From an uncultured Chloroflexota bacterium (GTDB lineage Bacteria; Chloroflexota; Chloroflexia; Chloroflexales; Chloroflexaceae), in contig CAKZKA010000231.1 of the NCBI GenBank assembly GCA_937120965.1, forward strand, positions 1-43,215: DNA of 43,215 nucleotides, written 5' to 3'. Positions 1-43,215 of this stretch are shown here, in pieces. Numbering within the stretch: position 1 is the stretch's first letter; every line of letters begins with the position of its first letter. The translations under genes and the position numbers were made by a program. The notes below the pieces were generated by a model, which was not told the DNA's origin, ran no database searches, and saw only the letters and a list, made by a program, of their open reading frames with translations.

Positions 1-18
1 TTCACCTCAGGAGGCGCC

Positions 19-951
19 ATGGAACCGTTGATCGTCACGGCCGCGCTGACCGGCGCGGTAACGGTGCCAACCCAGACCCCGTACCTGCCCTACACCATCG
101 AACACCTGGCCGAGGATGCCGAGCGTTGCGCCCGCGCCGGCGCAGCAATCATCCACATTCACGCCCGGAACCCCGAGAATGGCGCGCCATCGTCGGATAT
201 GGACCTGTTTGGGGAGATCCTCAAGGCGATCAAAGCTCGCACCGACGCGGTGATCTGCACCACCACCGGCGGGGGAGTGGGCATGGCCCCCGCCGACCGG
301 GTGCGTGTGGTGCCGACCTGGCAGCCGGAACTGGCAACCTGCAATATGGGCTCGATGAACTTCTCGGTCCATCCGATCGCGCGACGTTTCAACGACGACG
401 ACTATCGTTTCCCCTGGGAAGCCCGGTGGCTCAAGGGGAGCGAGGATTTCATTTTCCCCAACACCTTCGCCAGCATCAGGCACTTCCTTGAAGAAATGCG
501 CAAGACCGATACCCGACCGGAGTTCGAGATCTACGATGTCGGTCATCTCTACAATCTTGAGTTTATGCTCAGCGAGGGTCTGGTCGAAAAACCGATCTGG
601 TTGCAGTTTGTGATGGGCGTGCTGGGAGGCATTCGCGCCACGCTCTACGATCTGACCCACTTGCTCGACACGGCGACCCGCCTTTTCGGCGCCGACGGCT
701 ACCGCTGGTCGGTGATTGGCGCGGGCTATCCCCAGCAGTTTCATATGTGCACCGCGGCGATTATGCTTGGCGGGCATGCCCGGGTGGGGTTGGAGGATAA
801 CATCTTCGTGCGTCGGGGCGTGCTGGGCCGGAACCACGAACTGGTGGAGAAGATTGTGCGGATTGCCGGAGAGTTCGACCGGCCGATTGCCACACCCGCC
901 GAAGTGCGGGGTCTGCTGAACCTTAAGGGACAGGAGCGCGTGGGCTTTTAG
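19..951 (+). CDS. Beta-keto acid cleavage enzyme (BKACE, DUF849 family)
   Basis: A 310-residue protein that matches the BKACE family along its whole length. The family includes 3-keto-5-aminohexanoate cleavage enzyme, which condenses a beta-keto acid with acetyl-CoA to give acetoacetate and a CoA ester in the cytoplasm. Seen in the sequence: the metal-binding HIH motif (H46, H48) at the end of an early TIM-barrel strand, a TTGGG segment near residue 80, and the family motif RVGLED near residue 255. The ATG is preceded by AGGAGG about five bases upstream, which fixes the start. The gene is the first in the window and may be the last gene of an operon entering from the left, since a strong hairpin follows it. 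The actual keto acid substrate cannot be read from sequence, because the family is known to accept many. Confidence 0.9.
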   Translation: MEPLIVTAALTGAVTVPTQTPYLPYTIEHLAEDAERCARAGAAIIHIHARNPENGAPSSDMDLFGEILKAIKARTDAVICTTTGGGVGMAPADRVRVVPTWQPELATCNMGSMNFSVHPIARRFNDDDYRFPWEARWLKGSEDFIFPNTFASIRHFLEEMRKTDTRPEFEIYDVGHLYNLEFMLSEGLVEKPIWLQFVMGVLGGIRATLYDLTHLLDTATRLFGADGYRWSVIGAGYPQQFHMCTAAIMLGGHARVGLEDNIFVRRGVLGRNHELVEKIVRIAGEFDRPIATPAEVRGLLNLKGQERVGF

Positions 952-973
952 CGGGGTGAAGGGTTGCCGGGTT

Positions 974-1003
974 GGCGCGCCTCCCTGGAAGGCGCGCCTT
1001 TCG
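974..1003 (+). terminator. Rho-independent-like terminator after the BKACE gene
   Basis: GGCGCGCC occurs twice (974-981 and 991-998) with a nine-base loop, and a short TTT tail follows. It lies 22 bases after the BKACE stop codon. The T-run is short, so efficiency is uncertain. Confidence 0.6.
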
Positions 1004-1077
1004 CATTCATTTCTTCGTTTCCCATGCGTTAGCGGATTCAGGCGTTTTGCCATATCTGAAAGCCCATCCCAGAACAG

Positions 1078-1181
1078 GTGAAACCCTTTGAAGGGGAAAG
1101 CGCCACCCCGGGCGCACAGGCTCTCACTCGGAAGGGTATGGATGCGGGCAAGCTGCCCGCGCTCCCGAGAGAAGGGTGAAC
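1078..1181 (-). repeat. Interspersed repeat family A, reverse-oriented divergent copy
   Basis: Read on the reverse strand, this starts at GTTCACCCTTCTC and carries the same internal blocks (GAGCGCGGGCAGCTTGCCCGC, then a CCCGGGGTG-GCG block) as the 101-bp elements at 22811, 36599 and 39550. The distal end is more decayed than in the other copies. It sits between the BKACE terminator and the stop of the reverse-strand response regulator. Confidence 0.6.
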
Positions 1182-1200
1182 GCATACGAGCAGGGCGGGA

Positions 1201-2175
1201 TCAGGCGGCGCCTGGTTCGCCGCGCAGCGCGGCGCGCAGGGCCAGCAGGCCAGGCTCCAGGCCTGCGCGATCATCGGTGTGGCAGAGACGCAGGCGGGGC
1301 GGGGGAAGTGGCGCGGCACAGCGGGCAGCCACTTGCTGGACGCTCTCAAAGCGGGCCACCAGCGCCGCGGTAGCCGCGGCGACGGCCTCACGCGGGCCGA
1401 CGAGGGCCACCTGCGGGTCGAAGCCGAGGTGCGCAACGAACACCTCTGGCCCGGCAACTGCGCGCACAAGGGCGCCCAGACGGGCCTGCACCCCTTCGGC
1501 CACCGGGCGGCCACAGCGTCGTACCAGTGCCGCGAAACCGCCAATGCTCACGCTTGTGGCTGCCCAGCCCGGCCGACCGGTGAGTGTGGGCAGGGCGCTC
1601 GACAGAGTGTGCAGGCAGGGCAGACCGGTGACCGGGTGGAAGTGCTCGTAGCACGCGAAGCGTTGCGCCCGCGCCACCAGTTGATCGTGGGCCACCGCGC
1701 CTAATGGCAGCAGGGCAGCCACACGGTAGAGCAGCGCCTCAAAGGTGAAGGGCTTGAGGAAGTAGTCGTCCAGTGGACCGCTTCCGGCCAGACGCGGATC
1801 GCTCATCGGGTCCATGGTTGAGACGGTCAGCACGGGAATGTGGGCAGTAGCCGGATTGGCGCGGAGCATGTCCCGCAGGCGATGACCATCGAAGCCCGGC
1901 TTGTGGACATCGGTGATCAGCAAGTGGGGCCGCACGCGGGCCGCCAGTTCGAGTGTCGCCGGGCCAGCGCCCGCAGGTGCGCCGATGTACTCGAAGCCGT
2001 GGCTGGTCAGTAGCAGGGCGTAAATCTGGCGGATGTCCGGATCATCGTCGCTTACCAGCACGCGGGCCAGCGGGCGGGACGGCGTGGGGGCAGGGAGTGC
2101 CGCGAACCGCGCGTTCTGGAACAGTGCGCGCCGGGCAGGTCTCGTTCCAGGTTGGCTTGACATGACGTAGCTCAC
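1201..2175 (-). CDS. Response regulator with receiver domain and degenerate GGDEF-like domain
   Basis: A 324-residue cytoplasmic signalling protein. Residues about 38-155 form a CheY-like receiver: acidic cluster DDD at 43-45, phospho-acceptor D89 in the LLITD strand, and conserved K141 in FLKPF. From about residue 178 the sequence follows the GGDEF layout (PVTGLP opening, then an IGGFAALV strand near 211). However, the catalytic loop at 249-259 reads HLGFDPQVALV instead of RxGGDEF, so diguanylate cyclase activity is very unlikely. The start is unsure: a GTG at 2175 or the ATG at 2163, neither with a good ribosome-binding site. It is transcribed divergently from the biotin carboxylase gene. 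No sensor kinase is nearby. It may act as a phospho-dependent scaffold or as a c-di-GMP/GTP-binding receiver, which is inference. Confidence 0.82.
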   Translation of the reverse strand: MSYVMSSQPGTRPARRALFQNARFAALPAPTPSRPLARVLVSDDDPDIRQIYALLLTSHGFEYIGAPAGAGPATLELAARVRPHLLITDVHKPGFDGHRLRDMLRANPATAHIPVLTVSTMDPMSDPRLAGSGPLDDYFLKPFTFEALLYRVAALLPLGAVAHDQLVARAQRFACYEHFHPVTGLPCLHTLSSALPTLTGRPGWAATSVSIGGFAALVRRCGRPVAEGVQARLGALVRAVAGPEVFVAHLGFDPQVALVGPREAVAAATAALVARFESVQQVAARCAAPLPPPRLRLCHTDDRAGLEPGLLALRAALRGEPGAA

Positions 2176-2519
2176 GGCGAGATCCGGGTTGGCTCATCTT
2201 CCTGGCGCTACTGTAGCGCCCCTGCTCTACTAGAAAGAACGCCGTTCCTGGCCGTGAAGTTACGGGCGAGAGGCGAACATCGCAAGGTCCGCGTATGAAC
2301 CCCGGCGCACTCGATGGGTATAACTTGTAACAGGACGGAGTATGCTACAATTAGCTGCGGCGCAGCGGGCTTGCCGCACGCTCGGAATCGCCCTGGCACC
2401 AGTTTCGGCGAGACCTCCCACGATCACACACCGGCCGCGCGATCACCATCGAGGCGGTAGTTCTTGCATTATCCTGGCTGCGGTCTCACCGGCAACTGGC
2501 CGTATGTAAGCGGAAGCAT
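2176..2519. other. Divergent intergenic region between response regulator and biotin carboxylase
   Basis: A 344-base spacer between two divergent genes. It holds one promoter-like element facing right (2325-2351, listed separately). I see no credible ORF, repeat or strong hairpin in the rest. Confidence 0.6.
2325..2351 (+). promoter_or_regulatory. Possible sigma-70 promoter for the biotin carboxylase gene
   Basis: TTGTAA (2325-2330) and TACAAT (2346-2351) are separated by 15 bases, which is shorter than the ideal 17. The site is about 170 bases upstream of the ATG at 2520. The -10 hexamer is good and the spacing is not, so support is moderate. Confidence 0.4.
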
Positions 2520-4307
2520 ATGTTCGACACCGTGCTGATCGCCAATCGTGGCGAGATTGCCCTGCGTGTGATGCGCGCCTGTCGGGAACTGGGGTTGCGG
2601 TGCGTCGCCGTATACTCCGAAGCTGACCGTGACGCGCCCCACGTAGCGTATGCCGATGCCGCCTATCTGCTCGGCCCGGCGCCTTCGGCCGAGAGTTACC
2701 TGAACATCCCCCGGATTATTGAAGTTGCGCATCAGGCTCGCGCGGGCGCCGTGCATCCCGGCTACGGGTTCCTCGCCGAGAACGCCGACTTCGCCCGGGC
2801 CGTGACCGAGGCCGGCATGGTGTTTGTCGGGCCACCACCCGAGGCTATGGAGCGGATGGGGGGGAAAACTGCCGCGCGCCGCGAGGCGACGGCGGCCAGG
2901 GTGCCTCTGGTGCCGGGAACCCTGGAGGCGATCGAGGAACTGACCGAATTGCGCCGTATCGCCGACGAGTTTGGCTACCCGATCGCGATCAAGGCCGTCG
3001 GCGGCGGCGGTGGGCGCGGTCTGCGCGTGGTGCGCTCGCCGGACGAGCTGGCTGACGCTTTCGCCAGCGCCCGCCGCGAGGCCGAAGTGGCCTTTAAGAA
3101 TGGCGCGCTCTACGTCGAGAAGTATCTGGATAATCCGCGCCATATCGAAATTCAGGTGCTCGCCGACTCTCATGGCAACGTGGTACACCTGGGTGAGCGG
3201 GATTGCTCGGTGCAGCGCCGCCACCAGAAGTTAATCGAAGAGTCGCCCTCGCCAGCGCTGACCCCCGAGATCCGCGCCGAGATGGGTGCTGCGGCAGTAC
3301 GGCTGGCCCAATCGGTGGGCTATGTGAGCGCCGGGACGCTGGAGTTTCTTTTCCAGGATGGGAAGTACTATTTCCTGGAGATGAACACCCGCATCCAGGT
3401 GGAACACACGGTAACCGAGATGGTCTATGGAGTGGACCTGGTGAAGGCCCAGTTGCGGATCGCCCAGGGTGAGCGTCTGTGGCTGCGCCAGGAGGAGCTG
3501 ACGCCGCGGGGCCACGCCATCGAGTGCCGCATCAATGCTGAAGACCCGCTGCACAACTTCCGCCCTGCGCTGGGAACGATCACCACCTACCAGGAGCCGA
3601 CCGGTCTGGGCGTGCGTGTGGACAGTGGCGTGCGCGCCGACTATACGATCCCGCAGTTCTACGATTCGCTGCTCTCCAAGTTGATCGTGTGGGCCGAGAC
3701 GCGTCCCGAGGCGATTGCCCGCGCCCAGCGCGCCCTTGCCGAGTACACCATCGGCGGGGTGATTACCACTATTCCCTTTTACCGCGCCGCGCTGAGCCAT
3801 CCGGTCTTCAGCAGCGGGAAGGCTACGGTGAACTTCATTGGGCAGCACCCCGAACTGGTTGAGCAACTTCGGCCGTTTATGCCGCCACCCCCTGAGCCGG
3901 GTGCTGCGCCCGGCCCCGAAGAGCCGCGCGAGTTCACTGTGGAGGTGAACAATCGGCGCTTCGGGGTGAAGGTCTTCGGAGCGGGGCCGGCGCCGGTAGC
4001 GGTTGCCGGCGCTGCCGGTGCGCGTCCCGCAGCAACTGGCGAGCGCCGGCCGGCTGCGGGGGCCAGAAAGGGTGGCCTGGCGCCCAAGGTTGACGGGGTG
4101 ATCAGCCCCATCCAGGGTCGCGTGGTTGCAGTGCGCGCCGAACCGGGCCAGCAGGTGGAGGCCGGGCAGGTGCTCTTCATTGTTGAAGCGATGAAGATGG
4201 AAAACGAGATTGCCGCCACGCACGCTGGCGTCATCGCTGAGATACGCGTCCAGGTTGGTGGCACTATCGAGGCCGGTGGCGTGCTGGCCACCTACGCGGC
4301 GAAGTAA
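2520..4307 (+). CDS. accC: Acyl-CoA carboxylase biotin carboxylase subunit fused to biotin carboxyl carrier domain
   Basis: A 595-residue alpha subunit of an acetyl-/propionyl-CoA carboxylase. It performs ATP-dependent carboxylation of biotin. Domains in order: biotin carboxylase N-terminal domain (1-112, opening FDTVLIANRGEIA); ATP-grasp with the glycine-rich loop from G161 and the MNTRIQVEH active-site strand at 288-296; biotin carboxylase C-terminal domain (to about 445); an Ala/Pro/Gly-rich linker (about 470-520); and a biotinyl domain with the EAMKME motif, biotinylated lysine K559. The fused layout resembles actinobacterial AccA-type subunits rather than separate AccB/AccC. The carboxyltransferase partner is not in the window. 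In Chloroflexia, acyl-CoA carboxylases feed fatty acid synthesis and, in some species, the 3-hydroxypropionate bicycle; which role applies here is unknown. A strong terminator follows. Confidence 0.95.
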   Translation: MFDTVLIANRGEIALRVMRACRELGLRCVAVYSEADRDAPHVAYADAAYLLGPAPSAESYLNIPRIIEVAHQARAGAVHPGYGFLAENADFARAVTEAGMVFVGPPPEAMERMGGKTAARREATAARVPLVPGTLEAIEELTELRRIADEFGYPIAIKAVGGGGGRGLRVVRSPDELADAFASARREAEVAFKNGALYVEKYLDNPRHIEIQVLADSHGNVVHLGERDCSVQRRHQKLIEESPSPALTPEIRAEMGAAAVRLAQSVGYVSAGTLEFLFQDGKYYFLEMNTRIQVEHTVTEMVYGVDLVKAQLRIAQGERLWLRQEELTPRGHAIECRINAEDPLHNFRPALGTITTYQEPTGLGVRVDSGVRADYTIPQFYDSLLSKLIVWAETRPEAIARAQRALAEYTIGGVITTIPFYRAALSHPVFSSGKATVNFIGQHPELVEQLRPFMPPPPEPGAAPGPEEPREFTVEVNNRRFGVKVFGAGPAPVAVAGAAGARPAATGERRPAAGARKGGLAPKVDGVISPIQGRVVAVRAEPGQQVEAGQVLFIVEAMKMENEIAATHAGVIAEIRVQVGGTIEAGGVLATYAAK

Positions 4308-4368
4308 CTGCTCGCAGACGGAACTGACCGATGGCGCGGGGCCGGGCGTAACCGCCCCACCTGTCATG

Positions 4369-4406
4369 GGGGTCGCGGGGAAACCGGTTTCCCCGCGACC
4401 CCTTTT
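4369..4406 (+). terminator. Perfect 34-base palindrome plus T-run after accC
   Basis: The two 17-base arms (4369-4385 and 4386-4402) are perfectly complementary, with TTTT following at 4403. It lies 61 bases after the accC stop. Its core, GGGGAAACCGGTTTCCCC (4377-4394), is the same palindrome type that recurs in the family B intergenic repeats, so a repeat core seems to serve here as a terminator stem. Confidence 0.8.
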
Positions 4407-4475
4407 CTCCGACCATCCTCATCGCCAGGCAATTGCCGCGCTGGAGCCTGCTGCACAACCGATGGACAACGGGGT

Positions 4476-5105
4476 ATGGCGACCGAGACGGTCACACTGC
4501 GGCCCGCAACCTCTACCGACGCTGAGGCCCTGGCCGAACTGGTGGTGCAACTCTTTCACGCGGAGATGCCTGGCGTACTGCGCGGGCCGCGCGCGGGCCA
4601 GGTGCGCCTGATTCGCCACCTCGTCGAACACGAGCTAGCAAGCGGTGCGCGGGGGCGCTTCATGGCCCTCGATGCCGGCGGTAGACCGGTGGGTAGCGCC
4701 AGTATACGCCTCTATGGCGACGTGGGTACGGTAAGCCTGCCCCGGGGCACACTGGCTCTGGCGATGCGCTGCCTGGGTCTGCTCAACACCCTGGTGTTGA
4801 TAGGCAACATGTTGCGCGCTGCGCTGGTGGGTGAAACGCGGCTCCGACCCGGCGAATGCTACATCTACAGCGTCGTTGTTGCCGAAGACCAGCGTGGGCG
4901 TGGCATTGGCGATGCGATCATGGACCGGATTGAAGAACAGGCCCGCCGCATGGGCGCAGGCGTCGCATACCTGCGTGTCATCAGCAGCAACCAGCCTGCC
5001 CGGCGCCTCTACCTCCGTCGCGGTTACCAGATCGTGGCGCGCACTTCCCCCGTCGTCGGCAGGATCAGTATCCCCAGCGAACTCATGCGTAAAGATCTGC
5101 GTTAG
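4476..5105 (+). CDS. GNAT family N-acetyltransferase
   Basis: A 209-residue cytoplasmic acetyl-CoA-dependent acetyltransferase. The acetyl-CoA-binding motif QRGRGIG is at 139-145, after a beta strand YIYSVVV. It is followed by a helix and the typical motif B region with NQPARRLYLRRGY, where the conserved Asn and the RGY element are clear. The N-terminal half is more divergent and holds a hydrophobic stretch near residues 95-115 that is probably part of the fold, not a membrane span. It ends 20 bases before proS and is likely co-transcribed with it. The substrate (small molecule, peptide or protein N-terminus) cannot be told from the sequence. Confidence 0.85.
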   Translation: MATETVTLRPATSTDAEALAELVVQLFHAEMPGVLRGPRAGQVRLIRHLVEHELASGARGRFMALDAGGRPVGSASIRLYGDVGTVSLPRGTLALAMRCLGLLNTLVLIGNMLRAALVGETRLRPGECYIYSVVVAEDQRGRGIGDAIMDRIEEQARRMGAGVAYLRVISSNQPARRLYLRRGYQIVARTSPVVGRISIPSELMRKDLR

Positions 5106-5125
5106 CATGCAATAGAGGAGCGACT

Positions 5126-6568
5126 ATGCCAAAAGATGTCATTACTCCCCGCGCGACCGATTATAACCAGTGGTACCTCGATATTGTGCGCGAAGCCGAC
5201 CTGGCGGAGCCTGCCGAGGTGGTGCGGGGTTGTATCGTGGTCAAGGCCACCGGTTGGGGTATCTGGGAGATGATGCAGCGCGAACTGGATCAGCGCATCA
5301 AGGCCACTGGCCACGCTAACGTCCAGTTCCCGTTGCTCATCCCCAAAAGCTTCATTATGAAAGAGGCCGAGCACGTTGAAGGCTTCGCGCCGGAAGTTGC
5401 CGAAGTCACTCGCGCCGGGGGGGAGGACCTGACCGAGCCCTACGTGATTCGCCCAACCAGTGAGACAATTATCGGCCATTTCTACAGCCGCTGGATCCGC
5501 TCCTACCGCGATCTGCCTCTGCTCTACAACCAGTGGTGCAACGTGATGCGCTGGGAGATGCGAACCCGACCCTTCCTGCGCACCTCGGAGTTCTGGTGGC
5601 AGGAAGGGCACACCGCCCATGCTACCGAGGCCGAAGCCGAAGCCGAAACGCTCAAGATCCTTCACGAGGTGTACGCCGATTTTGTCGAGCAGGTAATGGC
5701 CGTACCCGTGATCCGCGGGCTGAAGAGCGAAAAGGAGAAGTTCCCCGGCGCGCTGCGTTCCTACTGCATCGAGGCGATGATGCAGGACGGACGCGCCCTG
5801 CAGGCCGGCACCTCGCATAATCTGGGCCAGAACTTCGCCCGCGCCTTCGACATCACCTACACCGACCAGAACAACACCGTCCAGCACTGCTGGACGACCA
5901 GTTGGGGCGTGAGCACGCGGCTCGTGGGGGCGCTGATTATGACCCACTCTGACGATGAGGGTCTGGTGTTGCCACCGCGCCTGGCGCCCACCCAGGTGGT
6001 GATTGTGCCGATCTACAAGAACCCCGAGGAGCGCGCGCGGGTGCTGGAGGCGATTGAGCGTATTACTGGCGACTGGCAGGGACGTTTGCGCTTCAAGGTG
6101 GATGACCGCGACAATCTCACCCCGGGCTTCAAGTTCAACGAATGGGAACTGAAGGGCGTGCCGGTGCGTCTGGAGGTGGGCCCGAAAGACGTGGAGAAGA
6201 ACAGCGTGGCCGTCGCCCGGCGCGATCTGCCGGGCCGCCAGGGGAAGAGCTTTGTGCCCCAGGCCGGCCTGACCGAGCGCCTCGTCGCCCTGCTCGACGA
6301 GATGCAGACGGGGCTTTTCCAGCGCGCCCTGGCCTTCCGGGAGCAGCGCAGCGCCACGGTGCGCACCTACGACGAGTTGAAGCAGCAGGTCGAACACGGC
6401 TTTGCCTGGGCCTACTGGGACGGGAGCGCCGATGATGAGCGGCGCATCCAGGAGGAGACGCGCGCCACGATCCGCTGTATCCCTCTGGATCAGCCCGAAG
6501 CGCCCGGCGCCTGCGTCTACACGGGGCGTGAAACGACGCGTCAGGTGGTGTTTGCCCGGGCCTACTGA
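5126..6568 (+). CDS. proS: Prolyl-tRNA synthetase, archaeal/eukaryotic-like (type 3) form
   Basis: A 480-residue class II aminoacyl-tRNA synthetase that charges tRNA-Pro. It has class II motif 2 around FLRTSEFWWQEGH (from F150) and motif 3 near 267-290 (ALIMTHSDDEG). An anticodon-binding domain follows (about 290-395), and the C-terminal domain is typical of the short, archaeal-like ProRS. It lacks the large editing insertion found in the E. coli-type enzyme, which is why the length is 480 rather than about 570. GAGGAG six bases before the ATG fixes the start. It is probably in one unit with the upstream GNAT gene. It converges with the reverse-strand glycosyltransferase gene. Confidence 0.96.
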   Translation: MPKDVITPRATDYNQWYLDIVREADLAEPAEVVRGCIVVKATGWGIWEMMQRELDQRIKATGHANVQFPLLIPKSFIMKEAEHVEGFAPEVAEVTRAGGEDLTEPYVIRPTSETIIGHFYSRWIRSYRDLPLLYNQWCNVMRWEMRTRPFLRTSEFWWQEGHTAHATEAEAEAETLKILHEVYADFVEQVMAVPVIRGLKSEKEKFPGALRSYCIEAMMQDGRALQAGTSHNLGQNFARAFDITYTDQNNTVQHCWTTSWGVSTRLVGALIMTHSDDEGLVLPPRLAPTQVVIVPIYKNPEERARVLEAIERITGDWQGRLRFKVDDRDNLTPGFKFNEWELKGVPVRLEVGPKDVEKNSVAVARRDLPGRQGKSFVPQAGLTERLVALLDEMQTGLFQRALAFREQRSATVRTYDELKQQVEHGFAWAYWDGSADDERRIQEETRATIRCIPLDQPEAPGACVYTGRETTRQVVFARAY

Positions 6569-6637
6569 CGCAAGCAAGCGCCACGATGGCAGGAAGACCG
6601 CGAAGCGCTGGGCGGGTTGGGGTGGATGGCGGCCTGA

Positions 6638-6666
6638 TTTCCACATATGTGCATGAGGTGTGGAAA
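6638..6666. terminator. Weak inverted repeat between convergent proS and glycosyltransferase genes
   Basis: TTTCCACA (6638-6645) pairs with TGTGGAAA (6659-6666) across a 13-base loop, in the spacer where both flanking genes end. There is no T-run on either strand, so a terminator role is only a guess from position. Confidence 0.3.
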
Positions 6667-6680
6667 ACCTGGACAGGCAA

Positions 6681-7784
6681 TCAGTGCCGGGCCATAGCCT
6701 CGTAGACCTCAACGTGGCGGTGGGCGATGGCGGCCTGGGTGAAGTGAGCCAGGACGCGCTCCCGTCCCCGGCAAGCCAGCTCGCGCCGGGCAACGGGGTC
6801 GGCGACGAGGCGCGCAATGGCTGCGCTGAGGGCGCCAACATCGCCTTCGGGGTAGGTCAGGCCGCCCTCACCGATGACGTGGGGGATTTCGCCGGAGCTT
6901 GATCCGATCACCGGCACGCCACAGCTCATGGCCTCGATCAACACCCGTCCGAACTGCTCCTTCCAGGTTGGGGTAGTGCGTGAGGGGAGCACGAGCGTGT
7001 CGAAACCGCGCAGGATGGCGGGCACGTCGGTGCTGCTCACGGCGGGCAGGCGTTCGATGCGCTCATCGAGGCCGAGCCGGGATGCCCGCCGGGCGATGAG
7101 TGGTCGTTGCACGCCATCGCCCACCAGGCGCAGGCGTACGTGCCGCGGCAGTTGCGCCAGCGCTTCGACCAGATCCAGCACCCCCTTCTCGGGAACCAGC
7201 CGTCCGAGGTAGCCAACCACGAAGGTCGCGCCATCGCGCTGCTGGGGGGCAGGGGCGAATACCTCCGGGTCTACGCCAATCTGGGGCACAATCGTCAGTG
7301 GCCCGGTGTAGCCGTGGCGCCGAATGATCCGGGCGGCCTCCTGGTTGCAGGCCAGGGCATGGGCCGCATGGCGGAAGTTGTAGCGCTCGAAGAGATTGAA
7401 GGGCGGCGGGTAGAAGCGCTCGATATTGGCGTAGTTGTAGAAACAGCACCGCGCGCCGAGGGCGACTCCCAGGCGCATCGCCTGGAACGTGGCGAGGTTG
7501 AAGCTCTCCTCGTCAATATGGAACACCTCGGGGCGCAGCCGGCGCAAGGCGCGCCCGAGGGTGGGATAAAAGTGGAGGTGGTGGCGTCCGTTCAGGGCGA
7601 TGGGCAGGACGGTCAGCGTATACCCGGTGGTATAGCGCCGTTCCAATCGTTGCACACCCACGCGCGGCTCGCGCCAGGCTGGAGGAACCAGCACGGTCAA
7701 TTCGACGCCAAGCCGCGCGATTTCTTCGAGCTTGCGTTGGTATGCGCCGGCCACCAGCGCTTTCGAGAGGATGACGACGCGCAT
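6681..7784 (-). CDS. Glycosyltransferase family 4 (GT-B fold)
   Basis: A 367-residue GT4-type glycosyltransferase. The N-terminal Rossmann domain begins MRVVILSKALVAG. The C-terminal donor-binding domain holds GYLGRLVPEKGVLDL and the EX7E motif (E276 and E284, followed by AMSCGVPVIGS), typical for nucleotide-sugar binding and retaining transfer. I chose the ATG at 7784 because the longer open frame upstream runs into serC and is not GT-like. It lies 13 bases downstream of the serC stop, so the two are probably one transcript although their functions look unrelated. No signal peptide or membrane segment is visible. Acceptor and sugar are unknown; cell-surface glycan or glycolipid synthesis is the usual role. 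Confidence 0.9.
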   Translation of the reverse strand: MRVVILSKALVAGAYQRKLEEIARLGVELTVLVPPAWREPRVGVQRLERRYTTGYTLTVLPIALNGRHHLHFYPTLGRALRRLRPEVFHIDEESFNLATFQAMRLGVALGARCCFYNYANIERFYPPPFNLFERYNFRHAAHALACNQEAARIIRRHGYTGPLTIVPQIGVDPEVFAPAPQQRDGATFVVGYLGRLVPEKGVLDLVEALAQLPRHVRLRLVGDGVQRPLIARRASRLGLDERIERLPAVSSTDVPAILRGFDTLVLPSRTTPTWKEQFGRVLIEAMSCGVPVIGSSSGEIPHVIGEGGLTYPEGDVGALSAAIARLVADPVARRELACRGRERVLAHFTQAAIAHRHVEVYEAMARH

Positions 7785-7797
7785 ACAAGCGGGCGCG

Positions 7798-8880
7798 CTA
7801 ACCGTGCTTTGCTGCAAAGGCATCCATGAACTGCGCCAGCGCGAGGCAACTCTGCTCCTCCAGCGCATTGTAGAGCGAGGCGCGGATGCCACCGACGGAG
7901 CGATGTCCGGCCAGCCCCACCATCCCTTCGGCCTGCGCCTCGCTGACAAAGCGTTTCTCCAGGCTCTCATCGGGGAGGCGGAAGGTCGCGTTCATCTGGG
8001 AGCGGGAGCCGGGTTCGGCGTGGCCGCGGTAGAAGCCGCCGCTGCGGTCAATCGCGGCATAGACCAGGGCAGCCTTGCGGGCATTCCGCTCGGCCATCGC
8101 CGAAAGACCGCCCAGTGCCTCGATCCACTCCAGCACCAGATCGAGCATATACACGGCGAAGACTGGCGGAGTATTGTAGAGCGAGTTGTTTTTGGCGTGC
8201 GTCTTGTAGCTGAAGATTGCTGGCAGATCGGCGCGGGCCTGCTGCATAAAGCCCTGGTTGATGGCTACCACGGTGACACCGGCGGGACCGAGGTTCTTCT
8301 GGGCGCCGGCGTAGAACAGAGCCAGGCGCGAGGCGTCGAAGGGGCGCGCCATAATGTCGCTGCTCATATCGGCCACCACCGGCACCCCCTCGATGGCGGG
8401 AATGTCGGCCCACTGGACCCCCTGAATGGTTTCGTTGGTGGTGATATGGACATAGGCCGGCTCTTCTGAGAGACGGATCTCGGCAGGTGCGGGCACGCGC
8501 CGGTAGTTGCCCTCGGCGCTACTGGCGGCCACGGCCGTGCGCCCGACCCGGCGCGCCTCTTCGAGCGCCTTTTCCCCCCAACTCCCGCTGACCACATAGT
8601 CGGCCACTTTGCCCGGCACGAGGAAGTTCAGCGGCACCAGGGCAAATTGAGCACTGGCGCCGCCCTGCATGAACAGCACGCGATAGTCGTCGCTCAGACC
8701 GAGCAGGGCCTTGAAGCGGGCTTCGGCGCGGGCATTGATCGCCTCATACTCCTTCGAGCGATGGCTCATCTCCAGAATGGACATCCCTCGCCCCTGGTAG
8801 TCGAGCAGTTCTGCCTGTGCGCGCTCCAGCACGGCTCGCGGCAGCACTGCCGGACCGGGGTTAAAATTGTGAATGGTCAT
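7798..8880 (-). CDS. serC: Phosphoserine aminotransferase
   Basis: A 360-residue PLP enzyme that converts 3-phosphohydroxypyruvate and glutamate to phosphoserine in serine synthesis. The family also serves in pyridoxal phosphate synthesis in some bacteria. It opens with the SerC signature HNFNPGPAVLP and has MSHRSKEYEAI near residue 40. The PLP-binding lysine is K195 in AGAQKNLGPAGV. Near the end, GLAGHRSVGGIRASLYNA contributes the phosphate-binding His-Arg pair. AGGAGA about seven bases before the ATG supports the start. It is the first gene of a two-gene unit with the glycosyltransferase. Length and motifs are normal. Confidence 0.97.
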   Translation of the reverse strand: MTIHNFNPGPAVLPRAVLERAQAELLDYQGRGMSILEMSHRSKEYEAINARAEARFKALLGLSDDYRVLFMQGGASAQFALVPLNFLVPGKVADYVVSGSWGEKALEEARRVGRTAVAASSAEGNYRRVPAPAEIRLSEEPAYVHITTNETIQGVQWADIPAIEGVPVVADMSSDIMARPFDASRLALFYAGAQKNLGPAGVTVVAINQGFMQQARADLPAIFSYKTHAKNNSLYNTPPVFAVYMLDLVLEWIEALGGLSAMAERNARKAALVYAAIDRSGGFYRGHAEPGSRSQMNATFRLPDESLEKRFVSEAQAEGMVGLAGHRSVGGIRASLYNALEEQSCLALAQFMDAFAAKHG

Positions 8881-9350
8881 AGACTTTCTCCTGATGTGAT
8901 TGGAGGGGCAGGTTTGGGAGGACGCAGCCCTCCCGGGTATACCTCTGAGGGGAAACCCGGTTTCCCCATTCCCCTGCTCCCAGGGGTGTTACCCGCTCCC
9001 GGTACCGATTGAAGGGTGGAGAAACCCGGTTTCCCCACACCCCTCTCGCCGGGGCGGGTTTGGAGGGGCACAGCCCTCCCAGGAACACTTCGTCTCGTCT
9101 CGTCGTTGTACGGTGAAGCCGCGTAACGACAAGATGGGCAGGATCAAAGAATGGGTGGCGCCCAGCACACAGGCGCGTCGCCCGCAAGCGGTTCTGGCGC
9201 ACAGTATACTCCATGCGGCGGAGTTTGTGGCGCGCCGTGGCATGTAAACGAGGACGGGGCAACCAGGTTGCCCCGTCCTGCGACATGCTGTAGTATCAGA
9301 CTCTCGACACCGGCTGGAAAGAGGGACCAGGCCGATTACCTGGCGGCCGA
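8881..9350. other. Intergenic region dominated by family B repeat
   Basis: A 470-base spacer between the DUF11 gene and serC, both on the reverse strand. Most of it is a family B composite repeat (8895-9100, listed separately). A second feature is the inverted repeat GACGGGGCAACC-A-GGTTGCCCCGTC at about 9253-9277, which lies 75-100 bases downstream of the DUF11 stop and may end that transcript, though it lacks a T-run. No credible ORF. Confidence 0.6.
8895..9100 (+). repeat. Interspersed repeat family B, two-palindrome copy
   Basis: It contains GGGGAAACCCGGTTTCCCC at 8949-8967 and a one-mismatch copy at 9018-9036. Their spacing of 69 bases is the same as in the copy at 34293. GGAGG/CCTCC hairpin segments with the CGCAGCCCTCCC or CACAGCCCTCCC tail flank both sides. 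Confidence 0.75.
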
Positions 9351-12300
9351 TTACCGTCGCAGGATCGGCAGCCAGACCAGGGTGGAGTTGACAGGCGTGA
9401 GCGGCCCATACTCACTGGTCTGACCACCACGTTCAACTTCGACCAGCCAGTAGGTATAGGTGCTGCCGGGTGTCGCGCCGGTGTCGAGGAAGCTGTAGCG
9501 CTCTCCACCACTGCTGCTGCCCCGCGCCGCCAGGAGGCCCGGTGTGACACGGCTGGCCGTGGCGCGGGCGCCGTTACTGCTGCGGTAGAGGTAGAAGCCC
9601 AGCGTGTTGATCTCCAGGCCGGTCTCCCACTCCACCAGCACGCCTGACGGGGTCTGCACCGCCGTGAAGCGTTTGAGCGTCACCGGCGTAAGCCGGCTGA
9701 ACGTTCGCACGTCTTCATCGTCTTCAACCCGCACCGGAACCGGCCGGTTTGCAGGGGTGCTATCGATGTCGAACTCGTTGGCTCGTGAAACCTGGGCAAA
9801 GTTGGTGATCTCGCGGTTATCACCGGGCAACACCCTGGTCGCGATCAGCAGGAAGGCCGTGCCATTGGGCGGGAGCACACCCACCGTCCAGCGGCCGGTT
9901 TGCGGATCGTAGGCGCCCTGGGAGGGTGCGGCGCTCACGAAACCGAGTTCCGGCGGCAGCAGATTTTCGACCTCAACCCCGGTGGCCACATCCGGCCCCC
10001 GGTTCACCAGGTTGATCCGCAACAGCGCGCCGTCGTTGAGCCTGCCGATTATCCGCACCGGATCCTGATCCAGTTCCAGGTCGATCACCCCGCTGGGCAG
10101 CGCCACGCTGGCGAAGTCGTCTTCGTTCGGATTGCCGTTGTTCGGCGTGCTATCGGGATCGGGCAGATCGGAGGCGATGACTTCGACCGTGTTGACATAG
10201 GGCGGGACCCCGGCGACGCGGATGACCATAGCGAGCGTGGCGCTCTGGCCCACATTGAGCGTACCCACGTCCCACACGCCGGCGGCGTAGGCGCCCTGGC
10301 TCGGCGTAGCCGAGATGAGCGTGGCGCCGGGGGGCAGGTTCTCGCCGACGCGGACGCCGGTGGCAACATCGGGGCCGGCATTGTGAACGCCGATGAGGTA
10401 GCCGACCTCCCCTGCGGCGCTGGGGCGCGGCTCCACGGCCCGCTTGCTCACCGACAGGTCGGCCAGGGGCGATTGCACCGTGACAGTGGAGCGATCGTCC
10501 TCGCCAGGTTCATTGTTGCCAGGAACACTGTCAGGATCGGGCTGATCGGAGTTGGTGATCTCGGCCGTGTTGGTCAGCGGCCCGGGCCGATCCACCCGCG
10601 CCGTGAGCGTTAACGTCACCGGCACATCCACCTCAACGCGGCCCACCTCCCAGATACCGGTAGCCGGCGCGTAGCTACCCTGGCTGGTAGTGTGGCGCAG
10701 GTAGGTCAAGCCCTCGGGCAAGCGCTCGGTGACACGAACGCTGGTTGCCACTGATGGACCGGCATTGGTCAACTCAATCGTGTAGGTGACCTCGCCGCGG
10801 AGCGATGGGCGCGTCGTATTGGCCCGTTTGGTCAGCGACAGATCTGCGCTCTGCGGATCGAGCGCCACGCTGGATTGATCATCCTCGTTCGGATCGTTGT
10901 TGCCCGGGGTGCTGTTTGGATCTGGCTGGTCGGAACCGGTCACTTCCGCCAGGTTAACAATGCGCGCGAAGCTCAGAACCCGGGCGCTGATACGCAGGGT
11001 AGCAGCGCCGCCGGCGGGCACGCTGCCCACGGCCCAGCGCCCCGAGGCAGGGTCGTAGGCGCCCTGACTGGTCTCGTGCCCGAGGTACTGGAGACCTGCC
11101 GGGAGCCGGTCGGTCACTTCAACGCCAGTTGCAGTACTTGGCCCGGCGTTGCGCAGCAGCACCGTATAGATAATCGGGTCACCGACGCGGGGCTGCGGAT
11201 TGTCAACCGTCTTGGCGAGGGACAGATCGGCCAGATCGCCGGCAACAACGGCAAAGCTCTGATCGTCCTCCGTTGGCACGTCGTTATTCGGTGTACTGTC
11301 AGGATCGTGCTGGTCGGAGGCGCTCACCTGGGCGATATTGACGAATGGCCCCGGGCCCAGGACCGTCACCACCAGGGTCAGAGTGGCGCGCCCGTCGGGT
11401 TGCAGTGTGCCCACGTCCCACTGGCTACTGGCCAGATCGTAGGCGCCCTGGCTGGGGGTGGCGGAGGCGAAGCCCAGGCCGGTTGGCAACCGGTCGCTCA
11501 CCCGCACGCCAGTAGCCTGGTCAGGGCCACGGTTGAACACCTCAATCGTGAAGGTCGCATTGGCGCCCACGTTCACCCGCGGGGCATTGACTCGCTTGGT
11601 CAGTTCCAGGTCAGCCACAGTGGCGGGGAGGCGCACACTGGACTGGTCGTCCTCATTCGGGTCATTATTGCCAGGGGTGCTATCCGGGTCAGGTGTATCC
11701 GATTCGCTTACCTGAGCCGTATTGACCACCGGCTGGCCGTTCCAGAAGGCGGCAATAGTGAGTGAGGCGACCTCGTCGCGGGCCATGGTCCCAACCGTCC
11801 AGACACCAGTGGCCGGATCATACGTACCTCTGGTCGTAGAGGCGCTCTCGAAGCGCAGGCCGTCGGGCAGTCGCTCGCTGACGGCGACACCGGTGGCGCG
11901 GCCCGGTCCACGGTTCCGCAGGGCCACGGTAAACGTAACGATGCTGTTGGCCCGTAGAGGCGGCGGAGAAACCAGGGTCTTGTTCAGCTCCAGATCGGCC
12001 GCAACGGCAATCGGGGCGACGTTGGTTGCGGTATTGTTGCTCAGATCCGGATCGGTATTATCGTTGGGGCGGCGCACCAGGGCGGTGTTGACCAGGTTGC
12101 CTTCGGCATCGGGGTTGAGCCGGCCTACGATGGTGTAGGTAATCGCCGCGCCAGGATCAAGATCTACGGTGGTCTCGATCAGGTTCCCGGAACCAGCGGC
12201 AGCGCCGCAGCGGCCGGTGCCCACCGTCACCGCGCAGGTCCAGGTAACACCTGTAACTGCGGCGGGCACATCGTCGCGGACGCGAGCGCCGATAGCCGGA

Positions 12301-14195
12301 CTTGGGCCGGCATTACGCACCACAACGGTGTAGGTGACTGTCCCGCCCGGAGTGAGCGTTGGCGGGCTATGGCTCTTTTCTACCGAAAGGTCAGCCTCAG
12401 CCAGTACCACCTGGCCGGTTAAGATTAACGGCGGGGAGGGCAGGTAGGTCCAGGTGTCAATCAGGCGCCGATCGCCGAACCCCTGTGTGGACGTAACGCC
12501 AGTGGCCGTCGTCCAGCGATGGGCGCCGGAAAGACCGGCAGCCACCGAGGGCGTGCCCTGGAGCACACGGCGAGCATCGAGGGACGTGCCGTAGCAGCGC
12601 GGATCGGCCACCTGGGCCCAGTCGGGGGGTGGGGGGGCATCGGTCGCCGCGCAGGGGGAGAAGTCGTAGTTGCCGGTGCCGGTGTAGTTGTATGCATCAT
12701 TGTAATACACCAGGCTCGGATCGGGATCGCTGGCCGCTGCCGGAGGGCGGACCCGCAGCAGCCGATGGCCGTTCGTGTGGTTCTCAACATCAATAAAGGG
12801 GAAATGGACCTCACCGCGGTTGAGCTGCAACTGGGCGCTGAACGATTGGGGGCCGGCAGGAACCCTGGCGCCATTACCGTCAAGCCCATCCCAGTAGACC
12901 CGATTCGTTCCATTCTCGGCGGCGCCGTTGAGGGTGCGATCATTGGCATTGCCGAAGATTCCATCGCGATTGATGTCAAGGATCAGGGTATACGAGGTTC
13001 CGCCGGTGTTATCAAAGACAAAAAAGCCACCGAGGGGATTGGTGCCGGCCTGTCCGGGGGTGCCCTCCTCGCCGACAAAGGTCAGATTGGCCGGTTGCGG
13101 TGGGGGTTGCGGGGCGGTGAGCAGCCAGGTCTGGCCGCTCGCCGAGGGGGCGCTGGCCGGCAGCGTGGGGTCCGGACCATTCAAGTCAAAGAAGATCTTG
13201 TGGGTAACGTCATTCGTGGCCATGTTATCAGGCAAGCGGGGGTTATAAATGGTATAGCCCGGCGGGAGAGTCTGTTCAAGGTTACTCCCCGTGAGCTGCA
13301 GGGACCGATAGATTGGCCGGCCCGTGAGATCGGTGATTCCTTTGGCATTGGCAAAGAAGATGTAACCGAACGGGTCAATCCCGTTCATATCGACCTGATA
13401 GCCATAGCCATCATAGGTCAGGATGTAGAACCGGCTATACAGGCCCACATCGGGCGGATTGCCGTTGCCGGCATTCCCCCCCATGTTGAGGGCCAGATAA
13501 TTCGCGAACACCCGTCCGGGGATCTCCGGGCCGGCGGCGCCGCCCGGGCCAGGCGCGCGCACACTCACATCCCAGGCGGCAATGGCGAAGTTCTGGCGAT
13601 CGGCGACGCGACCGGCCCACTCCTCGTTAGCCCGTATCGGTGGCACAGGATTGTTATCAGGAGAAGCGTTCGGGTTCGCGCTGATGAAATCGAACTCCCA
13701 GATCCCATCACCGGCGGCGGTTGTTTCTGCCGCGCTGACCACGCAGGGCACATAACCTCCCGGGGCCGGCTGTGGGCCGGCAACTTCCTGGGCGAGGTTC
13801 TCAATCAGTCCGTACGTGCCAGTACCGCGCTGGGTGCAGCGTCTGGCATCGGGGCGCGGCGGCCAGGTGCCCGGAGGGTCGTTGGGCGCGCGAATGATCA
13901 CATCACCCTGACCGAAGCCCATCACGCTGGAGCCAATGAAAATCTGCTCGCCGGCGCGCGCGAACGCCTTGATCGTGGACTGGCGCGGAATACCGGCGGT
14001 GGTCAGCGTAGCGTGCCACTCCAGAAATGCCCGATACCCGACCTGTTCCACGGGGTAGTCAAACAAATTGCGACTGCCTTCAGCCTGGAGCGACGTTACA
14101 TCTGGCAGCATCACGAGGAGCAGACTGAGGAGGGTAACCAGACAAACGACAACGTACGCGAGCGATGAGGCAGGGCGGCGGATGCGAGGCAACAT
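9351..14195 (-). CDS. Large exported protein with seven DUF11 repeats
   Basis: A 1614-residue predicted surface or secreted protein. The N-terminus has a basic MLPRIRRPAS stretch and a hydrophobic segment at about 12-33, a signal peptide or anchor, ending LQA. Residues about 35-590 are a non-repetitive region of unknown fold. About 598-1500 is a tandem array of seven DUF11 (CARDB/Ig-like) repeats with a period near 127 residues. Each opens ADLxLxK and many end with an NTPxxDPNEDDQS-like Asp-rich, probably calcium-binding, linker. A fibronectin-like domain (about 1505-1595) and the tail NSTLVWLPILRR follow. No LPXTG motif is present. The ATG at 14195 is preceded by GGGGGA and is preferred over an upstream in-frame start at 14225. 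DUF11 proteins are usually cell-surface structural or adhesive proteins, and no enzymatic domain is visible here. Confidence 0.85.
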   Translation of the reverse strand: MLPRIRRPASSLAYVVVCLVTLLSLLLVMLPDVTSLQAEGSRNLFDYPVEQVGYRAFLEWHATLTTAGIPRQSTIKAFARAGEQIFIGSSVMGFGQGDVIIRAPNDPPGTWPPRPDARRCTQRGTGTYGLIENLAQEVAGPQPAPGGYVPCVVSAAETTAAGDGIWEFDFISANPNASPDNNPVPPIRANEEWAGRVADRQNFAIAAWDVSVRAPGPGGAAGPEIPGRVFANYLALNMGGNAGNGNPPDVGLYSRFYILTYDGYGYQVDMNGIDPFGYIFFANAKGITDLTGRPIYRSLQLTGSNLEQTLPPGYTIYNPRLPDNMATNDVTHKIFFDLNGPDPTLPASAPSASGQTWLLTAPQPPPQPANLTFVGEEGTPGQAGTNPLGGFFVFDNTGGTSYTLILDINRDGIFGNANDRTLNGAAENGTNRVYWDGLDGNGARVPAGPQSFSAQLQLNRGEVHFPFIDVENHTNGHRLLRVRPPAAASDPDPSLVYYNDAYNYTGTGNYDFSPCAATDAPPPPDWAQVADPRCYGTSLDARRVLQGTPSVAAGLSGAHRWTTATGVTSTQGFGDRRLIDTWTYLPSPPLILTGQVVLAEADLSVEKSHSPPTLTPGGTVTYTVVVRNAGPSPAIGARVRDDVPAAVTGVTWTCAVTVGTGRCGAAAGSGNLIETTVDLDPGAAITYTIVGRLNPDAEGNLVNTALVRRPNDNTDPDLSNNTATNVAPIAVAADLELNKTLVSPPPLRANSIVTFTVALRNRGPGRATGVAVSERLPDGLRFESASTTRGTYDPATGVWTVGTMARDEVASLTIAAFWNGQPVVNTAQVSESDTPDPDSTPGNNDPNEDDQSSVRLPATVADLELTKRVNAPRVNVGANATFTIEVFNRGPDQATGVRVSDRLPTGLGFASATPSQGAYDLASSQWDVGTLQPDGRATLTLVVTVLGPGPFVNIAQVSASDQHDPDSTPNNDVPTEDDQSFAVVAGDLADLSLAKTVDNPQPRVGDPIIYTVLLRNAGPSTATGVEVTDRLPAGLQYLGHETSQGAYDPASGRWAVGSVPAGGAATLRISARVLSFARIVNLAEVTGSDQPDPNSTPGNNDPNEDDQSSVALDPQSADLSLTKRANTTRPSLRGEVTYTIELTNAGPSVATSVRVTERLPEGLTYLRHTTSQGSYAPATGIWEVGRVEVDVPVTLTLTARVDRPGPLTNTAEITNSDQPDPDSVPGNNEPGEDDRSTVTVQSPLADLSVSKRAVEPRPSAAGEVGYLIGVHNAGPDVATGVRVGENLPPGATLISATPSQGAYAAGVWDVGTLNVGQSATLAMVIRVAGVPPYVNTVEVIASDLPDPDSTPNNGNPNEDDFASVALPSGVIDLELDQDPVRIIGRLNDGALLRINLVNRGPDVATGVEVENLLPPELGFVSAAPSQGAYDPQTGRWTVGVLPPNGTAFLLIATRVLPGDNREITNFAQVSRANEFDIDSTPANRPVPVRVEDDEDVRTFSRLTPVTLKRFTAVQTPSGVLVEWETGLEINTLGFYLYRSSNGARATASRVTPGLLAARGSSSGGERYSFLDTGATPGSTYTYWLVEVERGGQTSEYGPLTPVNSTLVWLPILRR
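9690..12405 (-). repeat. Tandem DUF11-coding repeats, period about 380 bases
   Basis: Seven coding units start near 12400, 12000, 11618, 11230, 10850, 10468 and 10088 on the reverse strand. The DNA of the Asp-rich linkers is nearly the same between units (for example the block around 11650-11700 and the one around 10885-10935), suggesting expansion by unequal recombination. Confidence 0.75.
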
Positions 14196-14524
14196 ACTTC
14201 CCCCGTTGCTAAGGGCCACGAGCAAAACAGGTGTGCGAAGATGGCCCCGCGCAGGTTGAAACGAGGGTGCGTGGCGCGGTTACACTATACGAAGCAAGCG
14301 TACTATCGCCGATGGTCGTCGCATTGTACGTCAAAAAAGGCGGTAATTCAAGCAGTTTCGCGCGGAAACAGCGATTTTGCCAGTTTTTTAATTGTTTATA
14401 ATCTGTAAAACATTTGCAGAAGGTCTGATATGACAATCCGGCAGTCGATCATCGTATACGATGTTCATCGCGGCAGCGTGCGGCGTGCCGCTGGAGGCGT
14501 CTAAGGTGAGCATAGCCCGTGTGC

Positions 14525-14640
14525 GGGAGGGTTTGGTCGTAGAGGCGCGGCGGCGCCGCGCCTCTACGCCCTCCCAAGAATAGTTATTTTCATACGCAGT
14601 GTGCGACGCAGCCGCATGGTGGTCTAACGTGAGGGTTGGG
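14525..14640 (+). repeat. Interspersed repeat family B, variant copy
   Basis: It has a GGGAGGGTTTGG start and a strong GAGGCGCGGCG/CGCCGCGCCTC hairpin, then GCCCTCCCAAGAA. A tail (CAGTGTGCGACGCAGCCGCAT) follows that is nearly identical to the tail of the copy at 30903-31060. The pyrimidine-rich 3' end and the TTATTTTCAT segment also match the copy at 43143. Confidence 0.6.
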
Positions 14641-14799
14641 GAAGGGGCGCATTCCAGGTGTTGGGCGGCGCAGCCGCATAGACGGCTGCGATGAACATAT
14701 GGAAACCCGGGTTTGCCCATCAGGGATGAGGTTGTCGTACTGCGCCGCTGCCCGAGGGGCCTGGTGCAATTACAGATCCCGGGTGGCGTGGACATCTTG

Positions 14800-14838
14800 C
14801 CCGGATCCCCGGGGGGACGCCTTACCCCAAGTGTGAAC
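14800..14838 (+). repeat. Interspersed repeat family A, truncated 3' end
   Basis: Only the last 40 or so bases of the family A element remain: a CCCCGGGG block, GACGCCTTACCCCAA, and the GTGTGAAC end. The copy ends 20 bases before the -35 box of the M23 peptidase promoter. Confidence 0.55.
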
Positions 14839-14858
14839 AGTTACGTTGCCTTTCCAAA

Positions 14859-14887
14859 TTGACAAAGCGACGGATAGGCGGTATGCT
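14859..14887 (+). promoter_or_regulatory. Sigma-70 promoter for the M23 peptidase gene
   Basis: A perfect TTGACA (14859-14864), exactly 17 bases, then TATGCT (14882-14887). Transcription would start near 14894, about 95 bases before the chosen start codon. Confidence 0.65.
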
Positions 14888-14989
14888 CGCGCCTGCTTCC
14901 ACGGGCGCCCCTGATCGCCGGATGGTGGCATTCCACACCCCGGCTGCCTCTGTTACTCCGGAGCAGTTCTGGCAAAGCGGTGACGGACA

Positions 14990-16441
14990 GTGCGCGATCT
15001 GCCTGGAGCTTCGCATCTCTCTTCTCTATCTCCGAGATCCGGTGCGCTGCCGGCCTCCGGGCCTCGCGCGCTCCGGCGCCGGGGCCTGCTGGCCCGCGGG
15101 GCGCTGGCCCGGCTGCGCGGCGAAGTGGCGCCGCTAGGAACGCTTGCGGGGCCAGGCGCGGGCAAGGTTCGGTCGAGCGTGAGGCTGCCCTGTCCACGGG
15201 GAGCTTTAGCGTTCCGGCTGTGGAGGCACGGATGGGTTGCAGCGCTGATCGCGGTGGTCCTGGCGGCTGAAATCGGCGGATGGAAGCCGGCGGACGAGCC
15301 AGTGCCAGCGGCGCCCGCGTGGCCGCGGCTAGATGGGGCAATGGTGTCGGTAGCGCCGCTTGCAGCCGGCCCGATCGCCCTTGATCGGCAGGTCGAAGCG
15401 CTGGCGCCGCCCCTTCAGCAACCGCGGGTCGTGCCGAGCGCCTACCAGGCGGTCCATTACCTGCGTGAAGGTGACACGTTGGGGGCAATTGCTGCACGCT
15501 ACCAGGTGTCGCTGGAGGCCCTGGTTCTGGCGAACCGGCTGGAGCAGGGCGATGCGCTGGCGCTGGGGCAGGCGCTACGGGTACCGCGGGTGCCGGGGAT
15601 TCCCCACGTGGTTGCCGAGGGTGAGACGGTATTCGACCTTGCGGCGCGTTTCGGCGTGCCCTACGAGGCAATCACAGCCTTTCCACCGAATCGAATCGAC
15701 GCCAGCGGCGGTTTACAGGCAGGGAGCGAAATCTTCATCCCGCGTGAGCATCTGGTGCTGCCCGAGGCCTGGTTGCGCGCGATCGGCGGGATGGAGGGGC
15801 TGGCGATGCGGGGACCGGCACCGGCGGCCCTGGTTGCTGCCGGGCCGGCCAATATGCGGGCCGGCCCGGGCACGGAGTACGAACGGGTCGGGCAGGTAAC
15901 GGCTGGGCGGCAGGTGGCGCTGCTGGGGCGTCACAGCGACTGGGTCCGGATCGAGCACGGCGGGCTGCGGGCCTGGATACGCAGCGATCTGTTGCAGCTT
16001 ACTGCCGAGCAACTGGCGGCGATCCCGCTGACGACCGACTTCCCGGCGCCGCCGGCGCGCTGGGTCTGGCCAACGCGCGGCAGGATCACATCGGGCTTCG
16101 GTCCACGCTGGGGTGGCTTTCACAACGGGATCGACATTGCCAACCGGGCCGGAACGCCGATCGTGGCCGCCCGATCCGGGCGGGTGCTGGAAGCTGGCTG
16201 GTGTCGGGGCTACGGCTACTGCGTCAGGCTGAGTCACGCCGGGGGCATAGAGACAATTTACGGGCACCTGCTCACCCGCCCGGTGGTCACGGTAGGTGAG
16301 GAGGTCAACGCAGGACAGTTGCTCGGCCACATGGGGAGCACCTACGACCGTCGCGGCGGCGGGTACTCAACCGGAGTGCATCTACACTTTACGGTACTGA
16401 TCAATGGCCGGGCGATGAACCCGTTGCGCTTTCTGCCCTGA
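14990..16441 (+). CDS. Membrane-anchored LysM/SH3/M23 peptidoglycan hydrolase
   Basis: A 483-residue cell-wall protein with a membrane anchor. The first 80 residues are Arg-rich and likely cytoplasmic. One transmembrane helix follows at 81-98, then two LysM domains for glycan binding (about 155-200 and 205-252), a bacterial SH3 domain (about 284-338, NMRAGPGTEYERVG), and a C-terminal M23 (LytM/lysostaphin-type) metallopeptidase (about 360-483). The zinc ligands are intact: H378 and D382 in HNGID, and the HLH motif at H464/H466. It would cut peptide cross-links of peptidoglycan. The start is unsure: GTG at 14990 is the first in frame after a good promoter, and a GTG at 15179 close to the membrane helix is an alternative. 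It precedes the par locus. Confidence 0.88.
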   Translation: MRDLPGASHLSSLSPRSGALPASGPRALRRRGLLARGALARLRGEVAPLGTLAGPGAGKVRSSVRLPCPRGALAFRLWRHGWVAALIAVVLAAEIGGWKPADEPVPAAPAWPRLDGAMVSVAPLAAGPIALDRQVEALAPPLQQPRVVPSAYQAVHYLREGDTLGAIAARYQVSLEALVLANRLEQGDALALGQALRVPRVPGIPHVVAEGETVFDLAARFGVPYEAITAFPPNRIDASGGLQAGSEIFIPREHLVLPEAWLRAIGGMEGLAMRGPAPAALVAAGPANMRAGPGTEYERVGQVTAGRQVALLGRHSDWVRIEHGGLRAWIRSDLLQLTAEQLAAIPLTTDFPAPPARWVWPTRGRITSGFGPRWGGFHNGIDIANRAGTPIVAARSGRVLEAGWCRGYGYCVRLSHAGGIETIYGHLLTRPVVTVGEEVNAGQLLGHMGSTYDRRGGGYSTGVHLHFTVLINGRAMNPLRFLP

Positions 16442-16722
16442 TGTGAACATGGACCACGAAGGCGCAACGGTCTCGAAGAGTGGGAAAATCTGGGAAGGCC
16501 GTAACGATCGAGCTGAGACGCTTGCCCATGTGCCATAGCCGCCAGGAGCAGCTCTGCGCTTGATGCGGGTGACGAGTGCCGCTACCATTCTGGATTGCGG
16601 ATGGTTGATCGCCAGCAGGCGCATCGGCAAGCGTCGAAGGAATGGGGTAGCCGGGCCGGTCGAAGGCAAGCTGGTCGAAGCCAGCGGCGGCGCCAGAACA
16701 CGCAAATGTGATCCGGTCAAAA

Positions 16723-16791
16723 ACCTGTCCGGCGCGGCAGCGCGACGTGCCCGTAATCAGGCGCCGGCCCGAGTTGCCGCACCGGACAGGT
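16723..16791. repeat. Inverted repeat, 17-base arms (one mismatch), 35-base loop
   Basis: Arms ACCTGTCCGGCGCGGCA (16723-16739) and TGCCGCACCGGACAGGT (16775-16791) pair at 16 of 17 positions. The loop is also GC-rich. It lies between the M23 gene and parS and has no T-run. It could be a structured transcript end, a small RNA or a protein-binding site. Confidence 0.5.
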
Positions 16792-17048
16792 ATGTATCGA
16801 GGCGTACCGGATGCGCCACTACGGTATGCTTCAACTGAGTTTGGTTCTCCGGTCTTCACGCTCTCACCTCGATACGGCTACGTCTCTACCGACCGGTCAG
16901 GGGAGCCCTGGCGCAACGGTCGGACCTGGAAGGCCCGGGGCTAAACCGTGCTCTGGCTTACAGACTACCAGGGTTGCGCTGGGGTGCGCCGGGTCTACGG
17001 CTTCGTCCGTGATACAATGGTGGTGACGCGACGATGTTGTGCCAGGGG

Positions 17049-17064
17049 TGTTTCACGTGAAACA
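17049..17064. promoter_or_regulatory. parS: parS centromere site
   Basis: TGTTTCACGTGAAACA is a perfect 16-bp palindrome identical to the bacterial parS consensus. It is about 180 bases upstream of parA and is the nucleation site for ParB loading and spreading. Confidence 0.95.
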
Positions 17065-17206
17065 GGTAGTGGCTGACTAGAGAGATTGCGCCGGAGCGTG
17101 GCGCCATAGCGCCGGGGCATTGCGTATGTCGGGAACGAGGTTTTCGTGATCGAACCGCCAGCGCCCGCTGGTCGCGACAAGCTCAGCCGTTGAAACAGGC
17201 TTTACC

Positions 17207-17225
17207 GACCACAATCATTGTGGTC
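17207..17225. promoter_or_regulatory. 19-bp palindrome upstream of parA, possible operator
   Basis: GACCACAATCATTGTGGTC is a perfect palindrome around one central base and ends 19 bases before the parA ATG. Position and symmetry fit an operator or a 5' leader hairpin. The binding factor is unknown. Confidence 0.5.
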
Positions 17226-17244
17226 AGTCAACAACAGTGGTGCC

Positions 17245-18015
17245 ATGACCCCGTACACAATCGCGATTGCCAATCAGAAGGGTGGCGTTGGCAAGACCAC
17301 CACCGCCGTTAACCTCGGTGGCGAACTGGTACGGCGCGGGTATCGCGTCTTGCTCATTGATAGCGACCCTCAGGGTAACGCCACGACCAGTCTGGGGATC
17401 GCCAAACGCAACCTTCCGGCAACCACGTACGATCTCTTACTGGGCGGCGATCTGGCTACTGCGGTTATGGCCAGCGGGCGGGAGCGGTTCATGCTCGTAC
17501 CTGCCGACCAGGATCTGGCTGGCGCCACCGTGGAACTCGCCAGTGCCCCGCAGCGTGAACAGCGGCTGGCGGCCGCCCTTCGCGGCGCCGACGGCTACGA
17601 CTTCATCCTGATCGATTGCCCACCCTCGCTTGGCCTGCTGACCTTGAACGCTCTGTGCGCTGCCGACGGCGTACTCATTCCCCTCCAGTGCGAATACCTG
17701 CCACTCGAAGGCCTTGCCCAGCTCAAAACAACCCTGGAACGAGTGCGCGCCAGTCTGAACCCGCGCCTGCGCCTGCTCGGCGTGCTCATGACCATGTACG
17801 ACGGCCGCACCAACCTGGCTCACCAGGTCGTAGACGAAGTGCAGCGCCATTTTCCCCGGCTCATCTTTCGCACCCTGATACCCCGCAGCGTACGCCTCTC
17901 GGAGGCGCCCAGCTACGGCAAGCTAATTGCCGAATATGATCCCGCCAGTCGTGGCGCGCAAGCCTACGCCGCCCTTGCCGACGAAGTACTCCAGCGAAAG
18001 GAGCGCCGCCAATGA
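17245..18015 (+). CDS. parA: Chromosome-partitioning ATPase ParA (Soj)
   Basis: A 256-residue Walker-type ATPase that binds DNA as an ATP dimer and drives segregation of ParB-parS complexes. The deviant Walker A box KGGVGKTTT lies at the start (residues 12-20), Walker A' at LLIDSDPQGN, and Walker B at FILIDCPPSLG. There is no N-terminal HTH domain, so it is a chromosomal (Soj-like) type rather than a plasmid P1-type ParA. I prefer the ATG at 17245; an in-frame TTG at 17218 would place nine extra residues inside the palindrome. It overlaps parB by four bases (ATGA), indicating translational coupling. Autoregulation through the upstream palindrome is possible. Confidence 0.97.
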   Translation: MTPYTIAIANQKGGVGKTTTAVNLGGELVRRGYRVLLIDSDPQGNATTSLGIAKRNLPATTYDLLLGGDLATAVMASGRERFMLVPADQDLAGATVELASAPQREQRLAAALRGADGYDFILIDCPPSLGLLTLNALCAADGVLIPLQCEYLPLEGLAQLKTTLERVRASLNPRLRLLGVLMTMYDGRTNLAHQVVDEVQRHFPRLIFRTLIPRSVRLSEAPSYGKLIAEYDPASRGAQAYAALADEVLQRKERRQ

Positions 18016-19127
18016 ATCGCCGCCGAGGCCTTGGAAGTGGACTGGACGCGCTTATCCCCGGCACCGCGGGCGACCTGGTGCGTCAGGCCCCGGTCGAGGC
18101 CATTCGTGAGAACCGCAACCAGCCGCGTACCGTGTTCGACGAGCAGGCCCTTGACGAACTGGCAGCCTCTATCCGTCAACACGGCCTGATCCAGCCACTG
18201 ATTGTTAGCGAAACTGCTGACGGCGGCTACGAACTGATCGCGGGCGAACGCCGCCTGCGCGCCGCGCGCCGCGCCGGTCTGAGCGAAGTTCCCGTCATCG
18301 TGAAAGATGCGACCCCGCAACAGGTTCTCGAGATTGCCCTGGTAGAGAATGTCCAGCGAGCCGACCTCAATCCGCTGGAAGAAGGGCTGGCCTACCAGAC
18401 CCTCAAAGACGAATTCGGGTTGACCGACGATGAGATCGCCCGGCGGGTCGGAAAGAGTCGTGTCGCCGTGGTCAATACTCGTCGCCTGATCCGGCTCGTG
18501 GCCCCGGCGCGCCAGGCCCTGCTCGATGGCGCCCTCAGCGCCGGTCATGGGCGCGCGCTGCTCCGCTTCGAAGACCCCGCAGATCAGGAGGCGGCTTTCC
18601 ACCTGGTGCGGCAGCGCGAATTCAGCGTGCGCGATGCCGAGCGCCTCGGCGACATCGCCGCGCAGCCCGGCCTTGCTCCCGCAACCCGCAGCGCCATGCT
18701 ACGCGGCCAGATCACCCTTGCCCAGGCCCAGGCTCTGGCCTGCATCGAAGACGCGGCGCAACAGTCACAGGTACTGGAGCACATCACGGCCCTGGGTTAC
18801 GACGACCGTGAGACCAGGGCCGTGACCGATCTCCTGACCAATGGATGGGACCTGGCGAGCGCTCTGGCCCACGTGCGCCCTCCGCACGCTGCGGAGGAAG
18901 CGGGGAACCGCGGGAGTGGCGCCCGTACCGCCCGGTCCGGGGCCGGCCCCGGGCGCCAGCCGCGACCGCGCATCCAGTCGCCAGAAGATGCCGAGGCTCA
19001 ACGTATGTTCGAGGCGATCCTCGAGACCCCCGTACAGCTCTCGCGCAGCGGTAATGCCATACGCCTTACCATTACACTCTACAGTGATGAACAACTTCAG
19101 TCGCTCTATGACCGCTTGAGTGGGTAG
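18012..19127 (+). CDS. parB: Chromosome-partitioning protein ParB (CTPase clamp)
   Basis: A 371-residue ParB that binds parS and uses CTP to close into a sliding clamp. It begins with the RRGLGSGLDALIP tail, which stimulates ParA. The CTP-binding boxes are intact: GERRLRAA at 78-85 and ENVQRADL at 112-119. A helix-turn-helix at about 137-160 reads parS. The C-terminal dimerisation domain is at about 325-371. The region between about 230 and 320, with an Ala/Gly/Arg-rich part (HAAEEAGNRGSGARTARSG), makes the protein about 70-80 residues longer than typical Spo0J. Start and overlap with parA are clear. A matching parS lies about 950 bases upstream. Confidence 0.97.
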   Translation: MNRRRGLGSGLDALIPGTAGDLVRQAPVEAIRENRNQPRTVFDEQALDELAASIRQHGLIQPLIVSETADGGYELIAGERRLRAARRAGLSEVPVIVKDATPQQVLEIALVENVQRADLNPLEEGLAYQTLKDEFGLTDDEIARRVGKSRVAVVNTRRLIRLVAPARQALLDGALSAGHGRALLRFEDPADQEAAFHLVRQREFSVRDAERLGDIAAQPGLAPATRSAMLRGQITLAQAQALACIEDAAQQSQVLEHITALGYDDRETRAVTDLLTNGWDLASALAHVRPPHAAEEAGNRGSGARTARSGAGPGRQPRPRIQSPEDAEAQRMFEAILETPVQLSRSGNAIRLTITLYSDEQLQSLYDRLSG

Positions 19128-19725
19128 CTCTCCGGGCAGGTAAGGTTCCGACACATTCCTCCTGCACGGCAGATCTGCGTTCGTTCGCACAATTGATGGC
19201 CGGAGTGTCCCTTCTCCACGATACCCCTCCGTGTCTGCGCTTCCCCCCTTCGCGAGCCGGTGCGTCCTTCTCAACGACGCACCAGTTCACTGCCGCGCGC
19301 TCGGTGCGCCCTTTGGGCCTGCACATATACGGGACGGACGCGCTCCCGGCAGGTTTGCGGTAGTGCCACACGTGTGTGATGCACCACTCTCGACGCTCTG
19401 GCATACGTGAAGCTTGATAACCTGGCGTTCATCTCCCCGCCTCCACAGCTCCAAATTTTCACCGAATTGATGGCATGCAGGGTCGTGGAGAATGTGCCAG
19501 GCCAGAACGTTCAGGTCTGATACCAGTGACGATTGATGAGTGACGAGCGGCACAGTCCGCATCACGCTGCGGCGCAGGGCCAATCCGATTCGCAAATTGC
19601 ATCACCCAAATGTGGTATGACACATGGCTCTGGTTTCATTTGTTATCATTATCCCACACGCGGGGTGCATGTTCCACGGGGTTGAACTAGCGGTTCGTCT
19701 CGCCGTCATGTTAAGGGGTAAGACT
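19128..19725. other. Intergenic region between parB and the CDP-alcohol transferase gene
   Basis: A 598-base spacer. A TATCAT (19644-19649) about 77 bases before the next start could be a -10 box, but I see no matching -35. No strong hairpin, repeat or credible ORF is visible. Confidence 0.5.
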
Positions 19726-20352
19726 ATGCTGCGTAAACGACTTGAGCAGACGGTGCGATCATGGGTCGAAATCCTGGTCACACGTGTGCCAGGGCTTAAC
19801 AGCCTGAGTCCCAATACCCTCACCTGTATGACCCTTGTGCTGACGATCGGGGTCGTTGTCCTGATTGTGCGGGGGGCGCTGCTGTGGGCCGGGGTACTCT
19901 TTCTTGCTGCCAGCGCCTTTGATATGCTCGATGGCGCCGTTGCCCGTACCCGACGGGCGGCCACACCTTTCGGAGCCTTCCTCGACTCGACCGTTGATCG
20001 CTACTCCGAGTTGCTCGTGTTTCTCGCTTTGCTGATCTACTACGAGCGCACGATTACCGGGTCGCCGCTGATCACATTGCTGCTCTTCCTCGCCGCCACT
20101 GGCGCCGTGCTTACCAGCTACGTCCGCGCACGGGCCGAAGCGCTCGGACTCAATGGCCGCGGTGGTGTACTCGAACGTCCTGAACGGGTACTTATCCTCG
20201 GGCTAAGCCTGATCACCGGCTGGATCGTAGTCGGTCTGTGGCTCCTCGCTATCCTTTCCCATCTGAGCGCCCTGCAGCGTTCGTTCCAGGTGTGGATGCG
20301 GAGCCGCGCCATTGGCAGTGATGGCGCCGAGCGCATGCCCTCGATCCGCTGA
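19726..20352 (+). CDS. CDP-alcohol phosphatidyltransferase family membrane enzyme
   Basis: A 208-residue integral membrane enzyme that makes a phospholipid by transferring a phosphatidyl-type group from a CDP-activated lipid to an alcohol. The full catalytic signature is present: D66, D69-G70, A73-R74, G83, D87 and D91, with the right spacing. About five to six membrane helices are visible (for example about 42-65, 100-115, 123-145, 165-190). The ATG at 19726 is chosen because AAGGGG precedes it at good spacing; ATGs at 19708 and 19624 would add non-conserved residues. The alcohol (glycerol phosphate, inositol phosphate or serine) is not clear. The soluble C-terminus is short. Its neighbour is a UbiA-type prenyltransferase. 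Confidence 0.88.
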   Translation: MLRKRLEQTVRSWVEILVTRVPGLNSLSPNTLTCMTLVLTIGVVVLIVRGALLWAGVLFLAASAFDMLDGAVARTRRAATPFGAFLDSTVDRYSELLVFLALLIYYERTITGSPLITLLLFLAATGAVLTSYVRARAEALGLNGRGGVLERPERVLILGLSLITGWIVVGLWLLAILSHLSALQRSFQVWMRSRAIGSDGAERMPSIR

Positions 20353-20531
20353 TATTTTCAAGCATGCCGGCTGGCGCCCCGCGTGTTGCAATCTGCCGCT
20401 ACCGGGGGTTGTGAAGGTACCGCAACCTCACATCTGCTCTGAAACCTGGCGATGCCCTTCCATCAATCACCAATCCACCATCGAACACGGTGGCATCGGC
20501 TGGCCGCATAACCATATGAGGTGCAACCGTC

Positions 20532-21398
20532 GTGCCCACTACTCCCCTTCGCCTGGTGGCGCTCCTCCACGTGTTGCGTCCCCACGTCGCTACCCAGGCC
20601 GCTGCCTACACCTTTCTTGGCGCCTATCTCAGCGCCGGCCCTCGCTTCACCCTCACGCCGCTTACCTCCCTCGCCGCCCTGATCGTAGCCGTCGTGGTGG
20701 CCTTCGGGTTCGTGATCAACGACTATGCCGATGCCGATATCGATCGCCTGACCAAACCGGAACGACCCATCCCCTCGGGGGCCGTTTCGCGCGCTCAGGC
20801 CGTGGCAATCGCCCGGGTCCTTGCCGGCCTGACCTGCATCCTCATCTTGCTGGCGCCCCTGGCCCTCCAGACCCTCGCCGTCCTGAACCTGAGCCTGACT
20901 GCGGCCTACGCTCTGGTGCTCAAGCGCACCGTGCTGATCGGCAATGCAACGATCGCTCTGCTCAACAGTTCGATACTGGTATTCGGCGGTCTCGCTGCAG
21001 GCGGTGTGTCCATGGTGGCCTGGACGGTAGCCGGGATGAGTTTCCTGTACACGCTGGCCCAGGAGGTGTTGTACACTGTTGATGATGTCGATGGCGACAC
21101 GCGGGCCGGGATCATGACAACTGCAGTCTACTTCGGGGTTGGTCCCTCGTTGCGTCTCTTCCACGGTTTGATCGCGCTGGCACTGCTCTGCGCCGCTGCG
21201 CCTGCCTGGCTCACCGACGTCACGCCGCTGTACCTTGCGGCACTCCTGGTCTGCGTGGTCCTGCCGGTGGGCGTCTTCATTCTCCCCCGTACCTGGCGCT
21301 ACGAGCCTCAAGCTGTCCACCGGGCCTGCACGGCAATGAAGGTAATACGCGTCGCCAGCCTGGCTCCGCTGATCCTGCTCGGTCTTCCACCAGGTTGA
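20532..21398 (+). CDS. UbiA family prenyltransferase
   Basis: A 288-residue membrane prenyltransferase with about eight helices. Both Asp-rich metal/diphosphate motifs are present: NDYADADID (N63-D71) followed by KPERPIPSG, and a second VDDVDGD with D184, D185, D187 and D189. These place it in the UbiA superfamily. The GTG at 20532 is the first start in frame after a stop-rich stretch and leaves a normal N-terminus. It lies 179 bases after the CDP-alcohol transferase and points the same way. The family includes enzymes for quinones, hemes, chlorophylls and archaeal-type ether lipids (digeranylgeranylglyceryl phosphate synthase). The sequence alone does not pick one, though the lipid-enzyme neighbour makes a lipid role tempting. 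Confidence 0.87.
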   Translation: MPTTPLRLVALLHVLRPHVATQAAAYTFLGAYLSAGPRFTLTPLTSLAALIVAVVVAFGFVINDYADADIDRLTKPERPIPSGAVSRAQAVAIARVLAGLTCILILLAPLALQTLAVLNLSLTAAYALVLKRTVLIGNATIALLNSSILVFGGLAAGGVSMVAWTVAGMSFLYTLAQEVLYTVDDVDGDTRAGIMTTAVYFGVGPSLRLFHGLIALALLCAAAPAWLTDVTPLYLAALLVCVVLPVGVFILPRTWRYEPQAVHRACTAMKVIRVASLAPLILLGLPPG

Positions 21399-21773
21399 GG
21401 CGCTGACCGATCCGCGAACTACGCTTTCTGATATTTGACCAGGCGCCCCCTGAAAGCTGCGCACCAGGAGTGGCGTCTTACCCCCAGTGTGAACAACCTG
21501 GACTACTGGCAGTGCAGACCAGACGAACCTCTGCTATCATACAGGGTGAGAAGTCTGTCCGCCTGGCCCACGGACACCGCGGCGCCGGTGTTGCCCGGAC
21601 TGGTCGTCATGGTTTTGAGAAATACATCAGCCCGCGAAGGCGGGCCTCGCAGACGGTAGCCTGCGGCCTGATCCGTCGGGCAAGGGGTAGATAGTGAAGA
21701 GAGCACAAAGCCCTCTCGACCCCATGCCGTCTTCGCGCCTTCGTGGCGTATGTTCACCGCAGGAGCGCCCCGT
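21399..21773. other. Intergenic region upstream of gatC with family A remnant
   Basis: A 375-base spacer. It contains a truncated family A end (21464-21494), a TATCAT (about 21536) without an obvious -35 box, and the gatC ribosome-binding site. No credible ORF. Confidence 0.5.
21464..21494 (+). repeat. Interspersed repeat family A, truncated 3' end
   Basis: TGGCGTCTTACCCCCAGTGTGAAC matches the last part of the 101-bp family A elements, ending in the GTGAAC inverted end. The rest of the element is absent. Confidence 0.5.
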
Positions 21774-22064
21774 ATGCCACTGTCACCACAGGAGGTCCTC
21801 CACGTCGCGCGGCTCGCCCGGCTGCGCCTCGATCCCGAAGAACTGGAGCGCATGCGCTCCCAACTCTCGGCGATCCTCGATCACATCGCTATGCTGCAGG
21901 AGGTTGACGTTTCCGGCGTACCTCCTACTGCCCAGGTGACCAACCTCGTCACCGTGCTGCGGCCTGATGAAGTGACCGAAGAACTCAGCCGCGAGGCGGC
22001 TCTTGCAAATGCTCCGGATCAGCGCGACGGCATGTTCCGCGTCCGCGCCGTATTCGACGAGTAA
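21774..22064 (+). CDS. gatC: Asp-tRNA(Asn)/Glu-tRNA(Gln) amidotransferase subunit C
   Basis: A 96-residue GatC, the small subunit that stabilises the GatA-GatB amidotransferase and helps convert misacylated Glu-tRNA-Gln (or Asp-tRNA-Asn) to the correct amide. The N-terminal LSPQEVLHVARLARLRLDPEE and the C-terminal LRPDEVTEELSREAALANAP blocks are the family signatures. AGGAG eight bases before the ATG at 21774 fixes the start over an upstream in-frame ATG. GatA and GatB are not in the window, so gatC is separate from its partners. Because a full AsnRS is present 3.5 kb away, its main duty here is probably Gln-tRNA formation. Confidence 0.95.
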   Translation: MPLSPQEVLHVARLARLRLDPEELERMRSQLSAILDHIAMLQEVDVSGVPPTAQVTNLVTVLRPDEVTEELSREAALANAPDQRDGMFRVRAVFDE

Positions 22065-22161
22065 CGCCCGCAACATTATCGCCAGCGCACCCGTCAAAGC
22101 AGCAGGTGAGAACGTCTCGGTTCGCACAGTCGGCGGCCGACCACCAACGAAAGGATCGCCA

Positions 22162-22602
22162 ATGTACAACGGGAATGGCTCAAATAATGGCGGCCGCTAT
22201 ACCCGCATCGCCGGCGTGCCGGTGAGGCCCGTCTACCTCTACATCGCTGGAGCGGTTGCCTTGCTGGTGGTAATCTATCTGGTGATGCGCTTCCTGAGCA
22301 CCAGTCTGGTCATGCACTTCAGCGCCTACGCGGGCGCGCTGCTGCTGATCGCTAACCTCCGCGAGTTACTCGGCAATAGCTACGGGCAGCGCGGCAGTAC
22401 GGCCCTGCTCAATGTCATGGTCGGCGGTGGGTTGATCTTCGCCTGGCTGAGCCAGTTCTTTGGCGTGCTCTTCTGGATCCCGGCGCTGATCCTGGTTGGC
22501 GTGGCCACCCCTCTCATCTTCGGGCGCGCAAACGTCTACAATGCCTACCTGGATATGGCCCGCTCGCTCGCCACCAACGTGCGCCGTACCTTCGTTCGCT
22601 GA
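22162..22602 (+). CDS. Small membrane protein of unknown function
   Basis: A 146-residue protein with a Gly/Asn-rich cytoplasmic start (MYNGNGSNNGGRYTR) and about four hydrophobic segments (about 26-43, 53-66, 82-98, 101-117). The C-terminus is basic (RSLATNVRRTFVR). AAGGAT five to six bases before the ATG supports the start, so the longer open frame from 22003 is not needed. It lies 97 bases downstream of gatC and could share its transcript. I do not recognise the family. Confidence 0.65.
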   Translation: MYNGNGSNNGGRYTRIAGVPVRPVYLYIAGAVALLVVIYLVMRFLSTSLVMHFSAYAGALLLIANLRELLGNSYGQRGSTALLNVMVGGGLIFAWLSQFFGVLFWIPALILVGVATPLIFGRANVYNAYLDMARSLATNVRRTFVR

Positions 22603-23705
22603 AACGCCGCTGTTGTGCAAGGCCGAGGCGGTTGCCCCGATGCCCATCCTGTCAGCCTTCAGGCAACATCAGGGTGGGCTTTGTGTTACCTGCGCGTTTC
22701 CCTCGTTCGTCGGAGGGATGGCATTCACCTGTACCGAACACGTAGGCAGCGCAGCGGGTGCGGAGAGACGCAGAGGACTTCATCAGGCCCATCCTCTGTG
22801 GTACGTAGGCGCTCACCCTTCCCCCGAGAGCGCGGGCAGCTTGCCCACATCCAGGCTATTGCGGGCGGGATGCCCGTGCACCCGGGGTGGCGCCTTGCCC
22901 CACGTGTGAACAGGTACTGCGGTACACTTGAACAGGTACGCCAGCGGTTGGCCGTGCTGACCGGTCGCGCCCTGGCGATCTCCGCGAGCGTCTGGACACT
23001 GTTCCCCATCGCCTGGAGCATGGCCAGTCAGATACACGGCTCACACAACTCGTCGCCAGGCAGGCGCTCGACCGCAGCCATTATCAGGCTGCCGGGCGTG
23101 GTTGGCACAATGGGCACACCGTAATCCGTGCCGTTCATCAAGCACCATTCCCCGGGGCGCCGCACAACCACGAAATGAAACGAGCCAGGATGGCTGCGCC
23201 CACCCAAACCCTCCCGGTCGGCCCGACGTCCGCCGTTGACACGCCCCGCCGGGCCGCCTCTGGCCCCACCCGGCAGGCTCATCGTCACGCGGGTGTCAGG
23301 CAAAACACCGGTTCACCCCTTCCCCGAGGCTTTAGAGGCGGACAGAACATCCGAGCCAACGTGGCTTGTACCGCCTTGGAACGCCCCTGCGCACGGCTCT
23401 AGTCTCCCCGCTTCGACAGGCTCAGCGCAGGCTCTCCAGCGAAGCTGGAGAGGGGGGTTAGGACCAACCAGCGCATCCCAACGCCATAACGCCCGTCGGC
23501 GCCCATACGTTCTGTCCGCCCCTGGATCCAGATGCCAGGGCGTCGGGGGTCAGGAGTGATGTATACTACGGTCGCTCACGTGGCTGCGCTGCGCACCACC
23601 GCGATGCACAAGGGTGTTCTTGGGAGGACTGCATCCTCCTGATCGAGCTGAAGCGTGGGAAGCATGGTTTCTACGCTCCGTTGCTCGCCTGTGCCGTGAG
23701 GATCT
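22603..23705. other. Long intergenic region with family A repeat and REP-like motif
   Basis: An 1103-base spacer. It holds a full family A repeat (22811-22911), a REP-like GCTTCGACAGGCTCAGCG at about 23409 followed by a CTCTCCAGC/GCTGGAGAG hairpin, and a short family B-like segment at about 23612-23640. A reverse frame at 23028-23303 (TTG start, 91 codons) has a partly protein-like end but no ribosome-binding site, so I do not call it. A TATACT at 23562-23567 may be a -10 box for the next gene; no -35 is visible. Confidence 0.55.
22811..22911 (+). repeat. Interspersed repeat family A, full copy
   Basis: This 101-bp element runs from GCTCACCCTTC to GTGTGAAC, with internal GAGCGCGGGCAGCTTGCCC and CCCGGGGTGGCGCCTTGCCCC. 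It is the same length as the copies at 36599 and 39550. Confidence 0.8.
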
Positions 23706-25235
23706 ATGTCATCAAGTGATCTGGAGGGGATTCAATTTCTGGCGGGTGAAGACGGTGACCGCAGCAGCACCCGCGCCAACAAGGCCATCTGCAGCGCGGC
23801 GCTGGCCCGGGTGGATCCCCAGGCGGCCCGGGCCGCGCGCGATGAGGTCAACTGGCGCAAACACTACCCCCGCCACATTCGCGCTCTGACCGAAGCCGGC
23901 ATCGCCCGCCCTGAGAACGCGCTCACGATTGCAACCGACGGGTTGGCTGCTGCCTGGCAGCAGGTCGAGTTCATCCGCGACGGTGTCGCCTATCCGCTCG
24001 CCGAGGCGATGAATTGCCCCCGGCCCGAAGCGCTCTTCAGCGTCGAACTCCGCGGCCAGGGACCACCGGACATCGAGCCCTGGTCGCTACCGTACCGCGG
24101 CCGGCAACTTCAGGGAGAGGAATTGCGCGCCCAGATCGCCCGCTGGGAGCAGGCCGGGGTCATCGAACCCGGCCTCGCCCAGACCCTGCACCGGGTCAGC
24201 GCGCATCCCGAGTGGTTCGACCTCTCCGATCGTACACTCGTGCTGCTTGGCGCCGGATCGGAGGCCGGGCCGCTCGCGGCCCTGGCGCGCTGGCGTGCCA
24301 ATATCGTCGCGATAGATCTGCCCGACGCGGCCCGCTGGGAGCGCATCGCCAGCATAGTTGCCGCCGGTAACGCCCGCCTGATCGCGCCGGTGCGCCAGCC
24401 GGTCGCCCCTGATGCGCCAGTGGAGCAGTGGGCGGGGTTGGCCGGCGCCGATTTGCTCACCCAGACGCCGGAAATCGCCGCCTGGCTGCGCTCCCTTGAT
24501 ACACCCCTGGACATCGCCGCGCTGGCCTATCTGGACGGCGAGCGCCACCTGCGAGTGTCGCTGGCGATGGACGCCATCATTGCCAGCGTCAGCGCTGCCC
24601 GGCCAGAGACGACGCTCATGTACATGGCCACGCCCGCCGATGTGTTTGCGGTTGATGAGACCCTGGCCCGCGCAACGATGCAGCCTGCCGCCCAGGCGCG
24701 TCCACTGGGCAGCATTGCTACCGGCGTGCTGCGCGGGCTGAGCGGCGGGCGGCTGCTCCAACCCCACGTGCGCGGCCTGCTCGACGGCGGCAACGGTAAA
24801 CGCTATGGGATCGTGGACGGGATCTTCATCGAGCAAGGGCCGAACTACGCCCTGGCCAAGCGCCTCCAGCAGTGGCGCGCCATCACCGCCCGTGCCGCCG
24901 GGCAGCGCGTGGCGATCAACGTGACCCCCTCAACCATGACCCGCTCGGTGATCAAGAACCCCGCCCTCAAGGCCGGTTACGATGGGGCCGACCTGTTTGG
25001 GATCGAGATCTTTGACCCCCGGACCACCAGCGCCCTCATGGCCGCGCTCTGGGTGCACGACCTGCGCTGCCGCGACTGCGCCGCCGATCCCGCCTATCCC
25101 CTGGCCAGCCCGCTGGAGCTGCTTACCGCAGGCGCCAACCACGGCGGCCTGTGGCGCTGCGGCTTTCTGCCCCGCACGGCACTCCCCCTGGCCGCGCTGG
25201 TCGGCTATGTGCGCGGTAAGGTGCGACGAGCCTGA
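23706..25235 (+). CDS. Rossmann-like protein of unknown function
   Basis: A 509-residue soluble-looking protein that I do not recognise. A dinucleotide-binding-like strand-loop-helix is visible near residues 178-205: TLVLLGAGSEAGPLAAL with G182, G184 and G188, then a NIVAID strand ending in an acidic residue, as expected for NAD(P) or SAM binding. The N-terminal 170 residues are helical and charged. A conserved-looking segment GKRYGIVDGIFIEQGPNYALAKRLQQW lies near 366-390. The C-terminus holds a CxxC pair (C455, C458) in DLRCRDC and another Cys in GGLWRCGF, which might bind metal. No signal peptide or membrane helix. It stands alone between long spacers. A short-chain or saccharopine-type dehydrogenase is possible, but no family signature is decisive. 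Confidence 0.75.
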   Translation: MSSSDLEGIQFLAGEDGDRSSTRANKAICSAALARVDPQAARAARDEVNWRKHYPRHIRALTEAGIARPENALTIATDGLAAAWQQVEFIRDGVAYPLAEAMNCPRPEALFSVELRGQGPPDIEPWSLPYRGRQLQGEELRAQIARWEQAGVIEPGLAQTLHRVSAHPEWFDLSDRTLVLLGAGSEAGPLAALARWRANIVAIDLPDAARWERIASIVAAGNARLIAPVRQPVAPDAPVEQWAGLAGADLLTQTPEIAAWLRSLDTPLDIAALAYLDGERHLRVSLAMDAIIASVSAARPETTLMYMATPADVFAVDETLARATMQPAAQARPLGSIATGVLRGLSGGRLLQPHVRGLLDGGNGKRYGIVDGIFIEQGPNYALAKRLQQWRAITARAAGQRVAINVTPSTMTRSVIKNPALKAGYDGADLFGIEIFDPRTTSALMAALWVHDLRCRDCAADPAYPLASPLELLTAGANHGGLWRCGFLPRTALPLAALVGYVRGKVRRA

Positions 25236-25562
25236 ACCGGGCGTTAGTTCACGCGTGGCTTCACTGCATACCACGAGAACAAAAAACAGTGGTGGAGCAA
25301 GCGGGTTGCTCCACCACTTCTCCCCGGCAGCCTCACGACGGCTGCGCCCTCCTGCACCCTCCCCGCCGGTAGGGCGTGGGGAAATCAGATTTCCCCGCTC
25401 TCCGACCGCTGCCGGGGGCACTTGTCATACCAATGCTGCTTGACGGCCTCGCACTGGATAGCTCCACATCTCCACAACTCTACAGCTCCACCAGGCCCTC
25501 TGTGGAGATGCAGAGCTGGAGAGCAACGGTAACGTTGCTATAGCCACTATATGAACCTTGCC
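25236..25562. other. Convergent intergenic region with bidirectional hairpin
   Basis: A 327-base spacer between two converging genes. It contains the terminator hairpin (25277-25320), a GGGGAAATCAGATTTCCCC palindrome at about 25379-25397 related to the family B core, and a region of repeated CTCCAC/GTGGAG words (25460-25525) that can form an imperfect hairpin. No ORF. Confidence 0.55.
25277..25320 (-). terminator. Strong hairpin terminator, T-run on the reverse strand
   Basis: Arms GTGGTGGAGCAA (25289-25300) and TTGCTCCACCAC (25306-25317) are perfectly complementary with a five-base loop. On the reverse strand the stem is followed by TGTTTTTTGTTC, the pattern of an intrinsic terminator for the asnS transcript. 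It lies about 245 bases past the asnS stop and 54 bases past the stop of the forward gene, so it may serve both. Confidence 0.7.
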
Positions 25563-26885
25563 TCAGGGATAAATCCTGTACAACATGCGCGGAAAAGGAA
25601 TGGCCTCACGGATGTGACGGGTGCCAGTGATCCAGCATACGGCGCGTTCAATGCCCATCCCAAAGCCGCTGTGGGGGACTGTGCCATAGCGTCGCAGGTC
25701 GAGGTACCACTGGTAATCCTCGAGATTAAGCCCGTACTCGCGAATGCGCCGTTCCAGGAGCTCCGGGTCATGGATGCGCTGCGAGCCGCCAATGATCTCA
25801 CCATAGCCTTCCGGGGCCAGCAGATCAGCGCAGAGCGCCACCTCGGGACGATCCGGGTCAGGTTGCATGTAGAAGGCCTTGATCGCCGCGGGAAAGCGTT
25901 CGACAAAAACGGGCCGGTCGAAACGCGAGGCGATCAATTGCTCGTGAGGCGCGCCGAAATCCTCTCCCCAGGGCAGGGGATCGGCGCCCTCTACCTCCCC
26001 CTGGTGCGCTGCAATGATCTGGAGCGCCTCATCGTAGCTGATCCGCGGAAAGGGTGGCACACAGCGCTCCAGCGCCGCTGTGTCCCGCCCAAGCACCTTC
26101 AGGTCCTCGGCACGACGCTCCAGTACCCGCTGCACAATCGCGCTGACGAACCGTTCCTGTAACGCCAGGTTGTCATCATGGGTAGCGAAGGCCACCTCCG
26201 GCTCGATCATCCAGAACTCGGTCAGATGGCGCCTGGTTTTGCTCTTTTCTGCCCGGAAGGTGGGGCCAAAACAGTAGACCTTGCCGAACGCCATCATCCC
26301 CGCTTCAACGTAGAGCTGGCCAGTCTGCGCCAGGTAGGCCTTGCCAAGATCGAAGTACTCGGTGGCGAAGAGGTTCGTCGTACCCTCGGCGGCGGTCGCC
26401 GTGAGGATGGGGGTATCGAAGCGCACAAAGCCCTGCGCATTCAGCCACTCCTGTGCTGCGGCAATCACTTCGGCGCGCACCCGCAGCAAGGCGTGCTGCT
26501 TTGCCGAGCGCACCCATAGGTGACGGTGCTCCATCAGGAACTCGACCCCGTGCTCTTTGGGCGTGATCGGATAATCTACGCTCTGGCCGACAATGTCCAG
26601 ATCCTCCACCGTCAGTTCGTAGCCGCCAGGGGCGCGCGCGTCGGCTCGCACCGTCCCTGTGACGCGCAATGCGGTCTCCTGGGTCAACGCCTGCGCTCGT
26701 GCAAATACCGCTTCGCTCACCTGCGGTTTGAACACTACGCACTGCATTGTTCCGCTGCCATCGCGTAATTGAATAAAGATCAACTTGCCTTTCTCGGTCT
26801 TGTTGTACACCCACCCGGCCAGGGTCACCTGCGCCCCCTCGTAGGCCCCGATGGTAGCAACCGAAGTGGTTGGCAGCAGAGACAT
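25563..26885 (-). CDS. asnS: Asparaginyl-tRNA synthetase
   Basis: A 440-residue class IIb synthetase that charges tRNA-Asn. The N-terminal OB-fold anticodon-binding domain (about 17-105, [24 protein letters not shown]) is followed by the class II core. Motif 2 is [10 protein letters not shown], then [13 protein letters not shown], and motif 3 is [15 protein letters not shown]. The segment [13 protein letters not shown] and IKAFYM near the active site fit AsnRS rather than AspRS. GAGGAG eight bases before the ATG supports the start. It is divergent from the M20 peptidase gene. With AsnRS present, the Asp-tRNA-Asn branch of GatCAB is probably not needed. Confidence 0.95.
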
Positions 26886-26954
26886 AGAACACTCCTCAAT
26901 GGCATCTACACGCTTTTCAGCGTCAGTATGCCATGAGTTCCATGGCCTGGCAAA

Positions 26955-26983
26955 TTGACAGCGCCACGTTTATCCCGGATAAT
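26955..26983 (+). promoter_or_regulatory. Near-consensus sigma-70 promoter for the M20 peptidase gene
   Basis: TTGACA (26955-26960), exactly 17 bases, then GATAAT (26978-26983). A transcript would start near 26990, after the first in-frame GTG (26986), so it points to the downstream ATG at 27022 as the true start. Confidence 0.75.
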
Positions 26984-27021
26984 TTGTGAATCATGGATCC
27001 GCGTTTGTCTGCCGGGTGCTT

Positions 27022-28173
27022 ATGGAGATCCTGCGCTGGCGCGATGTGCCGGCCGTGCGGCGCGCCTTATCTGAACTGGCCGATTACCGGCCCGTGCTCG
27101 AAACCGCTATTGCTGTTCAGCAGGTGCCCGCCCCCACCTTCGATGAGGCCGAGCGCGGGGCGCTAGTCCTGGATCGTTTGCGGGCCCTGGGCCTGAGCGA
27201 TGTCGCCAGCGATGCGATTGGCAATGTCTATGCCCGCCGCCCTGGCCATGCCCCCCACCCCGCCCTGCTCATCTCGGCGCATCTTGACACGGTCTTTCCT
27301 CGCGAAACCGATCTGCGCCTGCGCTACGAAGGCGATCGCGTCTACGGGCCGGGCCTCGGCGACAACAGCATCGGCGTCGCCGGTCTCATCCATCTCGCCC
27401 AGGCCATGCAGCGCCACGATCTGCCCAATGGCGGCGATATCTGGTTCGTGGCCAATGTGGGCGAGGAGGGTCTCGGTGATCTGCGAGGCATTCGAGCTGC
27501 CGTCAATCGCCTGAAGGATAAGATTGGCGCCGTTATCGTGCTCGAAGGCTGCGACTTCGGCACCCTCCACCATCAGGCCATCGGCGTGCGCCGCTACCGC
27601 ATCGAGGTGAGCGGCCCCGGCGGTCACTCCTGGGGGAACTACGGCACCCCGAGCGCCATTCACACCCTCGTGCGCCTCGCCGCGCGGATCACCGAGATCC
27701 ACGTGCCCCGTTTGCCGCGCACCACGTACAACATCGGAGTGATTGAGGGCGGCACGTCGGTCAACTCGATCGCCGAGTCGGCCAGCATGCTCCTCGATAT
27801 GCGCTCGGTCAGCGCTACCGCCCTCGACCATCTGCTGGCTCAGGTTGATCGGCTGGTCGCCGCTGCCGCTGCCGATCATCCCGATGTGCAGGTGCGCGTC
27901 CAGACGGTCGGCAATCGCCCCTCCGGCGCGATTGAGCGCGACCATCCCCTGGTGCAAGCCGCCGTGGCCGCGTTCCAGTCCGTGGGCGCGACCGTCAGTT
28001 TCCAGCAGAGCAGTACCGACGCGAATATCCCCCTCAGCCAGGGCATTCCGGCGGTCTGCATCGGTCTGACCGACGGCGGCAATGCCCATCGTCACGATGA
28101 GTTTATTCAGCCCGCCAACCTCGGTCGCGGTATGCAGGCCCTGCTGCTGCTGGCCCTCACCGCCTCAGCCTGA
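27022..28173 (+). CDS. M20 family metallopeptidase/aminoacylase-like hydrolase
   Basis: A 383-residue dinuclear zinc hydrolase of the M20/M28 clan. Metal and catalytic residues are visible: H87 and D89 (SAHLDT), bridging D114 (GLGDNSIG), general base E148 with E149 (VGEEGLGD), D178 in EGCDFG, and a C-terminal His in NAHRHDE (H356/H358). A dimerisation (lid) domain covers about 195-300 (VSGPGGHSWGNYG). I chose the ATG at 27022 because the promoter at 26955-26983 would start transcription after the upstream GTG. Likely activity is cleavage of a small peptide or an N-acyl amino acid in the cytoplasm; no signal peptide is present. The substrate is not known. Confidence 0.88.
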   Translation: MEILRWRDVPAVRRALSELADYRPVLETAIAVQQVPAPTFDEAERGALVLDRLRALGLSDVASDAIGNVYARRPGHAPHPALLISAHLDTVFPRETDLRLRYEGDRVYGPGLGDNSIGVAGLIHLAQAMQRHDLPNGGDIWFVANVGEEGLGDLRGIRAAVNRLKDKIGAVIVLEGCDFGTLHHQAIGVRRYRIEVSGPGGHSWGNYGTPSAIHTLVRLAARITEIHVPRLPRTTYNIGVIEGGTSVNSIAESASMLLDMRSVSATALDHLLAQVDRLVAAAAADHPDVQVRVQTVGNRPSGAIERDHPLVQAAVAAFQSVGATVSFQQSSTDANIPLSQGIPAVCIGLTDGGNAHRHDEFIQPANLGRGMQALLLLALTASA

Positions 28174-28217
28174 TGAGCGCGCTCCATTCTCGCAGCGCTG
28201 CCGGAGCGCCAGCCGCG

Positions 28218-29159
28218 TTACGCTAACGCCTCCTCGATCGCCTCCAGCACCGCCGCACTCAAGCTAACCCCTGCTGCGCCAGCGTTGTCATCGATCTGCT
28301 CCGGCCGCGTCGCCCCGATAATCACACTGCTGACCTCTGGCCCCCGCAGCGCCCACGCGAGCGCCAGTTGCGCCCGGGAGATGCCCAGACCATCGGCGAT
28401 CGGCTTCAAACGCCTCACCCGCTCCGCGTTCGCCGCGGTTAGATAGCGCTCCCGGGCCCAATCCTCCCGGCCAAAGCGCGAGTCAGCCGGAATGCCCTCG
28501 TCGTATTTACCCGTCAGCATCCCCATAGCCAGCGGCGACCAGACCACCAGGCCGATCCCGCGAGGTCGCGTCACCGGCGCAATCTCGCGCTCTACCCGGT
28601 CGCGCCAGAGCATCGAATACTGGGGCTGTTCGACCACTGGCTTCGCCCAGCCGTAGCGCTCGCAGATGGCATGCGCCTCAACAATTTCAGTAGCGCTCCA
28701 CTCAGAGGTGCCCCAGTACAGCACCTTGCCCATCCGCACCAGGTCGTGCATCGCCTGCGCCGTTTCCTCGATCGGCGTCTCGGGATCGGAACGGTGACAA
28801 AAGTAGATGTCCACGTAGTCCGTGCCGAGCCGCCGCAGGCTCCTGTCAATGCTCTCGAAGATGTGCTTGCGCGACAGGCCCCGGTCGTTCACATCGTCGC
28901 TCATGGGCCAGAAGACCTTGGTTGCGATCACCAGGGTGTGGCGCGGGAATTGCTGCAGAATGGCGCCCATCTGTGACTCGGCTTCGCCTTTGCCGTAAAT
29001 ATCGGCCAGGTCGAAGTAATTGATCCCGCGCTCGTAGGCCCGTTCGACCACCCGCCGCGCCACGTCCGGGGCGACTTTGCCCTCGCCGTAGTTGATCCAG
29101 CCGCCCAGCGCCACGGCGCTGACCTTTATCCCTGCATTGCCCAGCCGGCGATACTTCAT
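28218..29159 (-). CDS. Aldo/keto reductase
   Basis: A 313-residue NADP-dependent oxidoreductase of the aldo/keto reductase family, with similarity to the potassium-channel beta-subunit (YghZ/YajO-like) branch. The catalytic tetrad is readable: Asp and Tyr in FDLADIYG, Lys in VIATKVF, and His in YFCHRSD. The NADP-binding C-terminal part is present (SSVIIGATRPEQIDDN). AGGAG eight bases before the ATG at 29159 supports this start over the longer upstream frame, which runs through repeat-like DNA. It converges with the M20 gene, and 44 bases separate their stops. The physiological aldehyde is unknown. Confidence 0.93.
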   Translation of the reverse strand: MKYRRLGNAGIKVSAVALGGWINYGEGKVAPDVARRVVERAYERGINYFDLADIYGKGEAESQMGAILQQFPRHTLVIATKVFWPMSDDVNDRGLSRKHIFESIDRSLRRLGTDYVDIYFCHRSDPETPIEETAQAMHDLVRMGKVLYWGTSEWSATEIVEAHAICERYGWAKPVVEQPQYSMLWRDRVEREIAPVTRPRGIGLVVWSPLAMGMLTGKYDEGIPADSRFGREDWARERYLTAANAERVRRLKPIADGLGISRAQLALAWALRGPEVSSVIIGATRPEQIDDNAGAAGVSLSAAVLEAIEEALA

Positions 29160-29395
29160 AACCGCTGCTCCTGTATTATCAAAAGAGGGAAAACCTGGTC
29201 GTCCCATCCCCGGCACAGCGCCACCCTTCAACAAAACGCTCTGCTCCAGTCTCCGGTCGGAGCCAACCATCGCGCACCCCGACCAGGGGTAACCCGAGTT
29301 CCCTATGCCCCCAGCCGCAGAGTTCGACGCCTGTGGCTACGCGCCCAACCGGGGCCGGTACCCGAGAGGTGATCCCGAGTCCCGGGTCGTACGAC

Positions 29396-30748
29396 TTATG
29401 GCTTCCACTCGCCCAGCCGGGGCCGATACCCGCCGTGCCCGTCGGGTTCGAGGAGCACATAGGTGTAGGTCGCCGTGTAGTTCGCCTCGTCGGCGATATC
29501 CGCCCAGGTATAGCTGCGCTGCTGCTCGTCCTTGAGGTGCAACGTCCAGGTTCCGGTGTTAAAATAGTACCCTGTTCGCCCGTCACTCAGGATCAGTGGG
29601 TCGGCAAGCCCATCGAGTGGACCGTGCGTATGTCCCATCACCACGGTCTCCACCTGTCGGTCTTCTTCGAGCACCGCCTGCGCCGCGTTGCGAAAGGCGT
29701 CACCGCCGCGCCCTCCGAGCACCGCCTCGCCACCGGTGGTAATCTCCAGTTCGTCGAGGGTGAGTTGTGGTGCAGCGCCGCTCAGGGCCAGGGCCAGTTC
29801 GCTGGCGCCTGCGCCGTGTATGGTACGCTCAAACTCCTCGCGAAACGCTGGCTCAGCGATCCGCATCTCAAGCACCTCTCGCAAGTCAGGATCGGCGAGT
29901 GCGGCCACGATCGTCTCGGCGTCTGGCGCCACGCCCGCTTCCAATTCAGCCCCGCCCAGGAGCGGCGGTAAACCGCTGGTGAGCAGAAAGCGCGCCACCA
30001 GGCCCAGCGCCGTGGCGGTAAAAATCGGGTCGTGCCGCAGCCCCAGCTTGACCACGCGCAGGATAGGCTTCACATTGTCAATAAACCAGCGCTCTCGCTC
30101 CAGTTGATTGTAGACCTTGTCTACGAACAGGGTGCCCCAGCAGCGCTTCAGCCGGCGCACCCCCGCGCGGTCAATGCCGAAGGGGTGCTCCATACGCTCC
30201 CCAAAACGGTTGGCCCGGTCGTGCTCGTGCCCGTGTTCAATGTAGACGCGCCCGCGCGAGCCCTCCCCCAGGATGTAGGCGTAACGCACCCGACGCAGAT
30301 CGCCGGACGCGCCCGGAGGGTAGATCGCATCGAACAGCCGTGCCCATACCCCCCGCCACAACAGGTCAACATCATGGTTCCCGGCAATGATGGCAATCGA
30401 GTTGCCCTCGACCATAAAACGCCGCAGAGCTGCGAACACCTCCGGGTGCCCCGAGGCGATCGCCGGCGCTCGCCCCAGAATCACATCGGTGCGGCGGAGG
30501 GACTCGGCCTCGGTGCTCCCCAGGTCATCCTGCGGCGAAGCCAGACCGATCTCGGGCAACGTCTGGCAGTACTCCAGAAAATCGCCTGCGATCACCAGTT
30601 CTACCGGGCTGCCGGTTGTGCCGATCGTGTCCAGAAAGCGGGCAAAATCCGCATCGGCGGTAAAATCTTCCAGCGGGTCAGGCTCACCGTTGGGCAGCCA
30701 ACCCGGCCCCAGGTGCAGATCGCTCACCACGTAAACCAGACGCTCCAT
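29396..30748 (-). CDS. Calcineurin-like metallophosphoesterase
   Basis: A 450-residue protein whose metal-binding motifs appear in order: SDLHLG (D10, H12), AGDFLEY, AGNHD near residue 125, HGHEHD, and late GHTHG. These form the dimetal centre of calcineurin-like phosphoesterases. The size is larger than simple nucleotidases, with a helical insertion of about 120 residues between the second and last motifs. AAGGAG before the ATG at 30748 fixes the start. No signal peptide. Possible substrates include nucleotides or UDP-diacylglucosamine-like lipids; the layout with two late His motifs does not decide. It is divergent from the GH31 gene. Confidence 0.88.
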   Translation of the reverse strand: MERLVYVVSDLHLGPGWLPNGEPDPLEDFTADADFARFLDTIGTTGSPVELVIAGDFLEYCQTLPEIGLASPQDDLGSTEAESLRRTDVILGRAPAIASGHPEVFAALRRFMVEGNSIAIIAGNHDVDLLWRGVWARLFDAIYPPGASGDLRRVRYAYILGEGSRGRVYIEHGHEHDRANRFGERMEHPFGIDRAGVRRLKRCWGTLFVDKVYNQLERERWFIDNVKPILRVVKLGLRHDPIFTATALGLVARFLLTSGLPPLLGGAELEAGVAPDAETIVAALADPDLREVLEMRIAEPAFREEFERTIHGAGASELALALSGAAPQLTLDELEITTGGEAVLGGRGGDAFRNAAQAVLEEDRQVETVVMGHTHGPLDGLADPLILSDGRTGYYFNTGTWTLHLKDEQQRSYTWADIADEANYTATYTYVLLEPDGHGGYRPRLGEWKP

Positions 30749-31112
30749 CGGCGCTGCTCCTTGCCGTGACTCCACAGGCTCCCGTTCCGCGGTATCATAG
30801 CACGATACATGCGGAAGAGAAGGAAACCTGCATCCATGCCTGCGGTGCGCATGTCGAACCGCGCCCCGACTCGTAGGAGGCCCGGGGAGAGCCTGCGCTG
30901 ATATGCACATCGGGGAAACCGGGTTTCCCCGCGCCCCTGCCCACAGAGGTGGTAAGCCCTCCGCGCCGAGAGAGTCCGGGAGGGCTGCGCCCTCTCGGGA
31001 AAACCCCATGTTCATCTTGTCAGTGTGCGGCGCAGCCGCATGGTCGTCTTACGGGGATAGACAAACTCACCAATCCGCACGCTACATCGCGCTAGAAAGG
31101 CATTCGCATTCC
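30749..31112. other. Divergent intergenic region with family B repeat
   Basis: A 364-base spacer, mostly a family B repeat copy (30903-31060). A TATGAT about 45 bases upstream of the metallophosphoesterase start (reverse strand, near 30793-30798) could be its -10 box. A forward frame runs through the repeat into the GH31 gene but is not protein-like before about 31113. Confidence 0.55.
30903..31060 (+). repeat. Interspersed repeat family B copy upstream of the GH31 gene
   Basis: The core palindrome GGGGAAACCGGGTTTCCCC is at 30912-30930. A GGAGGGCTGCGCCCTCTCGGGAAAA segment follows, and the tail CAGTGTGCGGCGCAGCCGCAT is shared with the copy near 14600. Confidence 0.75.
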
Positions 31113-34100
31113 GTGTCCACCCAGGAGTTTTTCGCCCGTGTGGGCCTGCGCGGAGAGCCGGTCGCCGATCCACGGGCCTGCGTCGTTCACGGCGAGACGC
31201 GCTTCAGCGTACTCACCCCACGCCTGATCCGTATCGAATGGGCTCCCGACGGCAACTTCGATGACCGTCCCACGTATGCCTTTCCCAACCGCCGCGCCCC
31301 GGCGCCGCCCTTTCACTTCGCAGTCGCGCAGGACACCCTGACGCTTGACACCGGGGCGCTCCGACTCCGGCGGATCGGGCTGCGCGGGCCACACAGCGCC
31401 GCCAACCTCAGCCTGGAGTTGTCGGTGGCTGGCACCATCAACCGCTGGAGCCCCGGTACATCCGATCCCCTCAACCTCCGCGGCGCTCGCCGCACCCTCG
31501 ATGGCTGCCAGGGGCAGGCGGCCCTCGAGCCGGGCCTGCTCTCCCGCTCCGGTTGGGCGCTGCATGATGATAGCGCCGCCGTGCGTTTCGATCCTGACAC
31601 CGGCTGGGTGCAGCCCCGCCCCGAGTCGCCCCACCAGGACTGGTACTTCTTTGGCTACGGCCACGACTTTCGGAACGCGCTGGCCGATTACGCCCGCTTC
31701 GGTGGCCCTGTGCCGCTCGTGCCCCGTTGGGCGCTGGGCGCCTGGTGGTCGCGCTACCACGCCTACAGCGAAGACGAGTTGCGCGACCTGGTGGCCGCCT
31801 TTGCCACTCACGACGTTCCCCTCGATGTCCTGGTGATTGATATGGACTGGCACACGCCACGCGGCTGGACCGGGTACACCTGGAATACCGACCTCTTTCC
31901 CGACCCGCCGGCCTTCCTCGCCTGGCTCCACGATCAGGGGCTGCGCGTCACCCTCAATCTGCATCCTGCCGATGGGGTGCAAACCCACGAGGCAGTCTAT
32001 CCCTCTTTTGCCGCAGCAATGGAAGTCGATCCCGGTCAGGGAGTGCCCTTTCGTATCGGTGATGCGCGCTTCGCCCGCAACTACTTCCACCTCCTGCACC
32101 ACCCCCTCGAAGATCAGGGCGTCGATTTCTGGTGGATGGATTGGCAGCAAGGGCGCACGTGCGAAGTTCCTGGACTTGACCCCCTGCCCTGGCTCAACCA
32201 TCTCCACTTCAGCGATATGCGACGCCGACCCGACCGGCGGCCTATCCTCCTGTCGCGCTGGGGCGGGCTAGGGAACCATCGCTACCCGATCGGCTTTTCT
32301 GGCGACACTTATGCGACCTGGGAAGCCTTGCGCTTCCAGCCCTACTTTACCGCCAGCGCTGCCAATGTGCTCTATGGCTGGTGGAGCCACGACATCGGCG
32401 GTCACTTCGACGCCGTCGAGCCTGAACTCTACACTCGCTGGGTGCAGTTCGGCGCCTTCAGCCCCATCCTGCGCCTCCATTCGACCAATGACCCCGCCGC
32501 CGAGCGCCGGCCCTGGGCCTTTCCGCCCGCCGCGCGCGACGCTGCCCGCGCCGCCTTTGCAGCGCGCTACGCCCTGCTGCCCTATCTCTACACCCTCGCC
32601 CGTATCCACACCGACACCGGCCTTGCGCCCTGTCGTCCGCTCTACTACGAGTGGCCCGAAGCCGAGGCGGCCTACGTCGCCCGCGAACAGTTCGCCCTCG
32701 GCGACCAGCTTATCGTCGCCCCCATCGTCCATCCGTCCGACCCGGCCAGCGGCCTGGCCCATGCCGATGTCTGGGTGCCGCCAGGCGATTGGATCGAGCG
32801 CGCCTCCGGCGAACTGCTCCACGGCCCGGCCTGGGTGCGTCTGGCCGGCGACCTCAACACCATCCCCCAGCTCGTGCGTGCCGGCGGTATTCTGCCCCTC
32901 GCCCCCGTACATCCACGCAGCCACCACCAGACCCACAACCGGCTGATCCTGGCAGTTTTTTCCGGCGAACATGGCACACTGCGCTTCTATGAAGATGCCG
33001 GCGAGGGTGAAGCCTATCGCCACGGCGAGTACGAGTGGACCCCGGTCGAGGTTCGCTCTGCCGACGGAGGACGGACGCTAGCGGTTTCGATCGGGCCAGT
33101 CGAGGGACACTGCCCGACACTGCCAGCCGAGCGTGCCGTCACGCTGCGTTTCGAGCATTGCCACCCCCCGACACGGGTCTTGCTCGATGGCTCGGAGCAC
33201 CCTGACTGGCGCTACGACACCGCGACACAGACCATCATCGTTGAAATTCCCACCCGCCCCAAAACCACCCCCACCTCCCTCGTCGTCCAGAACGCTGCGC
33301 CGCTCACCTGCGCCGGCGACGCGCGCAACGCCTCCCTGCGCCTCGCCGATGTCCGGCGGCTGCTCCACCTCCCCAATGCCGACAGCGAGACCCTGCGCGC
33401 CGCAGCCCTTGCTGGCGATACCCCTGCGCACCGCCACGCCCTCGCGCGCCTCGGTGGACCCTTCGCCCGCGTCTTTGAGTACACCACCCCCGAAGATGCT
33501 GCCCGGACCCTCGGCGCCCTTGTCGTTGCCGCGCCCCGCGACGGGACCGCCGTTCACGTGACGGGCCACTGGCGCCTCCTCGGCCCGGCGGGTATCAGCG
33601 AGATCCCCTGTGACCTCGGCGACCTCTACGCCGACACGATTGTGTATGCCCCCTTCGCGTGGGACGGCTCATCCGCCACCTGCCGCTGGTCGCTCGATCT
33701 ACAGCTCCACTGGGGCAGTCACACCCTTGAGCATCGCTTTACCTCAGCGACCCTCTTTCCCACCATCGGCGCCTGGCGCACCATCGCCGCGCTCGCCGAT
33801 GCGGCCCCTGGCCCCAACGGGCTCCTGGACGCTGGCGGCGCGCCCCGCCCGGAACTGCCCTGGGATCGCCATACGGTCACCTCGACTGGCCACGAGGTGC
33901 GGAGTCTTACTGAACCCTTTTCCATCCCTCTGAGCCAGTACGCGCGCGCTAATCGCAACGCCAGCCAGGTGAGCTATGCCGTTGCCGAACTCACCATCCC
34001 GGCTCCCCTCCAGGCGCGCATCGCCTACCAGTCACCCCGACCCGTACGTGCCTGGCTCAACGGCGTCGAACTCGCGACTGAGAGCTTCGTCCCCTGCGCC

Positions 34101-34292
34101 ATTAACAAGGTCAACCCTCACTGGTCGCGCACCGTTTCAACCACCCTGCGTCCTGGCACGAACGTCCTGCTCATCGCCAGCGATCGCCCTGCCGACGAAG
34201 ATCCCTGGTTCTGGTTTCTGCACGCCGCGGTCCACGGCCCCGATGGCCTGCCCACCCCCGCGGTCACGGTGGTGATCCCGACTCCGCCCTGA
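31113..34292 (+). CDS. Glycoside hydrolase family 31 (alpha-glucosidase-like) with long C-terminal extension
   Basis: A 1059-residue GH31 enzyme. The N-terminal beta domain (about 1-240) precedes the TIM barrel, in which the catalytic nucleophile is D343 of WWMDWQQG and the acid/base is D398 of SGDT. YGWWSHDIGGH and the LRLHST active-site segments follow. A C-terminal beta domain includes a DUF5110-like part (LRFYEDAGEGEAYRHGEYEW, about 625-650). The last 350-400 residues form an extra region that ends with a galactose-binding-like sandwich (RAWLNGVELATES and TTLRPGTNVLLIAS). I chose the GTG at 31113, because the upstream part of the frame is repeat DNA. No signal peptide, so likely cytoplasmic alpha-glucoside breakdown. 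The exact sugar is not clear. Confidence 0.88.
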   Translation: MSTQEFFARVGLRGEPVADPRACVVHGETRFSVLTPRLIRIEWAPDGNFDDRPTYAFPNRRAPAPPFHFAVAQDTLTLDTGALRLRRIGLRGPHSAANLSLELSVAGTINRWSPGTSDPLNLRGARRTLDGCQGQAALEPGLLSRSGWALHDDSAAVRFDPDTGWVQPRPESPHQDWYFFGYGHDFRNALADYARFGGPVPLVPRWALGAWWSRYHAYSEDELRDLVAAFATHDVPLDVLVIDMDWHTPRGWTGYTWNTDLFPDPPAFLAWLHDQGLRVTLNLHPADGVQTHEAVYPSFAAAMEVDPGQGVPFRIGDARFARNYFHLLHHPLEDQGVDFWWMDWQQGRTCEVPGLDPLPWLNHLHFSDMRRRPDRRPILLSRWGGLGNHRYPIGFSGDTYATWEALRFQPYFTASAANVLYGWWSHDIGGHFDAVEPELYTRWVQFGAFSPILRLHSTNDPAAERRPWAFPPAARDAARAAFAARYALLPYLYTLARIHTDTGLAPCRPLYYEWPEAEAAYVAREQFALGDQLIVAPIVHPSDPASGLAHADVWVPPGDWIERASGELLHGPAWVRLAGDLNTIPQLVRAGGILPLAPVHPRSHHQTHNRLILAVFSGEHGTLRFYEDAGEGEAYRHGEYEWTPVEVRSADGGRTLAVSIGPVEGHCPTLPAERAVTLRFEHCHPPTRVLLDGSEHPDWRYDTATQTIIVEIPTRPKTTPTSLVVQNAAPLTCAGDARNASLRLADVRRLLHLPNADSETLRAAALAGDTPAHRHALARLGGPFARVFEYTTPEDAARTLGALVVAAPRDGTAVHVTGHWRLLGPAGISEIPCDLGDLYADTIVYAPFAWDGSSATCRWSLDLQLHWGSHTLEHRFTSATLFPTIGAWRTIAALADAAPGPNGLLDAGGAPRPELPWDRHTVTSTGHEVRSLTEPFSIPLSQYARANRNASQVSYAVAELTIPAPLQARIAYQSPRPVRAWLNGVELATESFVPCAINKVNPHWSRTVSTTLRPGTNVLLIASDRPADEDPWFWFLHAAVHGPDGLPTPAVTVVIPTPP

Positions 34293-34455
34293 GGTGAACA
34301 TATGGGGAAACCGGGTTTCCCCATCTCCCTGCCTGTGGGGGTGCCAGCCGCTCCCAGCAGCGGTTGGAAAATGGGGAACCCGGGTTTCCCCAACCCCCTC
34401 CCAGCGGGGAGGGTTTGGGAGGGCGCAGCCCTCCCAGGAAACACCCCATCTTCAG
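34293..34455 (+). repeat. Interspersed repeat family B, two-palindrome copy
   Basis: The repeat starts directly after the GH31 stop codon (GGTGAACATATGGGGAAACC). Palindromes are at 34304-34322 and 34373-34391, 69 bases apart, followed by a GGGAGGGTTTGGGAGGGCGC/GCCCTCCC hairpin and AGGAAACA. It is the clearest copy of the family. Confidence 0.85.
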
Positions 34456-34683
34456 CCCAACCGTTCCCTCGCGCTGGTCATGCGGGCCTCTGGCCCGCAT
34501 ACCCGACCGTCGGTGGGGTGAGACCCACACCCCACCGCCGACGGCGGACGTTGCCTCAGCCCTGCCTGGAGAGGCCGACGCCGACCCAACCAGAACACGA
34601 CATGCTACAATACAGGGAAAACGCACCTGACCCGGACAACGTTCGCAACCCGAGCGGCTGCGACGGTCCTGCGGAGGAACGCT
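34293..34683. other. Intergenic region downstream of the GH31 gene
   Basis: A 391-base spacer. The first 160 bases are the family B copy. The rest has a GCGGGCCTCTGGCCCGC hairpin near 34489 and a TACAAT (34606-34611) that could be a -10 box for the next gene, without a clear -35. No ORF. Confidence 0.55.
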
Positions 34684-35169
34684 ATGCAACGCAGCGAACG
34701 AGGAGGAGGCGGTTGGATCGGCTGGCTTATCTTTCTACTTGTCATCTTCGGTTTCCGGTTTTTACCCCCTCTCGCCAACTGGCTCACTCAGGTTACCGGT
34801 ATCACGATCACCGTGCCAATGCTGATCATCGCCTTCACCGTCCTCGCAGTGGTGGCGAGCATTGGCAGTTCGCTGGTGCGCGCCGCCGGACGATCGGGCG
34901 ACGCAGGTCAGACCGGAATGCCGCCATCTCTGCCTGTGCCTCCGCAGTCATCAACGCCGCCAGAACCAGCCTCATCGCCCTGGCCCCCCACCACTCCGGC
35001 CAGTAACCTCCCCCGTGCCCGGCTGCCCAGCGGTCAGGAACACCTCCCCAAACCGCCCCGTTTCGAGCCGATCATTGATCCGCGCATTCTCGCCGCGGGG
35101 ATCGCCGGCCTGGTCATCCTCGGGGCGCTGACCCTCCTCGTTCTGTTCCTGTCCGGCGCTTTGCCCTGA
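34684..35169 (+). CDS. Small membrane protein with Pro-rich loop, unknown function
   Basis: A 161-residue protein with two N-terminal hydrophobic helices (about 10-34 and 42-62), a Pro/Ser-rich hydrophilic loop (about 75-130), and one C-terminal helix (about 136-158). GAGGAA precedes the ATG at suitable spacing. The layout of helices separated by a disordered loop is seen, but no family is recognised. It lies 33 bases before the methyltransferase gene and is likely co-transcribed with it. Confidence 0.6.
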   Translation: MQRSERGGGGWIGWLIFLLVIFGFRFLPPLANWLTQVTGITITVPMLIIAFTVLAVVASIGSSLVRAAGRSGDAGQTGMPPSLPVPPQSSTPPEPASSPWPPTTPASNLPRARLPSGQEHLPKPPRFEPIIDPRILAAGIAGLVILGALTLLVLFLSGALP

Positions 35170-35202
35170 TCTGCCGCCAATAGCAGCCATCGGTCACGCG
35201 TT

Positions 35203-35964
35203 ATGAATGCCTATGACATTCTGGCCCATTACTACGACGCCGATCTCCGCGATTACCACGAGGATCTGCCATTCCTTCGCGAGATGGCTCGCCGTGCCGA
35301 TGGTCCATTGCTCGAATTGATGTGCGGCACCGGCCGGTTGCTGCTGCCCCTGGCCGAGGCCGGCTTCACCATTACCGGGGTTGACAGCTCCCCGGCGATG
35401 CTGGCCATTGCCCGCGCCCACGTGGACGAAGCCGGCCTCGGCGACCGGGTGACACTCATTCAGGGTGATGTGCAGGACGTCGCACTGCCCGCCGAAGCCT
35501 TTAGCCTGGCCTTTGTCGCTGTCAACTCTTTCATGCACCTCGAAACCGTTCGCGACCAGCTCGCCTGTCTCACAAACGTCCGGCGGGCCTTGCAGCGCCG
35601 GGGGTTGTTGATCATCGACCTGTTCAATCCCAATCCCGCCGAGATCCTCCGCGAGGACAACCGTCTGGTGCTGGAGCGCGAGTACCGGCTCAACGGGCGA
35701 CACGTGCAGAAATTCGTGGCCATTGACAGCGACGCCGCGACTCAAATCAGCCGCGTGACCTTTCTCTACGACGAAACCGATGCCGATGGGCATGTTACTC
35801 GCCGCACGTCGCGCTTCGTGCTGCGCTGGTTCTATCGCTACGAGATCGAACATCTCCTCGCCCGCGCCGGGTTCATGACCCGCGCGGTCTACGGCTCCTA
35901 CGACCTCGCAGAGTACGATAGCGACAGCGCTCGCCTGATCGTCGTTGCATCGCCGGACCGTTGA
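35203..35964 (+). CDS. SAM-dependent class I methyltransferase
   Basis: A 253-residue methyltransferase. The SAM-binding motif I is ELMCGTG (E38-G44), followed by TGVDSSPAML with the acidic residue that binds the ribose of SAM. A DVQD segment (about 88-91) and LAFVAVNSFMHL match motifs II-III. A beta-rich insertion follows (about 165-215, HVQKFVAIDSDAATQISRVTFLYDE), as in many small-molecule methyltransferases. It starts 33 bases after the small membrane protein. No clear ribosome-binding site is seen, so translational coupling is possible. The acceptor is unknown. Confidence 0.88.
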   Translation: MNAYDILAHYYDADLRDYHEDLPFLREMARRADGPLLELMCGTGRLLLPLAEAGFTITGVDSSPAMLAIARAHVDEAGLGDRVTLIQGDVQDVALPAEAFSLAFVAVNSFMHLETVRDQLACLTNVRRALQRRGLLIIDLFNPNPAEILREDNRLVLEREYRLNGRHVQKFVAIDSDAATQISRVTFLYDETDADGHVTRRTSRFVLRWFYRYEIEHLLARAGFMTRAVYGSYDLAEYDSDSARLIVVASPDR

Positions 35965-36435
35965 GATGCGTGGCGCTGCACAGGGTCGCGAAGAGCGCGC
36001 AGCGTTGCAAGGTTTCGAGAGGCCGCCTGAGAGGAGGGGCCGGGAAGCTGCGGCCTCCGTGTTCAGGCTGGTGGCGCGCCCTCAACCCGCGGGCGCCATC
36101 CGAGGCGCCATCCGAAGCGCTCGATATAACCGATCCCAGAAAGCGGCAACGGCTGCTCATTACGAGCAGCCGTGGGGGAAAAGGGAGGCGGTGTGAGTTA
36201 GTGGAGGATTGGCTACCCTTGGTGACCACGACCACCGCAAATCGTGCGTCCCGCGTAAGCCGTTTGCAGTATAGGCCAGGCAGGTTAGAGCCTGATTAAT
36301 TCACTATTAGATGTTTGTTAATTTCTCCACAAAGCTGGCTGAGCCACACCTGATAATCGTCCATGCAAGCACGAAGACCATGAAGATCGATACGGAGGGA
36401 GAGCCTTCGCCCCACGTAGCTGTTCACCACCTTTG

Positions 36436-36510
36436 CCCACGGGAGTGGCAAACCCTCCCCACCGGAAGGGTTTGGGCGGGCTGCGCCCTCCCAGGCACGA
36501 GTATGTTCAT
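36436..36510 (+). repeat. Interspersed repeat family B, short copy
   Basis: Contains CCCTCCCCACCGGAAGGG, then TTTGGGCGGGCTGCGCCCTC and CCAGGCACGAGTATGTTCAT. This is the 3' half of the family B element without its GGGGAAACC palindrome. Confidence 0.55.
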
Positions 36511-36598
36511 TCGGGCGCTGTGCGCCCCGCGCATGGCGCCCGGAATCGCAACACCCCTGATGATTGAAACCACGCCGCTTGTCGTTGCGCCTGTATGT

Positions 36599-36699
36599 GT
36601 TCACCCTTCTCCCGGGAGCGCGGGCAGCTTGCCCGCATCCAGACCATTGCGGGCTGGACGCCCGCGCACCCGGGGTGACGCCTTACCCAAAATGTGAAC
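36599..36699 (+). repeat. Interspersed repeat family A, full copy
   Basis: A 101-bp element from GTTCACCCTTCTC to AATGTGAAC, with GAGCGCGGGCAGCTTGCCCGC and CCCGGGGTGACGCCTTACCC inside. It ends 21 bases before the promoter of the T-box transcript. Confidence 0.85.
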
Positions 36700-36720
36700 T
36701 GGCACACTGGCACGTGCGCC

Positions 36721-36749
36721 TTGACGTTCGATCCGCGCGGTAGTATCAT
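36721..36749 (+). promoter_or_regulatory. Sigma-70 promoter of the T-box/thrS transcript
   Basis: TTGACG (36721-36726), exactly 17 bases, then TATCAT (36744-36749). Transcription would start near 36757, directly before the T-box leader. Confidence 0.7.
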
Positions 36750-36756
36750 TCAAGCG

Positions 36757-37030
36757 GCACGTCACAAGTATGCTATAGAACGCATTGATGAGGACGAGTA
36801 GCCCGGCGACTGCAGCCAGGGAGGGCGCGTCGGCGACTGGAAGCGCGCCTCTGCACGGCCTGGTGAAAACCACCTCGGAGCGGCCCCCTCAACGCCGAAC
36901 GGCCAGTATGGGGGTCCGGGCGGCGCCCGTTACAGCGCCCCACGAGGGTGCCTCTCGCTATAGCGGGAGGCATCGAAGATGGGTGGAACCACGAGGCAAC
37001 CCTTCGTCCCATTGGGAAGAAGGGTTTTTT
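36757..37030 (+). ncRNA. T-box riboswitch, threonine specifier (ACC)
   Basis: A tRNA-sensing leader of about 275 bases. Stem I begins with GATGAGGACGAGTA (36787-36800), the conserved K-turn/loop E segment. The 3' side has GGTGAAAACCACCTCGGAGC (36862-36881), with the specifier ACC at 36869-36871 (a Thr codon followed by the usual purine). The T-box bulge sequence is GGGTGGAACCACG (36981-36993). It is directly followed by an intrinsic terminator (36998-37030). By known T-box logic, uncharged tRNA-Thr would pair with the specifier and the bulge, favour the antiterminator, and switch on the genes behind it, here a small membrane protein and thrS. Confidence 0.88.
36998..37030 (+). terminator. T-box intrinsic terminator
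   Basis: AACCCTTC pairs with GAAGGGTT-like bases across GTCCCATTGGGAA, followed by TTTTTT (37025-37030). It competes with the T-box antiterminator. Confidence 0.82.
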
Positions 37031-37076
37031 GTTGGCATACTATTGCAGATTGGAGAGCGCCTGAGGAAGTACCCGC

Positions 37077-37673
37077 ATGCGCCCATGGCATCGTCCTTCA
37101 CCAATCGCTCGTGACACCGGCGCCCGGCGCGGATGTCTCCGCGGCTGTGCGGCAATCCTCTTTATTGCCGCGCTGCTCTTGCTGGTGTACACGTTCGGGC
37201 TGCGCCCGATGCTGAGTCGCGCCGTGGCCGACCAGATCGCGCCCGTCCCCGTGGCAACGGCGGTGACCATTGGCGGGGCCGGGCGCGCGGATGGCCTCCT
37301 GCCTACCGCCATCGCCGCCCTGCCCCCGGGCGAACTGGTCCTCACCGAGGAACGCGCCAATGATTTTCTTGCCGCTCGCCCGGACGCGATTGCGCCCCTC
37401 AAAACGGCGCGCCTCAGCTTCAGCGATGGCCGTGCTATCGCCACGATCAGCGCCTATGGGGTCAGCAGCGATGCCATTGTGACCCTCACCGCCGAGGAGG
37501 GCCGGCTGGTGGTTACCAGCGCGCGCCTCGCAGCGCCGCTGGCCTATGTGCTCTCCGCCGATGAACTGGCGCGTCTGCTCGCCGAACGGCTCAATGCGGA
37601 ACTGACCGCCCAGGGTCGCCGCATCGACGAGCTGCGTATCGAAGAGGGCCGCCTGATCCTGGTTACCAGTTGA
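37077..37673 (+). CDS. Single-pass membrane-anchored protein under T-box control, unknown function
   Basis: A 198-residue protein. The basic N-terminus (MRPWHRPSPIARDTGARRGCLRGC) is followed by one hydrophobic helix (about 25-42). The rest is probably extracytoplasmic and beta-rich, with segments such as LVLTEERANDFLA, AIATISAYG and RLILVTS. That pattern resembles lipid-binding-type domains such as DUF2993, but similarity is too weak to assign. GAGGAA before the ATG at 37077 supports the start. It lies between the T-box leader and thrS (66 bases before it), so its expression should rise when Thr-tRNA is uncharged. A direct link with threonine metabolism is not evident. Confidence 0.7.
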   Translation: MRPWHRPSPIARDTGARRGCLRGCAAILFIAALLLLVYTFGLRPMLSRAVADQIAPVPVATAVTIGGAGRADGLLPTAIAALPPGELVLTEERANDFLAARPDAIAPLKTARLSFSDGRAIATISAYGVSSDAIVTLTAEEGRLVVTSARLAAPLAYVLSADELARLLAERLNAELTAQGRRIDELRIEEGRLILVTS

Positions 37674-37739
37674 CGCCCCGCCTGTGGGCCGGGCGCGCCG
37701 CGCCTCCTGGCGCCCCCTGAGCATGTAAGGAGTCTGCCG

Positions 37740-39533
37740 ATGCCCGTTAATCCCAACGACGATCCCTACTATCGCCTGCGCCACTCCCTGGCCCACGTCA
37801 TGGCTCAGGCCGTTCTTGAGCTGTTCCCCGAAGGTAAAATCGCCATCGGACCACCGGTCGAGAACGGTTTCTATTACGACTTCGACCTGCCGCGGCCCCT
37901 CACGCCCGAGGATCTGGCCGAAATCGAAGCCCGCATGCGCCGCATTATCAGCGGGAACCATCCGTTCGTCTACCGTGTCGTCAGTGCGGAAGAGGCGCGC
38001 GAGTTGTTCAGGGATCAGCCGTACAAGCTTGAGCTGATCGAGGGCCTCATCCAGGGCGCCGATGAGTACGGCGAGCGCCAGGAGGGCAACGGCGCCCCTG
38101 CCGGCGGCACAGTCATCTCGACCTATCGCCAGGACACCTTTGAGGACCTGTGCCGTGGTCCCCATCTGGAGCATACCGGCCAGATTGACCCCGAGGCCTT
38201 CAAGCTGATGAGTATCGCCGGCGCCTACTGGCGCGGTAATGAGAAGAACCCCCAGCTCCAGCGCATCTACGGCACCGCCTGGAACAATCGCGCCGAACTT
38301 GAACAGTACCTCTGGCGCCTTGAAGAAGCCAGAAAGCGCGACCATCGCCGCCTGGGTAAGGAACTCGACCTCTTCAGCGTCTCCGATGAAGTGGGACCGG
38401 GGTTGATCCTCTGGCATCCGAAAGGGGCCATGATCCGGGTGATTGCCGAAGATTTCTCTCGCCAGGCCCACCTCAATGCCGGCTACGAGTGGGTCTTCTC
38501 GCCCCACGTGGGCCGCGCGCACCTGTGGGAGACCTCCGGCCACCTGGATTTTTACAAAGAGAACATGTATGCCCCGATGGATATTGAAGGCGATACGTAC
38601 TACGTCAAGCCAATGAATTGTCCGTTCCATATCCAGATCTACCGATCTCATCTGCGCTCGTATCGCGATCTGCCGCGGCGCTACGCTGAGTATGGCACGG
38701 TCTACCGCTTCGAGAAGAGTGGCGTGCTCCACGGCCTGACCCGCGTGCGCGGTTTTACCCAGGACGATGCGCACATCTTCTGCCGGCCCGACCAGGTCGA
38801 GGAGGAGATTGGCCACGCTCTGGATTTTTCACTCTACGTGCTGCGCTCCTTCGGGTTGAGCGAGTTCACCGCTTACCTCTCGACGCGCCCCGAGAAGTAC
38901 GTCGGACGAGCAGAGGATTGGGATCGGGCCACCGCCGCCCTTGAGCGGGCGATAGAAGCTCATGCCCTTCCTTACAAGCGCGATGAGGGTGGCGGGGCGT
39001 TCTATGGCCCGAAGATTGATTTGAAGGTGAACGATGCCCTGGGCCGCGAGTGGCAGTTGAGCACCATCCAGTTCGACTTTAACCTGCCTGAACGCTTTGA
39101 TCTGGAGTACATCGGCGAGGACGGCCAACCCCATCGCCCCTATATGGTCCATCGCGCGCTCATGGGGAGCATGGAGCGCTTTCTGGGTGTGCTGATCGAA
39201 CACTTCGCCGGGGCGTTCCCCCTGTGGATCGCGCCGGTGCAGGCGACGATCATTCCCATTACCGATAAACAGATGGAGTACGCCTGCCAGGTGCGCCAGC
39301 ACCTGACCGATGCGGGCCTGCGGGTCGAACTCGATGATAGCCGGGACCGCATGCAGGGCAAGATCCGTCGCGCTCAGTTGCAGAAGGTACCGTATATGCT
39401 TATAATCGGCGCCAGGGAGCAGGAGACCGGCGCTGTGGCCGTGCGAACGCGCGCAGGCGAGGATCTCGGCGCCATGCCCCTGGCAGCATTTGTTGAACGC
39501 GCGCTGGAGGAGGTCCGTACACGAGCGGGGTGA
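37740..39533 (+). CDS. thrS: Threonyl-tRNA synthetase lacking the N-terminal TGS domain
   Basis: A 597-residue class II synthetase that charges tRNA-Thr. It begins directly at the editing domain: the HSLAH motif (H15, H19) pairs with C138 and H142 of CRGPH, the known editing-site residues that clear Ser-tRNA-Thr. The catalytic core has the zinc-binding Cys in MNCPFHIQ (C294), a His in TQDDAHIF, and a third His in LIEHFAGAFPLW. An anticodon-binding domain ends the protein. The usual N-terminal TGS domain of about 60 residues is absent. GGAG eight bases before the ATG makes this start solid. Expression is predicted to be controlled by the upstream T-box. Confidence 0.96.
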   Translation: MPVNPNDDPYYRLRHSLAHVMAQAVLELFPEGKIAIGPPVENGFYYDFDLPRPLTPEDLAEIEARMRRIISGNHPFVYRVVSAEEARELFRDQPYKLELIEGLIQGADEYGERQEGNGAPAGGTVISTYRQDTFEDLCRGPHLEHTGQIDPEAFKLMSIAGAYWRGNEKNPQLQRIYGTAWNNRAELEQYLWRLEEARKRDHRRLGKELDLFSVSDEVGPGLILWHPKGAMIRVIAEDFSRQAHLNAGYEWVFSPHVGRAHLWETSGHLDFYKENMYAPMDIEGDTYYVKPMNCPFHIQIYRSHLRSYRDLPRRYAEYGTVYRFEKSGVLHGLTRVRGFTQDDAHIFCRPDQVEEEIGHALDFSLYVLRSFGLSEFTAYLSTRPEKYVGRAEDWDRATAALERAIEAHALPYKRDEGGGAFYGPKIDLKVNDALGREWQLSTIQFDFNLPERFDLEYIGEDGQPHRPYMVHRALMGSMERFLGVLIEHFAGAFPLWIAPVQATIIPITDKQMEYACQVRQHLTDAGLRVELDDSRDRMQGKIRRAQLQKVPYMLIIGAREQETGAVAVRTRAGEDLGAMPLAAFVERALEEVRTRAG

Positions 39534-39936
39534 GAATTGCTTCGTAAGTGTTCACACTTCTCCTGGGAGCGCGGGCATTTTGCCCGCATCCAGGCCCTTG
39601 CGGGCGGGACGCCCGCGCTCCCGGGGTGACGCCTTACCCCAAATGTGAACACGCACATTGCTTCGTGGTGGAAAGAGCGCGGGGTAGGGCAAAGCCCCTC
39701 TACGCTATGCCTCGTCGGAGAAGGGGTTTCTGCAAGCGTTGCGCCTTCCCTGGCGCTCCCGTGCAAGAATGTGCCGGATGCGCCGACGGGCTTCAGGTCT
39801 GCATCAACCCCGCCTGATAATCTGGCCTTCGGCTCTACAGCTCCACAAGCCGGTTGTGAGGAGCTGGGGAGCACCTGTAACCTTGACAGGCCCGCTATGA
39901 AACCTTAGTCTTACGGACCACTGAGGAGCGTCAGGT
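39534..39936. other. Intergenic region downstream of thrS with family A repeat
   Basis: A 403-base spacer. A full family A copy (39550-39650) begins 16 bases after the thrS stop. Downstream is a run with CTCTACAGCTCCACAAGCC/GGTTGTGAGGAGCTGGGGAG words (39834-39870) that can form an imperfect hairpin, similar to words near 25470 and 19440. No ORF. Confidence 0.55.
39550..39650 (+). repeat. Interspersed repeat family A, best copy
   Basis: A 101-bp element with perfect 7-base inverted ends, GTTCACA and TGTGAAC. Inside are a GCGGGCATTTTGCCCGC hairpin, a second GCGGGCGGGACGCCCGC hairpin, and CCCGGGGTGACGCCTTACCCC. It is directly downstream of thrS. Confidence 0.85.
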
Positions 39937-40374
39937 ATGGCACTGGAGTCTGACACGCTCGCCGACACCGCCCGTCGTTTCAGTGAGGCGATCCGCGCTG
40001 AGCGCCAGAGCACCCTGGAGGCCCTGGCTGCGGAACGTCAGGCCGTTCTCGAAATTATTCAGGCTCTGAAGCAGGAGACCTTTCGTCGCCGTAAGACGGC
40101 CACCGGGCGCTTCGTCTTTGGCATGTTGCTCGGCGCCAGCGCTGGCGCCCTGACAGTCTACTTCGCCAACCAGCGCGCTGGCGAAGAGACGCGCCTCGGT
40201 CTTACCGCCAGGGCCGAGACTGGCCGCGCGACGCTCGCCAGACGCTTTAAACAGGCGCTCGACGCGGGTCGTCTGGCCGCTCAGAGCCGCGAGGAAGAAC
40301 TCTGGGAGCGTTATCGCCGCCGGGTGTCCGAGGCGCTGCAACCTCCCCCTGAGCCTGAAGAGCCGCTGTTTTAG
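39937..40374 (+). CDS. Coiled-coil protein with one membrane helix, unknown function
   Basis: A 145-residue protein. Residues 1-50 are charged and helical with a likely coiled coil (RFSEAIRAERQSTLEALAAERQAVLEIIQALKQE). One hydrophobic, Gly/Ala-rich helix follows at about 58-75 (FVFGMLLGASAGALTVYF). The C-terminal part is again charged and helical and ends with an acidic, Pro-rich tail (QPPPEPEEPLF). GAGGAG before the ATG supports the start. It resembles small membrane-linked gas-vesicle/YtxH-like proteins only in general layout. It stands alone between repeats. Confidence 0.65.
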   Translation: MALESDTLADTARRFSEAIRAERQSTLEALAAERQAVLEIIQALKQETFRRRKTATGRFVFGMLLGASAGALTVYFANQRAGEETRLGLTARAETGRATLARRFKQALDAGRLAAQSREEELWERYRRRVSEALQPPPEPEEPLF

Positions 40375-40377
40375 CCC

Positions 40378-40500
40378 GTGGTACGGGAAAACCGGGGCTT
40401 CCCACCTGCGGTGAGCCTGTCGAACCGCACCCCTCCCACCGGGAGAGATGAACGTGGCGGGAGGGGGCGTGGGAGGGCTTCGCCCTCCCCGCAAAAAACT
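40378..40500 (+). repeat. Interspersed repeat family B copy with nested REP-like motif
   Basis: It starts three bases after the preceding stop codon with a decayed palindrome (GGGAAAACCGGGGCTTCCC), then CCTGCGGTGAGCCTGTCGAA and CCGCACCCC. The GGGAGGGCTTCGCCCTCCCC hairpin closes it. Confidence 0.65.
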
Positions 40501-40548
40501 ATCCATCACAACCTGGTTGACAAACCAATAGTCGTAAGAAGAACTCTG

Positions 40549-41736
40549 ATGGACGCCGAGATCATTGCCATTGGCTCCGAGCTGCTCCTCGGCGCCACGA
40601 TCGATACCAATAGCGCCTACCTGGCACGTGAACTGGCCGCCGCCGGTGTCAATCTCTACCGAAAGACCGTGGTTGGCGATAATGCTGAGCGTATCGCCCA
40701 GTGCGTTCGCGAGGCTCTCGAACGCGCCGACCTGGTGATCTGCTCCGGCGGCCTGGGCCCGACACCCGATGATGTCACCCGCGAGGGTGTCGCCCTGGCC
40801 CTCGGGCGCCCCCTCGAGTTCCGCCAGGAGCTGCTCGACCAGATCCAGGCCCGCTTCAGTGCCATGGGCCGCACTATGAGCGAGAGTAATCGTCGCCAGG
40901 CCTATGTGCCCGCTGGCGCTCGTGCCATTCCTAACCCCCGCGGCACCGCGCCTGCCTTTCTTGTCGAAGATCCCCGCGGGACGGTGGTCGTGCTGCCCGG
41001 CGTGCCCTACGAACTGCGCTACCTGTTTGAAAACGCTGTTCTGCCCTACCTGCGCGAGGAGCGGGGCGTCACCGACGTGATCCTCGTCAAGACGCTCCAC
41101 GCCACCGGTCTTGGCGAAAGTGTCATCGGCGAACTGCTGGCCGACCTGATGCAGCAGGCTAACCCTACCCTGGGCATTTCCGCCAAGCAGGCGCGCTACG
41201 AGCTGCGCATCGGCGCCCGCGCCGCCAGCCGCGCCGAAGCCGAGGCGCTCGTCGCTCGGGCTGAGGCGACCATTCGTGAGCGCCTCGGCCCCAACCTCAC
41301 CGGTGATGCGCCCCTGGCCGAGACGGTGGTTCGCCTCTTGCGCGAGCGCAATCTCACCCTCTCGCTGTTCGAGGGCGCCGCAGCCGCGCCAATCTACCGC
41401 GCCCTGGCCCGTGTTCCCGGCGCTCTGGACTGCCTGCGCGGCCTGATTGTCCATCCGCTCGATCAACCTGCCGACGAGCGCGCCGCGTCTGCTCTGGCCC
41501 TCGCCGGCGCCCGTGACGCCGCCGCGCGCTGGGGCAGCCCGCTGGCCCTCGGGGCGCAGGCTGCCGCCACTCCCGATCCGAGCGGCCTTACGCCCGTCTG
41601 TGTCGCTCTTGTCACCCCGGAGGGCGACCGCGAGGTCACCCGCCGCTACGACCTCCGCCAGCCCGAGGGTTGGGAGTTCGTGGCAACCCTTGCCCTCGAC
41701 CTTGCCCGACGCTATTTGATGGGAGATGCGGCTTGA
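40549..41736 (+). CDS. CinA-like protein with intact N-terminal and degenerate C-terminal domain
   Basis: A 395-residue protein. The N-terminal domain (about 1-170) is a clear CinA/MoaB-type (COG1058) domain: AEIIAIGSELLLGATIDTNSAYLA and CSGGLGPTPDDVTREG, the ADP-ribose/molybdopterin-binding-like fold. The region to about 260 matches the CinA middle part. The C-terminal domain is where NMN deamidase activity resides in CinA, but the expected ESCTGG active-site motif is replaced by FEGAAAAPIYR, so deamidase activity is unlikely. I chose the ATG at 40549 because the longer frame begins in repeat DNA. The TTG start of the next gene overlaps its stop. Its role may be limited to the N-terminal pyrophosphatase-like function. 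Confidence 0.85.
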   Translation: MDAEIIAIGSELLLGATIDTNSAYLARELAAAGVNLYRKTVVGDNAERIAQCVREALERADLVICSGGLGPTPDDVTREGVALALGRPLEFRQELLDQIQARFSAMGRTMSESNRRQAYVPAGARAIPNPRGTAPAFLVEDPRGTVVVLPGVPYELRYLFENAVLPYLREERGVTDVILVKTLHATGLGESVIGELLADLMQQANPTLGISAKQARYELRIGARAASRAEAEALVARAEATIRERLGPNLTGDAPLAETVVRLLRERNLTLSLFEGAAAAPIYRALARVPGALDCLRGLIVHPLDQPADERAASALALAGARDAAARWGSPLALGAQAAATPDPSGLTPVCVALVTPEGDREVTRRYDLRQPEGWEFVATLALDLARRYLMGDAA

Positions 41737-42494
41737 AGCAGGCGCCCGCGGCGTCCGGTATTCGCCTCCGCGCGGCCCTGGCGACGGTGCATCGCGACCC
41801 GCGGTGGTGGCTCAAGTGTCTCGGTTATGGGGCTGCCGCTGCTACCGGCCTGGGCTTGCCCCTGGCCGCCGGCTTCGTTATGGAGAGCCTCGACAACAGC
41901 CGGCGTGGCTACCCCGCGCCCCTGCCGCCCTGGGGTGATCCCTTCCTGCGCTCCCTTACCGGTCTCTTCGCCCTGCTGATTGACTTTGCCTTCTTCGTTC
42001 TCCCCTTGCTCGTCGGCGGGGCGCTTGTCGTCGCGATAAGCCTTACGCTCCTCCTCGCCGGCCCACCGGCCGCCCGGGTGTTGCCCTGGGCGCTGAGCGC
42101 CGTCGGGCTAGCAACCGGTCTCATCGTGTTGCTGATGTTCGTCGCCGGCATCGCGCCCGTGGGCCGCCTGCGCTTCGCCCACGACGGACGCATCGAAGAG
42201 GCTCTGGACCTCGCTACCCTGCGCTACGCCCTGGCGCCTCCCCAGCGGAGCCTCTTCCTGCGGGCGCGCCTGGCCTCCCTGCCAGCCTACCTGCCGGCCA
42301 CGATCAGCGCCAGTGTTACCTGGAGCCTGGCCTCCCTGCGCTTTCCCGGCCAGGTCGCCGTGTTCGCCCTCGGAGTCTGGCTCACCCTGGCAGCCCTCGT
42401 TTATGCCCATCTGGTCGTGGTGCAACTCTACGTCGCCGCCGAGGGTGAGGTGCAACGCAGGGGTGAGCCTTCCCCATCCAGAGGTGCAGCGTGA
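41733..42494 (+). CDS. DUF4013-like membrane protein
   Basis: A 253-residue integral membrane protein with about five to six helices. The region YPAPLPPWGDPFLRSLTGLFALLIDFAFFVLPLLVGG matches the look of DUF4013 proteins, in which a PLPxW-D segment precedes the first long hydrophobic stretches. The TTG at 41733 overlaps the CinA-like stop (TTGA), and GGGAG eight bases before it is a good ribosome-binding site. An upstream start at 41670 would overlap the CinA-like gene by more than 60 bases and is not needed. Translational coupling with the CinA-like gene is likely. The function of DUF4013 proteins is unknown. Confidence 0.72.
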   Translation: MKQAPAASGIRLRAALATVHRDPRWWLKCLGYGAAAATGLGLPLAAGFVMESLDNSRRGYPAPLPPWGDPFLRSLTGLFALLIDFAFFVLPLLVGGALVVAISLTLLLAGPPAARVLPWALSAVGLATGLIVLLMFVAGIAPVGRLRFAHDGRIEEALDLATLRYALAPPQRSLFLRARLASLPAYLPATISASVTWSLASLRFPGQVAVFALGVWLTLAALVYAHLVVVQLYVAAEGEVQRRGEPSPSRGAA

Positions 42495-42517
42495 ATTTCA
42501 GACCCCTACCCTGCCCC

Positions 42518-42740
42518 GATGTGAAAATATGGGGAAACCGGGTTTCTCCACCTGCGGTGAGCCTGTCGAACCGCACCCCTGCCTGTGGGGGGTGCCAGCC
42601 GCTCCCAACAGCGGTTGGGAAATGGGGAAACCGGGTTTCCCCAACCTCCTCCCTGAGGGGAGGTTTTGGGAAGGCTGCGCCCTCTCAGGAAAAAACCTGT
42701 CTTCATCTGGTCAGAGTATGGGGAACCCGGGTTTCCCCAC
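42518..42740 (+). repeat. Interspersed repeat family B, longest copy with nested REP-like insertion
   Basis: Three palindromes of the GGGGAAACC/GGTTTCCCC type are at 42531-42549 (one mismatch), 42624-42642 and 42720-42738. The first two are 93 bases apart rather than 69, because about 24 bases with GGTGAGCCTGTCGAACCGC are inserted. The GGGAAGGCTGCGCCCTC hairpin segment precedes the third. Confidence 0.8.
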
Positions 42741-42770
42741 TATTGCGAACCAGTACCATCACCTGAACCA

Positions 42771-42799
42771 TTGAATCCTGCCTGGCGCGGTGCTACTAT
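42771..42799 (+). promoter_or_regulatory. Sigma-70 promoter for the ferredoxin-like gene
   Basis: TTGAAT (42771-42776), exactly 17 bases, then TACTAT (42794-42799). The predicted transcript start is near 42806, about 37 bases before the ATG. Confidence 0.65.
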
Positions 42800-42842
42800 A
42801 CCAGTGTGGTTCTCGCTTCCCCATCTCACCGGACAAACCGCC

Positions 42843-43142
42843 ATGCCTTACCGCCTCTACCTCTGCGCCGGTCTCCACTGCGCGGCGCGCGGCCCCGGCA
42901 CGCACGCGACCCTCGAACACGCCTTGTGGGAAGCCGGCCTGCTCGGCGCTGTTGAGCTTCACCTGAGTGGGTGCCAGGACCACTGCGACCACGGTCCGAA
43001 CCTGCTGGTTCAGCCCGGCAATTATCGCTACGTCGGTGTGACCCCTGAGCGTGCCGCCGCCATCATCGCCCGGCACCTGCGCGATGGTCTCCCCGTCCTG
43101 GACTGGCAGGCCACCCCGGAGCTGCGGCGCAAGGCGCCCTGA
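42843..43142 (+). CDS. Thioredoxin-like [2Fe-2S] ferredoxin
   Basis: A 99-residue protein of the thioredoxin-like 2Fe-2S ferredoxin family. Four Cys ligands are in the expected pattern: C8 and C13 (LYLCAGLHCAARG) and C44 and C48 (SGCQDHCDHGPNLLV). The C-terminal YRYVGVTPERAAAIIARHL is also typical for the family. Such proteins pass electrons in the cytoplasm, often to hydrogenase or NADH dehydrogenase-like partners, none of which is visible here. The ATG at 42843 follows a good promoter by about 37 bases. No strong ribosome-binding site is seen. A family B hairpin follows directly and may end the transcript. Confidence 0.9.
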   Translation: MPYRLYLCAGLHCAARGPGTHATLEHALWEAGLLGAVELHLSGCQDHCDHGPNLLVQPGNYRYVGVTPERAAAIIARHLRDGLPVLDWQATPELRRKAP

Positions 43143-43212
43143 GGTGAAAATAGCCCGCCCGCGGGAGGGTTTGGGAGGGCTTCGCCCTCCCAAGAACAAT
43201 AATATTTTCATT
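43143..43212 (+). repeat. Interspersed repeat family B, short copy at the window end
   Basis: It starts right after the ferredoxin stop (GGTGAAAATA) and has the GGGAGGGCTTCGCCCTCCC hairpin (43173-43191), followed by AAGAACAATAATATTTTCAT. The same start pattern (stop codon, then GGTGAA) occurs at 34293. The hairpin may act as a terminator. Confidence 0.7.
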
Positions 43213-43215
43213 CTG

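Follow-up and report, generated by a model that had tools for sequence, protein, structure and literature searches.

The gene at positions 23706–25235 (plus strand) of a 43,215-nt Chloroflexaceae contig (the window, that is, the whole stretch of DNA analyzed) encodes a 509-residue protein that we read, with a probability of about 0.68, as an oxidoreductase, soluble and probably NAD(H)-dependent, from a divergent, unnamed family of the SDR superfamily carrying a new N-terminal domain. The family, its fold match and its residue conservation were established computationally, and from these we infer the cofactor, the chemistry and the residue roles.

A protein-coding gene under selection

The 509-codon open reading frame, whose translation was confirmed, occupies exactly 23706–25235, and alignments with orthologues begin at the first residues of its product; a possible ribosome-binding site (GAGG, 23698–23701, plus strand) lies 4 nt before the ATG. 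Compared with four Chloroflexota orthologues, the gene shows a dN/dS of 0.12–0.20 and differs mostly at third codon positions, which together mark it as functional. Judged by these comparisons, by the 63 related loci recovered in a scan of GTDB genomes and by a confident AlphaFold2 model (below), this is a real gene, coding and under selection. Its codon use and GC had been described as resembling those of its neighbors; the resemblance is a loose one, with GC (0.695) and GC3 (0.82) somewhat above the values of the four neighbors checked (0.62–0.66 and 0.74–0.78, respectively).

The 1103-base spacer reported upstream is present, the preceding same-strand reading frame ending at 22602, and neither the spacer nor the surroundings of the gene gave an Rfam match; the gene would be expressed from its own, putative promoter. 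The strong hairpin noted downstream is likewise there (25288–25318, outside the gene). Because its T-run lies on the minus strand, it is most likely the terminator of a convergent asparaginyl-tRNA-synthetase-like gene (25563–26885, minus strand) rather than that of the gene studied here.

Sequence searches place the family only marginally

The original prediction of a protein matching no familiar family was correct at the sequence level, since searches of Pfam, NCBIfam, PADLOC and PDB sequences returned no match even at E 10. One weak match (E 0.0044), over residues 163–235, was to a PHROGs family of unknown function. SDR models (the Pfam adh_short family and NCBIfam) matched no family member at E up to 10, and keyword searches of the open-access literature found no published description of the family.

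A profile of the family, searched against 400 Chloroflexota genomes, yielded only two marginal non-family matches (E 8e-4 each), both SDRs and both aligned in register with the glycine loop; these came from the profile search itself and hence are no independent sample. Sets of SDRs, epimerases and methyltransferases taken from the source genome itself formed a separate comparison, in which the median profile score was 0.9 bits for SDRs, −4.1 for epimerases and −4.15 for methyltransferases. SDRs outscored both methyltransferases (Mann-Whitney p 3e-4) and epimerases (p 6e-4), with related sequences counted as independent, and the best-scoring SDRs aligned over residues ~154–242, the glycine loop falling in SDR register (FDLSDRTLVLLGA / L.GKVALITGA); the epimerase set did no better than the methyltransferase set. 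These scores bear on the idea that the protein is a methyltransferase dependent on S-adenosylmethionine, its motif I being GAGSEAG. By eye, this loop and the acidic end of beta-2 that follows it do resemble that motif, but methyltransferases score below SDRs, are absent from the top 50 structural matches described below and have Pfam models that match no member of the family, and we regard this assignment as highly improbable.

Profile–profile comparison (hhalign) with 19 SDRs of the same genome was not significant (probability 7–26% at best), its matches spanning about 40–60 residues in the glycine-loop region and leaving the YxxxK half unmatched; a direct profile–profile link over the whole core was accordingly rejected. 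This result and the missing SDR Pfam and NCBIfam matches count against the SDR-oxidoreductase reading. Because the sequence evidence for SDR membership is only marginal, the assignment to the superfamily leans mainly on the predicted fold and on invariant motif residues that occur in the right order.

The predicted fold is that of an SDR with an additional domain

An AlphaFold2 model built from a 43-row alignment reached a pLDDT of 93.5 and a pTM of 0.93. When this model was compared with the PDB using Foldseek, 49 of the top 50 matches were SDR-superfamily proteins (classical SDRs, epimerase/dehydratases and reductase domains), with probabilities mostly of 0.97–1.00 and a best E of 6.1e-4. 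The protein had been called Rossmann-like, and rightly so; what had been left as an anonymous Rossmann fold resolves in the model to the SDR superfamily (Foldseek probability 1.00), still with no sequence family, and the match is confined to the C-terminal two-thirds (residues ~170–509). TM-scores rise to 0.66 when normalized by target length (8y11) and reach at most 0.34 by query length, so that no solved protein in the PDB matches the whole chain. No full-length match to a characterized dehydrogenase or methyltransferase emerged, the N-terminal third matching nothing in the PDB, and the proposed novelty of the protein withstands this comparison.

In SDRs, the catalytic Ser lies just after beta-5, and YxxxK opens a later, long helix ahead of beta-6. 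The DSSP order of the model runs beta-1 (177–181), glycine loop, beta-2 (199–203), D204, beta-3 (224–229), beta-4 (268–272), beta-5 (303–308), T309, an insert, a helix (379–397) that opens with Y381 and K385, and beta-6 (402–406), and this predicted strand and helix order is that of an SDR. The fold search gives no residue map, and the placing of T309, Y381 and K385 in three dimensions is taken from this secondary-structure order.

Likeness to the classical, FabG-like SDRs (3pk0, 3rih, 8y11, 3awd) covers the predicted Rossmann topology of residues ~170–509, the altered glycine loop after beta-1, an Asp ending beta-2, a Thr or Ser placed by DSSP after beta-5 and a YxxxK opening the long helix before beta-6. 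Unlike these enzymes, the window protein has an N-terminal domain of ~170 residues, an invariant Glu for the second glycine, an insert of ~60 residues that separates beta-5 from the catalytic helix, and C-terminal HD and HGG motifs, and over most of the core it shares no significant sequence match with them. Extended SDRs and reductase domains (the 4-epimerases 4lis and 7xpo, the terminal R domain 4u7w and the carboxylate reductase 8aep), also larger than classical SDRs, are among the fold matches as well, but their target-normalized TM-scores are lower (0.33–0.39) and they offer no matching counterpart of the N-terminal domain.

That domain (residues 1–170; 23706–24215, plus strand) is predicted to be mostly helical with two short hairpins. 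Modeled alone, it gave a pLDDT of 90.6 and a pTM of 0.62, and Foldseek found no credible PDB fold match for it (best E 2.4). The lower pTM of the isolated domain suggests that it packs against the core, and for this reason we treat a new fold as a lead.

Conserved residues outline a putative active site

Conservation was counted over 44 close relatives (branch 1, to which the window protein belongs) and 10 distant ones (branch 2), 54 sequences in all. Residues G182, A183, E186, G188, D204, T309, Y381, K385, H451, D452, H479, G480 and G481 are invariant among the 44 close relatives. The GAGSEAG loop named in the original prediction is indeed present after beta-1 (residues 182–188; 24249–24269, plus strand) and probably represents an altered SDR glycine loop: relative to the SDR pattern TGxxxGxG, the family has GAxxEAG, in which the first and last Gly are kept in branch 1 and the middle Gly is Glu in 54/54. 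G182, A183 and E186 are invariant in both branches. Conservation of G182, G184 and G188 had been put forward as a check on the protein, and the three fared differently, with G182 invariant, G188 kept in 44/44 close relatives and lost in branch 2, and G184 often replaced (Ala in half).

The cofactor would sit at this loop (G182-A-x-x-E-x-G188), with D204 at the acidic end of beta-2 (24315–24317, plus strand; 54/54) reading the adenosine ribose. As a general SDR rule, an Asp in this place favors NAD(H) over NADP(H), and D204 would predict the same preference here. T309 (24630–24632, plus strand), placed after beta-5 by DSSP, is Thr in 44/44 of branch 1 and Ser in 10/10 of branch 2 and probably takes the position of the catalytic Ser. 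The block VDGIFIEQGPNYALAKRL, previously singled out as distinctive, is present; it contains an SDR-type YxxxK (Y381 and K385; 24846–24860, plus strand) at the secondary-structure position expected of an SDR. T309, Y381 and K385 may be viewed as a putative catalytic Ser/Thr-Tyr-Lys group, in which the Tyr would serve as acid/base when a carbonyl or alcohol accepts or donates hydride. Together with the fold matches and the strand and helix order, the conservation of Y381 (54/54), K385 (44/44 of branch 1), D204 and the Thr/Ser at 309 counts for the SDR reading, and the invariant Glu in place of the second SDR-motif Gly and the absence of K385 from branch 2 count against its oxidoreductase form.

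Branch 2 came to light in a search of Myxococcota, as a distant set of ~460–510-residue proteins with 21–24% identity (loci L100–L105 and L226–L229). All ten retain Y381, with Gln replacing K385 and Lys at position 389, which is held by Gln in 41/44 of branch 1. The two branches thus display an ungapped Lys/Gln exchange one helix turn apart (YxxxKxxxQ in branch 1 versus YxxxQxxxK in the myxococcal branch 2), and the YxxxK motif itself is found throughout branch 1 only. Among known enzymes, the enoyl-ACP reductases FabI and FabV have a divergent SDR fold in which the catalytic Lys sits farther down the helix, at about Y-x6-K in FabI and Y-x8-K in FabV, and FabV is also enlarged. Their shift recalls the Y-x7-K of branch 2; the window protein differs from both in its classical YxxxK spacing, and the Pfam enoyl-reductase models (FabI/FabV) gave no match. 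Loss of the catalytic Lys in branch 2, the divergent glycine loop and a stand-alone gene lacking conserved neighbors would suit a non-catalytic SDR-like protein, redox-sensing or regulatory, that binds NAD. Given that the putative catalytic residues are very strongly conserved in branch 1 and that no DNA-binding or other output domain was recognized, we consider such a role improbable.

Two further motifs lie near the C-terminus: H451-D452 (25056–25061, plus strand), nearly invariant in both branches (H 53/54, D 54/54) and a candidate for substrate-site residues, and H479-G480-G481 (25140–25148, plus strand), invariant in both (54/54). That these are kept across branches and K385 is not, that E186 invariably replaces an SDR glycine and that epimerase/dehydratase structures occur among the fold matches would all agree with an SDR fold put to other chemistry, whether NAD-assisted epimerization, dehydration or isomerization, or a non-redox reaction using H451, D452 and H479 in a reused Rossmann pocket. 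Classical SDR oxidoreductases nevertheless score best in the fold search and YxxxK is kept in 44/44 of branch 1, making this alternative unlikely. Under the oxidoreductase reading, the insert (about 310–372), H451-D452, H479-G-G and the N-terminal domain (1–170) would shape an unusual substrate site. A bolder proposal, which we offer tentatively and with perhaps one-in-several odds, is that the family founds a new enzyme class: it would join an SDR-derived domain to one of new fold, build its substrate pocket around the invariant H451-D452 and H479-G-G and catalyze a reaction not known for SDRs, its two branches having exchanged the helix Lys and Gln.

The late CxxC pointed out earlier (C455 and C458; 25068–25079, plus strand) is present as well. 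It is fixed only in Chloroflexota members (9/9); elsewhere C455 is mostly Asn, Thr or His and C458 mostly Ser, Ala or Glu, and on these counts the motif has no family-wide meaning.

The family is patchily distributed across three phyla

The related loci come from Chloroflexaceae and their kin, Acinetobacter and Alkanindiges, Burkholderiales (Inhella, Aquabacterium, Rubrivivax and others) and Myxococcus/Pyxidicoccus, with orthologues in three phyla. Carriers made up 13/158 genomes of the class Chloroflexia, 22/119 of the Acinetobacter family, 16/96 of the Myxococcus family and 1/300 of the sampled Burkholderiales, this one being the query genome, which was again the single carrier (1/398) in a sample across the same proteobacterial phylum; the distribution is patchy. 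In a quick tree with branch 2 as the outgroup, the Chloroflexota members form one clade inside the proteobacterial and myxococcal tree, sister to the Acinetobacter group, a placement that fits horizontal transfer, the direction of which lies beyond such a tree.

A viral origin was rejected, as nothing was found in IMG/VR or, at E 0.001, among viral predicted structures. Matches labeled "Acinetobacter phage" are surrounded by chromosomal genes (fepA, dsdA, metH) and look like bacterial contigs. In one of them (L231, CAKLQH020000010.1, labeled "Acinetobacter phage MD-2021a"), the orthologue is surrounded by fepA, dsdA, pitA, metH and dxs-like genes arranged as in two A. baumannii records (L108 and L109); this record is probably a bacterial contig mislabeled as phage. 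Plasmid matches were mostly chromosome-sized or chromosome-like records; the two A. baumannii records just mentioned (CP040048.1 and NZ_CP043459.1), large and filed as plasmids, place the orthologue among nfuA, dsdA and metH, a setting that suggests pieces of chromosome.

Gene context and regulation

Context had earlier been said to give no hint; no neighbor is common to different phyla, and the recurring neighbors reflect synteny within Acinetobacter. Some hosts are wax-ester makers, and a link to wax esters was rejected, WS/DGAT (PF03007) being found in only 4/7 of the genomes that carry the gene, with no match in that of Chloroflexus. With no conserved neighbor and this link unsupported, we name no substrate. 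A metallo-beta-lactamase-fold protein, recognized by eye and presumably of the persulfide-dioxygenase-like type, is encoded close to the family gene in two myxobacteria, one of branch 1 (L022, 4950–5846) and one of branch 2 (L226, 770–1663). It is divergent and adjacent in one of them and lies at a distance of about 4 kb in the other; this may be chance.

One Acinetobacter species group has a strongly conserved promoter region, AATTTTGGTAGTTAATGCCAAC-N8-GTTGGCATAGATAATGTATACATCTGTATATTAAT, ~20–100 bases upstream of the orthologue (loci L021, L023–L027, L034, L036, L041, L048, L060, L071 and L074), which contains TGCCA-N15-TGGCA and, as a second inverted repeat, TATACA-NN-TGTATA. An exact copy of the box TTGGCAT[A/G]GATAATG precedes 12 orthologues and is found at no other place in the 762 kb searched, in which the TATACA-NN-TGTATA repeat was not found elsewhere either. 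This arrangement suggests regulated, monocistronic expression in that Acinetobacter group, and the repeats are a possible repressor operator.

Discussion

A family of hypothetical proteins common to phototrophic Chloroflexaceae, Acinetobacter (including clinical A. baumannii), Burkholderiales and myxobacteria is thus no longer fully unknown, and residues that can be tested are given. Its case indicates that an entire SDR-like family, invariant YxxxK included, can go unnoticed by Pfam and NCBIfam, and it brings to light an N-terminal domain that has no solved relative. Furthermore, the helix Lys, standing at different places in the two branches, constitutes a natural experiment on the plasticity of the SDR active site.
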